The notes beneath the pieces were generated by a model. The model searched no databases. It was not told the origin of the DNA and saw only the letters and a list, made by a program, of their open reading frames with translations. A stretch of DNA of 64,000 nucleotides from Aurantiacibacter sediminis (GTDB lineage Bacteria > Pseudomonadota > Alphaproteobacteria > Sphingomonadales > Sphingomonadaceae): NCBI RefSeq assembly GCF_016019885.1, contig NZ_JAEANY010000002.1:62001-126000 (forward strand), written 5' to 3'. The translations under genes and the position numbers were made by a program. This document shows positions 1 to 64,000 of this stretch, in pieces (within the stretch, counting starts at the first letter, position 1; every line of letters starts with the position of its first letter).

Positions 1-471
1 GCGCTGAGCCAGTGCGGCCCCGTGACCCATGTCGATGCGAGCAAGAAGTCCGTGGCGCAGGCGCGCGACAATGCGGCTCTGTCCGGCATGGAGGATCGCT
101 CGATCCGCTGGCTGATCGATGATGCAGCCAAGTTCACCGCGCGCGAAGTGCGACGTGAGCGGCGCTATGACGGGATAATCCTCGATCCGCCGAAATTCGG
201 TCGCGGGCCGAAGAATGAGACATGGCGGCTGGAAGACAGCTTGCCGGGGCTCATCGGCGACTGCCGCCAATTGCTCGATGCCGACAGTAGCTTCCTGTTC
301 CTCACCGTCTACGCCGTGCGGATGAGCGCGCTGTCGATCGGCGGCCTGCTGGCAGAGGCCTTTGCCGATTTGCCGGGCACTATCGAATGCGGAGAACTGG
401 CTGTCCGCGAAGAGGGGCAGGGCGGCAGGCTGCTGCCCACCGCCATTTTCGCCCGCTGGTCTAACGCATAG
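1..471 (+). CDS. Class I SAM-dependent methyltransferase, RlmI-like (C-terminal part)
   Basis: The reading frame is open from the first base, so the N-terminus lies outside the window; about 156 residues remain. The piece is the second half of a Rossmann-type methyltransferase. It shows the acidic strand-2 end (VDASKKSVAQAR), which normally contacts the SAM ribose, and the catalytic motif IV as ILDPPKFGRG. This spacing and the DPPKFGRG block resemble the RlmI/RlmK family of 23S rRNA methyltransferases, so an RNA base is the likely substrate; that is family inference. The gene converges on the DUF1499 gene and overlaps its 3' end by 11 bp. The missing N-terminus (a PUA domain in true RlmI) prevents an exact name. 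Confidence 0.75.
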   Translation, partial: ALSQCGPVTHVDASKKSVAQARDNAALSGMEDRSIRWLIDDAAKFTAREVRRERRYDGIILDPPKFGRGPKNETWRLEDSLPGLIGDCRQLLDADSSFLFLTVYAVRMSALSIGGLLAEAFADLPGTIECGELAVREEGQGGRLLPTAIFARWSNA

Positions 472-1321
472 GGACTTCTTCGAGGTCTGCGAGGAAGGCC
501 TCGATCCGTGCAGCATTGTAGCCGAGATCGCTGCCGCCCACGCGGCTGATGCTGCGCATATCGACACGAGTGGAACCGTCTGCAATCGGCGTCACTTCGA
601 CAACCACATCGTCAAAGAAGCGAATGAAGCCTGCCGTCGCTGTCGCTTCCAGCCGGCCCTCTTCGGGCGAATATTCAGCGATTTCCCAGCCGCGCTCTTC
701 GGCGAGCGCACGCGCATCGGCAATCACCAGTTCGGGTGGCTGGTCGATAATCACCGGCTCAAGATCGGGATAGCTTTCGCGGTGCGCTGACCGCCAAGCC
801 TCGATATCGCCTTCATACATCTCGAGATAATCGTCGCGCAGCGGCAGGGTCTGGAACTGCGGCGGATCGTCCACATCGGTGGTGATGTCATGCATCTCCG
901 GGTTGGACTGATATGGGGCAATGACTTGCAGGTAGTACACAGCAAGCATTGCGAGACTGATAATCAGCGCGAGCGGATTGCGCCAGCCAGCCCCACGCTT
1001 CCGCATCAAGCCTATAATGATACCGATGAGCGCAATCACAGCAATCCCTGCGAACGGGCGCATCATCATCATAAACCAAGAGAAGCCATCAAGCTTGCCA
1101 ATGATCCCATAACGCGCGAGCACCAGCGATCCCAGCGCGATGATGAGCATGATGAGAGCGCCGCCAAGTGAGAAGTTCCCGATAAGCCGGGTGATCTTCG
1201 ACTTGTCCTTCGTATTCGCCGTCGTCGCGTCCGAATTGGGCTCGGTCGGCTCTGGCGTCACCCCAACCGGCTTCACGCCGGGCGTCGCTGCCGGATCGTT
1301 TTTTGCGTCATCACTCATCAT
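461..1321 (-). CDS. DUF1499 family membrane protein
   Basis: A 286-residue protein with a disordered Pro/Thr/Asp-rich N-terminus (residues 1-40), three hydrophobic segments (about 50-69, 85-106 and 115-135) and a C-terminal soluble domain of DUF1499 type. That domain carries the family's VDDPPQFQTL opening and the ATATAGFIRFFDDVVVEV strand pair. The function of DUF1499 is unknown; many members are membrane-tethered proteins facing the periplasm. I chose the ATG at 1321 because a GGGGAAG Shine-Dalgarno-like run precedes it; a GTG 33 bases upstream is possible, and a second ATG follows immediately. The 3' end overlaps the convergent methyltransferase gene. Confidence 0.75.
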   Translation of the reverse strand: MMSDDAKNDPAATPGVKPVGVTPEPTEPNSDATTANTKDKSKITRLIGNFSLGGALIMLIIALGSLVLARYGIIGKLDGFSWFMMMMRPFAGIAVIALIGIIIGLMRKRGAGWRNPLALIISLAMLAVYYLQVIAPYQSNPEMHDITTDVDDPPQFQTLPLRDDYLEMYEGDIEAWRSAHRESYPDLEPVIIDQPPELVIADARALAEERGWEIAEYSPEEGRLEATATAGFIRFFDDVVVEVTPIADGSTRVDMRSISRVGGSDLGYNAARIEAFLADLEEVPMR

Positions 1322-1444
1322 TGCTTCCCCGTCTTTCTGGCTGTGCTTGGCCACAGCGCCCTTGTTTCGTCAACCGACAAGCGCAGGGCGCGGTTCCCTC
1401 TGTGCTTGCCAAGCGCGCGTTCTCCTGCGATTTCGCGAGCCATC

Positions 1445-1813
1445 ATGGCAGACAGTCTTTATCTTGAGCTCACCGATTTCGAGCATGACGTGCACACTGG
1501 GATCTATTCCGAAGAAACCGGCAAGCCGCAGCCACTGCGCTTCACCGTGCGCGCAAAGCTGAAAGAAAAACGTTTCTACGATCCGGAAACGCCTCTCGAA
1601 GAGAGCAAGAACTACATGGATCTGAAATTCGCCTGCTCCGAAGCGCTGGGAGATCGCCACTACAAGCTGATCGAAGCGGTAGCCGACCATGTGTGCGAGA
1701 CATTGTTCCTGCAGGATGGACGTGTCGAGCAGGTGCAGGTAAAGATCGTCAAGCTGGCGCTGTCCGAGCGCAATGAGCAAATCGGCATCACCCTGACGCG
1801 GGATCGGCCGTGA
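1445..1813 (+). CDS. folB: Dihydroneopterin aldolase
   Basis: A 122-residue FolB-type protein, the normal size for the family. It converts 7,8-dihydroneopterin to 6-hydroxymethyl-dihydropterin plus glycolaldehyde in folate synthesis, in the cytoplasm. The pattern LELTDFEHDVHTGIYSEE near the N-terminus, a central Tyr/Lys region and the C-terminal VKIVKLAL strand fit the T-fold family. The ATG at 1445 puts the family start in register; an upstream in-frame extension exists but has no family sequence. The next gene begins at a GTG overlapping this stop codon (GTGA), so the two are probably translationally coupled. Confidence 0.88.
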   Translation: MADSLYLELTDFEHDVHTGIYSEETGKPQPLRFTVRAKLKEKRFYDPETPLEESKNYMDLKFACSEALGDRHYKLIEAVADHVCETLFLQDGRVEQVQVKIVKLALSERNEQIGITLTRDRP

Positions 1814-2130
1814 GGGGCGGCCATTACGGGGCAGAAGGCCTCTCGTCCGATCCGCTGGAGGCGGCGGCTGAATTTCATGATCGCGTGCTGCCAGATATCC
1901 TTCAGATGCTGACAGAGCACGATGAAATTCAGCTGATGTTTGAGGCAGCAGATCACCGGCATCGCGAGTGGCAGAGCAGCGCCGTTGCGGCGCTCGCCAG
2001 AAAGGCTGCTCCGAAAAGGGTCAACGCCATTGTTGGTGGGACCGTGGAACAGATCAAGGCGACACAGGCTTATCTGCGCAAGGCGCCTGGCGTCACCGGA
2101 CAGATTTTCACCCTCGCCGCGAAACTTTAG
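1810..2130 (+). CDS. Truncated SDR-like (Rossmann fold remnant) protein next to folB
   Basis: A 106-residue protein starting at GTG and overlapping the folB stop by 4 nt. Its second half looks like the C-terminal third of a short-chain dehydrogenase: a helix with AVAALARKAAPKRVNAI, a dimerisation helix, then APGVTGQIF, the usual SDR ending. The N-terminal half lacks the TGxxxGIG cofactor motif and no YxxxK dyad is visible, so it should not be an active oxidoreductase. Some bacteria carry an SDR-type pteridine reductase (FolM) near folate genes, so descent from such a partner is plausible but unproven. It may act as a regulatory or structural partner of FolB; that is speculation. Confidence 0.6.
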   Translation: MRGGHYGAEGLSSDPLEAAAEFHDRVLPDILQMLTEHDEIQLMFEAADHRHREWQSSAVAALARKAAPKRVNAIVGGTVEQIKATQAYLRKAPGVTGQIFTLAAKL

Positions 2131-2172
2131 GCATGTCGCAGGCGAAGATTGATCTATACGTCTTCCAACGCC

Positions 2173-3186
2173 ATGATTGCCGATATGCCCTCCGCACCGC
2201 CCCTGATCGATAGCTTCGGCCGCCAGATCACCTATCTGCGCCTTTCGGTGACCGATCGCTGCGACCTGCGCTGCACCTATTGCATGCCGGAACGGATGCA
2301 ATTCCTGCCGAAGAGCGAGGTGCTGAGCCTCGAGGAGTTGCAAAGGCTTGCGCTGGCTTTCATTTCGCGAGGCGTCAGCAAGATACGCCTGACCGGAGGC
2401 GAGCCGCTGGTGCGGCGCGATATGATGGACCTCGTGCGGGCGCTTGGTCGCGAGATCGGCAACGGGCTGGAAGAGCTCACTCTGACTACGAATGGCACCC
2501 AGCTTGCGCAGCATGCCGAAGCACTGGCGGCCGCCGGGGTGAAGCGCGTCAATGTCAGCCTCGACACGCGCGATCCGGCCTTGTTCGCTCGGCTCACGCG
2601 GCGGGATCAGCTTGCTGCCGTTCTCGAAGGTATCGCGGCTGCAAGAGCGGCAGGGCTGCACGTCAAGATCAATACTGTGGCGCTGAGGGGTTCGAACGAG
2701 GCGGAGATACCCGATCTTATGCAATGGGCGCATTCCCACGGCCACGACATGACTCTGATCGAGGTGATGCCGCTCGGTGAAGTCGAGGAGCAGCGCGCCG
2801 ATCATTACCTTCCGCTGACCGCCGTGCGCGACAGGCTGGAGGATCGCTTCACGCTGATCCCGTTGGCGCAGCGCACAGGCGGGCCTGCGCGCTATGTCCG
2901 GGTGGAGGAGACCGGCGGCACACTCGGCTTTATCACCCCGCTCACGCAGAATTTCTGCGCCGGCTGCAACCGGGTGCGGGTGACGGCAACCGGGCAGCTC
3001 TATGCATGCCTGGGAGAAACGGAGAAAGTTGATCTGCGCGCAGCATTGAGATCGCAAGCGCCTGAGGAGCAGCTTGCCGTGGCTCTCGACGAAGCGATGC
3101 ATATCAAGCCGGAGCGCCACCACTTTCAAATTGCCGAAGGCAGCGGGCCTGCGCTCGAACGGCACATGTCGATGACGGGGGGCTGA
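2173..3186 (+). CDS. moaA: GTP 3',8-cyclase (molybdenum cofactor synthesis)
   Basis: A radical-SAM enzyme of about 337 residues that turns GTP into 3',8-cyclo-GTP, the first step of molybdopterin synthesis. The radical-SAM cluster motif is CDLRCTYC near the N-terminus, the SAM-binding GGE follows (RLTGGEPLVRRD), and the second, substrate-binding cluster motif appears as CAGCNRVRVTATGQLYAC. The protein ends in the Gly-Gly tail required for activity (SMTGG). The start is uncertain: ATG at 2173 is used here, ATG at 2185 and TTG at 2149 are alternatives, and none has a strong Shine-Dalgarno. It overlaps moaD by one base. Confidence 0.93.
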   Translation: MIADMPSAPPLIDSFGRQITYLRLSVTDRCDLRCTYCMPERMQFLPKSEVLSLEELQRLALAFISRGVSKIRLTGGEPLVRRDMMDLVRALGREIGNGLEELTLTTNGTQLAQHAEALAAAGVKRVNVSLDTRDPALFARLTRRDQLAAVLEGIAAARAAGLHVKINTVALRGSNEAEIPDLMQWAHSHGHDMTLIEVMPLGEVEEQRADHYLPLTAVRDRLEDRFTLIPLAQRTGGPARYVRVEETGGTLGFITPLTQNFCAGCNRVRVTATGQLYACLGETEKVDLRAALRSQAPEEQLAVALDEAMHIKPERHHFQIAEGSGPALERHMSMTGG

Positions 3187-3428
3187 TGTCAATCACAGTG
3201 GTCTTTCTCGGCAAGCTGGCCGATGTCGCGGGGGAACCCTCGCGCGAACTGCAGGCGCCGATTGACTGGGCACAGCTTATTTCCATGCTTGAACCCGGTC
3301 TGATGGCGGCTATCGCAGACGACACCGTGCGCGTCGCAGTCGACGGCGAACTTCTGCCTGACAAGACAGCGCTTTCAGCCAGCGATGGCGCGGAGGTCGC
3401 GTTGCTGCCCCCTGTCAGCGGTGGTTGA
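3186..3428 (+). CDS. moaD: Molybdopterin synthase sulfur carrier subunit
   Basis: An 80-residue ubiquitin-like protein ending in the diagnostic Gly-Gly (LLPPVSGG), whose C-terminal carboxylate is thiocarboxylated and donates sulfur to precursor Z in the MoaD-MoaE synthase. Length and the VVFLGKLADVAG opening are typical. Its ATG overlaps the moaA stop (TGATG), which argues for translational coupling, and moaE starts one base after its stop codon. I see no MoaB, MoaC or MoaF homologue in the window, so the rest of the pathway must be encoded elsewhere. Confidence 0.92.
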   Translation: MSITVVFLGKLADVAGEPSRELQAPIDWAQLISMLEPGLMAAIADDTVRVAVDGELLPDKTALSASDGAEVALLPPVSGG

Positions 3429-3429
3429 A

Positions 3430-3894
3430 ATGAGCAGCGACATTCGCGTGCTCGACACCGGGTTTTCGCCAGGAAAGGCCCTTGGCCTGTTCGCGAAAGC
3501 GCATCCAGAATCGGGTGCCATCGCCAGCTTCGTCGGCAAAGTGCGGCCCGATGGGAATGTGAAAGTGCTGCAAATCCAGCATTACGCGCCGCTAACCTTG
3601 CCGGGAATGGAAGCGCTGGCTGAGCAGGCGCACGCGCGCTGGCCGCTGGACGGGCTGCTAATGCATCATCGGATTGGGAGCATGCGGCCGGGCGCGCCAA
3701 TCGTGCTGGTCGCTGCGGCATCGCATCACCGGCGCGCGGCGTTCGAAGCGGTCGATTTCTGCATGGACCATCTGAAGTCCGAAAGCTGGTTCTGGAAGCG
3801 CGAGAGGCGCGCGGACGGCTGGCACTGGATCGAGCCGCGCGATGAGGATCGCCGCGATCTTTCCCGGTGGAACACAAAAGCTTCGCAAACTTGA
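3430..3894 (+). CDS. moaE: Molybdopterin synthase catalytic subunit
   Basis: A 154-residue MoaE, the large subunit that transfers sulfur from MoaD thiocarboxylate to make molybdopterin. Supporting sequence includes GAIASFVGKVRPDG at the N-terminal side, the VLVAAASHHRRAAFEA strand-helix and the lysine-containing active-site stretch DHLKSESWFWKRE. In most homologues this stretch has a proline before W-K-x-E; here Ser-Trp-Phe replaces it, a mild variation. The ATG at 3430 immediately follows the moaD stop and is preferred over an upstream in-frame start inside moaD. The stop codon lies within an FNR/FixK-type palindrome at 3891-3904. Confidence 0.92.
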   Translation: MSSDIRVLDTGFSPGKALGLFAKAHPESGAIASFVGKVRPDGNVKVLQIQHYAPLTLPGMEALAEQAHARWPLDGLLMHHRIGSMRPGAPIVLVAAASHHRRAAFEAVDFCMDHLKSESWFWKRERRADGWHWIEPRDEDRRDLSRWNTKASQT

Positions 3895-3904
3895 TCGAGA
3901 TCAA
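3891..3904. promoter_or_regulatory. FNR/FixK/Anr-type binding site
   Basis: The palindrome TTGAT-CGAG-ATCAA matches the FNR/FixK consensus TTGAT-N4-ATCAA with all ten specified bases. It overlaps the moaE stop codon, and its centre lies about 60 bp before the ATG of the membrane-protein gene at 3958. A class II arrangement would place transcription start near 3939, leaving a short leader. No strong -10 hexamer is obvious. Chance occurrence is possible, but the position fits an operator. Confidence 0.55.
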
Positions 3905-3957
3905 GGTTCGCCGCGGCGAATCGGTGCATTGCTCACTCATCAGGAAGGAGCATCACC

Positions 3958-4389
3958 ATGGCAGAACAGTTTACACGCGAGCAGATTGCGCAGGCAGCCA
4001 CCATTCACGAGCTGCCGCCAGTCACAATCACCAACCCTCCCGTTGATCGCACATTCGGACTTCCGACCGGGCTATATGCCGCGACGGTCGGGCTTTTTCT
4101 CGCATATATCGCCGTGATGGGTGTCGGATTCGCCCACCCAGAAATGGCGATCCCAGTGGTGATTTTCGCCCTGTTTGTGATCGCCGGCTTCGGTGTTCCC
4201 GCCATCTGGACGCGGCTCAATCCGCAAACCCAGAGCAAGGCGCTGACCTGGGCCCGTTTCCGGCAGGAGGGGATCATGACGGCATATGGGCGCACCACCG
4301 GGCGTGATGCGACGGTGCAGGTTCTGATCCTGCCGGTGCTGATCTTCCTGTGGGGAGTGATTACGGTGACCATCGCCGCGCTGGTCTGA
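3958..4389 (+). CDS. Small membrane protein of unknown function, possibly FNR-regulated
   Basis: I do not recognise a named family. The 143-residue product has a polar N-terminus (residues 1-35), two adjacent hydrophobic segments (about 38-58 and 62-82), a basic linker with RLNPQTQSKALTWARFRQ, and a third hydrophobic segment at the C-terminus (about 120-142). A very good Shine-Dalgarno (AGGAAGGAG) precedes the ATG. A perfect FNR/FixK-type site lies about 55 bp upstream and a strong intrinsic terminator follows, so this looks like a monocistronic unit that could respond to oxygen limitation. The role in the inner membrane is unknown. Confidence 0.7.
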   Translation: MAEQFTREQIAQAATIHELPPVTITNPPVDRTFGLPTGLYAATVGLFLAYIAVMGVGFAHPEMAIPVVIFALFVIAGFGVPAIWTRLNPQTQSKALTWARFRQEGIMTAYGRTTGRDATVQVLILPVLIFLWGVITVTIAALV

Positions 4390-4431
4390 CAGCCAAAGCG
4401 ACCCGCCTTGTCAGGCCGTCACTCTCCAAAG

Positions 4432-4470
4432 CGCGCGGAGCCGATATTCTCGGTTCCGCGCGTTTCTTGT
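4432..4470 (+). terminator. Intrinsic terminator after the 3958-4389 gene
   Basis: A 13-bp stem (4432-4444 with 4450-4462, one G-T wobble) encloses a TATTC loop and is followed by TTTCTTGT. It lies between two convergent genes and serves the plus-strand gene ending at 4389. Confidence 0.75.
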
Positions 4471-4476
4471 GTCGGC

Positions 4477-4989
4477 CTAAAGCGCCTGAATTAGTTCAGC
4501 GATGATCTGGTGCTGTTGCTCGAGCAACTCGGCAGCTTCCTCATACGGACCTTCGACAGCTGCGATCGCTTCGCCTTCGGTCGAAATCTCTGCGTAAATG
4601 CGCACCAGATCGGCCATGGCGATCATGCCTTCATTGTTGCGCGTCTGCAGTCCGGCGAGCGCGACCTGCGCATTGGACCAGGCATCGCTTCCGACAGAGG
4701 CATTGCGGCCAGCAGCGATCTGGCTGCGGACGGAAGGCAGTTCTTCCATGAAGCGCGCATTTGCGCTGCGCACGGTGCCGATAAGTGAATTGACCGATTC
4801 GATTGTCGCGGGGGCAGGCGGTGCAGGCACATAGGGTTCCGATTCCGCCGGCAGCATGGTCCCGGTTGCCAATTCGCCATCCCGCAGGGCGAGCGACGGA
4901 TAATCCTCACTCGCACTGGCGCATGCCGCAAGCAGTGGCAGCGCGACCAGTGGCGCGGCTCTGAGAAGGCGAAAGCGTGCTTGCATCAT
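4477..4989 (-). CDS. Putative lipoprotein of unknown function
   Basis: A 170-residue protein with a lipoprotein signal peptide: basic start (MMQARFRLLRAA), hydrophobic core and lipobox LLAAC, giving a lipidated Cys near residue 23. The mature part is predicted mostly helical and rich in Ala and Glu, with a Pro-rich linker (YVPAPPAPATIES) before the helical domain. No catalytic motif is visible. Two consecutive ATGs sit at the start; the first is used, with GGGAA just upstream. It is divergent from rplU across a 233-bp intergenic region and convergent with the membrane-protein gene at 3958. Confidence 0.65.
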   Translation of the reverse strand: MMQARFRLLRAAPLVALPLLAACASASEDYPSLALRDGELATGTMLPAESEPYVPAPPAPATIESVNSLIGTVRSANARFMEELPSVRSQIAAGRNASVGSDAWSNAQVALAGLQTRNNEGMIAMADLVRIYAEISTEGEAIAAVEGPYEEAAELLEQQHQIIAELIQAL

Positions 4990-5088
4990 TTCCCGATGGC
5001 CCTACATCGGACCCGCAACGCTTTCCAGCACCCAATTCGCACATGTGTGAAAGGGCAAAGAAAGCACGCGCGAAAGTCGACTGTGTGG

Positions 5089-5117
5089 TTGACAGGCACA
5101 AGAGCTTGGCCTAACGG
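5089..5117 (+). promoter_or_regulatory. Candidate sigma70-type promoter for rplU-rpmA
   Basis: A perfect -35 hexamer TTGACA (5089-5094) is followed after 17 bp by TAACGG, a weak match to a -10 box. It is the best promoter-like element in the rplU upstream region and would start transcription near 5124, just before the hairpin at 5131. Confidence 0.35.
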
Positions 5118-5130
5118 CAGCGCTCTTTCC

Positions 5131-5156
5131 GGTGCCCCTTTGGGCGCCCTTTTTTG
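5131..5156 (+). terminator. Terminator-like hairpin in the rplU leader (possible attenuator)
   Basis: GGTGCCC (5131-5137) pairs with GGGCGCC (5142-5148) around a CTTT loop and is followed by six T (5150-5155). It has intrinsic-terminator form on the plus strand, yet no plus-strand gene lies between here and the divergent lipoprotein gene. It therefore precedes rplU rather than ending an upstream gene, which suggests leader attenuation of the ribosomal-protein operon or a very short RNA. Confidence 0.5.
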
Positions 5157-5222
5157 TTGTTGTTATTTGGCGGCGCTTCAGCGGCCTTGTGGCGAGAACA
5201 CCAGATAAACGGATTTAGCACC

Positions 5223-5735
5223 ATGTTCGCAGTAGTGCGCACGGGCGGCAAGCAGTATCGCGTCGCCGAAGGAGACAAGATCGCAGTTGAGAAGCTGGCT
5301 GGTGAAGCTGGCGATTCGATCACGCTGGACGATGTCCTGCTGGCCGGCGAAGGCGCCGACCTGGCAGACGCTTCCAAGGTGACGGTTTCGGCTGAAGTTA
5401 TCGCTCAGGCGAAGGCCGAGAAGGTGACGGTCTTCAAGAAGCGTCGTCGTCACAACTATCGCCGCAAGAACGGCCATCGCCAGCAGATGACCCTGCTGCG
5501 CATCACCGCCGTAGGCGATAGCAAGAAGGCTCCTGCAAAGAAGGCCGCTGCCAAGAAGGACGAAGCTCCGAAGAAGGAAGAAGCCAAGAAGGCTGCTCCC
5601 AAGAAGGAAGCTGCGAAAAAGGCACCTGCAAAGAAGGCTGCACCGAAGAAGGAAGCAGCCGAAAAGAAACCCGCCGCAAAGAAGGCCGCGCCGAAGAAGG
5701 CTGCAGCCACCAAGAAATCGGCAGACAAGAAGTAA
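5223..5735 (+). CDS. rplU: 50S ribosomal protein L21 with long Lys/Ala-rich tail
   Basis: Residues 1-100 are a complete bacterial L21 ([14 protein letters not shown] opening, [19 protein letters not shown]-binding loop, LLRITAV ending). L21 binds 23S rRNA domain I in the large subunit. The usual protein is about 103 residues; this one has 170. Residues 101-170 are a low-complexity tail of KKA, KKE and APKK units resembling histone H1-type tails, likely disordered and strongly basic. The ATG at 5223 fits the family start. The gene is followed after 33 bp by rpmA, the usual rplU-rpmA operon. Confidence 0.95.
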
Positions 5736-5768
5736 GACCGCTTAGGCGGACCCACGGAGTAAGACACA

Positions 5769-6038
5769 ATGGCACATAAAAAAGCAGGCGGTTCATCGCG
5801 TAACGGTCGCGACTCAGCCGGTCGTCGCCTTGGTGTGAAGAAGTTCGGCAGCCAGGAAGTGGTTCCGGGCAACATTATCGTGCGCCAGCGCGGTACGAAG
5901 TTCTACCCGGGCTCCAATGTCGGCATGGGCAAGGACCACACGCTGTTCGCGCTCGAAGCGGGCCGCGTCCGTTTCCACGATGGCAAGCTCGGCCGCAAAT
6001 ACGTCTCGGTCGACGCCATGGCGGAAGCCGCCGAATAA
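5769..6038 (+). CDS. rpmA: 50S ribosomal protein L27
   Basis: An 89-residue L27 with the canonical N-terminus [18 protein letters not shown], which reaches toward the peptidyl-transferase centre, and the core [20 protein letters not shown]. No N-terminal extension of the kind processed in Firmicutes is present. It is the second gene of the rplU operon, with a GGAG Shine-Dalgarno about 10 bases upstream, and a strong terminator follows at 6111-6141. Confidence 0.97.
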
Positions 6039-6110
6039 CCGGATGATCCGATAAGGGGCTCATCCACCGGGATGGCCCCTTTCGGAGCTGAAAAGTTTCC
6101 GAAAAGCAGG

Positions 6111-6141
6111 AAGGAGATGGGGCCGCCCCGTCTCCTTTTTT
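6111..6141 (+). terminator. Intrinsic terminator of the rplU-rpmA operon
   Basis: AAGGAGA (6111-6117) pairs with TCTCCTT (6131-6137), with an inner GGGG/CCCC stem, followed by a T tract to 6141. A second, weaker hairpin (AAGGGGC with GCCCCTT) lies just upstream around 6053-6082. Confidence 0.85.
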
Positions 6142-6242
6142 GATTCTCCTTCCCTCACGCGGGAATTTCTTTGCGGAAAGTCCCGAATTTGAAACACCGG
6201 CGGCCCAATGGAGGCGGGCACCCGGCTTGCGGGAGAATTCAA

Positions 6243-6794
6243 ATGTTCATGCGTACCCAGCGGCTGTTCTTGCGGCCTGTGTTCCTTGAAGACTGGCGCG
6301 GCATTTATCGCGGCATTGCGGATGAAACTATCGTCCGTAATCTCGCCCGCGCTCCGTGGCCCTATACCGAAGATGACGCGCGCCAGTTCTGCGCGACGGC
6401 TGCGCAAGGCGAAGGCCACCGATTTGTCATCACTCTTCCGCAGGCGGTCGGCGCGCCGATTATCGGTATGATCGGGTTCGAACAGCTCGACTCAGTCGGT
6501 GAAGAAGTCGGCTATTGGATCGGGCGTGACTGGCAGGGCCGGGGCTACGCGACCGAGGCGCTGCATGGCGTTGTCGAGATTGCGGATGCCATCGGCATCG
6601 ACACGATCGAAGCGCGCCATTTCCTCGATAATCCGGCAAGTGGATGCGTGCTGCGCAAGGCGGGCTTTGCCGACACGGGTGAAATCACCGCAACCCGCAG
6701 TCTTGGCCGTGGGGACGAACAGGTTCTCAGTCGTCGCTACGTGAAGAATTTGCGTGTGACCGCTGCTGTCAGCGAACGCCCCGCTGCTGCCTGA
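6243..6794 (+). CDS. GNAT family N-acetyltransferase (RimJ/RimL type)
   Basis: A 183-residue acetyl-CoA-dependent acetyltransferase. It has the RimJ/RimL-like opening MRTQRLFLRPVFLEDW, the strand IGMIGFEQLD, then GYWIGRDWQGRGYATEAL, where the Q-x-x-G-x-A motif A binds the pyrophosphate of acetyl-CoA, and the conserved FLDNPASGCVLRKAGF segment. Such enzymes acetylate protein N-termini, polyamines or antibiotics; the substrate cannot be told here. The ATG at 6243 has a GGGAGA ribosome-binding site and is preferred over upstream in-frame starts in the leader; the ATG two codons later is an alternative. It stands alone downstream of the rpmA terminator and is convergent with the next gene. Confidence 0.85.
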   Translation: MFMRTQRLFLRPVFLEDWRGIYRGIADETIVRNLARAPWPYTEDDARQFCATAAQGEGHRFVITLPQAVGAPIIGMIGFEQLDSVGEEVGYWIGRDWQGRGYATEALHGVVEIADAIGIDTIEARHFLDNPASGCVLRKAGFADTGEITATRSLGRGDEQVLSRRYVKNLRVTAAVSERPAAA

Positions 6795-6798
6795 GCAA

Positions 6799-7680
6799 TT
6801 AGGTGGTGGCGGGGCCGCCTTTTGACCCTGCTTTACTACGTTCAGGCAAGGTCTGCTGATTGTCCCACTCAGCGATCAGATAGCTGTCATCATGATGCCA
6901 CGGGTGGAAGCCCGGCTTGAACCAGCTGAGCCACGCGCCGAACACTTTGCGCAGCATCCCCGGCTTGAACACCAGATAGGCCAACAATTGCCACCGCGCA
7001 CGCCATCCGGTGATGCCGTCCTGTTCCAGCAGGTCGAGACTGTCAGCCGTACGATTGCGCAGGAAGCGCACTGTGACCGCAAGCATGATCATCACTCGCG
7101 CACGGTAGCGCTGGAAGCTGGACCATTCGCGCGTGGCATGCTGCCATGTGTCGAAGGCGACGCCTTTATGCTCGATTTCCTCGACAGCGTGCCACAGCCA
7201 AAGCTGCGGATCGCCGATGCCCGTGGTGGCAAATTCCTCAGGCTCGCGCAGGAACAGATTGGCGAGGATAGCGGTGAAATGTTCGAGCGCACAGGTGATC
7301 GATAGCTGGAAAATTGGCGCCTGTGCTTGCGTATCCGCAACCGATTGCGCGACCCGCGCGTCGATAGCGCTCAAATCATAGCCGATCTCTTCAAAGGCGC
7401 GATTGAAAGCCAGATGCTCGCGAGAATGATTCACTTCCTGTTTGATGAAATCGCGAATTTCCTCGGCCAGTTTGGGGGGCACTTCATCGCGGAAAGCGCG
7501 CACGGCTTCGATGAACATCACCTCTGCGCGGGGAAAGCTGCAGGAAAGCGCACCGAACCATGACGCAACGACCGGATCGATGCCGCGCTCACGCCGAAGG
7601 CCGCGGCCAAAGCGGCGATTGCGCACAGTCATGGCAGGGGTTTTGGCGCGCTTTTCTTGCCAGTGGGGGGTGGCAGTCAT
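6799..7680 (-). CDS. Metal-dependent hydrolase, PF10118 family (ferritin-like helical protein)
   Basis: A 293-residue cytoplasmic protein of the PF10118 'predicted metal-dependent hydrolase' family. The family's Glu/His ligands of a four-helix di-metal fold are visible: FIKQEVNHSREHLAFN, CALEHFTA and WHAVEEIEHKGVAFD, each an ExxH-type element. The reaction is not established; related proteins in sphingomonads often accompany TetR regulators and lipid or aromatic genes. It is divergently transcribed from a TetR gene 62 bp away, and the shared intergenic region holds two matching palindromes, so the TetR protein probably controls it. Confidence 0.8.
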   Translation of the reverse strand: MTATPHWQEKRAKTPAMTVRNRRFGRGLRRERGIDPVVASWFGALSCSFPRAEVMFIEAVRAFRDEVPPKLAEEIRDFIKQEVNHSREHLAFNRAFEEIGYDLSAIDARVAQSVADTQAQAPIFQLSITCALEHFTAILANLFLREPEEFATTGIGDPQLWLWHAVEEIEHKGVAFDTWQHATREWSSFQRYRARVMIMLAVTVRFLRNRTADSLDLLEQDGITGWRARWQLLAYLVFKPGMLRKVFGAWLSWFKPGFHPWHHDDSYLIAEWDNQQTLPERSKAGSKGGPATT

Positions 7681-7711
7681 AACACTGTGTCCTCAACATC
7701 GTCATATCAAC

Positions 7712-7725
7712 TAACACCAATGTTA
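7712..7725. promoter_or_regulatory. Candidate TetR operator 1
   Basis: Palindrome TAACA-CCAA-TGTTA between the divergent hydrolase and TetR genes. It shares the pattern TRACAC-YM-ATGTYA with the second palindrome 23 bp downstream. Confidence 0.6.
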
Positions 7726-7734
7726 ATAGGCTAC

Positions 7735-7748
7735 TGACACTCATGTCA
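7735..7748. promoter_or_regulatory. Candidate TetR operator 2 overlapping the tetR start codon
   Basis: Palindrome TGACA-CTCA-TGTCA whose right arm includes the ATG of the TetR gene at 7743. With operator 1 it makes a pair of similar 14-bp dyads spaced 23 bp apart (about two helical turns), consistent with autoregulation. Confidence 0.6.
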
Positions 7749-8345
7749 ACAAAGAAACGTTTGAGTCCGGAGGAAAGCCGGGCTGCCGCCTTGGAAGCTG
7801 CGCGCAATTTGCTGATCGAGGCGGGCCCACAGGCGGTGACTTTGAAAGCGGTTGCAGGGCGAATCGGGCGTACTCACGCCAATCTGCTGCATCACTTTGG
7901 CAGCGCTTCCGGCTTGCAGAAGGAGCTGGCGCGGCATCTTGCCATGCGCGTTTGCGAGTCGATCGCGGTGGCTGTCAGGGCGAGCAGGGCCGGCGCGGGC
8001 AGCGCGCGAGACGTGGTTGATTTGGCGTTCGATGCGTTCAGTCATGAAGGCGGCGGTCCGCTTGCGAGCTGGATGCTGGCCTCAGGCAATGAAGACGCCC
8101 TCGATCCGATTATCGAGGCGGTGCACAAGCTCGTAAACGATCTTGCGCCCGAAGAAGTCCTTCCAGGCAATGAGCTGGCAATGCATGAAACAACGTTCAC
8201 GCTGGTGCTGCTGGCTCTGGGCGATGCCCTGCTGGGTGAGCAGCTGGCCGAATCGCTATCTGTCAAACGCTCTGTCTCGCGCGACAAGGCAGAGGAAATG
8301 CTGATCGCGGCGTTTCAGAACACCTATGGAGAAATGGCGGGCTAG
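7743..8345 (+). CDS. TetR/AcrR family transcriptional regulator
   Basis: A 200-residue regulator with an N-terminal TetR helix-turn-helix (about residues 10-55: ALEAARNLLIEAGPQAVTLK followed by AVAGRIGRTHANLLHHFGS) and a divergent C-terminal ligand-binding domain. The HTH turn normally reads L-Y-x-H-F; here it is LLHHFG. It faces the PF10118 gene divergently and two matching palindromes lie between them, one over its own start codon, so repression of both genes is likely. Its stop overlaps the ygfZ stop (CTAG). Confidence 0.85.
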   Translation: MSTKKRLSPEESRAAALEAARNLLIEAGPQAVTLKAVAGRIGRTHANLLHHFGSASGLQKELARHLAMRVCESIAVAVRASRAGAGSARDVVDLAFDAFSHEGGGPLASWMLASGNEDALDPIIEAVHKLVNDLAPEEVLPGNELAMHETTFTLVLLALGDALLGEQLAESLSVKRSVSRDKAEEMLIAAFQNTYGEMAG

Positions 8346-9079
8346 TCTGCCGCGCTGTCGTCGAGTTGCATCCATACGGGCACATGCTCCGGCGGAATAT
8401 CATCGACGCGCAGATGATCGACTGCTAGGCCGAGCGCTGGGTATTCCGCTTTCCGCCGCTTTTCCTGCGACATGTCCAGCGGCACGACCACCAGACGGCG
8501 ATTGATCTTCTGCCGCCAATTCATTCGCGCGGTGTTTTCCTGGCCGATATAGCAGCCCTTGGTAAAGCTGACGCCGTTCAATTCCGCGGCATTGGTCTCC
8601 AGCCAAAGAATATCGCCAAGCTCGGCAAAACCTTCGGCCACCCCGTGAGCCAAGCGACGGGCGAGATAGCGGTCGTCTACATCTTCGCTTGAACCGTCCG
8701 GCTCGCCTATGCGCCGAAAGCCTAGGCTCGGCAGGCGTGGGTCTGGCGAAAGACCGTCTGCCGCCTCATCCGCCCAGAACACAGCGCGTGACGGATCTAC
8801 TGCAATGTCGATCCTCCGGCGCAATCGATAAAGGGACAGGCGCTTGGCCAAATCCTCGGCGCGCTCGGCCTCGCAATCTAAAAGGACATCGGTGCCATCG
8901 CGCCACGCGATCAAGTCGAACATGGCTTTGCCCTGCGCCGTCAACAACGCGGCATAGGTGGGTCCATCGCCCGACACATCATTGGTCAAAAGCCCTTGCA
9001 GGAAAGCGACGGCATCCTCGCTCTCATCCTGCGGGGAAACGCGGACTACCGCGCGGTTCGTCAATCTTCCCATTGTCAT
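8342..9079 (-). CDS. ygfZ: YgfZ/GcvT-like folate-dependent Fe-S maintenance protein
   Basis: A 245-residue member of the YgfZ/CAF17 group, folate-binding proteins that support radical-SAM [4Fe-4S] enzymes such as MiaB. The signature K-G-C-Y-x-G-Q-E is present as KGCYIGQENTARM; its Cys is the family's key residue. Other support includes FLQGLLTNDV near the N-terminus and YRLRRRIDI. The ATG at 9079 (MTMGRLTN) gives a normal N-terminus; upstream in-frame residues do not resemble the family. miaB, a known YgfZ-supported enzyme in E. coli, is also in this window at 48 kb. Its stop codon overlaps that of the tetR gene. Confidence 0.85.
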   Translation of the reverse strand: MTMGRLTNRAVVRVSPQDESEDAVAFLQGLLTNDVSGDGPTYAALLTAQGKAMFDLIAWRDGTDVLLDCEAERAEDLAKRLSLYRLRRRIDIAVDPSRAVFWADEAADGLSPDPRLPSLGFRRIGEPDGSSEDVDDRYLARRLAHGVAEGFAELGDILWLETNAAELNGVSFTKGCYIGQENTARMNWRQKINRRLVVVPLDMSQEKRRKAEYPALGLAVDHLRVDDIPPEHVPVWMQLDDSAAD

Positions 9080-9117
9080 GGGTGACAGATAGGCGCGCGC
9101 GCGGCATAGGCAATGCG

Positions 9118-9942
9118 ATGACAAAAGCTTTCGATCAGGTGCTGTTTTCGGGCGGGGGGATCCGCTGTTTCTGGCATGGCGGCTTTCTGTGCGAAGTCGG
9201 CAGCTTCGAAGACCTGAAGCCGGAGCGCATCACCGGCGTGTCCGGCGGCGTGCTGAGCGCGGCCACGTGGATCGGGGGGCGCGAGCAGGATCTTCTCACC
9301 GTAATGAGCGAGGCTTTTGCCCTCAACGACTCCAATCTCGATCGCAAGAAAAGCAATTTTACTCCGCATCAGGAGATTTATCGCGCTGTCGTCGAAGTGA
9401 CGCTGGATGCAGAAGCGATCGAGCGCGTTGCCGACGGGCCGGTTTTCGAAGCCGGACTTGCCGTTCCCCCTCAGGGGCTGCCGCCGCATCTCGCCGCAGT
9501 GATTTACGGCGCGCTTTATCAGCTCGATCAGGCGGTGCGCGGCGTGCCGCATCTGCGCCTTCCCATGATGGCCGGGCTTCAACAGATCCGCGTCGATGCG
9601 CGTGAAGCTGCGCGACAGGGCAAGCTGGTCGACCTGATCTGCGCTGCCGCCACTATCCCACCGGTTTTCGATGTGCCGTCCTGGAATAACCAGCGCGTGC
9701 TCGATGGCGGAATGACCGACAAGGTGCTTTTGCCTGCAGAGGATGAGGGCGAGACGCTTGTCCTGCTCACCCGCCGCTATCGCAATCTCGGCGAATTGGG
9801 CGACCGGACCTATGTTCAGCCCAGCGAAGAGGTTGCCGCCGATAAGATCGATTTCACCGATGCGAGCAAAGTGACTCGTACTTGGGAGCAAGGCGAGCGC
9901 GATGGTAAAGCGTGGCTGGCGCAGCAGCGCGCTTCGGGCTAG
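9118..9942 (+). CDS. Patatin-like phospholipase
   Basis: A 274-residue patatin-domain serine hydrolase, expected to cleave acyl esters of phospholipids or neutral lipids. Present are the glycine-rich oxyanion loop ([15 protein letters not shown]), the nucleophile elbow GVSGG in [14 protein letters not shown], and the catalytic aspartate in [13 protein letters not shown]. These form the Ser-Asp dyad. No signal peptide is seen, so it is probably cytoplasmic or an effector without a classical signal. The ATG at 9118 (MTKAFDQ) starts just before the oxyanion loop as in the family. The gap to pyrC is only 10 bp. Confidence 0.85.
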
Positions 9943-9952
9943 AGCGCGCCGA

Positions 9953-10990
9953 ATGACGACATCGCTCACGATCCGCCGCCCCGATGATTGGCACGTTCAC
10001 TTGCGCGATGGCGCGATTCTGGATGTCGTGGCGCAATACACCGCGCGCCAGTTTCACCGCGCGATCGTGATGCCCAATCTGACACCCCCGATCACGACGG
10101 TCGAGGCAGCGCGCGCTTATCGCGAACGGATTTTGGCCGCTGTGCCTGACGGGATCGCATTCGATCCGCTGATGGTCTGCTACCTGACCGACAATCTCGA
10201 TCCGGAAGAAATCCGGCGCGGATTTGCATCGGGCGTATTCACTGCGGCCAAGCTTTACCCGGCTGGCGCGACGACCAATTCGGATAGCGGCGTGACCGAT
10301 GTCGCGAATATTCGCGGCGTGCTCGAAGTGATGGCGGAAGTGGGCATGGTGCTGTGCGTGCATGGCGAAGTGACCCATGCCGACATCGATATTTTCGACC
10401 GGGAAGCCGTGTTTATCGAGCGCGTTCTGCGCCCGCTGCTCGACGATCTGCCTGAACTGAAAGTCGTGTTCGAGCATATTACCACCGCCGATGCGGTGCG
10501 TTTTGTCGAACAGTCCGGGCCCAACGTCGCGGCGACTATCACCCCGCAACACCTGCATATCAATCGCAATGCGATGCTGGTCGGCGGCATCCGGCCGCAC
10601 GCCTATTGCCTGCCTGTCGCCAAACGTGAGGAGCATCGCTTGGCTTTGCGGAGGGCTGCGACGAGCGGCAATCCGAAATTCTTCCTCGGCACGGACAGCG
10701 CGCCTCACGCCCGCGAAGCGAAGGAAAGCGCGTGCGGCTGTGCCGGCATTTTTAACGCGCCGTTCGCACTCGAGAGCTACCTTGCAGTTTTCGAAGCGGA
10801 AAATGCGCTCGACCAGTTCGAAGGCTTTGCCAGCCTCCATGGCCCTGCCTTTTACGGCTTGCCGGTCAATGAGGAGAGCGTGACGCTGGAGAAAGCGGAG
10901 TGCAGTGTGCCCGGCGCGATCGAGGCTGCGGGCACTGAATTGGTTCCGTTCCACGCAGGCGAGACACTCGGCTGGCGTTTTGCTGGCTAG
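9953..10990 (+). CDS. pyrC: Dihydroorotase
   Basis: A 345-residue type II dihydroorotase, close to the E. coli length of 348, which cyclises carbamoyl-aspartate to dihydroorotate in pyrimidine synthesis. Metal and substrate motifs appear in order: [10 protein letters not shown] (two zinc histidines), [10 protein letters not shown], the carbamylated lysine in [57 protein letters not shown] and the catalytic aspartate in [15 protein letters not shown]. The ATG at 9953 gives the family N-terminus. The stop overlaps that of the convergent rarD gene in a CTAG. Confidence 0.95.
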
Positions 10991-11946
10991 GCGACGGCTG
11001 CGGCTGCACGCGCGGCGCGCGATTTCGCCCAGATATCCCAGCTGAACAACGCCACCGCGCCCCAAATCGCTAAGAAAGCGGCGAGCTGCGCGGCCTGCAA
11101 TTCTTCATGGAAAACCGTCAGGCCGAGGATGAAGACAAGCGTCGGCGCGATGAACTGCATGAAGCCGATCAGCGTATAGGGCAGTGCGCGTGCCGCGCTG
11201 GCGAACAGCAGCAGTGGGATCGCGGTCATCAGACCGCCGGCCATGATTGCAAGCGTTTCCACGGTGTCCCGGCCAAATGCCGTTCCGCCACCGAAGAATT
11301 GCACATATCCAAGATAGCCGAGCACCAGCGGCAGGAGGATGATCGCTTCCAGCGTCAGACCGACCAGCGGCCCAGCAGCAGCGGTTTTTCTGAGCAATCC
11401 GTAAATGCCGAAAGACATGGCGAGCGTCAGGCTCAGCCAAAGCGTTGTCAGCGCGCCGGTCGCCAATGCGCCGACCCCAAGCGCGGCGAGAGCCACCGCC
11501 GCCCATTGGCGCAGCGACAGTTTTTCGCCGAGAAACACCACGCCCAGCAGCATCATGTTGAGCGGCAGGATGTAATAGCCGAGGCTGGCGGCGTAGACGT
11601 GGGTGTTCTGGATCGCCCAGATATAGCCTAGCCAATTTATCGCGATCATCGCCGAGCTGCCCAGCAGCGTCAGCATCGTGCGCCGATCGCTCAGGCATTC
11701 GCGCAAATGGTCACCGCGACCTCGATACCAGACGAAAAATAGGCAAATCGGCAGCGTAAAGGACGTGCGCCACGCGACGAATTCCACCGCAGGGACATCT
11801 GCCACGAGGATCAAGTAAATGGGCATGAAGCCCCAGAACATGTGGGCGAGAAATGCGAAGAAGACCGCCTGTCCCCGCGTCGCTGTGTTCTGATCTGCCG
11901 TGATGCTCACGCCCGGCGCGCTAGCTGCTCGCGAAAGCCGCCGCAA
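10987..11946 (-). CDS. rarD: RarD-type EamA family transporter
   Basis: An inner-membrane protein of up to 319 residues with about ten hydrophobic segments arranged as two EamA repeats. It matches Rar[20 protein letters not shown] at the first segment, [36 protein letters not shown] split over the central region, and [15 protein letters not shown] near the C-terminus. RarD was named for chloramphenicol sensitivity in Pseudomonas; its substrate is unknown. The start is unsure: a GTG at 11910 (just before ITADQN) is a reasonable alternative. Confidence 0.85.
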
Positions 11947-11970
11947 GCGCGCGCTGGTTTGAGCGCAAGA

Positions 11971-13389
11971 TTATCCGCCTTTGAAACCTACGCCGACGCT
12001 GGCGCGCGGCTGTTCCATTTCCGTGCTGGTGACCGGATAAGCGCAATAATCGGCAGCATAGAAAGCGGCGGGGCGATGGTTGCCCGAAAAGCCGATCCCG
12101 CCGAAAGGCGCGGCAGAGGATGCGCCATTGGTCGGGCGATTCCAATTGACGATGCCTGCACGAACATTCGCCCAAAAGCGATTATACTGCTGCGGATTTC
12201 CGCCCACGAGCGAGGCCGAAAGGCCAAAGCGCGTATTGTTCGCCTCGGCAATGGCAGCATCGAAACTGTCCACCCGGATCACCTGCAAAAGCGGACCGAA
12301 CAATTCGACATCGGGCCGTTCCGGCATGTTGGTCGTGTCGATGATCGCTGGAGTGACAAAAGGTTTGTCGTCTTCCAGACGGCGCATATGCCTGATCGCC
12401 TTGCCACCGTGGGATAGCAGGTAGACGAAGCTTTCGGTCAGCTGGTCGGCTGTCGCATTGTCGATGACCGGTCCCATGAAAGGCGCAGGATCGTCAAACG
12501 GTCCGCCCACAATGATGCGGTCGGTAAGCGCCTTCACTTCGGCAATGGCTTCATCGTAAAGGTCCGACTTGACGATCAGACGGCGCGCCGCGGTGCATCG
12601 CTGACCAGCGGTGGTGAAAGCCGACTGGATGATGAGCGCCGCAGCATCGCTCATCTTGGGCGTATCCCACAGCACGATGGGATTGTTGCCGCCCATTTCC
12701 AGCGCCAGGATCTTGCCCGGATCGGTCGCCAGCTTCTTGTTGATGGCAATGCCGACCTGGGCAGAACCGGTGAACAGCACGCCGTTTACATCGCGGTGCG
12801 CGACAATCGCCTTGCCTTCATCCGGTCCGCCGATCAGTAGCTGGACCACGCCCTCCGCGATGCCCGAGCGGTTGAACAGCTCAACCAGCTTTGCGCCGAC
12901 CGCCGGAGTTTTTTCCGATGGCTTCAGGATGACGCAATTGCCTGCGATAAGCGCCGGGACCATGTGGCCGTTGGGCAGGTGCGCGGGGAAGTTGTATGGG
13001 CCGAGCACCGCCATAACGCCATGCGGTTTGTGACGCAGAGCAGCGGTGCCTTGCAGCGCGCTGTCGAGCTTTCGCTGGCCGGTCCGTTCAGCATAGGCGT
13101 TTACCGAAATATCGACTTTGGCGATCACCGCCTCGACTTCAGTGCGCGCTTCCCACAGCGGCTTGCCCGTCTCGCGCGCGATCAGTTCTGAAAGCTCATC
13201 ATGATCTGCGCGGACTTCATTCACGAAACGGCGCATCAGCTCGATGCGATTGGCGAGCGGCTGGGCAGCCCATTGTGGCCACGCCTTGCGCGCGTTGGCG
13301 ACAAGCTGGTCCACATTGCCATGTTCGCCGCGCCACAATTCGGCGCCGGTTGCCGGTTCGAATGAAATCAATTCCTGGGTCGCGGACAA
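11971..13389 (-). CDS. astD: Succinylglutamate-semialdehyde dehydrogenase
   Basis: A 472-residue NAD-dependent aldehyde dehydrogenase assigned to AstD, which oxidises N-succinylglutamate semialdehyde in arginine succinyltransferase (AST) catabolism. ALDH motifs: LGPYNFPAHLPNGH, ILKPSEKTP, the Rossmann-like FTGSAQVG, catalytic Glu in ALEMGGNNP and catalytic Cys in TTAGQRCTAARRL. AstD-type features include the SFEPATGAELWRG start and the NRPTNGASSAAPFGG region. The reading frame begins with TTG at 13389; no in-frame ATG or GTG lies near, so TTG is probably the true start. No astA, astB or astE is in the window. Confidence 0.88.
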   Translation of the reverse strand: MSATQELISFEPATGAELWRGEHGNVDQLVANARKAWPQWAAQPLANRIELMRRFVNEVRADHDELSELIARETGKPLWEARTEVEAVIAKVDISVNAYAERTGQRKLDSALQGTAALRHKPHGVMAVLGPYNFPAHLPNGHMVPALIAGNCVILKPSEKTPAVGAKLVELFNRSGIAEGVVQLLIGGPDEGKAIVAHRDVNGVLFTGSAQVGIAINKKLATDPGKILALEMGGNNPIVLWDTPKMSDAAALIIQSAFTTAGQRCTAARRLIVKSDLYDEAIAEVKALTDRIIVGGPFDDPAPFMGPVIDNATADQLTESFVYLLSHGGKAIRHMRRLEDDKPFVTPAIIDTTNMPERPDVELFGPLLQVIRVDSFDAAIAEANNTRFGLSASLVGGNPQQYNRFWANVRAGIVNWNRPTNGASSAAPFGGIGFSGNHRPAAFYAADYCAYPVTSTEMEQPRASVGVGFKGG

Positions 13390-13519
13390 TTCACATAACT
13401 TTCACAAAGAAGCGTTTGGCATGCCTCTAACGGTTCGATCCCGATGGCGCAAAGGGCATCAACAAATGTAAATCAAATGAGACATTTTGGGACGGTCGAT
13501 GAGTGGGAGAAATGCGCCC

Positions 13520-14914
13520 TCAATGGCCTGCAGGGATAGGCGATTCGCCAAGCGCGTGTCCCATCTGGCGCACCGCCGCGATCTTATCGTGCAAGGGCTG
13601 CCAATCGTCGCGCTCGGCTATCGCATCCCAGATTGTTTCGACCTCGTCGATGAGCATACTCTGCTCCACGCCATCGGACCAGTAGGCGTGATCGCTCTCG
13701 ACTGCTCTCACGCCGTTGAGCGCCGTTGCCAGCACGCCGGTTGCGTCCCGGCCACCGCGGTGGCGATAAAAGAAGGCGTCCGGCCCGATCTTCTCCTCAC
13801 GCATCGTCACCTCCGCCGCTTCGATTAGCGCGGCGTCTTCTTCGGCAGAGCGGCGCTCTACACCAAGCCGCCAGCAGAAACGCCTCATCATGGCCTCGGC
13901 ATAGAGCGGTCCGAATCGTTCGAGGGCAGCAATCAGCGCATCGCTTTCGGCGAGCGGGCGCAGGGCTATGGCGAGCTGGTGCAGATTCCAGCGGATCGCT
14001 TCGGGCTGGCGACCGAATGCGTAAAGACCCGTCTGGTCGAAATAGGCAGCGGTGAATTCAGGCTGCCACGCGGGCAGCCAGCGCCATGGTCCGTAGTCGA
14101 AACTCTCGCCCGTAATGTTCATATTGTCGGTATTGAGCACGCCGTGGACGAAGCCTGCGACCATATAGCTCGCCGCCAGATCGGCGAGCCGTTCTGTCGC
14201 TTGGTGAAGCAGGATAACCGCGGGCTCATCGCGTCCCGGCGCATCTTCGGGTGGGCGAGGGCCGGGGAAGGCATCGAGGCAGTAGTCCACCAGCTTCGCG
14301 AGTGCCGCATGCTCCTCCAGCACCATCAGACGCTGGAAACTGCCAATGCGGATATGTCCGTGGCTGAGCCGCACCATCACTGCTGAGCGAGTGGGCGAAG
14401 GCTCATCATTGCGCCACAGCTCCTCTCCTGTCTCGACGACGGAGAAGGTCTTCGAGGTGTAGACGCCGAGCGCTTCCAGCATTTCGGTTGCGAGGATTTC
14501 TCGCACCGCACCTTTCAGTGTCAGCCGCCCATCGGCGGTGCGACTATAGGGTGTGGTGCCGCTGCCCTTGGTGCCGCAATCGAGCAAGCGGCCATCGCCA
14601 TCGCGCATCTGCGCAAACAGGAAGCCGCGGCCATCGCCGATCTCGGGATTGTAATTGCGGAATTGGTGGCCGTGATATCGCAGCGCTAGCGGCTGCGGCA
14701 GATTACGCGGCATCGGTTCGAATCGCCCGAAATGATTCACCCAGTCATCATCGGAGAGGCTTTCCAGCCCCACCGCTGCATCCCAGCGGCTATTGCGAAA
14801 GCGCAATTGGTGCGCGGGAAACTCCGCCGCCTTCACCGGATCGGCCAGAAATGGCGCGATTTCGGTGATTTTTGTATCGGGTGTGTACGGTGCAGGTTGC
14901 GGTTCAGCTCGCAT
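13520..14914 (-). CDS. selO: SelO/YdiU family protein adenylyltransferase
   Basis: A 464-residue SelO pseudokinase. Family members transfer AMP to Ser/Thr/Tyr of target proteins and affect redox homeostasis. Diagnostic stretches are ALRYHGHQFRNYNPEIGDGR, DCGTKGSGTTPYSRTADGR (nucleotide loop; KGSG where KGAG or KGSG is usual) and HGVLNTDNMNITGESFDYGP (metal-binding and catalytic block). Many SelO proteins end in a redox-active Cys or Sec; this one ends SPIPAGH and lacks it. The open frame continues far upstream but only as antisense of the hydrolase gene, so ATG 14914 is chosen. It is divergent from the hydrolase gene across 60 bp. Confidence 0.9.
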   Translation of the reverse strand: MRAEPQPAPYTPDTKITEIAPFLADPVKAAEFPAHQLRFRNSRWDAAVGLESLSDDDWVNHFGRFEPMPRNLPQPLALRYHGHQFRNYNPEIGDGRGFLFAQMRDGDGRLLDCGTKGSGTTPYSRTADGRLTLKGAVREILATEMLEALGVYTSKTFSVVETGEELWRNDEPSPTRSAVMVRLSHGHIRIGSFQRLMVLEEHAALAKLVDYCLDAFPGPRPPEDAPGRDEPAVILLHQATERLADLAASYMVAGFVHGVLNTDNMNITGESFDYGPWRWLPAWQPEFTAAYFDQTGLYAFGRQPEAIRWNLHQLAIALRPLAESDALIAALERFGPLYAEAMMRRFCWRLGVERRSAEEDAALIEAAEVTMREEKIGPDAFFYRHRGGRDATGVLATALNGVRAVESDHAYWSDGVEQSMLIDEVETIWDAIAERDDWQPLHDKIAAVRQMGHALGESPIPAGH

Positions 14915-14974
14915 GTTTGCATTAGTGGCGCTCCGCAGGCTCCGCCGCAAGGTGGACGTGAAATCAGGGGAAGC

Positions 14975-15841
14975 ATGTTGGCAGCACCGGCCTACGAAGA
15001 TGGCACATGGCAAAGCGCCGATGGGCTGACCTTGCATTACCGCGATTACGCCGGGCGCGATGATCGTCCGCCGATTCTTTGCCTTCCCGGCCTCACGCGC
15101 AATGCCCGCGATTTTGAGCCGATCGCCGACACTTTCGCCGGGGAATGGCGCGTGATTTGTGTGGAATTGCGCGGTCGCGGGGAAAGCGAATACGCCAAGG
15201 ATCCGGGCAGCTACAACCCGCTGCAATATGCCCAGGATATCGATGCACTGTTCGAGCAGGCGGGCCTGAAGCAGGTCGTTGCCATCGGCACCTCGCTCGG
15301 CGGGATCATCACCATGCTGATGGCGGGGCAGGATGCCAGCCGCTTTGCTGGCGTTGTGCTTAATGATATCGGCCCGGTGATCGAGCCCGATGGCCTCGAG
15401 CGCATCAAGGACTATGTGGGGCAAGGGCGCAGCTATCCAACATGGATGCACGCCGCTCGGGCTATCAAGGAAACCAATGGCGTCGCCTTTCCCGATTACG
15501 ATACGCAGCAATGGCTCGACTTCACCAAGCGGGTGATGTGCCTCAGCGGCAATGGCCGCATCACTTTCGACTACGATATGCACATCGCCGATCCTTTCGA
15601 CGACCAGCCCGAAGGTGTGGATTTCGACATGTGGCCGCTGCTCAAATCGCTCTCTGGGCGGCCGGTGCTGGCACTGCGCGGTGAGCTGTCGGACCTGCTT
15701 TCGGCAGAGACGCTTGCGAAAATGGAGCGGGAAGTGCCCGATCTGGAAGCAGTCACCGTGCCGCGCGTCGGCCATGCGCCCACTCTCGCAGAGCCTATAG
15801 CGCAGCAGGCTATTGCCAAATTGCTTGGTAAAATCGCATGA
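14975..15841 (+). CDS. Alpha/beta hydrolase
   Basis: A 288-residue alpha/beta-hydrolase-fold protein, probably an esterase or lactonase in the cytoplasm. The fold is shown by CLPGLTRNARDF (oxyanion HG-like loop, here PG), VELRGRGESEY, the nucleophile elbow GTSLGG, the acid in RGELSD, and the catalytic His in RVGHAPTL. The ATG at 14975 has an AGGGG ribosome-binding site. The stop overlaps the start of the following glycosyltransferase (ATGA), so both are likely one transcript. The substrate is unknown. Confidence 0.85.
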   Translation: MLAAPAYEDGTWQSADGLTLHYRDYAGRDDRPPILCLPGLTRNARDFEPIADTFAGEWRVICVELRGRGESEYAKDPGSYNPLQYAQDIDALFEQAGLKQVVAIGTSLGGIITMLMAGQDASRFAGVVLNDIGPVIEPDGLERIKDYVGQGRSYPTWMHAARAIKETNGVAFPDYDTQQWLDFTKRVMCLSGNGRITFDYDMHIADPFDDQPEGVDFDMWPLLKSLSGRPVLALRGELSDLLSAETLAKMEREVPDLEAVTVPRVGHAPTLAEPIAQQAIAKLLGKIA

Positions 15842-16977
15842 GCCGCAAAGTCCCCAAAATCCTGCATTTGCATTCGACATTCGATCCGGGCGGAAAGGAA
15901 TTGCGCTGCGTCCGGCTCATCAATGCGTGGGGCAAGGATGTCGACCACGCGATCGTCTCGGGCTATCTCGACAAACGCGGGGCGGCGCACCTTATCGGAT
16001 CGAAACCGCGTATCAACTGGCCGAAATTCCCTTCTCTTCGCGGGAAGCCGACGCCGGGGCGCTTGAAGAATATTGCCCAGGCCATGGCAGGGTATGATCT
16101 CATCTGCACCTATAATTGGGGCGCGATCGATGCGGTTATGGCGCATACCGTGTTTGCCGATGCCTTCAAGCTGCCGCCGCTGGTGCATCATGAGGATGGC
16201 TTTAACGAGGATGAGGCAAACCGGCTTAAGCGGCGGCGCAATTGGTATCGGCGGATCGCGCTCGGGCGCACGGCCGCGCTGGTCGTGCCCTCTGCCAAGC
16301 TGGAGGATATTGCGCTCAACACGTGGGACCAGCCGCGCACCCGGGTACGCCGTATTCCCAATGGGATCGACACACGCGCCTTTGCCGCCCCTGCCAAGCG
16401 AGATCTGCTGCCCGGCCTGATCAAGCGGAAGGACGAATTCTGGCTCGGGACGCTGGCGGGACTGCGTGCCGTCAAACAGCTCGATATGCTGGTGCGCGCC
16501 ATGGCGAGCCTGCCCGACGAATGGCAATTGGTGATCGCAGGTGAGGGCCCGGAACGCGATGCACTGCTGGCCGAGGCTGAACGGCTGGGGCTGGAAGACC
16601 GCGTGCACTTGCCCGGCTTTGTGAAGGAGCCACAAAAACTTATCGGCCTGTTCGATATGTTCGCCTTGTCCAGCCAATCAGAGCAGTTTCCGATCTCGGT
16701 CGTCGAAGCAATGTCCGCCGGGCTGCCCATCGTCGCGCCGCGTGTCGGCGATATCGGCAGCATGGTCGCGAGTGAGAATGGGCCGATGCTGGTGGATGCA
16801 GGCGATCAGGAAGCTCTCACCAATTCGCTCGCCAAACTCTCCGTCGATGCAGAAGCGCGCAAGCGGATCGGCAAGGCCAATCGCGACAAGGCGCGCGCCG
16901 AATTCGATGAAAATCGCATGATCGACCGATACCGCGCGCTGTATTGGGGCCTCATGGAAAAGTACCCCAAGGCCTGA
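15838..16977 (+). CDS. Glycosyltransferase family 4 (GT-B fold)
   Basis: A 379-residue GT-B enzyme. The N-terminal domain begins KILHLHSTFDPGGKELR, the usual acceptor-side loop of GT4 proteins. The C-terminal domain has IAGEGPERDALLAEAERLGL, VHLPGFV and the donor-binding E-x7-E motif as SEQFPISVVEAMSAGLPIVA. The donor sugar and acceptor (polysaccharide, lipid or small molecule) cannot be told. It shares a 4-nt overlap with the upstream hydrolase gene, an unusual partner for a GT4, so a joint pathway is suggested but not defined. Confidence 0.85.
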   Translation: MSRKVPKILHLHSTFDPGGKELRCVRLINAWGKDVDHAIVSGYLDKRGAAHLIGSKPRINWPKFPSLRGKPTPGRLKNIAQAMAGYDLICTYNWGAIDAVMAHTVFADAFKLPPLVHHEDGFNEDEANRLKRRRNWYRRIALGRTAALVVPSAKLEDIALNTWDQPRTRVRRIPNGIDTRAFAAPAKRDLLPGLIKRKDEFWLGTLAGLRAVKQLDMLVRAMASLPDEWQLVIAGEGPERDALLAEAERLGLEDRVHLPGFVKEPQKLIGLFDMFALSSQSEQFPISVVEAMSAGLPIVAPRVGDIGSMVASENGPMLVDAGDQEALTNSLAKLSVDAEARKRIGKANRDKARAEFDENRMIDRYRALYWGLMEKYPKA

Positions 16978-17104
16978 TCGCGCCGATCGCCGCTTCAGCC
17001 GGGGTTCAGCGCAGCGGGGACAGCCTTGCATCTTCGATTGAAAAGCGCCGCCCATCCGCTAGGGAGGGGCGCAACATTCTCAATCCGCATGATAGACAAG
17101 ACAC

Positions 17105-17899
17105 GTGGCACGCAAACCAACCCCTACAGACAGCACCGCTGACAAGAAACCTGCCGAGCGCAAGGATGCAGAGCAGGAAATGCTCATGCGCGAAGTGGAC
17201 GAGGCGGTTCGCCAGGATGAAGTCACCACTTTCGCCAAGAAATACGGCTGGCCTCTGGGCATCGTCTTCGTTCTGGGCATGGCGATCCTTGGTGCGTTTC
17301 TGTTCTGGCAGTCGCGATCCGAAGGCGCCCTGGATGAGCAGTCCGAGCAGATCATCCTGGCGATGGATGAGCTGGAAGCGGGCAATGTCGACATTGCCGA
17401 TGGCGATTTGCGGGAACTTTCCGAAGGCACCGATGGCGCAGCGGCAATGGCCGCAATGCTGCGCGCCGGGATCGCTATTCAGCAGGATCGCACCGACGAT
17501 GCGGTCGCGCTGTTCGACGGTGTCGCGAACAATTCCGAATTGCCTGCCGAATTGCGCGATCTTGCAGCGATTCGCTCTGTCACGCTGCAGTTTGACGATA
17601 TGGACCCGCAGGAGGTGATCAGCCGCATCGGTCCGCTCGCACAGCCGGACAATCCCTATTACGGCAGCGCGGGCGAACTTGTGGCCCATGCCTATCTGGC
17701 GCTCGATCAGCGTGACCAGGCCGGTCCGCTTTTGATCGCCGTTTCGCAGAATGACGACGTGCCCCCGTCAATCAGGGGCCGCACCCGTCAGCTGGCCGGA
17801 TATCTGGGCTTCGATGCCATTGAAGATGTCGACGAGACGCTGGCGGAAATCACCGGCGAAGGCCCGGCAGAAGCTGCCGATGTCGAGCTGGTCGAATAA
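17105..17899 (+). CDS. YfgM-like membrane-anchored tetratricopeptide protein
   Basis: A 264-residue protein with a charged cytoplasmic N-terminus (residues 1-48), one membrane segment (about 50-68, WPLGIVFVLGMAILGAFLFW) and a periplasmic helical-repeat region of the YfgM/TPR_21 type. E. coli YfgM associates with the SecYEG-PpiD complex and its gene precedes bamB, exactly as here, which supports the assignment. It starts with GTG at 17105 (VARKPT, read as Met); no better start is visible. bamB follows after 16 bp, so the two form an operon. Confidence 0.85.
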   Translation: MARKPTPTDSTADKKPAERKDAEQEMLMREVDEAVRQDEVTTFAKKYGWPLGIVFVLGMAILGAFLFWQSRSEGALDEQSEQIILAMDELEAGNVDIADGDLRELSEGTDGAAAMAAMLRAGIAIQQDRTDDAVALFDGVANNSELPAELRDLAAIRSVTLQFDDMDPQEVISRIGPLAQPDNPYYGSAGELVAHAYLALDQRDQAGPLLIAVSQNDDVPPSIRGRTRQLAGYLGFDAIEDVDETLAEITGEGPAEAADVELVE

Positions 17900-17915
17900 G
17901 GATTACAGGAAGCCG

Positions 17916-19277
17916 ATGAGCACCTTCGCAATGCGTAAGAAAATGAAATTCATTCCCACCGCAATCGCCCTTTGCGGCGCTCTCGCCCTGACAGGATGTG
18001 AGACGCTAGGCCTTGGCGGCGGCGATGACGAGGACGAAACGCCGACACTCGGCAATCGCCAGCCGATCCTCTCGCGCATCGCTACCGAAATCGTCGCCGA
18101 TCCCGCGCTGGCCAATGTTGCTGTGGTGGTTCCGCCTGCGCAGACCAATGACAGCTGGCCGCAAGCTGGCGGCAATGCTGCAAAGGTGGCCGGGCACGTG
18201 ACGCTGTCTACGAACCCTTCGCGCATTTGGACCGCGCAGATTTCGGGTACGACCAACACCCGCCGCCTCGCTTCGGCCCCGATCGCGGCCGATGGCATGG
18301 TTTTCGCCGTCGATACCAGCGCTGTGATCCACGCATTCGACGCCAATACGGGCGCGCGGCGCTGGCAGCACCGGATCGAGGTTTCCGGCGATCTGGAAGA
18401 TGCGACATTCGGCGGCGGCGCGGCGTATAATGGCGGACGCATCTATGCGACCAACGGCGTTGGCGATGTGGTGGCTCTAAATGCTGCGACCGGAGAGCAG
18501 ATCTGGCGTGTGAAGCCCTCAGGCCCGCTACGCGGCGCACCAACCGTGGCGTTTAACAACGTGTTTGTCATGACGCAGGACAACCAGATTTTCGCGCTGT
18601 CGACCGAGGATGGCGAAGTCAGCTGGCAGCAGGCCGCCGCCACAGGTCAGTCCGGGGTATTCGGCGTTGCCGCTCCTGCTGCGGGGCAGGGCACCGTGAT
18701 CGCGGGCTTCTCCTCGGGCGAGCTGGTTGCCTATCGTTATGAAAATGGTCGTGAACTTTGGTCTGACGCGCTCGCGCGTACTTCGATTTCCACGCAGGTC
18801 GGCACGCTGACCGATGTGGACGCCGATCCGATTATCGACCAGGGCCGCGTTTACGCTCTGGGCCAAGGTGGCCGCATGGCAGCTTATGAGCTGCTGACCG
18901 GCCAGCGTATCTGGGAATTGACGCTCGCGGGTATTTCCGCACCTACCATCGTGGGCGAGTGGGTTTTCACTCTCACCGATGATGCGCGCATTCTCGCTAT
19001 CCAGCGCAACACCGGCCGCATTCGCTGGATGACGCAGCTGGAGCAGTGGCGCGATCCCGAAGACCGCGAAGGTCCGATTTTCTGGACCGGTCCGGTGCTT
19101 GCCGATGGTCGATTGTGGATCGCCAGCTCGCGTGGTTACGTCAAATCGGTCGATGCGATGACGGGCACTGTCGCAGATTACACCCGTCTCGATGACGGCG
19201 TCTCGTTGCCGCCCGTAATCGCCAACAGCACCATGTATATCCTCGACGATAGCGGGCGGATCACCGCCTTCCGCTAA
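17916..19277 (+). CDS. bamB: Outer membrane protein assembly factor BamB
   Basis: A 453-residue lipoprotein with signal peptide and lipobox LALTGC (lipidated Cys around residue 28), followed by a low-complexity acidic linker and an eight-bladed PQQ-like beta-propeller. Repeat signatures include FDANTGARRWQHRI, LNAATGEQIWRVKPSGP, LSTEDGEVSWQQ and YELLTGQRIWELT. BamB is the scaffold of the BAM complex that inserts outer-membrane proteins and acts on the inner face of the outer membrane. It lies directly behind the YfgM-like gene. Two internal Met codons (residues 6 and 10) are alternative starts. Confidence 0.92.
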   Translation: MSTFAMRKKMKFIPTAIALCGALALTGCETLGLGGGDDEDETPTLGNRQPILSRIATEIVADPALANVAVVVPPAQTNDSWPQAGGNAAKVAGHVTLSTNPSRIWTAQISGTTNTRRLASAPIAADGMVFAVDTSAVIHAFDANTGARRWQHRIEVSGDLEDATFGGGAAYNGGRIYATNGVGDVVALNAATGEQIWRVKPSGPLRGAPTVAFNNVFVMTQDNQIFALSTEDGEVSWQQAAATGQSGVFGVAAPAAGQGTVIAGFSSGELVAYRYENGRELWSDALARTSISTQVGTLTDVDADPIIDQGRVYALGQGGRMAAYELLTGQRIWELTLAGISAPTIVGEWVFTLTDDARILAIQRNTGRIRWMTQLEQWRDPEDREGPIFWTGPVLADGRLWIASSRGYVKSVDAMTGTVADYTRLDDGVSLPPVIANSTMYILDDSGRITAFR

Positions 19278-19373
19278 GCGCGGTTAAATCCTTCACCAGT
19301 CGCCGTCTCGCAGCGGGACAGCGGCATTTGACGTTACGCGGCCTTTAACCCTTCTGGGCTAATCGACGGCGTG

Positions 19374-20756
19374 ATGAATGCGCACACATCAGACATGGTG
19401 CCCGGCCCTGTCCGGGATGCACCGCGCCCTCCGGCGAGCGACGTTTCCGGCTGGGTAGGGTTCGTCGGGCTGATCACGTTGCTCGCTTACATTCTGTTCG
19501 CGCGCAGTTTCCCCGAGATTTCAGCGGCTTTGGGCTTTCCGAACAATCTGGGGCGGCTGTCCGGACCATATTCCGCTTTGCTCGCGATGGTGCTGACAGG
19601 CGGCGCGATGGCTGCTTGGTCCGTGTTCGTCGAGAAGGTGCATCGAAACCCCACCACCGGCATCGATTGGGACGATCGCCGCGCGTTTAGCGATGTGCTG
19701 GATATTTCGATCACCAAGCTCGCCGGCCTTTGGGCAACGTGGTTCATCATCGCCGGGCTTTATTGCCTCGGGCGCTGGTATTGGGAGGGGAATTACCTCT
19801 TCGCAATGAACGTGCTGGGCGCTGCGATTATCCCGTTGGTGGTGCTGAGTGTACCCTATGTCATCTGGATCGACCGGGTGATGACCAATCCGCGCGATTC
19901 CTCATGGCATTTCGGCGCGATGTTGATTGGCAAGGAAGCCTATGACTTCGAGCAGGTGAAAAAGCACTGGCGCGCCTGGATTATCAAGGGCTTTTTCACC
20001 GCGTTCATGATCTCCATCCTGCCGATCGGCTTCGCCACCGTCGTGGACACCGAGACGTCGGAAATCCTGAACAATCCGGTGTTACTCGGCGTTTTCCTGT
20101 TCGAGATCCTTTTCGTCATCGACGTGCAGATCGGCACGGTGGGCTATCTGCTCACCATGCGTCCGCTCGATGCGCATATTCGCAGCGGTAATCCTTACCT
20201 TTCCGGCTGGATCGCAGCGTTCGCCTGTTACCCGCCGCTCGCTTGGGGCGTGCTGGGCAATATCATCAACTATGAAGTGAACACTGCTGACTGGGCATAC
20301 TGGTTTGCCGATTATCCGGCGCTGCTATGGGCTTGGGCCGGATGGCTCGTGTTCCTGACCGCAGTCTATGCCTGGGCGACCGTGGCTTTCGGTATTCGCT
20401 TTTCCAACCTGACCTATCGCGGCGTGCTGACCAACGGACCGTATCGCTACACGCGCCACCCTGCCTATGTGTCGAAGAACCTATTCTGGTGGTGCGCGAC
20501 CATGCCATTCCTCGTCACCAGCGATTCTCTGACCGACGCGATCCGCAACACGGCTTTCATCATGGCGGTGAGCGCCATTTATTATTGGCGGGCACGCACC
20601 GAAGAGGCGCATCTGCTCGCCGAAGATCCGAAATACCGCGAATATTACGACTGGATGCAGGAGCACGGGGTCATCACCTCGCGCCTCGCCAAGCTGCTGC
20701 ACTGGGCCAATCCGCGCAAAGGGCAGGGCCGTATGGAGACGCAACCGGCGGAGTGA
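19374..20756 (+). CDS. Isoprenylcysteine methyltransferase-like integral membrane protein
   Basis: A 460-residue polytopic membrane protein with roughly nine or ten hydrophobic segments. The C-terminal part carries the ICMT/PEMT-type SAM-binding signature: GVLTNGPYRYTRHPAYVSKN, then ARTEEAHLLAEDPKYREYY. Typical bacterial ICMT-like proteins are 150-220 residues, so the N-terminal 300 residues are an extra membrane domain. The methyl acceptor is unknown; family members methylate prenylated or phospholipid substrates. Start is ATG 19374; the GTG one codon earlier is also possible. Its stop abuts the ubiA stop from the other strand. Confidence 0.75.
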   Translation: MNAHTSDMVPGPVRDAPRPPASDVSGWVGFVGLITLLAYILFARSFPEISAALGFPNNLGRLSGPYSALLAMVLTGGAMAAWSVFVEKVHRNPTTGIDWDDRRAFSDVLDISITKLAGLWATWFIIAGLYCLGRWYWEGNYLFAMNVLGAAIIPLVVLSVPYVIWIDRVMTNPRDSSWHFGAMLIGKEAYDFEQVKKHWRAWIIKGFFTAFMISILPIGFATVVDTETSEILNNPVLLGVFLFEILFVIDVQIGTVGYLLTMRPLDAHIRSGNPYLSGWIAAFACYPPLAWGVLGNIINYEVNTADWAYWFADYPALLWAWAGWLVFLTAVYAWATVAFGIRFSNLTYRGVLTNGPYRYTRHPAYVSKNLFWWCATMPFLVTSDSLTDAIRNTAFIMAVSAIYYWRARTEEAHLLAEDPKYREYYDWMQEHGVITSRLAKLLHWANPRKGQGRMETQPAE

Positions 20757-21668
20757 TTATGCTCCGGCGTTCCCGACGATAAAACACGCTGTGGCCATCA
20801 GCGCCCCGGCAAACCTATTTGAACGAAAGCGATCGAGTGGATTGTCCGCGCCGCTCGTTTCCAAAGTCGCGACTTGCCAGAACAGGTGCAGCGCCAGCGG
20901 GATGAGCGCGAGCAGCGCGATCCAGTCGGACCGAAGCAGCCAGAACGCGAGTGCCCACAGGCCAAGCGCGGCGATATAGAAAGCGGCAACGCCCGATTTC
21001 ACCCGCCCACCCATACGCAGGGCAGAGCTCTTGATACCGACCAACGCGTCATCCTCACGGTCCTGCAGAGCGTAGATCGTATCGTAGCCGATGGTCCAGC
21101 AGGCCGCGCCCGCATAGAGCGCGAACATCACGGCGAGATTGTCGTCGCGAAGCGCCATCCAGCCCACCAGCGCCCCCCAGTTGAAGACCAAGCCCAGCCA
21201 CGCCTGCGGCCACCATGTAATCCGCTTCATGAAGGGGTAGGCGGCGACCATGACGAGGCTGCCGAGCGCCACCAACTGCGCTTCCAGCCGGAGCTGGAGC
21301 AGGACAACAAGCCCGACAAGGCACAGGCTTATGAGCCACACCCAGGCCGCGCGCTTGCTGACGCGACCGCTGGCAATGGGGCGCAGCGCGGTCCGCTCGA
21401 CCTGTTTGTCGAGATCGGCATCGACGATATCGTTATACACGCAGCCCGCCGCACGCATTGCAATCGCGCCGAGCAGGAGCCAGGCGAGCAACTGCCATTG
21501 CAGCCCCGCGCCCGTCAACCACGCACCCCACACGCAAGGCCAGAACAGCAGCCACCAGCCGATAGGGCGGTCGAACCGCCCCAGCAGTGCATAGTCGCGA
21601 AACGGCTGCGGCAGGCGCTCGGCAAGCGATTTGTGCTGGCTGTCCGGAGTGATGGTTTCTGCGCTCAT
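20757..21668 (-). CDS. ubiA: 4-hydroxybenzoate polyprenyltransferase
   Basis: A 303-residue UbiA prenyltransferase that attaches the polyprenyl chain to 4-hydroxybenzoate in ubiquinone synthesis, in the inner membrane. It has about eight or nine hydrophobic segments and the two Asp-rich diphosphate-binding motifs: NDIVDADLDKQVERT after segment 2 and YDTIYALQDREDD. The pattern LRPIASGRVS is typical of UbiA. It is divergent from rsmE with 39 bp between starts. Confidence 0.93.
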   Translation of the reverse strand: MSAETITPDSQHKSLAERLPQPFRDYALLGRFDRPIGWWLLFWPCVWGAWLTGAGLQWQLLAWLLLGAIAMRAAGCVYNDIVDADLDKQVERTALRPIASGRVSKRAAWVWLISLCLVGLVVLLQLRLEAQLVALGSLVMVAAYPFMKRITWWPQAWLGLVFNWGALVGWMALRDDNLAVMFALYAGAACWTIGYDTIYALQDREDDALVGIKSSALRMGGRVKSGVAAFYIAALGLWALAFWLLRSDWIALLALIPLALHLFWQVATLETSGADNPLDRFRSNRFAGALMATACFIVGNAGA

Positions 21669-21707
21669 GACTTGCCTGTTAGCGATGCTTCGTCTTAGTG
21701 CCTAGCC

Positions 21708-22466
21708 ATGCCCGCGACGCACGACCCGAAGACCCCGGCATGGCCCCCACGCAGCGCGCCGCGGCTGTTTGTCGACACGCCTCTGGGCGAAGGGCAATCG
21801 TTATCGCTGGAGGGCCAGCAGGCGCATTATCTGGCGCGTGTCATGCGGCTGGATCGCGGTGATGCAGTGATCCTGTGCGACAACCGGACAGGCGAATGGG
21901 TTGCGGAAGTGACCGATCCGGGCAAGCGGGCCATCGCGCTGGGCGTGAAGGAAATGCTTCGCCCGCGCGAAAATGTGCCTGACCTTTGGCTCTGCCCGGC
22001 TTTGCTGAAAAAAGACCGTTTCGATCTGGTGCTGGAGAAGGCGACCGAGCTTGGGGTGTCAGCCATTCATCCGGTCATCACGCGCCGCTGTGTGGCCGAC
22101 AAGCTCAACCTCGATCGTGCCGAGCGGATTGTCACTGAAGCGGCAGAGCAATGCGCGCGCACGGCTCTGCCGGAAATTGCCCAGCCTTTGCGGATCGAAG
22201 ACTTCTTGCGTGAACTGCCTGCAGACCGGCGCCTATTCTTCGCCGATGAGATGGGCGGGGAGCCCGCCGTGCGCGCCTTCACACCGGATGCCGCACCCGC
22301 TGCCATCCTCACCGGCCCGGAAGGCGGCTTTGACGATGCCGAGCGTAAAGCCATCAGATCCCACCCCAATGCGAAACCAATTTCGCTCGGCCCGCGAATA
22401 TTGCGAGGGGAAACCGCGGCCATGGCAGCGGTCTCCCTATGGATGGGCGCAGCAGGCGATTGGTGA
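21708..22466 (+). CDS. rsmE: 16S rRNA (uracil-1498-N3)-methyltransferase
   Basis: A 252-residue SPOUT methyltransferase that methylates U1498 of 16S rRNA. The N-terminal PUA-like domain contains GQQAHYLARVMRLDRGDAV; the C-terminal trefoil-knot domain has LLKKDRFDLVLEKATELGV, AILTGPEGGF (SAM-binding loop) and SLGPRILRGETAAMAA. All RsmE landmarks are present at normal length. It is followed, after 89 bp with a Shine-Dalgarno AAGGAG, by gshA; the rsmE-gshA order is common in sphingomonads. Confidence 0.95.
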   Translation: MPATHDPKTPAWPPRSAPRLFVDTPLGEGQSLSLEGQQAHYLARVMRLDRGDAVILCDNRTGEWVAEVTDPGKRAIALGVKEMLRPRENVPDLWLCPALLKKDRFDLVLEKATELGVSAIHPVITRRCVADKLNLDRAERIVTEAAEQCARTALPEIAQPLRIEDFLRELPADRRLFFADEMGGEPAVRAFTPDAAPAAILTGPEGGFDDAERKAIRSHPNAKPISLGPRILRGETAAMAAVSLWMGAAGDW

Positions 22467-22555
22467 AAGCGTGCTTGCCGGTGGGGTAAGCAAATAATTT
22501 CGTGGCCAATCAGAACCTATCGGCTAAGGCGCGGATCGAGTGAGAAGGAGAGCTG

Positions 22556-23941
22556 ATGAGCACACGGCAGGCATCCGGCAGCGACGAACCGCGTATCGAA
22601 CACCGTGACCAGCTGGCCGCACCAATGCAGGCGGGCGAGAAGCCTGCTTCGGCATGGCGCATCGGCACCGAACACGAAAAGCTTGTTTACAAAACCACCG
22701 ATCACCGCGCGCCTAGCTACGGCGAGCAGGGCGGCATCCGCGATATACTCATGTCGATGCGCCAATTCGGCTGGGCGCCGGTGGAAGAGGCGGGGCCGAG
22801 CGGCAAAGTCGATGTGATCGCCATGTCTGGTCAGGACGGCACGATCAGCCTAGAGCCTGCGGGCCAGCTCGAACTGTCCGGCGCGCCGCTCGAAACATTG
22901 CACCAAACTTGCGCGGAGACCGGCCGCCATTTGACTCAAGTGAAGACCGTCGGCGAGGACTGCAACGTCGGCTTCCTCGGTCTCGGCATGTGGCCGGACA
23001 AGGCCCGCGAAGACCTGCCTGTCATGCCCAAGCAGCGCTATGAGATCATGATGCGCCACATGCCGCGCGTCGGATCGCTTGGCCTCGACATGATGCTGCG
23101 CACCTGTACCATTCAGGTTAATCTGGATTATAGTTCAGAGGCGGATATGGTGAAGAAGTTCCGCACCGGCCTGGCGCTACAACCGCTCGCCACCGCGCTT
23201 TTCGCCAATTCGCCTTTCACCGAAGGCAAGCCCAACGGATTTCTATCCTATCGCAGCCATATCTGGAGCGACACCGATCCGCATCGCACCGGCATGCTGC
23301 CTTTCGTGTTCGAAGATGGCTTCGGATACGATCGCTATGTCGACTATATGCTCGATGTGCCGATGTATTTTGTCTATCGCGATGGCAAATATCATGACGC
23401 CGCAGGCCTGAGTTTCCGCGACTTCATGAAGGGCGAGCTGTCCATCCTTCCGGGTGAGCTGCCGACCGAAAGCGACTGGTGGGATCACCTCTCCACCGCC
23501 TTCCCCGAAGTGCGGCTGAAAAGCTTCCTTGAAATGCGCGGCGCAGATGGTGGTCCGTGGAACCGCATCTGCGCTTTGCCAGCTCTGTGGGTCGGCCTGC
23601 TTTATGACGAGACCGCGCTCGATGCGGCGTGGGACTTGGTCAAGGACTGGTCGATGGAAGAGCGCGAGGTCCTTCGCAATGCCGTTCCTGCGCAGGGTCT
23701 GGACGCCGCCATTCCCGGTGGCGGAGCCCTGCGCGATCTGGCGCGGGAAGTGCTCGATATCGCCCATGCCGGCCTTGCCGCGCGCGGGAGGCTCAACTCC
23801 ATGGGCGATAATGAAACCGGCTTCCTCAATCCGCTCCGGCAAATCGTCGATAGCGGGAAAGTCCCCGCCCAGGTCCTGCTCGACAAATACCATGGCGAGT
23901 GGGGCAGGGACATTTCGCGGATCTACGAAGAGAGCTTCTGA
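22556..23941 (+). CDS. gshA: Glutamate-cysteine ligase (plant/alphaproteobacterial type)
   Basis: A 461-residue ligase that joins glutamate and cysteine in the first step of glutathione synthesis. It belongs to the plant-type GCL group of alphaproteobacteria, as shown by WRIGTEHEKLVYK, ISLEPAGQLELSGAP, FLGLGMWPDKAREDLPVMP, RYEIMMRHMPRVG and the NRICALPALWVGLLYD region. Length agrees with the family. The ATG at 22556 has an excellent Shine-Dalgarno. It is convergent with the VOC gene (3 bp gap). Glutathione, ergothioneine (egtBD at 60 kb) and the SoxR locus next door point to thiol redox defence. Confidence 0.93.
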   Translation: MSTRQASGSDEPRIEHRDQLAAPMQAGEKPASAWRIGTEHEKLVYKTTDHRAPSYGEQGGIRDILMSMRQFGWAPVEEAGPSGKVDVIAMSGQDGTISLEPAGQLELSGAPLETLHQTCAETGRHLTQVKTVGEDCNVGFLGLGMWPDKAREDLPVMPKQRYEIMMRHMPRVGSLGLDMMLRTCTIQVNLDYSSEADMVKKFRTGLALQPLATALFANSPFTEGKPNGFLSYRSHIWSDTDPHRTGMLPFVFEDGFGYDRYVDYMLDVPMYFVYRDGKYHDAAGLSFRDFMKGELSILPGELPTESDWWDHLSTAFPEVRLKSFLEMRGADGGPWNRICALPALWVGLLYDETALDAAWDLVKDWSMEEREVLRNAVPAQGLDAAIPGGGALRDLAREVLDIAHAGLAARGRLNSMGDNETGFLNPLRQIVDSGKVPAQVLLDKYHGEWGRDISRIYEESF

Positions 23942-23944
23942 TCC

Positions 23945-24334
23945 CTACTCATAGCAGACGACCTCAAACTCGATCCCGTCCCAGTCGAAGAAGTAGAAGC
24001 TGTGCGGGCCGGGCTCGTATTTGCCATGGCTGAAGGTTTCGAGGCCGTGCCGTTTCACCGCATCTTCGGCAGCGGTCAGGTCAGGCACTTGCAGCCCCAC
24101 ATGGTTCATCGGCTTGCCCTTTTCCTGACCGGAGTAGTCGCCACCGTCGGCCCATAGTGCGAGGTAGCTCTCATCCGATCCGACATGCGCAAATTCACCG
24201 CGCACGCCGTGCTGCGCGCGGGTGCGCGTGCGCCAGCCCATCAAGTCTTCAAACAGCGCAATCGACCGATCGAGATCGCTGACGGTAAGGTTCACATGCT
24301 CGATGCGGGGTGCGGTTATGGTGGTAGTATTCAT
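23945..24334 (-). CDS. VOC family protein (glyoxalase/bleomycin-resistance fold), candidate SoxR target
   Basis: A 129-residue protein with two beta-alpha-beta-beta-beta modules of the vicinal oxygen chelate fold. The first begins IEHVNLTVSDLDRSIALFED and the second KPMNHVGLQVPDLTAAED; metal-ligand positions are the His in EHVNL, the His in NHVGL and the Glu in IEFEVVCYE. Members include glyoxalases, thiol transferases and dioxygenases; the substrate is unknown. A near-perfect SoxR box at 24424-24443 lies about 90 bp upstream, with its -35-like hexamer oriented toward this gene, so induction by redox-cycling compounds is likely. Confidence 0.8.
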   Translation of the reverse strand: MNTTTITAPRIEHVNLTVSDLDRSIALFEDLMGWRTRTRAQHGVRGEFAHVGSDESYLALWADGGDYSGQEKGKPMNHVGLQVPDLTAAEDAVKRHGLETFSHGKYEPGPHSFYFFDWDGIEFEVVCYE

Positions 24335-24423
24335 CGCAAGTCCTTTTTCTAAGTACCTCTATTTGCGCCGATCCGTGCGGTTCCGCATAGGTTCGTGCGA
24401 ATCGTGGCTTGCACACTCATGCA

Positions 24424-24443
24424 ACCTCAAGCTAAGTTGAGGT
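24424..24443 (-). promoter_or_regulatory. SoxR box embedded in the VOC-gene promoter
   Basis: The sequence ACCTCAAGCTAAGTTGAGGT is a 20-bp dyad (CCTCAA-N6-TTGAGG arms) that matches the E. coli soxS operator CCTCAAGTTAACTTGAGG in both arms. On the minus strand a TTGACC -35 hexamer (24446-24441) overlaps it, and 19 bp later comes CATGAG as -10, the over-long spacer that SoxR promoters need. The plus strand toward soxR has no comparable -35. Confidence 0.85.
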
Positions 24444-24480
24444 CAAGCTTTTGTAGACAAATTCGCGTTAGGGCAGGGGA

Positions 24481-24918
24481 ATGCAGGCAAACTTCATCAC
24501 CATCGGCCAGCTCGCAAGGCGCACCGGCGTCGCCGTCTCTGCGCTACGCTTTTATGAGGAGAAGGGCCTGCTCGATCCGATCCGCACCAGCGGCAATCAG
24601 CGCCGATTCCTTCGCGGCGATATCCGCCGGGTCAGCTTTATCCTGATCGCGCAAAAACTTGGGTTAGGCCTCGCGGAGATCGAGGAGCAGCTTGCCAGCC
24701 TTCCTCAGGGTCGCAACCCCACGCTCGCCGACTGGCAACGCATCAGCCGCCAGATGCGCGTCGAAATCGATGAGAAGATCAAGCTCCTCAACCGCACCCG
24801 CAATCAGCTCGATCAGTGTATCGGCTGCGGTTGTCTGAGCCTTGAGAAGTGCCGACTCTACAACAAGGATGACAACCTGGGGCTGAAGGGTCCGGGGCCG
24901 CGAGCGGTTCTTGATTGA
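24481..24918 (+). CDS. soxR: Redox-sensitive transcriptional activator SoxR
   Basis: A 145-residue MerR-family regulator. Residues 5-75 form the winged helix (ITIGQLARRTGVAVSALRFY, then the R-R pair of wing 1), followed by a dimerisation helix. The C-terminal motif C113-x2-C116-x-C118-x5-C124 (CIGCGCLSLEKC) is the [2Fe-2S] site unique to SoxR. Oxidation of the cluster activates transcription. The ATG follows GGGCAGGGGA. The operator lies in the shared promoter region with the divergent VOC gene. Outside enterobacteria SoxR usually controls enzymes directly rather than through soxS, which fits this layout. Confidence 0.95.
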   Translation: MQANFITIGQLARRTGVAVSALRFYEEKGLLDPIRTSGNQRRFLRGDIRRVSFILIAQKLGLGLAEIEEQLASLPQGRNPTLADWQRISRQMRVEIDEKIKLLNRTRNQLDQCIGCGCLSLEKCRLYNKDDNLGLKGPGPRAVLD

Positions 24919-24927
24919 CCTGATGCG

Positions 24928-25134
24928 TTAGCCGCTGTGGCAATCGGGGCAGCATGTCTGGCAACCCTCGACTGAATTGAATTCTTCCCGGGCATGGCCC
25001 ATTGCCGTCTCGCATTTGGCGAAGTCGCCGAGTGCCTTGCGATTGTCCTCATTCGGCAGGAATTGGCATTCCTCGGAATGAACGACGTGCTCCCCGCGAT
25101 CATTGGCTTCTGATTTGACGTAGTAATGCGGCAT
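24928..25134 (-). CDS. Cysteine-rich mini-protein
   Basis: A 68-residue protein (MPHYYVKSEANDRGEHVVHS at the start) with a conserved HSEECQFLP element and a C-terminal cysteine cluster GCQTCCPDCHSG (C-x2-C-C-x2-C), plus a central Cys in AKCETAM. Similar short proteins with H-V-V-H-x2-x-C and a terminal C-x2-C-C-x2-C occur in Bacteroidetes and Proteobacteria as hypothetical proteins; metal or Fe-S binding is plausible. The ATG at 25134 has the Shine-Dalgarno AAGGAGAG, which argues against a start inside that site. It is convergent with soxR (9 bp between stops). Confidence 0.75.
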   Translation of the reverse strand: MPHYYVKSEANDRGEHVVHSEECQFLPNEDNRKALGDFAKCETAMGHAREEFNSVEGCQTCCPDCHSG

Positions 25135-25187
25135 GACAATTCTCTCCTTCACCGGAAAGAATGTCGGGACCGCTTCGGCGTTCCAAT

Positions 25188-28100
25188 CTACTCTGCGGCC
25201 AGCGCTTCCGCTTCGCCCAGGTCAACGCTGACCAAGCGGCTTACGCCCTTCTCCACCATCGTCACACCGAACAGGCGGTGCATGCGGCTCATGGTGACGG
25301 CGTTGTGGGTCACGATCAGATATCTCGTGTTGGTTTCGCGGACCATGCTATCCAGCAGGTCGCAAAAACGCTCGATATTGGCATCGTCCAGCGGCGCGTC
25401 GACTTCGTCCAGTACGCAGATTGGTGCCGGATTGGTTAGGAAGAGCGCGAAAATAAGGGCTGTTGCGGTTAATGCCTGTTCGCCGCCAGAAAGCAGGCTG
25501 AGCGATTGCAGGCGCTTGCCCGGCGGCTGGGCATAAATCTCCAGCCCCGCTTCGAGCGGATCGTCGCTATCGAGCAGCGCAAGATGCGCTTGACCGCCTT
25601 CGAACAGGCGCGTGAAGAGACGGCGGAAGTGGCCGTCCACCTCCTCGAATGCCGCCCGCAGGCGCTCGCGGCCCTCGCGATTGAGATTGCCGATGCTGGA
25701 TCGCAAGCGGCGCACCGCTTCGGCCAATTCTTCCTGCTCGGCAGCGCTTGCTCCGTGCTCTTCCTCAATCCGCGTCAACTCATCCGCAGCGACGAGATTG
25801 ACCGGGCCGATCCGCTCCCGGCTTGCGACCAGTCTGTCCATTTCCTCATTCTCGAGGGCAGAGGCTTTTACCTCCTCCTCGTCGAATTCGAATTTGCCGG
25901 ACAGCATCGAAGGCGGCGACTGGAAGCGTTCGCCCGATAGCCGCGCCATTTCCTCGCGGCGTTGCTCTTCATTCTCGGCCCGCGCGGCCAGCGTGGCGCG
26001 GTGTTCGCGCGTGGCGGAAAGCGCTTCATTGAGATCGGCGAGCGCGCTATCGGCCTCGCGCGCTTCGGCTTCGGCGCTGCGCACGGCTTCCTCTGCTTTG
26101 GCGAGCTCTTCGGTCAGCCGTGCGCGCACCTTTTCGCCGCCTTCGATTTCGCGCATCAGGCCTTCGGGCTTAGCGGCGATAACCGCGCGTTCTTCCTCGA
26201 TCTCTTCAAACCGCGCGGACATGCCGGCAAGCCGGCCCGCCGCATCGCCCGCGCGCGCCTGCCAGCCCTTCATATCCGCGCGCTGGGCCGCCACCCGTTC
26301 GCGTTGCCCGGCGAGCGACTGATCATGCGCGGCGAGCGCGGCATTCGCGGCCTGCAGCATTTCGCGCGTGGCTTCGTTCTTGGCGCGCGCCGCATCCAGT
26401 GAGGCACGGCCAGCTTCGGGATCGGGCAATTCGGCCAGCTTGGCCTTGGCAGCTTCCAATTCGTTTGCTGCGATATCGCGCTGGCTGGCCTGTTCTTTCA
26501 GCGCATCGGCCAATTCCTCACGGCGCGTGGCGAGCCGTTCGCGCCGCGCCTCAGCCTGATCGAGAGAACGCAAGGCCTGCCGTTCACTTTCCGATGCTTC
26601 GGCCAGAGCGCGATCGTGCGCGATCAGCTCGCGTTGCAGAGTGGCCAGCGCATCCTGTGCCTCCGCCTGCTGGCTTTCCGCTTTTTCCGCTGCTTCGCGC
26701 AGAGCAGGAAGCTGGGCTTCGAGTGCTTTGAGCCGATTGTCCGCTTCCAGACGCGCTGCTTCGGCAGCACCTTCTCCGCGCGCGACGAAGCCGTCCCAGC
26801 GGCGCAGGAATCCGTCTTTCGTGACGAGCCATTCGCCTGCACCGAGGTCGCGGCCATCGTCCGCGTCCACGACATGGACCAGCGCTAGGCGCGCGGCGAG
26901 TTCGTCCGGACAATCGCGCAAATGTTGGTCGAGACTGTCGGCCACCGGAGAGGGCGCTTTGGAGCCGGTCCAGTAACGACCTTCCGCTCCGCTGTCGGGC
27001 GAGCCGAGCGGCGCCTTGGCATCGCGGCCGAGCACGGCAGCAAGAGCGCGTTCATAGCCGGGCTCCGCCGCCACCCGGTCGAGTGCAGCGGGAAGGCCAT
27101 GCTTGCCCGATTTCTGCCGTGCGCGTGCCTCCCGGTCGCGGCTAAGCGCCTGGAATTCGCGCTCGACACCGACCAGTTCCGCCTTGGCGCTGGATAAGGC
27201 TGCCGCAACCTCATCGCGCGCCTGCGCGAGGGCATCCTTCCGGCTCCGCTCAGTGTCGATCTTCTCGCGCAATTCGCCAAGCTGCGTCTGCGCGGTGGAG
27301 AGAGCGTCTTGGGCCGCTGCGAGATCGGTTTCGGGATCGCTTTCGCCGGTTAGCGCGGCTTGTTGGTCGGTTATGCGTTTCGCTTCCGCCTCCAGCCGGT
27401 CGAGCCGCAACTGCGCCTGTGCGATCTCCGCCTCGGCCACGCGCCATTCGGCTTCTACGCCTGCATGGTTGGCCGTCGCATTGGCGAGAGCGAGTTCAGC
27501 AGCGCGGCCCGCGCGTTCGGTGTCCTCGACCTTGGCGGCAAGGGCAGGCCGCGCGGCTTCATCCGCTTCGAGCGCCTTTTCGCCCGCTGTCAGGGCCGCT
27601 TCTAGGTCTTTCAGCGCCTTTGCCGCATCCTGCGTCATGCGGTCGGCTTCGAACTTGTCTTCCTCCAGCCGCGTCTTCTGCCGGTCGAGATCTTTCAGGC
27701 GCTGTTCGGCTGCCTCAAGCTGGCTGGAAAGCGCTGCCATCCGGTGGCCATGCGCGCTGGCATCGTCACGGCGGTCCGCCAGCTCGTCTCGCAATTCGGC
27801 GAGCTTTACCGCGAGCGCGTGCTGGGCGGATTGTGCGGCCTTCGCGGCCTCCTGCGCTTTGGAGACCTTCTCGTCCGCAGATTTCGCCTGACTGCGCGCC
27901 GCCTCTGCCGCCGCCGCCGCATCGCGCCAACGGGCGAACAGCAGCCGTGCTTCGGCAATGCGGATTTGGTCGGACAGCTTCTTGTAGCGCTCTGCCTGCT
28001 TGGCCTGCCGCCGGAGTGAGGAAATCTGGCTGTCGAGTCCTGCCATGAGGTCTTCAAGCCGTTCGAGGTTCTTCTCGGTGCTGCGCAGTTTGCTCTCGGC

Positions 28101-28610
28101 ATCGCGGCGGCGCACGTGAAGACCGGCAATGCCAGCTGCCTCTTCCAGCATCATCCGGCGTTCGGTAGGCTTGGCCGCGATAACCTGAGCGATCTTGCCC
28201 TGGCTGACGAGGGCGGGCGAATGCGCACCCGTCGCCGCATCGGCGAACATCAGCGAGATGTCCTTGGCGCGCACATCATCGCCATTCAGGCGGTAAGCGC
28301 TGCCTGCACCGCGCTCGATCCGGCGCGTGACATCCAGCGGGTCGCCATCATCATCGGCAGCGTGGAGGACGACTTCGGCGAAATCGCGCGGAGGGCGACC
28401 AGCAGTGCCGGCGAAGATCACATCCTCCATTCCGCCAGACCGCATGCTTTTGGGCGAGTTTTCGCCCATCACCCAGCGGATAGCTTCGAGAAGATTACTC
28501 TTGCCGCAACCGTTGGGGCCGACAACGCCTGTCAGCCCCGGCTCAATGCGCAATTCGGACGGTTCGACGAAGCTTTTGAAGCCGCTTAGGCGAAGCTTGC
28601 GAAACTCCAT
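25188..28610 (-). CDS. smc: Chromosome segregation protein SMC
   Basis: A 1140-residue SMC ATPase that compacts and segregates the chromosome with ScpA and ScpB. The N-terminal head starts MEFRKLRLSGFKSFVEPSEL with Walker A GPNGCGKSN. Two long Ala/Glu/Arg-rich coiled coils flank a hinge (about residues 480-620, with YERALAAVLGRDAKAPLG). The C-terminal head has the signature LSGGEQALTATALIFALF and Walker B ICVLDEVDAPLDDANIERF. ATG 28610 gives the family start; further upstream in-frame residues overlap the preceding gene. It is last in a minus-strand cluster with two DsbA-like genes and a DciA-like gene. Confidence 0.96.
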   Translation of the reverse strand: MEFRKLRLSGFKSFVEPSELRIEPGLTGVVGPNGCGKSNLLEAIRWVMGENSPKSMRSGGMEDVIFAGTAGRPPRDFAEVVLHAADDDGDPLDVTRRIERGAGSAYRLNGDDVRAKDISLMFADAATGAHSPALVSQGKIAQVIAAKPTERRMMLEEAAGIAGLHVRRRDAESKLRSTEKNLERLEDLMAGLDSQISSLRRQAKQAERYKKLSDQIRIAEARLLFARWRDAAAAAEAARSQAKSADEKVSKAQEAAKAAQSAQHALAVKLAELRDELADRRDDASAHGHRMAALSSQLEAAEQRLKDLDRQKTRLEEDKFEADRMTQDAAKALKDLEAALTAGEKALEADEAARPALAAKVEDTERAGRAAELALANATANHAGVEAEWRVAEAEIAQAQLRLDRLEAEAKRITDQQAALTGESDPETDLAAAQDALSTAQTQLGELREKIDTERSRKDALAQARDEVAAALSSAKAELVGVEREFQALSRDREARARQKSGKHGLPAALDRVAAEPGYERALAAVLGRDAKAPLGSPDSGAEGRYWTGSKAPSPVADSLDQHLRDCPDELAARLALVHVVDADDGRDLGAGEWLVTKDGFLRRWDGFVARGEGAAEAARLEADNRLKALEAQLPALREAAEKAESQQAEAQDALATLQRELIAHDRALAEASESERQALRSLDQAEARRERLATRREELADALKEQASQRDIAANELEAAKAKLAELPDPEAGRASLDAARAKNEATREMLQAANAALAAHDQSLAGQRERVAAQRADMKGWQARAGDAAGRLAGMSARFEEIEEERAVIAAKPEGLMREIEGGEKVRARLTEELAKAEEAVRSAEAEAREADSALADLNEALSATREHRATLAARAENEEQRREEMARLSGERFQSPPSMLSGKFEFDEEEVKASALENEEMDRLVASRERIGPVNLVAADELTRIEEEHGASAAEQEELAEAVRRLRSSIGNLNREGRERLRAAFEEVDGHFRRLFTRLFEGGQAHLALLDSDDPLEAGLEIYAQPPGKRLQSLSLLSGGEQALTATALIFALFLTNPAPICVLDEVDAPLDDANIERFCDLLDSMVRETNTRYLIVTHNAVTMSRMHRLFGVTMVEKGVSRLVSVDLGEAEALAAE

Positions 28611-28627
28611 CCCCGCCCGCCTTGTCC

Positions 28628-29386
28628 TTACTCGGTCCGCGCGCCGGCGCGTTGCAGAGCTTCTTCGAGATTGGCCCAGGTGATGCCATCGACCCGGCCG
28701 CCATTCACGAAGAAGGTTGGCGTGCCTTGCACACCGAATTCCTCTGCCTGCTCCTGCCAAAGCTCATCGATTGCGAGAACGTTTTCGGTGTCCGAAAGGC
28801 AGGCAGCTGCCTGATCCCGGCTGAGACCACGCTGGGCGAAGAAATCATAAAACCCTGCGGCATCTGCGGCGAGTACGAAGCGCTGGCCTTCAGGCAGCTC
28901 GCCTGCGGTCTGCAATGTTTGAGCGCCCTGCTGGATCTGCGGCTGCAGCGCGGCCAGATTGTACCACACCTGATCGGACAGCGGGTGATACACCTCATCC
29001 GGTCCGCAGCGGACCATTGCGGCCAGCGTCAGATCGAACATGTTCAGCACGGCATTGCGGATTTCGTAGGAAACCACGCCGGTGCTGACATAGTTTTGTT
29101 TCAGCGGCTCTGCACCTTCCTGCGTAAAGGCGGCGCAAGCGGGGCAGGTGAGCGACGCGTATTCGACAATCTTGATCGGTGCATCGGGATTGCCGAGCAC
29201 ATAGCCGCCATATTCGCTGACTTCGACCATATCGGTCCAGGCTTGGCCTTCGGGCGCTTCGATAGAGGCGATGGGATCGCCTTCTTCAACTGCGCCGCCG
29301 CCAGCGTCGCCGCTACAGGCAGCGAGAGCCAACGCGATTGGCGCAGCAAAGATCGAATAGGCAAGACGTTTCGGCGAAGTGGTCAT
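28628..29386 (-). CDS. DsbA-family thiol oxidoreductase lipoprotein
   Basis: A 252-residue lipoprotein: signal peptide with lipobox ALAAC (lipidated Cys about residue 24), a short Gly/Glu-rich linker, and a DsbA-like thioredoxin fold with the active site TCPAC (in ASLTCPACAAF), a helical insertion, and the cis-proline loop GTPTFFVNG. It probably forms or isomerises disulfides in the periplasm. ATG 29386 (MTTSPKRL) is chosen because it begins the signal peptide; an upstream in-frame start would spoil it. It follows a paralogue and precedes smc by 17 bp, which suggests co-transcription with smc. Confidence 0.88.
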   Translation of the reverse strand: MTTSPKRLAYSIFAAPIALALAACSGDAGGGAVEEGDPIASIEAPEGQAWTDMVEVSEYGGYVLGNPDAPIKIVEYASLTCPACAAFTQEGAEPLKQNYVSTGVVSYEIRNAVLNMFDLTLAAMVRCGPDEVYHPLSDQVWYNLAALQPQIQQGAQTLQTAGELPEGQRFVLAADAAGFYDFFAQRGLSRDQAAACLSDTENVLAIDELWQEQAEEFGVQGTPTFFVNGGRVDGITWANLEEALQRAGARTE

Positions 29387-29445
29387 CAAACTTATATTCC
29401 CGTCGAAAAACGAACCCCGAAGGTAGACAGATGCAAGCACAAGCG

Positions 29446-29477
29446 AAAAGCGCCCGGGGTCCGGAAATGGCGCTTTT
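29446..29477 (-). terminator. Hairpin between the two DsbA-like genes
   Basis: AAAAGCGCC (29446-29454) and GGCGCTTTT (29469-29477) form a 9-bp stem. Read on the minus strand it ends in TTTT directly after the stem and lies 17 bp past the stop of the upstream DsbA gene, so it could terminate or attenuate transcription into the second gene. Confidence 0.5.
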
Positions 29478-29493
29478 ACACAGGGTTTTCCCC

Positions 29494-30204
29494 TTATTCG
29501 GTGCTCGTTGACATGTTTTCGCGTTCGGAAAGCAGCACTTGGCTGAGTTGCGGCCAGCTATGCACGCCGTCAAGCAGTGTGCCGTTGAGCACAAAGCTGG
29601 GCGTTCCCTGTACGTTAAATTCGGCAGCATTCGCGCCTGAGGCAGCGACAATCTGATCGGCGCGCGCTTCATCGGAAAGGCATCTGTCAAGCTCTGCGAC
29701 GGTGTAGCCTTGCGGCTCCATCATCTCATAGAATTCAAGATCGCTGGCGATTGCGCGCATGCGAGAGGCGAGTGTGCCTGAATTCCAGCGCGCCTGCTGA
29801 CTGGGGGCGAGTTCACGCGCACGGGCTAGCCAATTGCCCTGCTCATGCATCATGATGCGGTGATTGACGAAGAACTGATCGGTCTCGCCGCATTCGGTCA
29901 CCAGCGCCGCGGCCACATCGGCGATATTGCGGATCAGATGGCGCACTTCCAGCGCAGCATAGCCTTCGTGTATGTACAGATAGCGCAGCTCCGCCTCGCT
30001 CTCCTCTTCGAAGTGTGCACAATGGGGGCAGGTGTAACTGACAAATTCGATCAGCTGCAGCGGCGCATCGGGATCGCCAAGGCGAAAGCCTTGTGCGGTT
30101 TCCTCCACCGTGCCGTTCCAGTGCTGCGCTGCGCCGGGCGCGGCAGTGAATGCCAATGCCGATGCTGCAACCAGAGCAAAGCCAGAAAGAGTCCAGCTCG
30201 TCAT
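29494..30204 (-). CDS. DsbA-family thiol-disulfide oxidoreductase (soluble periplasmic)
   Basis: A 236-residue paralogue of the following gene but with a normal signal peptide (cleavage likely after AAPGAAQ, about residue 27) and no lipobox. The thioredoxin-fold active site is CPHC in VSYTCPHCAHFEEE, the same dipeptide as E. coli DsbA, and the cis-proline loop is GTPSFVLNG. A strong oxidant of periplasmic thiols is expected. Its start codon overlaps the stop of the DciA-like gene by 4 nt (ATGA), so the two are coupled. Confidence 0.88.
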   Translation of the reverse strand: MTSWTLSGFALVAASALAFTAAPGAAQHWNGTVEETAQGFRLGDPDAPLQLIEFVSYTCPHCAHFEEESEAELRYLYIHEGYAALEVRHLIRNIADVAAALVTECGETDQFFVNHRIMMHEQGNWLARARELAPSQQARWNSGTLASRMRAIASDLEFYEMMEPQGYTVAELDRCLSDEARADQIVAASGANAAEFNVQGTPSFVLNGTLLDGVHSWPQLSQVLLSERENMSTSTE

Positions 30205-30779
30205 TTCGTGTCATCCTCCTTGTTCGCCACGCTTTGGGCGAGTGATTCCAATACTGCGCGCAGCTCCGGATCGCCGATATCGCGAAGGCCTTCGCCAAGG
30301 TCCATCGGAATGGGCTTGAGCGAGGGCGGCGCCTTGCGGCCTTCTCCAGCATTTGGCGTCTTAACCGCGCCTTGCCGAATCTTGACTTTGGCCACCGCCT
30401 TATAGCCGAAAAAGCGATTTACCCGCTCGATAATTTCAGGGATCACGTGCTGGATCAGCGGCGCATGCGCGGGAAGCACAACCAGCTGCATGATCCCGTC
30501 GGATTTCTCGCCCGGCGGAAAACGAATGCTTTCCGGCGTGCAAACCTTGGCATGATGCGGTCCGACGATTTCGGGCCAGCGGGTGACGATGGAGCTTTGC
30601 ACGAAGCCGAAGCGGCGAAAGGCCGCACGGCCGATCTGCGGGACGAGATCCGATACCTGCTTCGCCGGGCCGCCGCGCGGTCTCTGGTAGGGCTTCGCTT
30701 TCTTGCGCGCGCTCGGCTTGGCGGCCTTCGCAGCATTCGGGGCGGTCTTCCCCGATTTCGGTTTATCGTCGCGTTCCAT
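30201..30779 (-). CDS. DUF721 / DciA-like protein
   Basis: A 192-residue protein with a basic, Lys/Ala-rich N-terminus (residues 1-35, likely disordered) and a DUF721 domain: VSDLVPQIGRAAFRRFGF, IVTRWPEIVGPHHAKVCTPE and a following beta region (MQLVVLPAHAPLIQHVIPEI). DUF721 proteins of the DciA type load the replicative helicase DnaB in bacteria without DnaC, which would suit an alphaproteobacterium; this is family-based. ATG 30779 (MERDDKPK) is chosen. It is divergent from mutY across 29 bp and is first in a cluster ending with smc. Confidence 0.8.
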   Translation of the reverse strand: MERDDKPKSGKTAPNAAKAAKPSARKKAKPYQRPRGGPAKQVSDLVPQIGRAAFRRFGFVQSSIVTRWPEIVGPHHAKVCTPESIRFPPGEKSDGIMQLVVLPAHAPLIQHVIPEIIERVNRFFGYKAVAKVKIRQGAVKTPNAGEGRKAPPSLKPIPMDLGEGLRDIGDPELRAVLESLAQSVANKEDDTK

Positions 30780-30808
30780 GAGAAGTCCTCTCATGCCATA
30801 GGCGCGGC

Positions 30809-31840
30809 GTGACTGCCACCATCTCTTCACGCCTTTTTGACTGGTATAACGATCACGCGCGCGATCTGCCGTGGCGCGCACCGCCCGGCGGGTCGCGACC
30901 CGATCCCTATCGCGTATGGCTTTCAGAAGTCATGTTGCAGCAAACGACTGTGGCGGCCGTCGCGCCTTACTTTGCGAAGTTCACGGACGTTTGGCCGACT
31001 GTCGAGGCGCTCGCCGCTGCGCCCGAAGAGGACGTGATGGCCGCTTGGGCGGGGCTGGGATATTATTCGCGCGCCCGCAATCTGGTGAAATGCGCGCGGA
31101 CTGTGGCGGAGATGGGCGGCTTCCCTCAGGCAGAGGCGGAGCTGAAAAAGCTGCCGGGCCTAGGCGATTACACAGCAGCCGCTGTCGCCGCGATTGCCTT
31201 TGGCGAGCGGGCTGTCGTGGTCGATGCCAATGTCGAGCGGGTGGTCGCACGCCTTTTTGCAATCGAAGAGCCGCTTCCCGCTGCGCGAAAGGCGATCCGT
31301 TCGCGGGCGGATGAGATCACGCCGGATAATCGCGCGGGCGATTTTGCGCAGGCGATGATGGATCTGGGGGCGACGATCTGCACGGCGCGCGATGCGCGGT
31401 GTTTACTGTGCCCGCTCCACACCGAGTGTGAAGCGCGAAAGAGCGGCGATCCGCTGCGCTTGCCGGTCAAGGCTCCGAAAAAGGCTAAGCCGAGCCGCAC
31501 GGGCACGGCTTTCTGGATAGAGCGCGACGGAAAGGTTTGGCTTGTCACTCGCGAGGGCAAGGGAATGCTGGGCGGAATGCGGGCTCTGCCGGATGACGGC
31601 TGGTCAGCGCGCGCCGACGGTAGCGAGGATGCTCCTGTACCAGGCGCGTGGAAGGCAGCCGGCGTGGTGCGCCATTCCTTTACCCATTTCGATCTCGAAC
31701 TCGGCATTGCGCAGCATGCGGACGCAGACCCTTCACCAGCAGGCGAAGGCGAGTGGTGGCCGATTGACAAAATGGACGAAGCAGGCCTGCCGACGCTGTT
31801 TGCGAAAGCCGCGCGGCTGGTGCTGGCTAACCGCGATTAG
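30809..31840 (+). CDS. mutY: Adenine DNA glycosylase
   Basis: A 343-residue MutY that removes adenine mispaired with 8-oxoguanine. Catalytic Glu is in LSEVMLQQTT (about residue 40), the helix-hairpin-helix is LPGLGDYTAAAVAAIAFG and the catalytic Asp is in VVVDANVERV. The [4Fe-4S] ligands follow as C-x6-C-x2-C-x5-C (CTARDARCLLCPLHTEC). The C-terminal NUDIX-like domain that reads 8-oxoG spans about 225-343. It starts with GTG at 30809 (VTATISSRLFDWY, read as Met). Its stop overlaps that of the next, convergent gene. Confidence 0.95.
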   Translation: MTATISSRLFDWYNDHARDLPWRAPPGGSRPDPYRVWLSEVMLQQTTVAAVAPYFAKFTDVWPTVEALAAAPEEDVMAAWAGLGYYSRARNLVKCARTVAEMGGFPQAEAELKKLPGLGDYTAAAVAAIAFGERAVVVDANVERVVARLFAIEEPLPAARKAIRSRADEITPDNRAGDFAQAMMDLGATICTARDARCLLCPLHTECEARKSGDPLRLPVKAPKKAKPSRTGTAFWIERDGKVWLVTREGKGMLGGMRALPDDGWSARADGSEDAPVPGAWKAAGVVRHSFTHFDLELGIAQHADADPSPAGEGEWWPIDKMDEAGLPTLFAKAARLVLANRD

Positions 31841-32058
31841 AACCAGCCGCCGCCCAGCGTCAGCCGGAGCGCGGCGATCACCAGAATGACGAAGCAGAAA
31901 TTGCGTCCGCTATCGCTGCGCGACAGCTGGCCGAAAATTATTCCGACCACGATAAATGGTAGAGCAATCCAGTTCGCGATACCAAGACCCGGAACGAGGC
32001 CGGGAATAACGAGGACAAGCGACAACAGGCCGAGAATAAATGCGATTATATTGAACAT
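31837..32058 (-). CDS. Small two-to-three-helix membrane protein
   Basis: A 73-residue hydrophobic protein: MFNIIAFILGLLSLVLVIPG, a second segment IANWIALPFIVVGIIFGQL, a short polar RSDSGRN linker and a third hydrophobic run FCFVILVIAALRL. No named family is recognised, though it resembles short inner-membrane proteins conserved in sphingomonads. The frame stays open upstream only through sequence antisense to the serine hydrolase gene, so ATG 32058 is used. Its stop codon overlaps the mutY stop. Confidence 0.6.
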   Translation of the reverse strand: MFNIIAFILGLLSLVLVIPGLVPGLGIANWIALPFIVVGIIFGQLSRSDSGRNFCFVILVIAALRLTLGGGWF

Positions 32059-32157
32059 GTGTTTTATATAGGTAATACACTCCAGTTGTGCAAGCTTGCT
32101 GCCGAGAATTCCGCTGCTAAACCTGCCTCCAAATCCCGAAACGGAGAAATCCCCCAA

Positions 32158-33495
32158 ATGTACGATCAAGCTTTGAACCTGCCGCTTTCCCGCCGCGCCG
32201 CCATGCGTTCTGGCGCTGCTCTTGGCGTAGGTGCAGCGGCCAGCACGCTGCCGCTCGGCAATCTCGCTTTTGCGCAATCGGTGGATGCCGCGTCGCGCTG
32301 GCCGCAGGTTGCCTCCATGGTCGATCGCTATATGCAGCGCGGCACATTTTCCGGGATCGTTACCGCCATGGGCTTCGGTGAGCGCGAGGCCGATGTGATC
32401 GCCAGCGGCACCCGCAGCTTTGACGTGGGCGGGGCCGTGGGCCCGGACACGCTCTACCGCATCTATTCCATGACCAAGCCGATTACCGGCATGGCCGTGA
32501 TGATGTGCATCGATGATGGCCTGCTCGAACTCGACCAGCCGCTGCATGAGATCCTGCCCGGCTTCCGGAACATGCAGGTACAGAAGACTTATGACGGGCC
32601 GATAACTGCCAGCAACCTGGAACCGGCGGTGCGACCGATCACGATCCGGCACCTGCTGACGCACACGGCAGGCTTGGGTTACACGATCGTGCAGCAAGGA
32701 CCTTTGCGCACAGCCTATGGCCGCGCAGGGATCGTGCCGTCGCTATCCAGCCGCCTGCCGATGGCGCAGGACCTTCTTGGCGGTCAGCCTGCGCCGAGCC
32801 TCGAGGAATTTGCCGACAACCTCTCCGAATTGCCGCTCGCGCTGCAGCCGGGGACACGCTGGAGCTATTCGGTGAGCATCGACCTGCTTGGCCGTGTCAT
32901 CGAAGTCGTGACCGGCGAAGCCTTCGACGCATTCCTCCAGCGACGCATTTTCGATCCGGTGGGCATGCCGGATACGGCTTTCTCCATTTCGCCGAGCGAT
33001 ACGGGCCGGATGACGGCCAATTACTTCCTGCTTGGCGGTATGCCGATGCCGGTCGATATGCCGAACAGCACGGTCTATCTCGATGAGCCGCCTTTCCCCT
33101 TCGGTGGGGCCGGGCTGGTCTCCACTGCGCGCGATTACGATCGCTTCCTGCAAATGCTCGCCAGGCTGGGCGAGATCGACGGTGTCCGGGTGATGAGCGA
33201 GGATGCTGTCCGCCTCGGCACAAGTGATCTTTTCCCCGATACGCTCGCCAGCAATGGCCGTTTCAGCAATGGCGCGGTGACCTTTGGCTTTGGTGCTGGC
33301 GGCCTTGTCGGGACAGGCGATCTGGCTGGCCTGTTCGGCTGGTATGGCGCTGCCGGTACGGCTGGCCTCGTCCATATGGGCCTTGGTCTGCGCATGACGA
33401 TGATGACGCAATACATGCCGGCCGAGCAATTGCCGCTTCAGGCCGACTTTACCCAAACCGCCCTGCAGGATGCACTCGCGCTCGTCTCGCAATGA
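32158..33495 (+). CDS. Serine hydrolase, beta-lactamase (class C-like) fold, Tat-type signal
   Basis: A 445-residue penicillin-binding-protein/beta-lactamase-fold hydrolase, probably an esterase or D-amino-peptidase rather than a true beta-lactamase. The SxxK motif is SMTKP (in IYSMTKPITGMAVMM) and the YxN-equivalent is YSVS in WSYSVSIDLLGRV. The N-terminus LSRRAAMRSGAALGVGAAAS followed by LAFAQ is a twin-arginine-like signal, so export to the periplasm is expected. A Shine-Dalgarno (CGGAGA) precedes ATG 32158. The stop overlaps the nudC start by 4 nt. Confidence 0.85.
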   Translation: MYDQALNLPLSRRAAMRSGAALGVGAAASTLPLGNLAFAQSVDAASRWPQVASMVDRYMQRGTFSGIVTAMGFGEREADVIASGTRSFDVGGAVGPDTLYRIYSMTKPITGMAVMMCIDDGLLELDQPLHEILPGFRNMQVQKTYDGPITASNLEPAVRPITIRHLLTHTAGLGYTIVQQGPLRTAYGRAGIVPSLSSRLPMAQDLLGGQPAPSLEEFADNLSELPLALQPGTRWSYSVSIDLLGRVIEVVTGEAFDAFLQRRIFDPVGMPDTAFSISPSDTGRMTANYFLLGGMPMPVDMPNSTVYLDEPPFPFGGAGLVSTARDYDRFLQMLARLGEIDGVRVMSEDAVRLGTSDLFPDTLASNGRFSNGAVTFGFGAGGLVGTGDLAGLFGWYGAAGTAGLVHMGLGLRMTMMTQYMPAEQLPLQADFTQTALQDALALVSQ

Positions 33496-34394
33496 GCCAT
33501 GGTTTCAAGCCAGCGCTGACCGGTCATGGCATGGACCGGGACGATCACACGCGCGCCGATCCCGAGAAGCTCGCCGCAGCATTGGCGCATGCCGATGCGC
33601 GTTTGCTCGCTCTCGACGGATTGATGCCGGTGATGGAGGGCAACGCGCTGGTACTCGGTCCGCTCGATGACGCGGCGCGAGGAGCGGAACTTGTCTATCT
33701 CGGCCTGAAAGACGGCGCACCTTTGTTTGCGAAAGTCCCTGACAAGGGCGACACACGGCAAGCCTATGAACAGCGCGCCAATCGCGCTTTGCTGATGCAG
33801 CTCAATCCGCGCGATCTGGCGATTTATGCCGGAGCGCGCAGCCTTGTCGATTGGCATGCGCGCCATCGCTTCTGCGCCAATTGCGGCAAGCCGACAGTGC
33901 TTTCCAAGGGCGGTTGGCAGCGCAATTGCTTGGGAGACAATGGCGGTTGCGGTGCGCCGCATTTCCCGCGCACGGATCCCGTCGCGATCATGCTGGTCGA
34001 GCATGAGGGCGACGTTCTGCTCGGCCGCGGACATGGCTGGCCGGACGGCACCTATTCCGCGCTTGCAGGGTTTGTGGAACCGGGAGAAAGCCTGGAAGAA
34101 GCTGTCTCTCGCGAGACGTTCGAAGAGGCGGGCGTGACGGTCAGCGACGTGACCTATGTCGCCAGCCAGCCATGGCCGTTCCCATCGCAATTGATGATCG
34201 GCTGCCACGGCAGGGCCGACAATCGCGAACTCACTATCGACGAAACCGAAATGGAAGACGTGCGCTGGTTCTCCCGCGCAGAAGTGGCAGAGGCAATGAG
34301 CATGGGCCGCGAGGCGAAAAGTTTTGTCGCCCCGCCGCACGAGGCCATCGCCCACACCCTGCTTGCATGGTGGCTGGCTGAAACGGATAGCTGA
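33492..34394 (+). CDS. nudC: NAD(+) diphosphatase / NADH pyrophosphatase
   Basis: A 300-residue NudC Nudix hydrolase that cleaves NAD(H) to NMN(H) and AMP and, in E. coli, removes NAD caps from RNA. The zinc site is C128-x2-C131-x14-C146-x6-C153. The Nudix box spans about 193-215 (GFVEPGESLEEAVSRETFEE then AG), and the family-specific SQPWPFPSQLMIG follows. The start overlaps the stop of the serine hydrolase (ATGA), so translation is coupled although no functional link is obvious. Confidence 0.95.
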   Translation: MSHGFKPALTGHGMDRDDHTRADPEKLAAALAHADARLLALDGLMPVMEGNALVLGPLDDAARGAELVYLGLKDGAPLFAKVPDKGDTRQAYEQRANRALLMQLNPRDLAIYAGARSLVDWHARHRFCANCGKPTVLSKGGWQRNCLGDNGGCGAPHFPRTDPVAIMLVEHEGDVLLGRGHGWPDGTYSALAGFVEPGESLEEAVSRETFEEAGVTVSDVTYVASQPWPFPSQLMIGCHGRADNRELTIDETEMEDVRWFSRAEVAEAMSMGREAKSFVAPPHEAIAHTLLAWWLAETDS

Positions 34395-34463
34395 TCGATA
34401 CAGCCCGCATTCAGCAGGATTGGTCTTGCAGGCAGGCCGGATTTCTCATCAATCGGAGCTTCG

Positions 34464-35402
34464 ATGAAACGAACAATTTTCTCCGCCGCCGGCCTTGCTG
34501 CGATGGCCAGCGTGATACCGAATGCGGCCCACGCCCAGCGCGTCGATTTGGATGAGGTGGAACTTCGTGCGCAGGCAGGTGAGCCGGTCGAAGTCACTAT
34601 CAACGATCAGCCCGTACAACTCATCATCGCGCCCGACGCCGTCTCGGCTGTGACGGTGAATGGCGATACAGCGGAGAGGCTCGGGCTGGAGCCCAGCATG
34701 TTCCGCTTCATGTATGTCATCGGATCGACCGAATTGCCGTTTCGTACCGATACAGTGCGTTATCACATGCAGGGCGGCACGTTTCGCCGTCGCACGGCCT
34801 ATAGCGAGCGGCAGATTGTCGAGGGCGCAGATGGCACGGTTGCGCCGGGGCATTTCCCGCAGGAGCGCGTTGTCCTCACACTGCGAGAGCCAACCGCAGC
34901 CGACCGTCCGCACGCTTTCCCGCTGGAGCGGATGGGCCGCAGCCTTGTCGGGACGGTGATCGAAGAAGGCGGTGTGCCGATCCACGTGGCTTTCAGCTTC
35001 GATCGCCCGGAAACGCTGATTACCGCCACCGGCGGCCGTATTCTGGCAGACAATTATCGCGGATATTTTGAAGGCGAGCCGAGGGAGATTCCGATCATTT
35101 ACGGCGTAGAGCGGCCCGTCCGCTCACTTACCCTGCGCGATCCGCTGATGCTGGGAGATCTGGAAGTGCGCAATATTGCGGTGCGCGTCAGCGATCACGG
35201 CAATTCGGAAGGCATCAACGATGCTCCGTCACCCGAAAGCGATCCGAACGAGATCGTCGTTTCCGCCAATACCGGCGAAATCCCGCGCCAGTTCATGTAT
35301 CTTGGCATGGAGACGATCGGCCACTGCGCCAGCATTACCTACGATTTCGATGAAGAGGTATTGACCCTGATGTGTCCGGACCAAACGGGCGCAGCGGACT
35401 AA
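34464..35402 (+). CDS. Secreted protein of unknown function, degenerate retropepsin-like
   Basis: A 312-residue protein with a clear signal peptide (cleavage after AAHA, about residue 25). No family is certain. The pattern VQLIIAPDAVSAVTVNGDTA, followed by ERLGL, resembles retropepsin-like aspartic proteases, where this position reads DTGAS-x-T-x-L; here the catalytic Asp-Thr-Gly is absent. A second repeat-like stretch, IHVAFSFDRPETLITATGG, also lacks DTG. A non-catalytic relative of such proteases is therefore possible. Two cysteines near the C-terminus (GHCASITY and LMCPDQ) may form a disulfide. Monocistronic, with a GGAG Shine-Dalgarno. Confidence 0.6.
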   Translation: MKRTIFSAAGLAAMASVIPNAAHAQRVDLDEVELRAQAGEPVEVTINDQPVQLIIAPDAVSAVTVNGDTAERLGLEPSMFRFMYVIGSTELPFRTDTVRYHMQGGTFRRRTAYSERQIVEGADGTVAPGHFPQERVVLTLREPTAADRPHAFPLERMGRSLVGTVIEEGGVPIHVAFSFDRPETLITATGGRILADNYRGYFEGEPREIPIIYGVERPVRSLTLRDPLMLGDLEVRNIAVRVSDHGNSEGINDAPSPESDPNEIVVSANTGEIPRQFMYLGMETIGHCASITYDFDEEVLTLMCPDQTGAAD

Positions 35403-35445
35403 AAAAAAATGAAGGCGCTGCGCGGGGTCGACACACAGCGCCTTC
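35401..35445 (-). terminator. Intrinsic terminator of the 35474-35815 gene
   Basis: On the minus strand a perfect 10-bp stem (35436-35445 with 35411-35420, arms GAAGGCGCTG and CAGCGCCTTC) is followed by A and nine T, the complement of the A-run at 35401-35409. The T-tract overlaps the stop codon of the convergent gene. Confidence 0.85.
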
Positions 35446-35473
35446 GACAAAGACTGTCGTTTGCGAGTTCCGA

Positions 35474-35815
35474 TCAGTCTTCTGTCAGGTAGGAAAGGAC
35501 TTCCGAAGGCAGCCTGCGACGAAGCAGGCGGTTGTCCGCAATCATTTCGGCAATCGCCATGAAACGCTCGGCTTCGAAGTCCGATTCAGCGATCAGTGTA
35601 TCGATGGCGGCGCGCATGGCGACATCATCGAGCGTGCCGTCTTCAAGGATCGTTTCGATCTGAAGGGCAAGCTCGATGAATTGCGAAATTTCGCGCTCGG
35701 AAAGATCGAGCGACGGCGCATTGAGGCGCGGCATGGACGGAAGGCCCTGCGCAGCGGCGGTTGCAGGCAGGGCGGCGATTGCAGCAGATGCTGCCAGCGT
35801 GACGATGAATTTCAT
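35474..35815 (-). CDS. Small secreted protein of unknown function
   Basis: A 113-residue protein with a signal peptide (MKFIVTLAASAAIAALPATA then AAQ; cleavage near residue 23) and a short, mostly helical mature part of about 90 residues with no cysteines (LSEREISQFIELALQIETIL). No family is recognised; the size and helical content recall small periplasmic chaperone-like proteins. It has its own intrinsic terminator. ATG 35815 follows GGGGATC in the transcript. Confidence 0.6.
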   Translation of the reverse strand: MKFIVTLAASAAIAALPATAAAQGLPSMPRLNAPSLDLSEREISQFIELALQIETILEDGTLDDVAMRAAIDTLIAESDFEAERFMAIAEMIADNRLLRRRLPSEVLSYLTED

Positions 35816-35921
35816 GAACGATCCCCTTTTGGTGTATCGGCTTCGATACGCCAGTGCGGATAGGGTCGCTCACGCTCGGCAACAATGCACCATATGGGGT
35901 ATTCTGATTGCGGCCAGCAGA

Positions 35922-36173
35922 CTAGCTTTCGCTGCGAGCCTCACGCGCGATGGCTGACTGGGTTTTGGGGCCCTTTTTCGCGTCTTCTTCCGGGTTGTCG
36001 CTTCCGACTACGGACTCGTTATGCTCAGGGTCCGTCGCGCGATTCAGTTCACCACGCGTTCCGACACGGCGATTGACTTCGCCGCCGGAACGGCTGCCTT
36101 GTGACGGCGTCGCACCCTCCTGCATCTCTTCGATAAGGTCATTGTCTGAATGAATTTTCTGGCGTTCGGGCAT
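35922..36173 (-). CDS. Small hydrophilic protein of unknown function
   Basis: An 83-residue, strongly polar and probably disordered protein rich in Glu, Arg, Asn, Ser and Gly (for example SRSGGEVNRRVGTRGELNRA). No transmembrane segment, signal or cysteine is present. Short proteins of this composition are common as stress-induced or desiccation-type proteins, but no motif supports that here. An ideal Shine-Dalgarno AAAGGAGAAA lies before the ATG, which supports a real gene. Confidence 0.55.
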   Translation of the reverse strand: MPERQKIHSDNDLIEEMQEGATPSQGSRSGGEVNRRVGTRGELNRATDPEHNESVVGSDNPEEDAKKGPKTQSAIAREARSES

Positions 36174-36225
36174 AAAGTTTCTCCTTTGGCAATCAACGCC
36201 AAAGCATGCAGCCCTGTTCCGAAAT

Positions 36226-36615
36226 TTAGATCAGGCCGAGCCGCTGGAGTTTGCCTGCCAGCCTACCGGGGATCAGGTCGCCGATCTCTTCGCCATCTTC
36301 CAAATCGCGGGGCGGCTCGCCTTTGAGATACCGCCACCCCTGATGTGCGCGCTTTGGGCGAGGCATGACCTTGACGAGGCGCGGCTCAAGCTCGATCCGC
36401 CAACGGCCATTCTCAGTCTGCGAAAAGCCGAGGATTTGCGAACGCGCGACGATATTATGCTCGTGAATCCAGAAGAGCGATCCGCCGATGCATTCTTCCC
36501 ACTTCGTCGGGCGATAGCGTGTGGTCAGATGCGGACTGCTGCGCCCGGCATACCACTGCTCGATATCGGCGAAGCTCTTGGCGCCGAAAGCGATCTTGGT
36601 GAGGTGGAGCGGCAT
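36226..36615 (-). CDS. DUF1489 family protein
   Basis: A 129-residue alphaproteobacterial protein of the DUF1489 family. It begins MPLHLTKIAFGAKSFADIEQ and contains TRYRPTKWEECIGGSLFWIH, then a C-terminal GWRYLKGEPPRDL. The function is unknown. A second, truncated copy of its first 106 bp lies about 1 kb upstream in the same orientation (37554-37659), with the unknown gene 36651-37379 between them. Confidence 0.8.
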   Translation of the reverse strand: MPLHLTKIAFGAKSFADIEQWYAGRSSPHLTTRYRPTKWEECIGGSLFWIHEHNIVARSQILGFSQTENGRWRIELEPRLVKVMPRPKRAHQGWRYLKGEPPRDLEDGEEIGDLIPGRLAGKLQRLGLI

Positions 36616-36650
36616 GGTGACCTATGACATGGGAAGCGGGTCGCTCTGGC

Positions 36651-37379
36651 TCAAGGCTTTGTCGCCGGCTCCTCTCCGGCCGGAAAGCTCACCATCTCCG
36701 CCAATACTTCCATCCGCGAAGCCGCGATGGCCTGCCATTGGTCATCCGCGCTGCCGCCAGGTAGCAACTCGTCGCGCGTCAGCCCCTCTGACGAGAGATC
36801 GTCGCGCAGGATGATAAGCAGTTCGGAACGGGCATCGGCATCGGGAATATGGACGGAACGCAGCCAGACATAATCCTCCGGCGCCTCGAAGCCTGCATCC
36901 GCTGCCAGCACGGCAGCGCGATAACTGTCGGTGCCCGGCTCTCCCTTGGCGAAAATGGGCGGCAATTGACCTGGCTCCGCATCGGTGAAGAAGTCTACAC
37001 CGTCGATCTCGGTCCGATATTGGGCGGCCGAGTAATCGTAGGCCCAGTCCACACCGTCCACCACGCTTTCAAGCTGGATCAGCAACATCGAACGGTCGCG
37101 ACCATCAGGCCAGCGGCGCGCGAACACGTGCTGCTCGACATTGGCGGTGCCATACAGCACGAATTTTTGCCCACCGAGATAGTCCAGCGACGGGTCAATC
37201 CGCATAGCCAGAGCGGGGCGGGCAGGAGAGGACAGGACACCATCGGCGAATGACCATTCGAGGCCAGTGCGCTCAGACGGCGTGGTGTGCCGGTTGGGTG
37301 ATGTCCAATAAATATAGGAGGCGGTAACGACCAGCACGGCAAGCAGGAAGCCGAATACGATCAGGAACTTGCGTTTCAT
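36651..37379 (-). CDS. Membrane-anchored protein of unknown function
   Basis: A 242-residue protein with one N-terminal membrane segment (FLIVFGFLLAVLVVTASYIY, residues 4-23) and a large, probably periplasmic domain without recognised motifs. No lipobox or cysteine cluster is seen. ATG 37379 begins the hydrophobic anchor; an in-frame extension upstream adds polar residues only. The gene lies between the intact DUF1489 gene and its truncated duplicate, so it may have come in with, or been trapped by, the rearrangement. Confidence 0.6.
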   Translation of the reverse strand: MKRKFLIVFGFLLAVLVVTASYIYWTSPNRHTTPSERTGLEWSFADGVLSSPARPALAMRIDPSLDYLGGQKFVLYGTANVEQHVFARRWPDGRDRSMLLIQLESVVDGVDWAYDYSAAQYRTEIDGVDFFTDAEPGQLPPIFAKGEPGTDSYRAAVLAADAGFEAPEDYVWLRSVHIPDADARSELLIILRDDLSSEGLTRDELLPGGSADDQWQAIAASRMEVLAEMVSFPAGEEPATKP

Positions 37380-37470
37380 CTGGCTCAAACCCCGTTTTGC
37401 GTTGTGCCTGTGATACATGGAAGGCGAATCCAACGCATCGCCAGCGATATTTATCGGCTGCAACACCCTA

Positions 37471-37659
37471 TCATATTTCGGAATAGGAGCCGTACTGCGC
37501 TCCCGAAAAGTTCAGCCGGCAAGACGGCATTCTGTGTGCTCCTTCCCATGCGCGGCGATAGCGCGTGGTAAGAAACGGCCCGGTGTGCTGCGCATACCAG
37601 CTCTCGATATCGGCAAAGCTCTTGGCGCCGAAAGCGATCTTGGTCAGGTGCAGCGGCAT
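37471..37659 (-). pseudogene. Truncated duplicate of the DUF1489 gene 5' end
   Basis: The first 36 codons (37659 down to about 37554) encode MPLHLTKIAFGAKSFADIES and then LTTRYRR, about 80% identical by eye to the intact DUF1489 gene at 36226-36615, without indels. After TRYR the similarity stops and the frame runs 26 unrelated codons to a stop. The family needs about 130 residues, so this is a broken copy. The matching 106-bp segments are direct repeats. Confidence 0.7.
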
Positions 37660-37805
37660 GGCACGGGAGATAAAGAGCAGGCGGGGCGGGGCAAGGGTGG
37701 GTTGGAAACGGCATGTCTGCTTGCGACTGTAGAGGTGAGCGTCCGCATCACTTAAGCGCTTACCGGAAAGCAGACCTAGCAATTGTAAGGTGTTGGTGGT
37801 TGGAC

Positions 37806-39164
37806 TCAGTCCGTCGGCGCTTCGCCAAGACCTCTAGCCTCTTGGGCCAAGACATTTTCAAACCACCTGCGTTGATCCAGATTAGCAACCTCTTCAAGGA
37901 TCGAAAGCAGACGAGGCGTGTGAGCCACCTTGTCATTCATCAGTCGTCGAACGAAAGAGCGAAACTGGGCACTGCCAAGACGCTGTTCTAGAGACGCAAA
38001 CGCCAGAGGGGCCGCTCGGTACGCGACCAAATCTGACGCACGATCCGTAAGACTGGATGTCCATATCGGTCCCAGAGGCGCTTCTTCCGAAAGCAGCATT
38101 TCTCGATAACGAGCTAGCCGAGCTTCGTAGACCCGTGGTCCAAAGGTTTCTCGCAAAGCGAGATTCGCAATCGTATCCGCCAGTCCCTCATTATGCCATT
38201 GCTCGGGAGTAGAGCTATTGGCCCGGCTCCAATTGTGGGCGAGCTCGTGGCAGACGAATTGCGTGAGCGAGACGTCATCGCTATTGGCGGGATCGGACAG
38301 TGCGATAATTGTTCGGCGTGAGTATCCTACCGAATCCCGACTGAAAACCATGATATGCGCGTCTGGCAGTTGATCCTCGGGACCTGCTAGTTCGTTCAAG
38401 AAGCGGGAACATACCTCAAGCGCGGCTACCACCCCTTCAATGTTCTCTCTTGGCGATGGTCGAGCATCGTAAACTGTGTATGCGCCGACTTGGTGTATGA
38501 CGGGATCAGGCAGCAGGGCCAGGGAGATATCGGTCCCGCCAACATCCTGGTCTAGCAAGAACCTGTTATCGGCTCGTGTGAATGATCCGGGAGCCACGCC
38601 AATCCAATCGCCCTCAATGTCCACTGCTAGAGAAGCATCGATCTTCGTTTCAAAGCTCGTTTCGAGCGGAAACCAAAAACTATCAGCGGTGAGTTCGACG
38701 CGCTGCTCACTGATCGCATTAATAGCCAAGGGAGAATCGTCTGGAATCAGCTTTCCACGATATCTAAAATTCACAATATGTTCGGAAGCATCGACCGCGG
38801 GGTTGAGATCGATTGTGTAAGCGTTGACAGACCTGCCAAATGTCTGTTGCGGGGTGACCGATACGCTTACCACCTCGCGTCCAGTGATATCCGCTTCACC
38901 AAGTGAGGCAGCGAGAATGAAAGATAATCGGCTGCTTTTGGTAGCTGGGATGGCGATCCTAAGGTCGGCCTCCAAAACGCCATCAGCTGGCGCGAGGGCA
39001 ATCGTGCCGTCGTATCTAATTATTGCAGCATCAGCCAAGCCATAATTCTGCATCGTTTCTTGCTTCATTGAGCAGCCGACTAGCGTCGAGAAGCACAAAA
39101 CGCTCGCAAGTAACCTGAGGGCACCACTTCGCACGCTAGTGTGACCGCTGAACATGGTCATCAT
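37806..39164 (-). CDS. Gluzincin-like zinc metallopeptidase lipoprotein
   Basis: A 452-residue protein with a lipoprotein signal (lipobox STLVGC, lipidated Cys31), a beta-rich N-terminal half similar in layout to M1 aminopeptidase N-domains, and a zinc site HELAH (306-310) followed by a glutamate at 326 in WHNEGLADTIA. In classic M1 enzymes the spacing from the second His to that Glu is 18 residues; here it is 15, so it is a divergent gluzincin. ATG 39164 is chosen; ATGs at 39161 and 39155 are alternatives. Base composition is lower in G+C than its neighbours, a sign of transfer. Confidence 0.65.
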   Translation of the reverse strand: MMTMFSGHTSVRSGALRLLASVLCFSTLVGCSMKQETMQNYGLADAAIIRYDGTIALAPADGVLEADLRIAIPATKSSRLSFILAASLGEADITGREVVSVSVTPQQTFGRSVNAYTIDLNPAVDASEHIVNFRYRGKLIPDDSPLAINAISEQRVELTADSFWFPLETSFETKIDASLAVDIEGDWIGVAPGSFTRADNRFLLDQDVGGTDISLALLPDPVIHQVGAYTVYDARPSPRENIEGVVAALEVCSRFLNELAGPEDQLPDAHIMVFSRDSVGYSRRTIIALSDPANSDDVSLTQFVCHELAHNWSRANSSTPEQWHNEGLADTIANLALRETFGPRVYEARLARYREMLLSEEAPLGPIWTSSLTDRASDLVAYRAAPLAFASLEQRLGSAQFRSFVRRLMNDKVAHTPRLLSILEEVANLDQRRWFENVLAQEARGLGEAPTD

Positions 39165-39465
39165 CCCTAGGCTTCTCTCTAAATCGCGGAAGGCGGCAAA
39201 TAACTGCATTGCTTATATAAGGCACTAATACAGCATGCAAGAGTTCGCTTGATATGGTGATGTCGGGTCAATGCCTCCTTGGACAGGCCTTCCGTTTCCG
39301 ACGCCATAGCGGACACAGGCTTTCCTACAGATGGTGCGCCATGCCTGATAACAGGCTATGTCCAAGAGCATCACCACCTCGGCAATTCCGCGCCAGACAC
39401 CGCTTCTGCGCCCACCCAGCTTTTCTTCGTCAGGACAGTGCTCCAAGTGCTCCAGGTTAGCGGTG
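39165..39465. other. Intergenic region without a recognisable gene
   Basis: About 300 bases between the metallopeptidase gene and mgtE. It contains the palindrome CTTATATAAG at 39212-39221, whose minus-strand TATAAG could be the -10 box of the metallopeptidase gene. A small minus-strand open frame of 73 codons (39225-39446) has no recognisable product or ribosome-binding site and is not called. Confidence 0.5.
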
Positions 39466-40884
39466 CTACAGGCTTACCAGCCCGCTCGCCACGGCCAAGC
39501 CGAGGAAGGCGAAAAAGCCCATCGAATCGGTGATCATGGTCACGAACACGCTGCTGGCGACGGCAGGGTCCTGGTTCAATCGGTCGAAAGCGACGGGAAC
39601 CAGCACGCCCGCCATGCCGGAAATGATGATGTTGACCACCATCGCGACGGCGATCACGCCGCCCAGCTGCGGTGTGAAGATGAGAGCGGTGGCAATGCCG
39701 ATCAGCACGGCAATCGTCGCCCCGTTCATCAGCGCGACCTTCAGTTCGCGCAAAACGAGACGACCGGTGTTGGACTTGGTCAGCTGGTTCATAGCGATGG
39801 CGCGTACGGTCACCGCCATGGTCTGCGTGCCGGCATTGCCGCCGATGCTGGCGACGATGGGCATGAGGATCGCAAGCGCGACGAGCTGCTCGATCGCTCC
39901 GCCGAAGAAGGCGATGATGGCGCTCGCGACAACGGCGGTGCCGAGATTGGCGATCAGCCAGCGCACGCGCGCGGAGTAAGCTTCGCGCAGAGGCTCGTTG
40001 ATGTCGCCTTCGCCTGCACCCGACATCAGCAGCGCATCCTCGCCCGCCTCTTCGGAGATGATGTGGACGATATCGTCGACTGTCATCTGGCCGACCAGCC
40101 TGCCGTCATCATCGACGACGGCGGCCGAAATCAGTGCGTATTTCTGGAAGCGCAGGGCGACTTCTTCCTGGTCCATATCGACCGGGATCAACGTCTGATC
40201 GCGTTTCATCACATCGGTCAACGCGATGTCGCGCGGGGTGCGCATGATCCAGCTCAATTGGCACGAGCCGATCGGGTGGTAGCGATGATCGACCACGAAG
40301 ACTTCCCAGAATTCGGTCGGAAGATCATCGTTGCTGCGCAGGTAATCGATGAGATTGCCTACCGTCATACTGTCCGGCACCGCGATCAGTTCGCGCTGCA
40401 TCAGGCGGCCGGCGGTTTCCTCCGGATAGGCGAGCGCTGCTTCAATAGCGGTACGGTCTTCCGCCTCGACCTCGGCCAGAATGGCGCGCTGATCGGCATC
40501 GTCGAGGTCTTCGATGAGCTGGACGGCGTCATCGGTATCGAGCAATTCGACGATTTCAGCGACAGCTTCGGGATCGAGATCCTCGAGCATGTCTTCGCGC
40601 ACATAATCGTTAAGCTCGGCGATCACCTCGCTGCTCATCAGATCGGTGATTGCCGCGGCCATCGTGGCGCGCTCGTCGCGCTCTACCAGCTCGAAAAGGT
40701 CGGCGATATCAGCGGGGTGGAGCGGTTCGACAAGGTCGTAAGTGCTGTCTTCATTGTCATCGCGAAGCGACGCGCGCACTTGCCGCACGAATTCGGGCTT
40801 GAGCCGATTTTCCTCGTCAAACTGCTCCCCTTCGCCCTGCACGGGCGTGTCGAGGTCAGCATCCTGGAGATCGGTTTCAGCCAT
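39466..40884 (-). CDS. mgtE: Magnesium transporter MgtE
   Basis: A 472-residue Mg2+ channel of the inner membrane. In order: N-terminal MgtE helical domain (about 30-150, with LHPADIADLFELVERDERA), two CBS domains (about 150-275, containing PEETAGRLMQRELIAVP and VVDDDGRLVGQMTVDD) that sense intracellular Mg2+, and five transmembrane helices with the pore signature SIGGNAGTQTMAV. ATG 40884 (MAETDLQ) is used. It lies divergent from the cyclophilin gene. Confidence 0.93.
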   Translation of the reverse strand: MAETDLQDADLDTPVQGEGEQFDEENRLKPEFVRQVRASLRDDNEDSTYDLVEPLHPADIADLFELVERDERATMAAAITDLMSSEVIAELNDYVREDMLEDLDPEAVAEIVELLDTDDAVQLIEDLDDADQRAILAEVEAEDRTAIEAALAYPEETAGRLMQRELIAVPDSMTVGNLIDYLRSNDDLPTEFWEVFVVDHRYHPIGSCQLSWIMRTPRDIALTDVMKRDQTLIPVDMDQEEVALRFQKYALISAAVVDDDGRLVGQMTVDDIVHIISEEAGEDALLMSGAGEGDINEPLREAYSARVRWLIANLGTAVVASAIIAFFGGAIEQLVALAILMPIVASIGGNAGTQTMAVTVRAIAMNQLTKSNTGRLVLRELKVALMNGATIAVLIGIATALIFTPQLGGVIAVAMVVNIIISGMAGVLVPVAFDRLNQDPAVASSVFVTMITDSMGFFAFLGLAVASGLVSL

Positions 40885-40938
40885 GAGCGCCGGTGTATTG
40901 CCATCGCCTGTAAAAGCAAGCGCCCATGGTTGCACGGG

Positions 40939-40966
40939 GTGACATTGCGCTGATGATCCCTATACC
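40939..40966 (+). promoter_or_regulatory. Candidate promoter of the cyclophilin gene
   Basis: GTGACA (40939-40944) and TATACC (40961-40966) with a 16-bp spacer resemble -35 and -10 boxes, about 42 bp before ATG 41008. Confidence 0.45.
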
Positions 40967-41007
40967 GGGCCCCAAGCCACAATCTGGCAAAACAGGAGAC
41001 TTCAATA

Positions 41008-41472
41008 ATGGCCGATGAAAAGCTGACTTTTACTCTCGATACCGGTGATGGGGAGGGCAAGGACGTCGTTATCAAGCTGCGCCCCGATCTCGCCCCCAAC
41101 CACGTCGAGCGGATTACCACGTTGGCGAAGGAAGGCTTTTACGATGGCGTGGTGTTCCACCGCGTGATTCCCGGCTTCATGGCGCAAGGCGGTGACCCGA
41201 CCGGAACCGGCATGAGCGGATCGGACAAGCCGAACCTCAACCAGGAATTCAGCGATGCAAAGCATGTGCGCGGCACCTGCTCCATGGCACGTACGCAAGA
41301 TCCGAACAGCGCCAATTCGCAATTCTTTATCTGCTTTGACGATGCGGGTTTCCTCGATCGCCAGTACACCGTCTGGGGCGAAGTCGAGAGCGGCATGGAG
41401 CATATCGATGCGCTGCCCAAGGGTGAGCCGCCTGCCAACCCTGGCAAGATTGCGAAAGCCACTGTCGGCTAA
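41008..41472 (+). CDS. Peptidyl-prolyl cis-trans isomerase, cyclophilin type
   Basis: A 154-residue cytoplasmic cyclophilin (PpiB type) that speeds proline isomerisation in protein folding. Active-site and family motifs: FYDGVVFHRVIPGFMAQGGD (catalytic Arg in FHRVI), GTCSMARTQDPNSANSQFFI and VWGEVESGMEHID. No signal peptide is present. A Shine-Dalgarno AGGAGA precedes the ATG. The stop overlaps the start of the following lipase gene by one base (TAATG), so both are probably one transcript. Confidence 0.93.
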   Translation: MADEKLTFTLDTGDGEGKDVVIKLRPDLAPNHVERITTLAKEGFYDGVVFHRVIPGFMAQGGDPTGTGMSGSDKPNLNQEFSDAKHVRGTCSMARTQDPNSANSQFFICFDDAGFLDRQYTVWGEVESGMEHIDALPKGEPPANPGKIAKATVG

Positions 41473-42623
41473 TGCGCTTTGGCGCGTCAATCTGCGCGGT
41501 GATCGGCGCTGCCCTGCTGGGCGGCTGCGCGATCACCGGCACGATTGCAGAGCCGGAACAACGCAACGCAATCGCGGGCTGGTATGAGGGCACGCGCGAT
41601 GTTGCGGGCGACACGTGGCTATACGCCCAGCTCTCCAACAATGCCTATGATGATGAAGAGGCCTTCATCCTGCCGGGTGACATCGTGCTCAGGCACATGG
41701 AGGGCAATGATGGCCGCGGCTACGCCTATGCGATCTATGACCGCTTTAAGGGGCAAAAGCTCGAAGAGACCATCATCGCGTATCGCGGGACCGAGCCAGC
41801 TCTGGATGACTGGATTCTCGGCAATATTCTAGGGTTGCAGAACGACCGCGCGCTCGAAACGGCGCGATCGGTCGCCAGCAGGCTGAACGGTGCCGACCTG
41901 ACGGTGACCGGCCATTCGCTCGGCGGAGCTCTGGCCCATCATGTCACGCTCAACCCGCTCCAATTAGGTGATATCGAAGTCACGCAGTCACGCGTTTTCA
42001 ACAATTCGCCGCGCTTCTCCGGCTATGCGCGGGACGGGAACAGGATCGCCGTGGTCGAGCGGGGCGACTTCCTTACTCCGCTGCGCTTTATCGGGCGGGA
42101 GCCGGATCAGCTTTACACTTCGCTCAATTGCCAACCTGGCTACGCGCCCATACGCGATCATTCGATCCGCAACCTTGCCGAATGCCTGACCTGGATTGCC
42201 GCCTACGAAGAGGAGGGTGCGCAGCTCTCGCGCGCTGAAAATCCGCTGATCGATCAACCGGCGAGCCAGAGCGATCCACTTCAGCCGCCCGCCCCGCCAG
42301 TCACATCGCGAGGCATTCCGATCAACCTCTATAGTGGTGACCTTGGCCTGATTAAGGCGATGAAGGACGAACTTCTGACATCGGATGCTTTCTCGATCCT
42401 GGAAGGGAGGCGCGCCGGTCTGCGGCTGCACACCAATTCGCCTGACAGCAACGGGCAGATCGAGGTCCGCTGGGTGCTTCACGGACGAGAAGTGGCGGAG
42501 ATGCAATACGACTGCGCGGATTATTCAAGCGATGGCTGCGTCAAGAGGATACTCAGGGATGGCGCAGAGCTGATCCGCGCTGAGACGATGCAGGCGGACC
42601 CTCGCGACCCCGAAACCCTTTAA
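41472..42623 (+). CDS. Lipase-like lipoprotein (alpha/beta hydrolase, class 3 lipase type)
   Basis: A 383-residue lipoprotein with signal peptide and lipobox LLGGC (lipidated Cys about residue 19). The hydrolase domain shows IIAYRGTEPALDDWI, the nucleophile elbow VTGHSLGGALAHH and NNSPRFSGY, typical of class 3 lipases or DUF2974-type proteins. A C-terminal region of about 120 residues after a Pro-rich linker (DPLQPPAPPVTSRG) is unrecognised and has two Cys (DCADYSSDGC). It is translationally coupled to the cyclophilin gene and shares overlapping stop codons with the LysR gene. Confidence 0.75.
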   Translation: MRFGASICAVIGAALLGGCAITGTIAEPEQRNAIAGWYEGTRDVAGDTWLYAQLSNNAYDDEEAFILPGDIVLRHMEGNDGRGYAYAIYDRFKGQKLEETIIAYRGTEPALDDWILGNILGLQNDRALETARSVASRLNGADLTVTGHSLGGALAHHVTLNPLQLGDIEVTQSRVFNNSPRFSGYARDGNRIAVVERGDFLTPLRFIGREPDQLYTSLNCQPGYAPIRDHSIRNLAECLTWIAAYEEEGAQLSRAENPLIDQPASQSDPLQPPAPPVTSRGIPINLYSGDLGLIKAMKDELLTSDAFSILEGRRAGLRLHTNSPDSNGQIEVRWVLHGREVAEMQYDCADYSSDGCVKRILRDGAELIRAETMQADPRDPETL

Positions 42624-43498
42624 AGTCCCGCCTTCACAATCCAGTCGTGAAAAATCCGCACCGGGCGGGCTTCTAGGTCTGCCGGGCGGCAGATGAACCA
42701 GTAGGAATACGGACTGGGCACGCTTTGATCGAAAAGCGGGGCGAGCCGGGGATCGTTGTTTCGCGCCAGATGATCGTCATGCATCATCGCAATGCCGATG
42801 CGCTGGGCGGCGGCTTCCAGGATCAGCTGGCCCGAATCGTAATGATCGATGGCGGCGGGTTGCAGGCCTGACAGGCCAAGCGCGGCTTTCCACGCTTCGA
42901 AACTCTGCGGCATATCGGTGTGGACGAGGAAGGTCTGCTTGCTCATCACATCGACATCGGGCGTCTCGCCCAATTCCTTCACCAGATCGACATTGGCGAT
43001 CGCGTGGATCGTGTTCTCGTCCAGCTGCACGCCATAAAGGCTGGGATCGGGCTGGGTGGTAAGAGCGATGGCAGCGTCCAGCGTATCACCCACGCGGTCG
43101 ATCAGATGCGGGCCGGTGTCGATATCGAGATGCAGACGTGGATGGCGCTCGCGCAGCTCACCAAGGCGCGGGAACAGGCGCTGCGTACCGAACAGCGGCA
43201 TCACGCCGAGGCGCAGGCGCATTAGTTGCAGGTTTTCACTCTGCGTCTCGACTGCTGCTGCCAGCGCCTCAAGTTGCGGTGCGACCGCGTCGTAAAACGC
43301 GCGTCCCTCATCGGTCAGCCGCATGGTCTGCCCTGATCGGGAGAACAGCTTGCGGCCCGTGAAGGTCTCCAGATTGCTGATCCGGCGCGACAATGCAGAC
43401 GGGCTGAGGCCCAGCTCACTGGCCGCCGAGCGCGCTGAGCCGAGCCTTACGACGCGGATAAATGCCTCAAGGGCGCGAAGGGGCGGGAGTCGGCGCAT
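42620..43498 (-). CDS. LysR family transcriptional regulator (GcvA-like)
   Basis: A 292-residue LysR regulator. Residues 1-60 form the winged helix (LPPLRALEAFIRVVRLGSAR, then SAASELGLSPSALSRRISNL), typical of the GcvA-like subgroup that regulates glycine cleavage or beta-lactamase genes; the effector domain follows. Target genes are not evident: no divergent partner lies within the usual distance other than sequence upstream of corC. ATG 43498 is preferred to a GTG 21 bases upstream. Confidence 0.85.
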   Translation of the reverse strand: MRRLPPLRALEAFIRVVRLGSARSAASELGLSPSALSRRISNLETFTGRKLFSRSGQTMRLTDEGRAFYDAVAPQLEALAAAVETQSENLQLMRLRLGVMPLFGTQRLFPRLGELRERHPRLHLDIDTGPHLIDRVGDTLDAAIALTTQPDPSLYGVQLDENTIHAIANVDLVKELGETPDVDVMSKQTFLVHTDMPQSFEAWKAALGLSGLQPAAIDHYDSGQLILEAAAQRIGIAMMHDDHLARNNDPRLAPLFDQSVPSPYSYWFICRPADLEARPVRIFHDWIVKAGL

Positions 43499-43592
43499 TG
43501 ACGCAAGTTTCCCCAACACCGCCGCTCATGTCGAGAGGCAATGTTGCATGTCATGCAATTTATTGTGCGACTGCACACAACGCTGGACTAAG

Positions 43593-44561
43593 TTACTCGT
43601 CCTCTTCGCTGCTTTCCGCGTCCTCTGGCGCGTGCAGGCGCAGCCGAGTGACGTGCGTTTCATCGCCCGCCGTGATCTCGACTTTCCAGCCTGAGGGGTG
43701 ATCCAGCACCGTGCCGGGCTGCGGCACTTCCTCTGCCAGCACGAATGCAAGCCCGCCCAGGGTGTCGACGGCCTCTTCGATTTCGGCGAGCTGCGGATCA
43801 CCAACTCTTTCAGCCACGTCGTCCAATTCGGCCCGGGCATCGGCATCCCACGTGCCGGGTGCGATCTCGACCAATTGCTCGATCGGCGCTTCATCGTGCT
43901 CGTCTTCGATTTCGCCGACGATTTCTTCGACCAGATCCTCGATCGTGATGATACCGTCCGTGCCGGAGAATTCATCGACGACGATGGCAAGATGCGTGCG
44001 GCGCTGGCGCATGTCGGCCAGCACATCGAGCGCGCCGCGTGCCTGCGGTACGTAGAGCGGCTGGCGCATCAGCGTGGACCATTCCTCAGGCGCGGGCTTG
44101 CCGCTCACGACATAGGCGAACACGTCTTTCAAATGGATCATGCCGATCACATCGTCGAGCTGATCGCGATAGACGGGCATGCGCGAAATGCCGTGCTCGG
44201 CAAAGGTCGCCACCATGTCGTCCCAGCTGGCATTCACGTCGATTGCGATGATCTCGCTGCGGGGAATGGCAACATCATCGGCATCATGCTCGCTAAAATG
44301 CAGCAGATTGCGCAGCATGGTGAGCTCGACGGCAGAAAGGTCTCCCTTCTCCGGCACCTCTCCGCCATTGCGGGAGGTCTCATCCTCATGCTCGTCAATC
44401 TTTTCCTCGATCTGCGCGCGCAGAGAGGTTTCGCCTTCGCCTTCGAAAAAGCCTCTGATGGCATTCCACAACCCGCCCGACTCGACAATCGTCGAGCCAG
44501 CGGGTTTGCTACTGTCCGCGTCTCCCGTCGGGGAGCCGTCCGTTTTATCAGTTTCGGGCAT
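43593..44561 (-). CDS. corC: CorC/HlyC-type CBS domain protein
   Basis: A 322-residue protein with an acidic N-terminal region (residues 1-80), a CBS pair (about 95-215; DVAIPRSEIIAIDVNASWDD and MIHLKDVFAYVVSGKP), the conserved VVDEFSGTDGIITIEDLVEE, and a C-terminal CorC_HlyC (transporter-associated) domain. It has no membrane segments, as in E. coli CorC/YbeX, which affects Mg2+/Co2+ efflux and links to ribosome quality control. It follows ybeY by 16 bp in the phoH-ybeY-corC order conserved widely. Confidence 0.88.
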   Translation of the reverse strand: MPETDKTDGSPTGDADSSKPAGSTIVESGGLWNAIRGFFEGEGETSLRAQIEEKIDEHEDETSRNGGEVPEKGDLSAVELTMLRNLLHFSEHDADDVAIPRSEIIAIDVNASWDDMVATFAEHGISRMPVYRDQLDDVIGMIHLKDVFAYVVSGKPAPEEWSTLMRQPLYVPQARGALDVLADMRQRRTHLAIVVDEFSGTDGIITIEDLVEEIVGEIEDEHDEAPIEQLVEIAPGTWDADARAELDDVAERVGDPQLAEIEEAVDTLGGLAFVLAEEVPQPGTVLDHPSGWKVEITAGDETHVTRLRLHAPEDAESSEEDE

Positions 44562-44577
44562 TGCCCTGTCGCTTATC

Positions 44578-45084
44578 CTATTCAGCTGTGATCGCGGTAT
44601 ATGGGTTCGCAATACTCAAAAGTGCAAGCACCTTCACTTCCATTTCTTCCATAGCCTCTGCATCCGCATCCGAAATCTCGTGATCGTAGCCTGCGAGATG
44701 GAGGAGGCCGTGGACGATCAGATGCGCGGTATGATCGCGCATGGAGATGTTTTTCTCCGCCGCCTCACGCGCGCAGACACCATGCGCAATGGCGATATCG
44801 CCCAGAGGAATAGGGGGCATTTCGGGCGGGCCTTCGTCGGGATCGAGATGGATCAGGTCGGTGCGCTCCAGCATGGGGAAGCTCAGCACATTGGTCGGTT
44901 GGTCCTTGTCGCGCCAGTCCATGTTGAGCGTCTGGATCGTCTCGTCATCGGTGAACAGCACGCTCGTGACGAGCCGCGGATTGGCGAGCTCGGTCGCGAC
45001 CTGTGCCGTAGCCAGCGCGGCAGAGGCCGTCAGGTCTTCCCAATCGCCCTCCGGCCAGTCCTCAATGTCGATTTCGAGTTCCAT
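44578..45084 (-). CDS. ybeY: Endoribonuclease YbeY (rRNA maturation)
   Basis: A 168-residue YbeY with the zinc-binding triad H-x3-H-x5-H in HLIVHGLLHLAGYDH and the family block TNVLSFPM. It acts in 16S rRNA 3'-end maturation and 70S ribosome quality control. Acidic residues dominate the N-terminus (MELEIDIEDWPEGDWED). It lies 6 bp from the stop of phoH and just before corC on the same transcript. Confidence 0.93.
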   Translation of the reverse strand: MELEIDIEDWPEGDWEDLTASAALATAQVATELANPRLVTSVLFTDDETIQTLNMDWRDKDQPTNVLSFPMLERTDLIHLDPDEGPPEMPPIPLGDIAIAHGVCAREAAEKNISMRDHTAHLIVHGLLHLAGYDHEISDADAEAMEEMEVKVLALLSIANPYTAITAE

Positions 45085-45090
45085 GGCAGC

Positions 45091-46134
45091 CTATGGCGCG
45101 GCCTCCTCACCCTCATACGCCTCGACAATGCGACCGACAATCGGGTGGCGCACCACGTCGGCGGCGGTGAAGCGGGTGACGCCTATGCCTTCGACGCCTT
45201 CGAGCCTGCCGACCGCATCCGCGAGGCCGCTCATGCGGTCGCCGCCCGGGATGTCGACCTGTTTCGGGTCTCCGCAAATCACCATGCGGCTATTCTGGCC
45301 GAAGCGGGTGAGGAACATCTTCATTTGTTCGCGCGTGGTGTTTTGCGCCTCGTCCAGGATCACAAAAGCATCGGCCAGCGTGCGACCGCGCATGAATGCG
45401 ATGGGAGCTATTTCGATTTCGCCAGAGGCAATCCGACGGTCTACCTGTTCGGGCGGCATGCAATCATAGAGGGCATCGTAAAGTGGCCGTAGATAGGGAT
45501 CGACCTTTTCCTTCATGTCGCCGGGCAGGAAGCCAAGTTTTTCGCCGGCCTCCACGGCGGGGCGAGACAGGATCAGGCGCTGTACGCTGCCGGTGATCAA
45601 CTGACTGATTGCCTGCGCCACCGCCAGATAGGTTTTCCCCGTGCCCGCGGGGCCAAGCGCAAAGATGATGTCACGGCTGGCGAGCTGGCGCATGTAATCG
45701 CCCTGCATCGCGCTGCGCGGAGTGATCGTCTTCTTGCGGGTGCGGATCATGATCGGCGGAGCTTTCGCATCGCCTGTGATGATGCCTTCCAGCGTCGGCT
45801 CATCCGCCATATTGATCAAGGCATCGATCGCGCCGGCATCGAGCTCCTCGCCCATCACCAGCTTTTCATGCATTTTGACGAGGACATCACGGGCGCGTGC
45901 GACGTCGTCTGCCACGCCCTCGATGGCGACCTTGTCACCGCGCGCGGCGATATACACGCCAAGCCGATTTTCGATCTGTACGAGATTGGCGTCGAATTCT
46001 CCAAACAAAGCGCCAAGCACGGCCTGTTCGTCAAAACCTACTTCGATGCGGGCGCGCCGTGAGTGGTCGAGCCGCTCTTCCGGGTGGGCGATGGTGGCGG
46101 CGTGGTTTCCGCCCTTGGTTGCCTTGCGAGCCAT
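45091..46134 (-). CDS. ybeZ: PhoH family ATPase (YbeZ)
   Basis: A 347-residue PhoH-like ATPase of unknown precise role, tied to RNA handling with YbeY. An N-terminal KH-like region (about 40-100) is followed by the P-loop domain: Walker A LGPAGTGKTYLAV, Walker B FVILDEAQNTT, the SRPAVEAGEKLGFLPGDMKE block and GDPKQVD. It is first in the minus-strand run phoH-ybeY-corC. Upstream, instead of the usual miaB, lie two opposite-strand genes; the intergenic region holds a TTACAT-N5-ATGTAA palindrome. Confidence 0.92.
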   Translation of the reverse strand: MARKATKGGNHAATIAHPEERLDHSRRARIEVGFDEQAVLGALFGEFDANLVQIENRLGVYIAARGDKVAIEGVADDVARARDVLVKMHEKLVMGEELDAGAIDALINMADEPTLEGIITGDAKAPPIMIRTRKKTITPRSAMQGDYMRQLASRDIIFALGPAGTGKTYLAVAQAISQLITGSVQRLILSRPAVEAGEKLGFLPGDMKEKVDPYLRPLYDALYDCMPPEQVDRRIASGEIEIAPIAFMRGRTLADAFVILDEAQNTTREQMKMFLTRFGQNSRMVICGDPKQVDIPGGDRMSGLADAVGRLEGVEGIGVTRFTAADVVRHPIVGRIVEAYEGEEAAP

Positions 46135-46160
46135 ATGTGTGGTGGCGAGTCCTTTCGCAG

Positions 46161-46177
46161 TTACATATCGAATGTAA
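46161..46177. promoter_or_regulatory. Palindrome between phoH and the divergent paralogue gene
   Basis: TTACAT-ATCGA-ATGTAA is a perfect dyad with 6-bp arms, 27 bp from the phoH start. A third matching half-site (CTTACATTC, 46236-46244) lies 27 bp before the start of the divergent gene at 46271. The arrangement suggests an operator serving one or both genes. Confidence 0.5.
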
Positions 46178-46270
46178 GCCGGAGATCGCGCGTGGCAAGC
46201 GGGGCGGGGTCGCTTGGCGGTGGAAAGGCATCCATCTTACATTCAGATAGGCGTCATATACCTTGGACCT

Positions 46271-47134
46271 ATGAGAGGATTCCAAGCGGTCTTCGCCGGT
46301 CTAGCGGCCATGACACTGGCAGCTGGCGACATCGCCTATGCGCAGGACGACCAGTCCAGCGACAGTATCGACGAAGATGCGATCATCGTCGATGGCGATT
46401 TGCCGGAGGCGAGCGAAGTAAGCGGGGCAGCGCGCAGGCTGACGATCGGAGCAATCGGGCTGACCAGTCCAATCATCCGATATTACGATCCGATTTGCTT
46501 GCAAGTTCTCGGTATAAATACGCGGTTTGCGGAATTTGTGCGCGCCCGCGTCATTGCAAATGCGCAGGAAGCTAACATGCCCATCGCAGAGGGCGATTGC
46601 GAGGCCAATGCCATCATCATGGTCGGGCAAGAGCCGCGCGTCCTTTACGACGCCTTGGTCGATTACAATCCGCGCCTGGTCAGTCCACGAAGCAGCAGCC
46701 GGGTCCGGCGCGAAATGGCAGATGGGGAGCCTGCAATTGTGTGGCACGTCTTGGAACCACGCGATAATGAGGGCATCAATCCATTACCAGTAGGCTGGCG
46801 GACCACAGTCGTGCCTTCCCGCACGCGGCCATCGCACGTCGTTGCAGCGCGCCTTGGCGTCGTAATTCTCGACGCGGACCATCTTGTCGGCATGGATCTT
46901 GAGCGCCTCAGCGATTATGCAACCATGCGCCTGTTTGCGCCGCGGCTCATACCTAATCGCTACGAAATCGATGAGCCGCGCTCTATCATCTATCCTTTCA
47001 CACCGGACACGGGCGAGACAGAAATGACGCGCTTCGATCGTGCCTATCTTACCGCGCTTTACAGCATGCAGCCGCAGGCTCCGGCAAACAGGCTGCCAGT
47101 CGCCGTGGCGCGCGCTTTCGAAGCCGATGAATAG
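46271..47134 (+). CDS. Secreted protein of unknown function, tandem paralogue A
   Basis: A 287-residue protein with a signal peptide (MRGFQAVFAGLAAMTLAAGD then IAYAQ; cleavage near residue 25) and a globular domain with conserved elements shared with the next gene: YYDPICLQVLG, a Cys in CEANAI, the LDADHLVGMDLERLSDYATM stretch and a C-terminal DRAYLTALYSMQP then PANRLP. Two cysteines at matching places suggest a disulfide. I do not recognise a family. It sits on the plus strand inside an otherwise minus-strand miaB-phoH-ybeY-corC cluster, 6 bp from its paralogue, so both are likely co-transcribed. Confidence 0.65.
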   Translation: MRGFQAVFAGLAAMTLAAGDIAYAQDDQSSDSIDEDAIIVDGDLPEASEVSGAARRLTIGAIGLTSPIIRYYDPICLQVLGINTRFAEFVRARVIANAQEANMPIAEGDCEANAIIMVGQEPRVLYDALVDYNPRLVSPRSSSRVRREMADGEPAIVWHVLEPRDNEGINPLPVGWRTTVVPSRTRPSHVVAARLGVVILDADHLVGMDLERLSDYATMRLFAPRLIPNRYEIDEPRSIIYPFTPDTGETEMTRFDRAYLTALYSMQPQAPANRLPVAVARAFEADE

Positions 47135-47140
47135 ACTTTT

Positions 47141-48046
47141 ATGATCTGCAGATGTGCTCGAAAGCTTTCGGTCGTAATGGCTGCCACTATGGCGATGACC
47201 GCCGCGTACGCGAATGCGCAGGAGCAGGACAAGCCGGAAGACCCAATCATCGTGTCAGGCGACCTACCCGGCCCGACAGACATCCGCGCCACAGTGCGCG
47301 CCGTGATGCAGGAGCGCGGCAATACGCAGCCGCTTCATCGCTATCTCGACCCGCTTTGCCTGCATGTCACCGGCATGGCTGCGCAAGCCAACGCCTTCGT
47401 GCGCGAACGAATGCTGGCCAATGCGAACGATGCCGAGATCGCGCTCGCCGACGAAGGCTGCAGCGTCAACGCGATTGTCTTCATCGTGGAAGAGCCTGTG
47501 CAATTGCTCGAATTGCTGACCGATCGCCAGCCATGGCTCCTGCGCCCCGATGATCGCCGCCGTGTTGAGTTTGAAGCGGAAGAGGGCGCGCCCGTCATCG
47601 TGTGGCACAATTTCGAAGATCGCGCGGCGCAAGGCGGAAGGTTGGCGCATAGCGCGACGGTGGCCGGGTCAACCGGCACGGTGACACCACTCGGCGTCAA
47701 TGTCCGGGTCAACAATCAGTCGGGTTTTGGACGGACAGGCGCAACGCACAGCACGGCGGTGCAAAGCGGCGTCATTATCCTGAATTTGAATCACCTGGTC
47801 GGGATGGATTTGGAGCGGGTCGGCGATTTTGCGACCATGCGGCTGCTTGCCCCGGGCCTGATTCCGTTCGAGCATCAGTTGGATGAGCCGACTTCGGTGA
47901 CAGCGCCATTTATTGCTGACGAGGGCGAGACCGTGCTTACGCGGTTCGATCGCGCCTATCTGCGCGCGCTTTATGGCCTGCAGCCCAATGCTGCCGCCAA
48001 TCGGCTGCCAGCCGCAGTCGTGCGGGAATATGAAGAGGACGAGTAG
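47141..48046 (+). CDS. Secreted protein of unknown function, tandem paralogue B
   Basis: A 301-residue paralogue of the preceding gene, with a signal peptide (cleavage near AYANAQ, residue 26) and the same landmarks: YLDPLCLHVTG, CSVNAIVFIV, LNLNHLVGMDLERVGDFATM and DRAYLRALYGLQP with AANRLP. It differs by a longer central loop rich in Thr, Gly and Asn (AGSTGTVTPLGVNVRVNNQ). The shared domain spans nearly the whole protein, so the pair arose by tandem duplication and has diverged strongly. The conserved HLVGMDLER..D.ATMRL core has the look of an active or binding site; its role is unknown. Confidence 0.65.
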   Translation: MICRCARKLSVVMAATMAMTAAYANAQEQDKPEDPIIVSGDLPGPTDIRATVRAVMQERGNTQPLHRYLDPLCLHVTGMAAQANAFVRERMLANANDAEIALADEGCSVNAIVFIVEEPVQLLELLTDRQPWLLRPDDRRRVEFEAEEGAPVIVWHNFEDRAAQGGRLAHSATVAGSTGTVTPLGVNVRVNNQSGFGRTGATHSTAVQSGVIILNLNHLVGMDLERVGDFATMRLLAPGLIPFEHQLDEPTSVTAPFIADEGETVLTRFDRAYLRALYGLQPNAAANRLPAAVVREYEEDE

Positions 48047-48056
48047 GCGGCCTCGA

Positions 48057-49400
48057 TCAGGCCGTCGCCATCTCCAGCACCCGGCCTTGCAAAGAACTTG
48101 GCCCCGCCTGCACCAACTCTGCGCGCACCATGTCGCCGATCTGCAATTTGCTGTCGAAGAACACCGATTGTAGCCAGGGAGACTTGCCGAGCATCTGGCC
48201 CGGGCGGCGACCTTTACGCTCGATCAGCACATCGCAGGTCTTGCCGACGCTTGCTTGGTTGAATGCATATTGATCGCGGCTGAGATGGGCCTGAAGGCGT
48301 TGCAGACGCCCATCCATCACTTCCATCGGCACTTGGTTTTCCATGCTGGCAGCAGGCGTGCCGGGGCGCGGCGAATATTTGAAGCTGAAGGCCGAAGCAT
48401 AGCCGACCGCATCGACGATCTGCAGCGTCTCTTCAAATTCAGCATCGGTCTCACCAGGGAAGCCGACGATGAAATCGCCGCTGAGCGCAATGTCCGGGCG
48501 CACTTCACGGAACCGGTCGAGCAGCTTCAGATAGCTTTCTGCCGTGTGGCTGCGGTTCATGGCTTTGAGCACCCGGTCGCTGCCGCTTTGCACCGGCAGG
48601 TGGAGATACGGCATCAGCTTGTCGACTTCGCCATGCGCCGCGATCAGCGCGTCGGTCATGTCGTTGGGGTGGCTGGTGGTGTAGCGGATGCGCTTGAGAT
48701 CGGGCAGGGCGGCGAGCGCATGGATCAGGCCTTCAAGGCCGACGCTGCGGCCCTTGCCGTCCTCGCCGTTCCACGCATTCACATTCTGGCCGAGCAGCGT
48801 GATTTCGCGCGCGCCAGCATCAACCAGTCTCTTCGCTTCCTCGACCAGGTCGTTGTACGGGCGCGAAATTTCGGCGCCGCGGGTGTAGGGCACCACGCAA
48901 TAGGTGCAGAATTTGTCGCAGCCTTCCTGCACGGTGAGGAAGGCCGTCGGAGACACGCGCCGACGTGCCGGAAGGGCGCCGAATTTCGCATTCTCCGGCA
49001 TGTCCGTATCGGTCGAACGCTCGCCTTTGGCGGCGCGGTCCACCATATCGCCCAACCGGTGATAGGCCTGCGGGCCCACGACCATGCCAACGCCGGGAGA
49101 GCGCTTGATGATCTCTTCGCCCTCCGCCTGCGCCACGCAACCGGCGACCGCGATCATGGGCTTTTTGCCCGCCTCACGGCCCGATTTTTCGATCCGGCCG
49201 ATGTCCGAATAGACTTTCTCGGTCGCCTTTTCGCGGATGTGGCAGGTGTTGAGCACGACCAGGTCAGCATCTTCACCCTCGGCAGCAGGCGTGATGCCTT
49301 TGGCTTCCAGCAATTCGCCCATCCGCTCACCATCATAGACGTTCATCTGGCAGCCAAAGCTTTTGACCCGGTAGGTCTTAGGGGAGTCATTCGATTTCAT
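48057..49400 (-). CDS. miaB: tRNA-2-methylthio-N6-dimethylallyladenosine synthase
   Basis: A 447-residue methylthiotransferase that adds the 2-methylthio group to i6A37 of tRNAs. The N-terminal UPF0004 domain carries cysteines in [25 protein letters not shown] and [11 protein letters not shown], ligands of the sacrificial cluster. The radical-SAM motif is [17 protein letters not shown], and the C-terminal TRAM domain ends the protein ([15 protein letters not shown]). Order fur-plsC-miaB matches alphaproteobacterial neighbourhoods. Its stop is 10 bp from that of the convergent paralogue B. Confidence 0.96.
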
Positions 49401-49433
49401 GATGGCGCGCCTTTAAGCGAATTTTGCGCGCAA

Positions 49434-50189
49434 TTAAAGCATCGCTTCGTGAATCGCCTCTTGCGCAGCGGCGGTCATTGTCTTGCGGTTCTTCAGTTCA
49501 TCCCCCGACAGCGGCGGGAGGAAGTGGACTGTCAGCCGCACGGGCTTCAGCCGGGCGAGAATGCGTTTGAAGTTGTCGAGGCCGGGCTCGTCTCCTACCC
49601 AGCTTACATGCGGCACGTCTTCATAGGCGAGCAGAACCGGCTGCACCGTGGCGCCTTCGGGCAGCGGTTCTAGAGCGCCGAGCAGCGAGGACTTGAACGG
49701 CAGCAAGTCGGTGCCGTCGCTTGTCGTTCCCTCGGGAAAGAGAGTCAGCGTGCCGCCATGGTCCAGCGCGGCGCGGATGGCATCGGTCTGCTCACCCACG
49801 CTGGTGCGGCGGTGGCGGGCGACAAAAATCGTCTCATTCATTTCGCACAGCCATTTCAGCAGGCCGAACTGCGCCAGCCCGTCATGCGCGACATAGGCAG
49901 AATTTGCAGCGTGCGAGAGCGCGAGAATATCCATCCAGCTGACATGGTTGGAAAGCAGAAGCGCGCCGGGAACGCGTTTGCCCTTCTTGCTGAGATTAAG
50001 TCCCGCCGCAAAGCCTACGCCCGTCAGGAACATGCGCGGCCACATCCGATCGAGCCCCAGCAACTTCCACAGATAATGCAGCGGCACGCACACGATCAGC
50101 AGCACCAGCATCAGCAGGAGACGAAGGGCCATGAGGAGGTAACCCAGCGGCGAAATTCGCACCACGGGGTAGGGAACAGATTGGGCCAT
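49434..50189 (-). CDS. plsC: 1-acyl-sn-glycerol-3-phosphate acyltransferase
   Basis: A 251-residue PlsC-type acyltransferase that makes phosphatidic acid from lysophosphatidic acid in the inner membrane. Motif I is LLSNHVSWMDIL (NHxSxxD variant of HX4D), motif III is LFPEGTTSDGTDLLPFKSSL, and an N-terminal hydrophobic stretch (LLMALRLLLMLVLLIVCVPL) anchors it. It lies 11 bp after fur and 33 bp before miaB. Acyl specificity and lyso-lipid substrate cannot be read from the sequence. Confidence 0.88.
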   Translation of the reverse strand: MAQSVPYPVVRISPLGYLLMALRLLLMLVLLIVCVPLHYLWKLLGLDRMWPRMFLTGVGFAAGLNLSKKGKRVPGALLLSNHVSWMDILALSHAANSAYVAHDGLAQFGLLKWLCEMNETIFVARHRRTSVGEQTDAIRAALDHGGTLTLFPEGTTSDGTDLLPFKSSLLGALEPLPEGATVQPVLLAYEDVPHVSWVGDEPGLDNFKRILARLKPVRLTVHFLPPLSGDELKNRKTMTAAAQEAIHEAML

Positions 50190-50200
50190 TACTGGCGCGC

Positions 50201-50623
50201 TCAGCTCTTCTTTTCTTCGCGGTCGAGGCGGACGGCGTAAAGCTCCATGCGGTGATCGACGAGGCGATAGCCCAGCTTCTCCGCAATCTGGCGTTGCAGC
50301 GCCTCCAATTCCGGATCGACGAATTCAACGACCTTGCCGGTCTCGACATCGATCAGGTGATCGTGATGCGCTTCGGGTGCAGCTTCATAACGCGCGCGGC
50401 CATCGCCGAAGTCGTGGCGGTCGAGAATGCCCGCCTCTTCGAAAAGGCGGACGGTACGATAGACGGTGGCGATGGAGATCTTGGGATCGACAGCAGAGGC
50501 ACGCTCATGCAGCTTTTCCACGTCCGGATGGTCGTCGCTTTCTGTTAAAACCTTGGCGATGGTGCGCCGTTGGTCGGTAATCCGCAGGCCGCGTTCGGCG
50601 CAAAGGGCTTCAAGATCGATCAT
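50201..50623 (-). CDS. fur: Fur family transcriptional regulator
   Basis: A 140-residue Fur-type repressor. The N-terminal winged helix (ITDQRRTIAKVLTESDDHPD, then SIATVYRTVRLFEEAG) is followed by the dimerisation domain with the metal-binding HHDHLIDVETGKVVEF. The structural-zinc C-x2-C pairs common in gamma-proteobacterial Fur are missing, as in many alphaproteobacterial Fur/Mur proteins, so it could respond to iron or manganese. It starts the fur-plsC-miaB run. Confidence 0.88.
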   Translation of the reverse strand: MIDLEALCAERGLRITDQRRTIAKVLTESDDHPDVEKLHERASAVDPKISIATVYRTVRLFEEAGILDRHDFGDGRARYEAAPEAHHDHLIDVETGKVVEFVDPELEALQRQIAEKLGYRLVDHRMELYAVRLDREEKKS

Positions 50624-50741
50624 CGTTATGTTCTGGCCTGATTTGGCTGAAATTCAAACCCCAAAAGGGAAACGCCCCGCAGCCTTAGGGGCACGGGCCG
50701 TTTCGCTCAAGATCGTGTCCGGCAGAAACACCGGGACAATT

Positions 50742-50760
50742 TGATCGATTGGATCGATCA
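50742..50760. promoter_or_regulatory. Perfect dyad between fur and mucR
   Basis: TGATCGAT-TGG-ATCGATCA, an 8-bp perfect inverted repeat, lies 9 bp beyond the mucR stop and about 120 bp upstream of fur. It lacks a T tract, so a factor-binding site or weak terminator are both possible. Confidence 0.4.
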
Positions 50761-50768
50761 GACAGACT

Positions 50769-51206
50769 TCAGGACTTTGCCTCTTTCTTCTTCGGGCGTT
50801 CACCTGGCTTGCGGCCCAGGCCGATCTTTTTTGCCAGCTCGCGGCGCTTCTCAGCATAGGCGGGGGCGACCATGGGATAGTCGGCGGGCAAGTTCCAACG
50901 CTCGCGATATTCATCAGGGGTCATGCCGTAAGCCGTCATCAGGTGACGTTTGAGCATTTTCATCTTCTTGCCGTCTTCAAGACACACGATGTAGTCATGT
51001 TTGACGGAAGAGCGGATCGGGACCGCCGGTTCGGGCCGCTCCTCGCTCGGCGCTTCGACACCGAGACCGGCAAGCGCACCGTACACATTCTGGATCAGCG
51101 TCGGCACCGCATCGACATCGACATTGTTATTCGCGACATGCGCGGTGACGATGTCGGCTGTCAGCTCGATCAGCGTGCCTGTATTATCTGTATTCGTAGA
51201 GTCCAT
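50769..51206 (-). CDS. mucR: MucR/Ros family transcriptional regulator
   Basis: A 145-residue MucR-type zinc-finger regulator. The N-terminal half contains IELTADIVTAHVANNNV and NVYGALAGLG; the C-terminal DNA-binding half has VCLEDGKKMKMLKRHLMTAY and GMTPDEYRERWNLP, the classic MucR block, and a basic tail. Such proteins act as H-NS-like repressors of cell-cycle, surface and exopolysaccharide genes in alphaproteobacteria. Alone between fur and rimI, with an AGAGGA ribosome-binding site. Confidence 0.93.
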   Translation of the reverse strand: MDSTNTDNTGTLIELTADIVTAHVANNNVDVDAVPTLIQNVYGALAGLGVEAPSEERPEPAVPIRSSVKHDYIVCLEDGKKMKMLKRHLMTAYGMTPDEYRERWNLPADYPMVAPAYAEKRRELAKKIGLGRKPGERPKKKEAKS

Positions 51207-51378
51207 AAGTTCCTCTGATTGCGACCGAATTTTTGTATTGCCAAGCGTCTTTCGCGCGCCGGTTCGCGGGAGCCCATGCGATAATTACGGTTGCCAAACA
51301 AGACCTATTCGGAGGCCCTGCATAGCATATTTCGACGTGCTGTTGGAAACAAACGACTTAAATTCGGATACGCTTAAG

Positions 51379-51825
51379 TTAGGCGAGGTCGCGGGCGAAA
51401 GTAATCGCGTCCAAAGGCCCGCCAATTGCACCGCGATAATAGCCTTTGCGAAGACCGACCTGTTTGAATCCCAGCTTGCGATAGAGATGCTCTGCAGCAT
51501 TGCCCTCGCGCATTTCCAGAAACACCCGGCGAACACCGCGCGCGCGGGCACTGGTGAAGAATTGCTCCATCATGTCGCTCCCAAGTCCCTGACCGCGATA
51601 TTCTGGGCGAACGGCGATCAGGAGCAGCTCTTCTTCGTCTGCCGCGCTGCGTGATAGGGTAAATGCCGTCGGACCTGAGCCGTCCTCGGTCTCGCCCCCA
51701 AGCATAAAATGCGTGTTGGGCGTGACGAGCGCATCGGAAACCTGACGCCGCGTCCATGCCTCGCCATAGGCGTGATCGAAGGCATCCTGCATCACCGCCA
51801 TGATCGCATCGACCGGATCCCCCAT
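51379..51825 (-). CDS. rimI: Ribosomal protein S18-alanine N-acetyltransferase (RimI)
   Basis: A 148-residue GNAT acetyltransferase. The acetyl-CoA motif is RPEYRGQGLGSDMMEQF, and the RimI-type tail is FLEMREGNAAEHLYRKLGFK. It sits directly after tsaB, an association typical of RimI, with the start overlapping the tsaB stop by one base. The substrate N-terminal alanine of S18 is a family inference. ATG 51825 is used; a GTG one codon upstream is possible. Confidence 0.88.
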   Translation of the reverse strand: MGDPVDAIMAVMQDAFDHAYGEAWTRRQVSDALVTPNTHFMLGGETEDGSGPTAFTLSRSAADEEELLLIAVRPEYRGQGLGSDMMEQFFTSARARGVRRVFLEMREGNAAEHLYRKLGFKQVGLRKGYYRGAIGGPLDAITFARDLA

Positions 51826-52439
51826 CACGCTTGCCCCGGCTTTTTCGCGTCAGGCGCGCGGCCGTAGATCGGCGTGAGGTCCGCAAGTAGATGCGTTTCG
51901 TGCAGCAGGGACGCCGCCCGCGCGTCCGGCCCGAGATCGAGCGACATGGTGTCGTCACCAAGCAACTCCGCCAGCTCGCTAGACCGATTGCCTACCACGA
52001 CCCGATGTTTCGCGAAGTGCGCAGCATCCTGCGGGGACAGCGACTGGACAGGTCCTTCAGCGGTGCTGCTGTCCGAAAAGTTCTGCACGAACCATTCTCC
52101 ATGGCCGCCATTCATGCACACGGTGACGGGGCGCGGATTGGGCTGCCAGCTCCGCACGGCCACCAGCGTGAGCGTAGGATACCCCAGCACTTCTGCGCCC
52201 CAGGCAAGCCCAAGCGCACGCGCTGTGGCGAGGCCGATGCGAACTCCGGTGAAACTGCCGGGACCGAGCGAGACCAGAATACGGTCTGCCCGGCCCTTAT
52301 TCGGCAATTCGGCGATCATCGGCACAAGCCGTTCGGCATGGCCGCGGCCGAGGACTTCGTGGCGGAAATGCTTCTGGTCCCCGCCCAGCAAAGCTACGGA
52401 GCAAGCCTCTGTCGCACATTCGATCGCTAGCGTTCGCAT
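51825..52439 (-). CDS. tsaB: tRNA threonylcarbamoyladenosine synthesis protein TsaB
   Basis: A 204-residue TsaB, partner of TsaD/TsaE in t6A37 tRNA modification. N-terminal ASKHA-fold features: LAIECATEACSVALL and SLGPGSFTGVRIGLATARAL. TsaB keeps the fold but lacks a full active site. It is coupled to rimI downstream (one-base overlap) and 19 bp after the nitroreductase gene. tsaD and tsaE are not in the window. Confidence 0.92.
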   Translation of the reverse strand: MRTLAIECATEACSVALLGGDQKHFRHEVLGRGHAERLVPMIAELPNKGRADRILVSLGPGSFTGVRIGLATARALGLAWGAEVLGYPTLTLVAVRSWQPNPRPVTVCMNGGHGEWFVQNFSDSSTAEGPVQSLSPQDAAHFAKHRVVVGNRSSELAELLGDDTMSLDLGPDARAASLLHETHLLADLTPIYGRAPDAKKPGQA

Positions 52440-52458
52440 AGCGACCGCGCCTAGCGCC

Positions 52459-53052
52459 TCAGATCACTTTGTTGAAGGTATCAAATTCGGGACGCGGGCT
52501 GCGATCGAAAATCGACTCCGGATCGCCATAGCCGATCGAACACAGCCAATCGGCGGTGTAGCGCGGCTGGTCGGCGAAGAATTGCTTGGTGGTCTTCTCC
52601 GGATCGAAGCCCGACATCGGACCGCAATCGAGGCCGAGCGCGCGGGCGGCGATCATCAGATAGGCGCCCTGCAGCACGGAATTGCGGAATGCGCTTTCCT
52701 TGCGGCCTTCAACCTTGCCTTCGAACCAGCTTTTCGCATCGGTGTGGGGGAAAAGCCACGGCAGCTGCTCGTGGAAATCGAGGTCGTAGCCGATGATGAC
52801 GGTGACAGGCGCGCCAAGGATTTTCTCCTTGTTTCCTTCATCCGCGCAATCGGCGAGCCGCTGCTTGGCTTCGTCAGTCGTGACCCAGACGAAGCGGCCC
52901 GGCTGCTGGTTGGCAGAAGTAGGGCCCATTTTCATCAGGTCGTAAATCGCTTCGATTTGCTCGCGAGAGACATCTTTGTCGAGCCAGCCATTATAGCTGC
53001 GGGCGTCGCGGAAAATGATATCGAGCGCGGAATCGGAAAGCGTTTCTGACAT
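52459..53052 (-). CDS. Nitroreductase family protein (RutE/HadB-like malonic semialdehyde reductase)
   Basis: A 197-residue FMN-dependent oxidoreductase with the RutE-type pattern: DARSYNGWLDKDVSREQIEA, MKMGPTSANQQPGRFVWV (FMN loop), and YLMIAARALGLDCGPMSGFD. RutE reduces malonic semialdehyde in pyrimidine breakdown; other members reduce quinones or nitroaromatics. No other rut genes are nearby, so the substrate stays open. It precedes tsaB on the same strand. Confidence 0.85.
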   Translation of the reverse strand: MSETLSDSALDIIFRDARSYNGWLDKDVSREQIEAIYDLMKMGPTSANQQPGRFVWVTTDEAKQRLADCADEGNKEKILGAPVTVIIGYDLDFHEQLPWLFPHTDAKSWFEGKVEGRKESAFRNSVLQGAYLMIAARALGLDCGPMSGFDPEKTTKQFFADQPRYTADWLCSIGYGDPESIFDRSPRPEFDTFNKVI

Positions 53053-53140
53053 GAAGGGTATATCCTTGAAAGAAAGGTAAGAGGGTTCGACCGGGCAACG
53101 CAGGAGCGCCCGGTTGGTTCTCGAAAAATCCTGGGCAGGC

Positions 53141-53722
53141 TTACGCTGCGCGCACTTCCTTCACTTCAGGAACGTAATGTTTCAGCAGGCCCTCGATGCC
53201 GTGTTTCAGCGTGGCGGTGGAGCTGGGGCAGCCCGAGCACGCGCCCTGCATTTGCAGGAACACCACTCCGTCGCGGAAACCACGGTAGCGGATATCGCCG
53301 CCATCGCTCGCCACGGCGGGGCGCACGCGCGTTTCGAGGAGTTCGTGGATCTGCGCGACGATATCTTCAGTGCCTTCGTCGTCCTCGATATCAGCAAGGT
53401 CCTCTTCGGGCGGCACAGCGATACCGCTCGCATCGCCGCCAGCAAACAGCGGAGCTTCGGAAACGAAATGGTCGAGCAGGATGGCGACCACCTGCGGCTT
53501 CAGATCGCTCCATGACACGCCCGGTGCCGAGGTGACCGAGACGAAATTGTAGCCATAGAAAACGCCGGTGACTTCGCCTGTATCGAACAGCGCCTGCGCC
53601 AGCGGGCTCGCCTCTGCCTCTTCCGGCGTCGCGAAATCGCGAGTACCGCTTTTGATCACTTCCCGTCCGGGAAGGAATTTGAGCGTGGAGGGGTTGGGCG
53701 TTGTTTCGGTTTCTATGAACAT
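53141..53722 (-). CDS. NifU family Fe-S scaffold protein (NfuA-like)
   Basis: A 193-residue protein with an N-terminal Nfu_N (scaffold/degenerate A-type) domain (IETETTPNPSTLKFLPGRE) and a C-terminal NifU-like domain with the cluster-binding CxxC in GACSGCPSSTATLKHGIE. It delivers [4Fe-4S] clusters to client enzymes such as MiaB and LipA. An acidic linker (EEDLADIEDDEGTED) joins the two. ATG 53722 (MFIETETT) is chosen. The 88-bp gap to the nitroreductase gene suggests a separate transcript. Confidence 0.92.
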   Translation of the reverse strand: MFIETETTPNPSTLKFLPGREVIKSGTRDFATPEEAEASPLAQALFDTGEVTGVFYGYNFVSVTSAPGVSWSDLKPQVVAILLDHFVSEAPLFAGGDASGIAVPPEEDLADIEDDEGTEDIVAQIHELLETRVRPAVASDGGDIRYRGFRDGVVFLQMQGACSGCPSSTATLKHGIEGLLKHYVPEVKEVRAA

Positions 53723-53830
53723 ACCTGCAAATGTAGTGCTGAGGCGCGGGTGCGGCAAGGGAACAAAGGCTGGGGCGCGGCACAGTTTTTCTTGAGCGTA
53801 TTCACCGGACCTTCATTCCTCGCTAAGCTA

Positions 53831-56788
53831 ATGGGCACCATGCACAAATTTGTCCGCGCCACTCGCGCTCTTCTGCCCTTTGCTTTTGTCGCCACCTTGG
53901 CGGCGCCGCTGCCTGCCTTTGCGCAGAACCCGTGCTTTATCGGCGCGAGCGCGGAAGATGAGCCGGAATTCGCGCGCCCCGATGATCCGTGGATTTACCG
54001 CGGCACCGATATTCCGGTCGATGAGCAATGGCTGTTTGGAGAGCTGCCCAATGGCGTGCGCTATGCCGTGCGGCAGAACGATGTGCCGCCGTGCCAGATC
54101 TCCCTGCGCGTGCGGATCGATGCAGGATCGTTGCACGAGGAAGATGACGAGCGCGGTTTTGCTCACTTGCTCGAGCACATGGTTTTTCGCGAAAGCGCGA
54201 CATTCGGCCCTGGCGAAGCGATCCCGCATTTCCAGCGGCTCGGTGCAAGCTTCGGTTTCGATACCAATGCGACGACTAGCCCCACGGCGACCACATACAA
54301 TCTGAACCTGCCGAACATCACTCGCGCGACTGTCGATGACAGTGTGCGCCGCTTTGCCGGCATGGTGATTTCGCCAATCCTGTCAGAAGAAAACCTCGCA
54401 CAGGATGTGCCGATTGTATTGAGCGAACGGCGCGAGCAGGCCGGGCCGCAGCGCCGCGTAGCCGAGCGCACGACGCAGACCTTCTTTGCCGGACAGCGCC
54501 TTGCAGAGCGCAGCCCCATCGGCACGGTCGAAACGCTGGAAGGCGCAACGGCAGAGGCGGTGCAGGCCTTCCATTCGCGCTGGTATCGCCCGGAAAATGC
54601 CGTCGTTGTGCTGGTCGGCGATGCCGATCCGCGCGTGCTTGCCAGCATCGTTGAAGAGCATTTCCGCGATTGGGAAGGCGAGGGCGCATTCGTGCCAGCG
54701 CCCGATTTCGGAGACCCTATCGCGCCCGCCGATGCCGATCCGGAAAATCCGGTGGGCGAAGTCGATGTCATCGTCGAGTCCGGCCAGCCGCGTGCGATGA
54801 CATTCGCAATCATGCGTCCGTGGGTCGAGGTGGTCGACAATCTTGAATATAACCGCGGCAATCTGCTGATGCAGGTCGCCTCCAGCGTCGTCAATCGGCG
54901 GCTCGAAAACCGTGCGCGGGCAGGCGGAGCGTTCCTGTTTGCAGGGATCGGTCGCGAGAAAATCAGCCGCTCGGCGGATGCGACTTTCGTGACTCTCGTG
55001 CCACTGACAGAGGACTGGGAAACCGCGCTCACCGATGTGCGCAGCGTGATCGCCGATGCACTTGCAGAACCGCCCGCACAGAGCGAAATCGATCAGGCGG
55101 TATCCTCTTTCGATGTCGCATTTGTCGACATGGTCGATCAGTCTCGCATTCAGGCAGGTTCTTCGCTCGCCGATCAGATCGTGCAGGCGGTGGACATTCG
55201 CGAAGCTGTGGCGAGCCCGGAGACTTTCCTCGAAGTGTTCCGCTCAGTCGCGCCGCGTTTCACGCCCGAAGACGTCTTCGCCGCCACTCAGCGCCTGTTC
55301 GAAGGCGACGTTATTCGCGCGACGCTGATGACGCCGTCGCCGGGCGAAGCGACGCCGGTGGATGTGCGCACGGCGCTTTCCACCCCGGTGGCCGCGAGCG
55401 CGCTGGCGCGTGACGATGCAGAGGCGATCGATTTCGCCGAACTCCCGCCCGTGGGTGAACCTGCTGCCCCTGTCAGCCGTCGACCCATCGGCATTCTCGA
55501 AATGGAGGAAGTCGAATTCCCCAACGGCGTGCGCGCTCTTCTCATGTCGCGCGACAATGAGCCGGGCCGTGTCACCGTGCGCGTGCGCTTCGGTGCTGGC
55601 TGGCGCGGGGTTGAGGATGATGAAGCAGCGATTGCCAATCTTGGTCCGCTCGCGCTTGTCAATTCCGGCATCGGTCCGCTCGATCAGAACGATCTCGACC
55701 GGCTGGCGGCAACGCTAAAGGTCAGCTTCGATTTCCGGATCGAGGACGGCGCTTTCGTCTTCGAAGGCCTGACCCGGCAGGAAGATCTGGAGGAACAGCT
55801 CTATCTCTTCGCAGCCCAGCTCTCCATGCCCGCATGGGACCCCAATCCGCTGGACCGGGCGCGCGCTTCGTCCGTGCTCGCCTATGACAGCTACGGCAAT
55901 GATCCGAACGGCGTGCTGAATCGCGATCTCGACTGGCTGCTGAAAGACCGCGACCCGCGCTTCGCAACCCCGACGCCCGACCAGCTGGCAGAAGTGACCG
56001 CAGCGGATTTTCGCAGCACGTGGGAGCGCCTGCTCGGCCAAGGTCCGATTGAAGTCGCCGTATTTGGCGATATCGACCGCGACGCTGCGGTCGCGGCGCT
56101 GGGCAGCACCTTTGGCGCGCTGCCTGCGCGTGATCCGCTTCCTAGCGATGTGGCGATGCGCGAGCAGTCTTTCCCCGAAGCCGGGCGCATGCCGACGACA
56201 CTAACCCATGCGGGCGATGCCGATCAGGCAGCGGGCGTGATTGCCTGGGAGACCGGCGGCGGTTCGGACGGTATCGTCATGAGCCGCAAGCTGGATCTCC
56301 TCGCACAGATTTTCAGCAATCGGCTGCTCGATGGCCTGCGGGAGCGTTCCGGCGCTGCCTACTCGCCTTTCGTCACCAGCAATTGGCCGCTCGATACCGA
56401 TAGCGGTGGCGTGCTGTTCGCGCTGGTGCAGATGGAGCCGCAATTGCTCTCCGCCTTCTTCGATGAAGCGGAAAGCCAGGCGCAGGATCTGGCAACCAAT
56501 GGCCCGACGGCTGATGAGCTTGAACGCGCTGCAGAGCCCGCCCGCCAGTATCTCAACCGCGCGCAGACGGGGCATACCTTCTGGCTCAACCAGATCCAGG
56601 GTGCTGCCTTCGATCGCAACCGGCTGGTCTATCTCCCCTCGATCTATCGCGACTACGATGAAGCGACCGTGGAAGAGATGCGCAGCCTTGCAGAGCGTTT
56701 CCTGACTGGGCCGGGCTTCCGCCTACAGATCCTGCCCGCCACCAACGGAATGGCAGGATCGGCGACGGCGGCAGAGGCGGGGCGGTGA
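53831..56788 (+). CDS. M16 family zinc metallopeptidase, two-domain
   Basis: A 985-residue periplasmic or outer-membrane-associated peptidase of the pitrilysin/insulinase family. A signal peptide (about residues 1-32, ending APLPAFAQ) precedes two M16 halves. The N-terminal half has the inverted zinc motif HLLEH (112-116) in GFAHLLEHMVFRES plus the downstream acidic helix; the C-terminal half (after about residue 560) keeps the fold but lacks HxxEH, as usual for such single-chain enzymes. ATG 53831 is used; ATG 53840 is an alternative. It is divergent from the NifU gene. Confidence 0.9.
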   Translation: MGTMHKFVRATRALLPFAFVATLAAPLPAFAQNPCFIGASAEDEPEFARPDDPWIYRGTDIPVDEQWLFGELPNGVRYAVRQNDVPPCQISLRVRIDAGSLHEEDDERGFAHLLEHMVFRESATFGPGEAIPHFQRLGASFGFDTNATTSPTATTYNLNLPNITRATVDDSVRRFAGMVISPILSEENLAQDVPIVLSERREQAGPQRRVAERTTQTFFAGQRLAERSPIGTVETLEGATAEAVQAFHSRWYRPENAVVVLVGDADPRVLASIVEEHFRDWEGEGAFVPAPDFGDPIAPADADPENPVGEVDVIVESGQPRAMTFAIMRPWVEVVDNLEYNRGNLLMQVASSVVNRRLENRARAGGAFLFAGIGREKISRSADATFVTLVPLTEDWETALTDVRSVIADALAEPPAQSEIDQAVSSFDVAFVDMVDQSRIQAGSSLADQIVQAVDIREAVASPETFLEVFRSVAPRFTPEDVFAATQRLFEGDVIRATLMTPSPGEATPVDVRTALSTPVAASALARDDAEAIDFAELPPVGEPAAPVSRRPIGILEMEEVEFPNGVRALLMSRDNEPGRVTVRVRFGAGWRGVEDDEAAIANLGPLALVNSGIGPLDQNDLDRLAATLKVSFDFRIEDGAFVFEGLTRQEDLEEQLYLFAAQLSMPAWDPNPLDRARASSVLAYDSYGNDPNGVLNRDLDWLLKDRDPRFATPTPDQLAEVTAADFRSTWERLLGQGPIEVAVFGDIDRDAAVAALGSTFGALPARDPLPSDVAMREQSFPEAGRMPTTLTHAGDADQAAGVIAWETGGGSDGIVMSRKLDLLAQIFSNRLLDGLRERSGAAYSPFVTSNWPLDTDSGGVLFALVQMEPQLLSAFFDEAESQAQDLATNGPTADELERAAEPARQYLNRAQTGHTFWLNQIQGAAFDRNRLVYLPSIYRDYDEATVEEMRSLAERFLTGPGFRLQILPATNGMAGSATAAEAGR

Positions 56789-56851
56789 AGGCGAAGGCTG
56801 GCTATCCCGCCCGGCAGATAAGATTTCGCAAGTAACCTTTGCGCCTGTGCA

Positions 56852-56889
56852 ATTGCGGGAGTAGAAAGTCGTTTCTCCCCGCAATTTTC
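56852..56889 (+). terminator. Hairpin upstream of the DAHP synthase gene
   Basis: ATTGCGGG (56852-56859) pairs with CCCGCAAT (56878-56885), with an inner AGAAA/TTTCT stem around GTCG, and TTTCG follows. It is 64 bp past the M16 stop and about 50 bp before the DAHP synthase start, so it may end the M16 transcript or act as an attenuator. Confidence 0.5.
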
Positions 56890-56935
56890 GCATACTTCAC
56901 CCGCCGGGGACGGGCGCATATTGGACGAATTGACC

Positions 56936-58315
56936 GTGGCACAGAATTGGACACCCGATAGCTGGATGCAGGATCGCTTCACCGCGATGCACCTGCCGCA
57001 GTATGAAGACGCTGGCGCGTTGGCCGATGCCACGCAGACGCTCGCCGGGTTTCCGCCGCTGGTCTTTGCCGGGGAAGCGCGCAAGCTGCGCGGAGAGCTT
57101 GGCCGCGTCGCGCAGGGAGAGGCGTTCCTGCTGCAGGGCGGCGACTGCGCGGAAAGCTTCGCCGAATTCTCGCCCAACAACATCCGCGATACGTTCCGCG
57201 TGATCTTGCAGATGGCGGCGGTGCTAACCTTCGCAAGCAAGCTGCCGGTGGTGAAGCTGGGCCGCATGGCCGGACAGTTCGCCAAGCCGCGCAGCTCGGA
57301 CACCGAGACGCAGGGCGATGTCACTCTGCCAAGCTATTTTGGCGATAATGTCAACGGGATCGAATTTTCGCCCGAAAGCCGCACCAATGATCCGCAGCGC
57401 ATGGTCCGCGCCTATTCGCAGGCGGCGGCCACGCTCAACCTGCTGCGCGCCTTTGCCGGCGGCGGCTATGCCAATCTGCGGCAGGTGCACAGCTGGACGC
57501 TCGATTTCATGGGCCGTAGCCCGTGGGCCGAGCAATACCAGAGCATTGCCGACCGGATTGGCGAAGCGCTCGATTTCATGGAAGCCTGCGGGATCGACAT
57601 CGAAGACCAGCCGCAGCTGAAAACCTCCAGCTTCTATACCTCTCACGAGGCGCTGCTGTTGCCTTACGAGCAGGCGATGACGCGCGAGGATTCGCTGACC
57701 GGCGAATGGTATGACACTTCCGCCCACTTCCTGTGGATCGGCGATCGCACGCGGTTTGAAGGCAGCGCGCATGTCGAATTCCTGCGCGGTGTGAATAATC
57801 CTATCGGCATCAAATGCGGGCCGAGCCTCGATCCTGATGTGCTGCTGAAATTGCTCGATGTGCTCAACCCGTCGCGCGATCCGGGCCGCATTACGCTCAT
57901 TAGCCGCTTCGGCCATGACAAGGTGGAGCAGGGCCTGCCGCCGCTGGTGCGCGCGGTGACGCGTGAAGGCCAGCCGGTAGTGTGGAGCTGCGATCCGATG
58001 CACGGCAATGTGATCAAGGCGGACAGCGGCTACAAGACGCGGCCCTTCGAGCGGATCCTTGCCGAGGTGCGCGGCTTCTTCGCGGTTCATCGGGCAGAGG
58101 GTACGCATGCTGGCGGTGTCCATCTGGAAATGACCGGACAGGATGTGACCGAATGCACCGGCGGCGCCGTGGCGATTACCGATGAGGGACTGAACCACCG
58201 TTATCACACGCATTGCGATCCGCGTCTCAACGCCGCGCAATCGCTGGAATTGGCCTTCCTGCTTGCCGAAATGCTCAATCTGGAGCTGGGCGAAAAAGGT
58301 CGCGCCGCCGCCTGA
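56936..58315 (+). CDS. 3-deoxy-7-phosphoheptulonate synthase, class II
   Basis: A 459-residue class II (plant/Mycobacterium type) DAHP synthase that condenses PEP and erythrose-4-phosphate at the head of the shikimate pathway. Family motifs: [15 protein letters not shown] (metal Cys), [60 protein letters not shown] and [18 protein letters not shown] 56936 ([10 protein letters not shown], read as Met) gives the family N-terminus; a TTG 15 bases earlier is possible. A hairpin lies in the leader. Confidence 0.93.
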
Positions 58316-58385
58316 TACGTTCCTTCACTGCGCATCAGGGATAACCCCTAAGTGCGCGCGCGGTGTCGGCTAACCCAATTCGCAT

Positions 58386-58417
58386 AATGATCTTCCATCA
58401 CCTGTTGGAGGATCATT
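58386..58417 (+). promoter_or_regulatory. Hairpin that buries the Shine-Dalgarno of the diguanylate cyclase gene
   Basis: AATGATCTTCCA (58386-58397) pairs with TGGAGGATCATT (58406-58417) as a continuous 12-bp stem with one U-G wobble and an 8-base loop. The 3' arm contains the GGAGGA ribosome-binding site, and the stem ends directly before the TTG start codon at 58418. Folded RNA would hide the ribosome-binding site. Confidence 0.6.
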
Positions 58418-60226
58418 TTGCCCATCTGGCAACACCTACGTGTAGCATTGGTCGCGGCGCTCGCTTGGGCACTGCTGGCAGCGGGCAGTCTTGCAATGGT
58501 CAATTCGGCCGGAGCCGCGCTATTGATCTGGGTGCCGGCGGGCGTCGTTGTCGCAGCCTTCCGCTTTACCCCGCGCCAGCACTGGCCGGTTCTTGCCGCG
58601 CTGCTGCTGCCGCTGATTTACATCACAATGATCCTGTTGGGCAGCGAAGCGATTGCATCGATAGCCTTCACCATTTCCGCTTTGGCGCAAGCTGCAATCT
58701 GCGCTCTCATCAGCGTGCGGATCCTCGGCGGGCGCACTGCTTTGCCGCGAAGCGCGCGCCAGGTGGTCGGTCTGTTTGGCGCTGCTGTTACGGGTTGTCT
58801 CGCAGGGGCGATGATCGCCCTTCCGTTTCGTGCGGAGCAGACTTTTGCAGAGTTCGCCTACCTGTTTCTCGCCAATGTCCTGGGCATCCTGATCATCACG
58901 CCGATGGTCTTGCACGTCGGGGGCATCATCCTGCGCATTCGTCGCGGCCGCGCGCTGGAATTCGACCGCGAAATGACATTGGCCTTGCTCGCCTGCGGAT
59001 CGCTCTGCTTTCTGGCGCTGCGGGTGGAAGGTATCTCGCTCATGCCGCTGCTTGTGGCGGCGATGGTCGCAATGGCGGTACGCTTCGGCCATGCCGCCAT
59101 TTACCTGACGCTGATCAGCTATGCTGCCGTCGCCACAGTGCTCAGCCTTGGCGGAGAGAACCCGGTTGCCTTCATTTCCGTAACGCGCGATCAGGGCGTG
59201 CTGCTGATTCAGAGCTGGCTGCTCACTCTGCTTGCCACCGCGCTGCCCATCGCGGCCATGCTGATGAAGTGGCAGGACATGCAGTTCGAGCTTATCCGGC
59301 GCAATTCGGGCATGCACGAAAACCTCATGATGCTCGACTTGTCGGAGCAGATGGCCGGCATCGGGCGCTGGCGCATGGATCTGGTAACGGGGGAGCAAGA
59401 ATGGTCGCAGCGCATGCTCGAAATCTCCGGTCTGCCCGATCACTTCGAACCCAATTTCGACGACCTGCGCGAACTGCTGCCGGACAAGGGGCTTGAGCTG
59501 ATTGGCCATCTGGCGCGCAATCGCCGGGCGCGTGAGCCTTTCACTTTCGATTACAAGGTCAATTCGCCGGAGAAAGGCGAGCGCATCCTGCGCATTTCCG
59601 TGCTCAATGAATTCGACATCACCGGACGGCGTATCGCGTTGTTCGGCATTGCCATGGATGTGACCGAGCAGGTCCACCGCGTACAGGCGCTCGATCTGGC
59701 GCGCGGACAGGCGATGCGGCTGGCGGCAGAGGCGCAGAAGCTCGCCAATACCGATCCGCTCACCAATTTGCCCAATCGCCGCTGCACTTTCGGGCGGCTG
59801 GAATCGATGGTGGCTGTCGCTGCCAAGCACGATTCCGCGCTGACGGCGATTATGTTCGACATCGATCACTTCAAGTCGATCAATGATCAGCACGGCCACC
59901 AGACGGGCGATGAAGTCATTGTGCAGGTGGCCGAGCTCGCCCGCAGGCAGGCACGGCAGGCCGATGTTGTCGGGCGGATCGGGGGCGAGGAATTCGTGTG
60001 GCTGCTTGCCGGCGTCGATGCCCGCAGAGCACGTTCCTTGGCAGAAAGGCTGCGCCAGGCTGTCGAAAGCGGTATCGAAGGATCGCCACTGCCCAACGTC
60101 ACGATCAGCGTCGGTATGGCCCAATTCCGGGCAGGCGATGACGGGGACGAACTGCTCGCCCGTGCCGATGCGGCGCTTTACGAAGCGAAGGAAGCCGGGC
60201 GCAATCAGGTGCGCCGCGCCGCCTGA
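58418..60226 (+). CDS. Diguanylate cyclase with MASE1-like membrane sensor, PAS-like and GGDEF domains
   Basis: A 602-residue inner-membrane c-di-GMP synthase. Residues 1-295 hold about eight to ten transmembrane helices in a MASE1-like pattern (LIWVPAGVVVAAFRF; ANVLGILIITPMVL). A PAS-like domain follows (about 310-430, MAGIGRWRMDLVTGEQEWSQ). The GGDEF domain (about 440-602) has DPLTNLPNRRC, FDIDHFKSIND and the active site GGEEF at 522-526, with the inhibitory I-site RQAD at 513-516. It starts with TTG behind a strong GGAGGA, itself inside a 12-bp hairpin. No EAL domain is present. Confidence 0.9.
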   Translation: MPIWQHLRVALVAALAWALLAAGSLAMVNSAGAALLIWVPAGVVVAAFRFTPRQHWPVLAALLLPLIYITMILLGSEAIASIAFTISALAQAAICALISVRILGGRTALPRSARQVVGLFGAAVTGCLAGAMIALPFRAEQTFAEFAYLFLANVLGILIITPMVLHVGGIILRIRRGRALEFDREMTLALLACGSLCFLALRVEGISLMPLLVAAMVAMAVRFGHAAIYLTLISYAAVATVLSLGGENPVAFISVTRDQGVLLIQSWLLTLLATALPIAAMLMKWQDMQFELIRRNSGMHENLMMLDLSEQMAGIGRWRMDLVTGEQEWSQRMLEISGLPDHFEPNFDDLRELLPDKGLELIGHLARNRRAREPFTFDYKVNSPEKGERILRISVLNEFDITGRRIALFGIAMDVTEQVHRVQALDLARGQAMRLAAEAQKLANTDPLTNLPNRRCTFGRLESMVAVAAKHDSALTAIMFDIDHFKSINDQHGHQTGDEVIVQVAELARRQARQADVVGRIGGEEFVWLLAGVDARRARSLAERLRQAVESGIEGSPLPNVTISVGMAQFRAGDDGDELLARADAALYEAKEAGRNQVRRAA

Positions 60227-60318
60227 CATTAAGCGGGAAACTCTTTGCAATCCGGGGGTTTCATTTGCAGCCGGTGTGCCGCATGGTATTGCTGAGTGTC
60301 CAAACCGCTTGACAGGAG

Positions 60319-61560
60319 ATGGCGTTGCCCGAAGCCGCTCAGCAATCCACGACTGCCGCAACGCCTGATGACCTAGCCGCGCAATTCCGCGAGACGCGGG
60401 CGCTTACGGAGAGCCTGCTTGAGCCGCTGAGCGAGGCGGATGCCACCATTCAGTCGATGGAAGATGCCTCTCCCGCGAAATGGCATGCGGCGCATACCAC
60501 GTGGTTCTGGGAGACATTCCTGCTGCGCGATCACGTGGCCGATTACCAGCTGTATGACGAGCGCTGGCCGTTCCTCTTTAATTCCTATTACGAGGCGGAG
60601 GGCGACCGCATCCTGCGTGGGAAGCGCGGCCTGATTTCACGGCCTACCGTGGCGCAGGTGCTGGACTGGCGGCACGCGGTCAACGATGCGATGGATGCTT
60701 TGTTGGATGATCCGGCACATACTGAACTCATCGCCCTCGGCATCGCGCATGAACAGCAGCATATCGAATTGCTGCTCACCGATATCAAACACGCTTTCAG
60801 CAAAAACCCGCTCGGCCCGGCGATGTGGGAGCATGCGGAAAACCGGTCGCCGTCGCAGGGGACGGGCTGGACGGAGCACCCCGGCGGCATCGCGATGATC
60901 GGCCATCAGGGTAATGACTTTGCATTCGATAATGAAGGGCCCGCCCACCGCGTCTTGCTGGAGCCTTTTGCTCTCTCTAAGAGCCTCGTCACAAATGGCG
61001 AGTGGGCGGATTTCATCTCCGATGGCGGCTATGAGGATCACCGCCTGTGGCTGTCCGATGCCTGGGCATGGCTCAGCCGCTGCAACATCACCGCGCCGCT
61101 CTACTGGCGTGAGGACGAGCATTTCACGCATACCGGCTGGCAAAAGCGCGATCCCGATGCGCCGGTCGCGCATATATCCTATTATGAGGCGGATGCCTTT
61201 GCGACCTGGGCGGGCAAGCGCCTGCCGACCGAATTCGAATGGGAAGCGATTGCGCGAGGTAGCGATGCATCCGGCGGAAACCAGCTCGACAATGCCGCGC
61301 CGCCTTCGCCCCGGGGCACGCCATCGCTGTTTGGCGATGTCTGGCAATTCACCCGCTCCGGCTATCTGCCATACCCGCGCTTCCAGCCTGCGGAGGGCGC
61401 GGTCGGCGAATACAATGGCAAGTTCATGGCCGGACAATGGGTGCTGAAAGGCGCGAGCTGCGCCACCGTGCGCGGCCACTCGCGCGCCACCTATCGTAAC
61501 TTCTTCTACCCCCAGCAGCGCTGGCAGTTTACCGGACTGCGCTTGGCCAAGGACCTTTGA
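60319..61560 (+). CDS. egtB: Ergothioneine biosynthesis sulfoxide synthase EgtB
   Basis: A 413-residue iron enzyme that joins trimethylhistidine (hercynine) to a thiol, giving a sulfoxide on the way to ergothioneine. The N-terminal DinB-like domain provides iron ligands: the His in KWHAAHTTWFWETFLL and HEQQHIELLLTD. The C-terminal formylglycine-generating-enzyme-like domain has FALSKSLVTNGEWADFIS and WEAIARGSDA, with the ending RNFFYPQQRWQFTGLRLAKD. ATG 60319 overlaps the AGGAG; TTG 60325 has better spacing and may be used. Its stop overlaps the egtD ATG. Confidence 0.93.
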   Translation: MALPEAAQQSTTAATPDDLAAQFRETRALTESLLEPLSEADATIQSMEDASPAKWHAAHTTWFWETFLLRDHVADYQLYDERWPFLFNSYYEAEGDRILRGKRGLISRPTVAQVLDWRHAVNDAMDALLDDPAHTELIALGIAHEQQHIELLLTDIKHAFSKNPLGPAMWEHAENRSPSQGTGWTEHPGGIAMIGHQGNDFAFDNEGPAHRVLLEPFALSKSLVTNGEWADFISDGGYEDHRLWLSDAWAWLSRCNITAPLYWREDEHFTHTGWQKRDPDAPVAHISYYEADAFATWAGKRLPTEFEWEAIARGSDASGGNQLDNAAPPSPRGTPSLFGDVWQFTRSGYLPYPRFQPAEGAVGEYNGKFMAGQWVLKGASCATVRGHSRATYRNFFYPQQRWQFTGLRLAKDL

Positions 61561-62546
61561 TGAATACCAAGACTGATATCCGCCTTGTCGATCTGGATGA
61601 GGATGGTGTGGACCGCGCCTTTCGCGCAGATGTGCTGACGGGCCTCAAATCGGATCAAAAAGCGATCCCTGCCCGCTGGTTTTATGATGAGCGCGGATCG
61701 CAGCTGTTCGAAGATATCACCAAAGTCGAGGAATATTATCCCACCCGCGCCGAGACCGAGATTTTGCGCGAACGCGGCGATGAATTTGCGAAGCTGATCG
61801 GGCCGGGCCGGGCTGTCGTCGAATTCGGCTCCGGCTCTTCGGTGAAAACGCCGCTTCTGCTGTCTGCGATTGAACCCGGCTCATATGTTCCGCTCGATAT
61901 TTCGGGCGAATTCCTGCGCGCCGCAGCGGCCGATCTGTCAGCGAAATTTCCCGGCCTGCCAGTCTATCCGGTAGAGGCGGATTTTACGAAGCCTGTCGAA
62001 TTGCCAGCTGAAGTCTCCGACGCGCCCAAGCTGGGCTTCTTCCCCGGCTCTACCATCGGCAATATGGTGGCGCGCACCGCCACAGACCTCCTGCGCAACA
62101 TGCGCGAGACGCTCGGCGATGAGGCGCTGCTGCTGATCGGCATGGACCTCATCAAAGACGAGGCGATGCTGAAAAGCGCCTATGATGATGCAGAAGGCGT
62201 GACCGCGGCGTTCAATATGAACCTGCTGACCCGCATCAATCGGGAGCTTGATGGCGACATTCCGGTCGATGCGTTCCGCCACGAAGCGCGGTGGGTCGAA
62301 CCCTATGCGCGGATCGAGATGCATCTTGTCGCGCAGGAGGATGTTACCTTCACCGTCTCGGGCGAGAGTTTCTCGATGCAGGCGGGTGAGACAATTCACA
62401 CGGAAAACAGCCACAAATTCGATCTGCGCAGCGCGAATATGATGCTGCTCGCAGGCCGATGGACGCCGGTGAAGCGCTGGACCGATGCAGAAGAGCGCTT
62501 CTCCCTCATCCTCGCTCGTGCCGCAATGCCGAGGAATGCGCCATGA
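61560..62546 (+). CDS. egtD: L-histidine N-alpha-methyltransferase EgtD
   Basis: A 328-residue methyltransferase that trimethylates histidine to hercynine, the first step of ergothioneine synthesis. Motifs: ALKSDQKAIPARWFYDERGS-type start (here GLKSDQKAIPARWFYDERGS), FEDITKVEEYYPTRAETEIL, the SAM loop VVEFGSGSSVKTPLLL, FFPGSTIGNM and FRHEARWVEPYARIEMHL. ATG 61560 overlaps the egtB stop (TGATG); egtBD is the minimal pathway core, with the C-S lyase EgtE and EgtA/EgtC not seen here. The stop overlaps the start of the DUF5996 gene by 4 nt. Confidence 0.95.
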   Translation: MNTKTDIRLVDLDEDGVDRAFRADVLTGLKSDQKAIPARWFYDERGSQLFEDITKVEEYYPTRAETEILRERGDEFAKLIGPGRAVVEFGSGSSVKTPLLLSAIEPGSYVPLDISGEFLRAAAADLSAKFPGLPVYPVEADFTKPVELPAEVSDAPKLGFFPGSTIGNMVARTATDLLRNMRETLGDEALLLIGMDLIKDEAMLKSAYDDAEGVTAAFNMNLLTRINRELDGDIPVDAFRHEARWVEPYARIEMHLVAQEDVTFTVSGESFSMQAGETIHTENSHKFDLRSANMMLLAGRWTPVKRWTDAEERFSLILARAAMPRNAP

Positions 62547-63478
62547 GCGACTGGCCGAGCCTCGATTTCGCAGCGGATCGGCCAACAATCGAGACCGCGC
62601 ACCTCGTCCTGCAAATGGTCGGCAAACTGCCCACACGGCTACACCCTTGGGTCAATCACGGCTGGCATGTCGCCCTGCGCGTCACGCCGCGCGGCTTCGC
62701 CACCCGCATGATGCCGGCCGCCAAGGCGCGCGATTTCGCGGTAGAAGTCGATATGCGTGACGGGCTGGTCCGCGCTTGGTGCAGCCATGGGGGATCTTGG
62801 ACGACAGACATCCCCGGCAAAACAATCGCGCAGCTTCACGCCGATATGAGCGCGATGCTCGAAGAAGCGGATCTGCCCGCTCCGCTCCACGGCGCGCCGA
62901 ATGAAATGCCGGACGTAATCCCCTTCGCCGCGGATGACAGGCCGCGCGAATGGGATGCGGATGCGGCCACCCGGTTGCACGGTGCTTTCGCTGCGGCAGA
63001 CCGCGTATTCAGCACATTTCGCTCGCGCTATCTCGGCAAGTCCTCTCCCAGCCACATGTTCTGGGGCAGCTTCGATCTCGCGGTCACGCGCTTCTCCGGA
63101 CGCCGCGCACCGCCACATCCCGGCGGGTTTCCCAATTTACCGGATGAGGTCACGCGAGAGGCCTACAGCCACGAGGTCATTAGCGCAGGCTTCTGGCCCG
63201 GCGGCAATGGCGTGGATGAAGCGGCATTTTATGCATACGCCTATCCATCGCCCGATGACCTCTCGGAAGGCACAATCGCGCCTGCTGCCGCCTATTGGCA
63301 CAAGGACCTGGGCGAATTCGTGCTTCACTATGCCGATGTCGCCGCCGCCGGAGATCCCGAAGCCGCGCTGATGGCGTTCCTCCATTCGAGCTTCGATGCG
63401 GCAGCCGCGCGCATGGATTGGCCGGATGATCTGGCGACCTTGCAGGTTTCCTATGGCGAACCGGCGCAGCAAATATGA
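62543..63478 (+). CDS. DUF5996 family protein, coupled to egtD
   Basis: A 311-residue protein of the DUF5996 family. Typical stretches are LVLQMVGKLPTRLHPWVNHG, WHVALRVTPRGFATRMMP, a central MFWGSFDLAVTRFSGRRAP and a C-terminal HSSFDAAAARMDWP. No signal or membrane segment; several Trp, His and Asp residues are conserved, suggestive of an enzyme, but no reaction is known. Its ATG overlaps the egtD stop (ATGA), making egtB-egtD-DUF5996 one translationally coupled operon, so a role in ergothioneine or thiol chemistry is plausible. Confidence 0.8.
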   Translation: MSDWPSLDFAADRPTIETAHLVLQMVGKLPTRLHPWVNHGWHVALRVTPRGFATRMMPAAKARDFAVEVDMRDGLVRAWCSHGGSWTTDIPGKTIAQLHADMSAMLEEADLPAPLHGAPNEMPDVIPFAADDRPREWDADAATRLHGAFAAADRVFSTFRSRYLGKSSPSHMFWGSFDLAVTRFSGRRAPPHPGGFPNLPDEVTREAYSHEVISAGFWPGGNGVDEAAFYAYAYPSPDDLSEGTIAPAAAYWHKDLGEFVLHYADVAAAGDPEAALMAFLHSSFDAAAARMDWPDDLATLQVSYGEPAQQI

Positions 63479-63521
63479 GCGGCGTCTCGCGCCGCAGGAA
63501 ATTGCTTCCTATATAGCGTGA

Positions 63522-64000
63522 ATGGACCTCGCTCCCGTCTTTGACCAACTGGCGCAATCGATCCGCGAAATTCCGCGATCAGGCCTTTTGCTGGCGGCGT
63601 TCGCGGCCATGGTGCTGGGCGTGCTCGGCTCATTCGTTGCGCGGCGTAATCTGGCGCTGGGCCGGGCCATGCGCTTCGGCAGCACGCTGACACTGATCGC
63701 CGTGCTTGGCCTAGTCGTGCTGCAGCTTTCTCGCCTCGATCCGCGTTTCGCCATTGCCGTTCCGCAATTCGGCTTTCCCGAGCAGGTGGTCGAGGGGACG
63801 GAAACCCGCGTTCCGCTGCATGTCGATGGGCATTATTGGCTGGAGGCCGAAGTGAATGGCCACCGCGCCGCTTTCCTTGTCGATACGGGCGCGACGCTGA
63901 CTGCCGTTTCCGAACAGACCGCGCAGGCGGCGGGGCTTGAAGCTCTCGATAGCAGCGTGCCCGTGCGGTTACAGACTGCAAACGGCACTGTGGCGGCACA
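63522..64000 (+). CDS. Retropepsin-like aspartic protease, clan AA (partial)
   Basis: The frame opens at ATG 63522 and runs off the window end after 159 codons. The N-terminus has two hydrophobic segments (about 20-40 and 52-70: LLLAAFAAMVLGVLGSFVA and LTLIAVLGLVVLQL), then a periplasmic domain with VPLHVDGHYWLEAEVNGHRA and the active site FLVDTGATLTAVS (about residues 121-133). This matches the TIGR02281-type membrane-tethered retropepsins common in alphaproteobacteria. Unlike the degenerate protein at 34464, the catalytic DTG is intact. A TATATA element lies about 20 bp upstream. Confidence 0.8.
   Translation, partial: MDLAPVFDQLAQSIREIPRSGLLLAAFAAMVLGVLGSFVARRNLALGRAMRFGSTLTLIAVLGLVVLQLSRLDPRFAIAVPQFGFPEQVVEGTETRVPLHVDGHYWLEAEVNGHRAAFLVDTGATLTAVSEQTAQAAGLEALDSSVPVRLQTANGTVAA

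Follow-up and report, generated by a model that had tools for sequence, protein, structure and literature searches.

The ribosome-binding site of a diguanylate cyclase gene of Aurantiacibacter sediminis is paired within a hairpin whose 5′ arm overlaps the segment between the −10 element and the start point of a promoter predicted for the same gene. We think it fairly probable that this arrangement is a promoter-embedded lock of the ribosome site against read-through, such that messages begun at the gene's own promoter are probably the only ones translated, and messages running on from the upstream aroG gene are not. The cyclase gene would have its own promoter, whose −10 element lies about 30 bp 5′ of the start codon. 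The stretch running from this element to the point of initiation would double as the 5′ arm of the hairpin, the 3′ arm holding the Shine-Dalgarno (SD) sequence. Polymerase running on from aroG would produce an mRNA with both arms, in which the SD is buried and from which no cyclase is made. Initiation at the cyclase promoter, possibly of the CtrA type, would fall at or beside the loop and yield an mRNA without the 5′ arm; in the window, this mRNA would have an open 21-nt leader with a strong SD. We infer that the lock may serve to make c-di-GMP production independent of a housekeeping gene.

The hairpin at the cyclase start codon

The features of the region are collected in Table 1, in coordinates of the window, the whole 64,000-nt stretch of DNA that was analysed. 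The open reading frame carries MASE1 and GGDEF domains by Pfam as well as a GGEEF motif, which bears out the initial annotation of a TTG-started diguanylate cyclase. Its start codon lies 102 nt from the stop codon of aroG, the co-directional upstream gene that we presume to be the source of read-through transcripts.

Table 1. Features of the aroG–cyclase region of the window
Feature	Position	Strand	Remarks
aroG-type class II DAHP synthase gene	56921..58315	+	Pfam PF01474, E 1.4e-204
Degenerate copy of the dyad	58336..58352	+	genus consensus about CTAGGGNNTAAYCCCTAGG; predicted centre about −53
CTAACC, CtrA-like right half-site	58370..58375	+	predicted −27 to −22
Predicted −10 element TAATGA	58385..58390	+	overlaps the 5′ arm; sixth base A here, C or T in most orthologues
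5′ arm of the SD-sequestering hairpin	58386..58397	+	AATGATCTTCCA; predicted −11 to +1
Predicted transcription start (A)	58397	+	24 nt after the end of CTAA (58370–58373); A at −11 = 58386
Hairpin loop, 8 nt	58398..58405	+	
3′ arm of the hairpin	58406..58417	+	TGGAGGATCATT; carries the SD GGAGG (58407–58411)
MASE1-GGDEF diguanylate cyclase gene	58418..60226	+	TTG start; Pfam MASE1 6.4e-10, GGDEF 6.5e-42

The stem consists of 12 uninterrupted base pairs with a single U-G wobble (58393/58410), and the TTG codon begins at 58418, directly after it. We thus find the hairpin exactly where the initial annotation had placed it, with the 8-base loop and with the SD in the 3′ arm. The SD is paired over its entire length. 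The isolated element (58386–58417) folds at −15.7 kcal/mol, as compared with a mean of −6.0 (standard deviation 2.4) for its shuffles (z −4.07), and none of 200 shuffles folded as well; with flanking sequences included, the z values were −4.50 and −2.96 in two folds. In a longer context, three extra pairs form between 58382–58384 and 58419–58421 past a T/T mismatch, so that the TTG start codon is itself partly paired. Freeing the SD of the window gene costs 18.2 kcal/mol, a value reached by 2 of the 334 control ORF starts from the same genome.

A hairpin 70 nt past the aroG stop codon, whose stem end forms a TTTT run with the next bases in the window, might serve as an intrinsic terminator or as a 3′-end stabiliser of the aroG mRNA. 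A terminator scan of 58250–58550, however, returned no terminator-like site, and beyond the orthologous stems described below one usually finds the start codon after a short spacer, not a T-run; we give this explanation very little credence.

Pairing of the SD region among orthologues

Matches to the cyclase were obtained in 26 of 40 genus genomes at E <= 1e-80 and in 71 of 397 family genomes, sampled from a larger group, at E <= 1e-60. Among relatives that carry a name, the nearest four all belong to Aurantiacibacter. The comparison set comprises 46 near-full-length loci among the matches listed, 39 of them behind aroG and 7 not (L033–L035, L134, L136, L138 and L139). The 39 loci, which include 24 from the genus (L009–L032, representing 24 of the 26 matching genus genomes) and 15 from other genera (L119–L133), were chosen for aroG linkage, so that all 39 have the DAHP synthase C-terminal motif upstream on the same strand; the gap from aroG to the cyclase start is 70–167 nt (median 101). 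The comparison left aside the partial matches L036–L038, L135 and L137, further matches of the family search, and the named-genome loci except L043, L044, L045 and L050. In two of the 46 loci, L020 and L031, the N-terminal part falls outside the best match. The L031 orthologue (G018:C1:2692130-2693922) consists of two overlapping matches in different frames, suggestive of a frameshift or a sequence error. The leaders are at least 60% alike in three locus pairs, and the remaining loci are below 60%.

Start codons of the orthologues were set by eye from the SD position and the alignment, with doubtful cases in L011, L026, L129 and L130. As assigned, 33 of the 39 orthologues start with GTG or TTG, a prevalence consistent with low expression. 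The 334 control starts came from a crude ORF caller and include some false ORFs, among them an antisense ORF taken over the cyclase itself.

The median cost of opening the SD was 13.9 kcal/mol in the 39 aroG-linked loci, as compared with 6.3 kcal/mol in the 334 controls (Mann-Whitney p 9e-18). The contrast persisted when the orthologues were compared with the 90 controls of best start score (control median 6.1 kcal/mol, p 3e-13), and with equal fold windows the opening cost exceeded the control 90th percentile in 28 of the 39 orthologues. In minimum free energy folds, six or more of the 13 bases of the SD window were paired upstream in 35/39 orthologues and in 155/334 controls. Thus, SD pairing as such is common; pairing as strong as that observed here is not.

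In a search confined to arms close to the predicted start, 37 of the 39 aroG-linked loci showed a stem that extends into the SD region; as judged by folding, such a stem sequesters the SD in upstream-initiated transcripts. The stems range from 5 to 19 bp; counting G-U, the uninterrupted pairs number 12 in the window, 16 in L020, 19 in L023, 18 in L024, 10 in L030 and 11 in L126. In L023 and L024, the GTG start codon lies within the uninterrupted 19- and 18-bp stems. The exceptions are L028 and L132, which have no clear stem, and L029, in which a stem covers the start codon and the SD is not visible.

The initial annotation had proposed that compensatory changes be sought in the orthologous arms, and the comparison returned a strong signal. 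At each of the stem positions 1–10, counted from the loop, 5 or 6 of the 6 standard pair types occur, with 0–3 non-standard cells, in a table that covers 37 loci at position 1 and 17 at position 10 and leans towards pairing, as it was fitted to the best stem of each locus. An arm-swap test, in which the 5′ part of one species was joined to the 3′ part of another, does not have this bias. The native arms gave a mean of 14.0 kcal/mol and the swapped arms 8.9 +/- 0.42 kcal/mol, and none of 20,000 permutations reached the native mean. The swap between the window and L010, the closest leaders tested, was uninformative (18.4 and 13.1 versus the native 18.2 and 15.2).

The weakening of pairing by cross-species swaps argues for a co-evolving RNA structure and against a DNA operator, the alternative that the initial annotation had also offered. 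A dimeric repressor bound to the dyad 58386–58417 would be well placed, since the dyad overlaps the predicted −10 element and start point. The arms, however, diverge widely between species and still pair, G-U pairs included, and a separate dyad at 58336–58352 shows the behaviour of a protein site, with conserved letters and fixed spacing. Because the arms preserve pairing and not letters, we assign almost no probability to the operator.

The pairing could also be a functionless by-product of composition, arising wherever a pyrimidine-rich −10 and start region faces a purine-rich SD. With swapped arms the median is still 8.6 kcal/mol, higher than the 6.3 of the controls, though the fold windows differ slightly. 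Native pairing nevertheless exceeds swapped pairing by 12 permutation standard deviations, and the 16–19 bp stems of L020, L023 and L024 extend past the SD, so that a mere by-product appears quite improbable. We regard it as most likely, from the pattern of base changes, that the hairpin acts on translation initiation at the RNA level.

L033–L035, which have neither aroG nor the hairpin, showed ordinary opening costs (5.9–7.3 kcal/mol); this contrast is a weak one because these loci are diverged and perhaps paralogous. L033 and L034 are diverged MASE1-GGDEF relatives from the same genus, with ATG starts and, by eye, an opposite-strand gene upstream.

A predicted promoter overlapping the 5′ arm

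An unsupervised motif search of the 39 leaders returned two motifs, a dyad (best run 11.6 bits versus 7.7–8.0 in shuffles) and YTAACC-N9-TA (10.1 bits versus 6.8–7.2). Among the 24 genus loci, the spacing from the dyad to the promoter motif is exactly 28 bp in 18 and 27 bp in another 4; those 22 loci place the promoter motif at distances of 48 to 59 from the start codon. The fixed spacing of dyad and motif, together with the variable distance to the start codon, indicates one rigid promoter. A sigma-70 consensus scan of 58250–58550 gave no match.

The predicted −12 position is T in 35/39 loci and the −11 position is A in 34/39; the T, A, T, A promoter core is complete in 30/39, a looser core occurs in 33/39, and 6/39 lack even the loose core. 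The predicted −10 element resembles the Caulobacter RpoD element GCTANAWC, as given in the excerpted text of PMC8144410. A pyrimidine (C or T) occupies −7 in 29 of the 33 loose-core loci, the window having A; this preference is weak evidence, because SD pairing favours pyrimidines there too. According to the excerpt of PMC6180460, mapped CtrA promoters of Rhodobacter sphaeroides have a purine start 23–24 nt after the CtrA site and an invariant A at −11. By the same geometry, transcription of the cyclase gene is predicted to start at 58397. The main ground for this prediction is the −10-like TA with its spacing rather than CtrA. At the exact predicted +1, only 15 of 33 loci have a purine, and a purine lies within one base of it in 34/39, a count inside the range for other triplets (18 to 37 of 39) and thus no support for the predicted start; where a purine was present within one base, the predicted starts were shifted to it. 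G at −4, as in Rhodobacter, occurs in only 4/33 loci.

CtrA is encoded in the genome (424.9 bits, cut-off 350). In this genus, the right half-site alone is conserved; the left half appears in some other-genera loci, and five of these (L123 and L125–L128) have fuller TTTACC-N5-TTCA sites. A genome-wide search for the exact full CtrA site plus the TA pattern gave 1 match, against 6 in reversed controls, so that the assignment to CtrA is weak. The dyad at 58336–58352 is likely to be an activator binding site. The dyad pattern with 2 mismatches allowed had no match in the window's own genome, the window's copy included, and a stricter pattern had 7 matches in 6 of the 40 genus genomes. Two of these (L166 and L167) are this cyclase gene, L163, L164, L165 and L168 look unrelated by eye, and L169 is L168 shifted by one base; no dyad regulon was found in the window's own genome or in the 40 genus genomes.

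The predicted start at 58397 coincides with the final base of the 5′ arm, so that the gene's own mRNA would lack the 5′ arm except for its last base. The same overlap recurs in the orthologues. Relative to the predicted start, the innermost partner of the SD has a median position one base upstream (interquartile range −2.75 to 0), and in 37 of the 38 loci with SD pairing in unrestricted folds it lies at most 2 bases beyond that start; the same limit of 2 bases holds for 29 of the 30 strict-core loci, and for 28 of 30 without the purine adjustment. Of the 305 SD-region partners in the 33 loose-core loci, 278 lie 5′ of the predicted start and hence would be missing from the own transcript, and the median opening cost falls from 13.1 kcal/mol in the read-through transcript to 4.5 kcal/mol in the own transcript. 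Cutting the leaders to 21 nt lowered the median cost by 1.1 kcal/mol in controls and by 8.5 kcal/mol in orthologues. No fall upon truncation was seen in L026, L028 and L122.

A classical leader switch would place the transcription start 5′ of the 5′ arm, so that every mRNA carries the full hairpin, to be opened by temperature, an RNA-binding protein or a trans-acting RNA. The stable hairpin and its compensatory changes are what any functional RNA hairpin would show; moreover, YTAACC taken as a −10 element would put the RNA start just 5′ of the stem, and purines are not preferred at the predicted +1. YTAACC is, however, a poor −10 element, with A as its second base in only about half of the loci, and on this reading there is no explanation for the TA that is strongly conserved 14 bp 3′ of it. 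By eye, no shared loop sequence is seen among the orthologues, and an Rfam covariance-model search of 57900–58900 gave no match up to E = 5. We consider a leader switch unlikely. ROSE and FourU RNA thermometers also pair the SD in a hairpin, which bears conserved motifs and belongs to the leader of the gene itself; the cyclase hairpin has the SD pairing in common with them and matches no Rfam family. Stems of 5 to 19 bp can have no common melting point, and a thermosensor or riboswitch was rejected as a candidate, as neither stem strength nor, by eye, loop sequence is shared.

The proposal of translational control by an RNA element, which the initial annotation had put forward, therefore holds in part. 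RNA-level action on initiation is favoured by the arm swap and the pair types; a switch, thermosensor, trans-acting RNA or protein that opens the gene's own leader is disfavoured, since the predicted start at 58397 would remove nearly all of the 5′ arm. Absence of the 5′ arm from the mRNA, named there as evidence against such a model, is essentially what this predicted start entails. If the gene's own mRNA lacks the 5′ arm, the hairpin would matter only in the aroG read-through mRNA, the existence of which we infer.

Known systems and implications

In the insertion sequences IS10 and IS50, the read-through mRNA hides the ribosome site of the transposase and the mRNA from the own promoter does not. 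Those elements use the device for the self-protection of mobile DNA, and gene, promoter and host all differ from the present case. A closer likeness is found in gene e of phage T4. As described in the excerpt of PMC3014915, a hairpin covers the SD in the longer transcripts that begin upstream, and the gene's own late promoters are so placed that their transcripts are missing the 5′ part and are translated efficiently, as predicted in related phages too; soc, 49 and I-TevI are named alongside gene e. The layout described in that excerpt is the same as that of the predicted cyclase lock, with the start sites here deduced from a motif. Unlike gene e, the present gene is a chromosomal bacterial signalling gene behind a housekeeping gene, in several genera and with wide turnover of the arms, and its predicted promoter is RpoD-like and possibly of CtrA type. 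The CtrA-activated promoters of Caulobacter (PMC4287350) and Rhodobacter (PMC6180460), as excerpted, share with the predicted one a TTAA-type element as right half near −27 and an A at −11; this genus, by contrast, lacks a conserved left half-site and has the dyad near −53 instead.

A literature search of open-licence papers found no paper title on a lock of this kind in a cellular cyclase gene, and the terms MASE, DAHP and shikimate do not occur in the excerpt of PMC9756655, which deals with c-di-GMP genes in alphaproteobacteria. Locks of this kind are known from phages and transposons; the presence of one in a cellular c-di-GMP gene across genera, with free turnover of the arms, would be the new aspect. 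We put at slightly under an even chance the joint proposition that the locus represents a chromosomal promoter-of-origin filter across several genera, in which the promoter of an mRNA decides whether the diguanylate cyclase is translated, and that selection holds promoter function and pairing in the same dozen bases despite free sequence turnover.

Genes behind unrelated co-directional genes are common in bacteria, and how a tightly regulated one among them escapes constant read-through is seldom explained. The locus suggests an answer that is cheap in sequence and resembles that of phage T4, in a cellular signalling gene across several genera. Should the promoter be driven by CtrA, this enzyme would make c-di-GMP in CtrA-active cells alone, out of reach of read-through from the housekeeping gene. 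The arrangement offers a searchable signature, an SD hairpin whose 5′ arm begins at the −10 element, and predicts that RNA abundance alone would misreport cyclase expression. On the other side of the cyclase gene, directly 3′ of it (60319–62546), lie genes with FGE-sulfatase plus DinB_2 domains and with a Methyltransf_33 domain, which we take to resemble the ergothioneine genes egtB and egtD.
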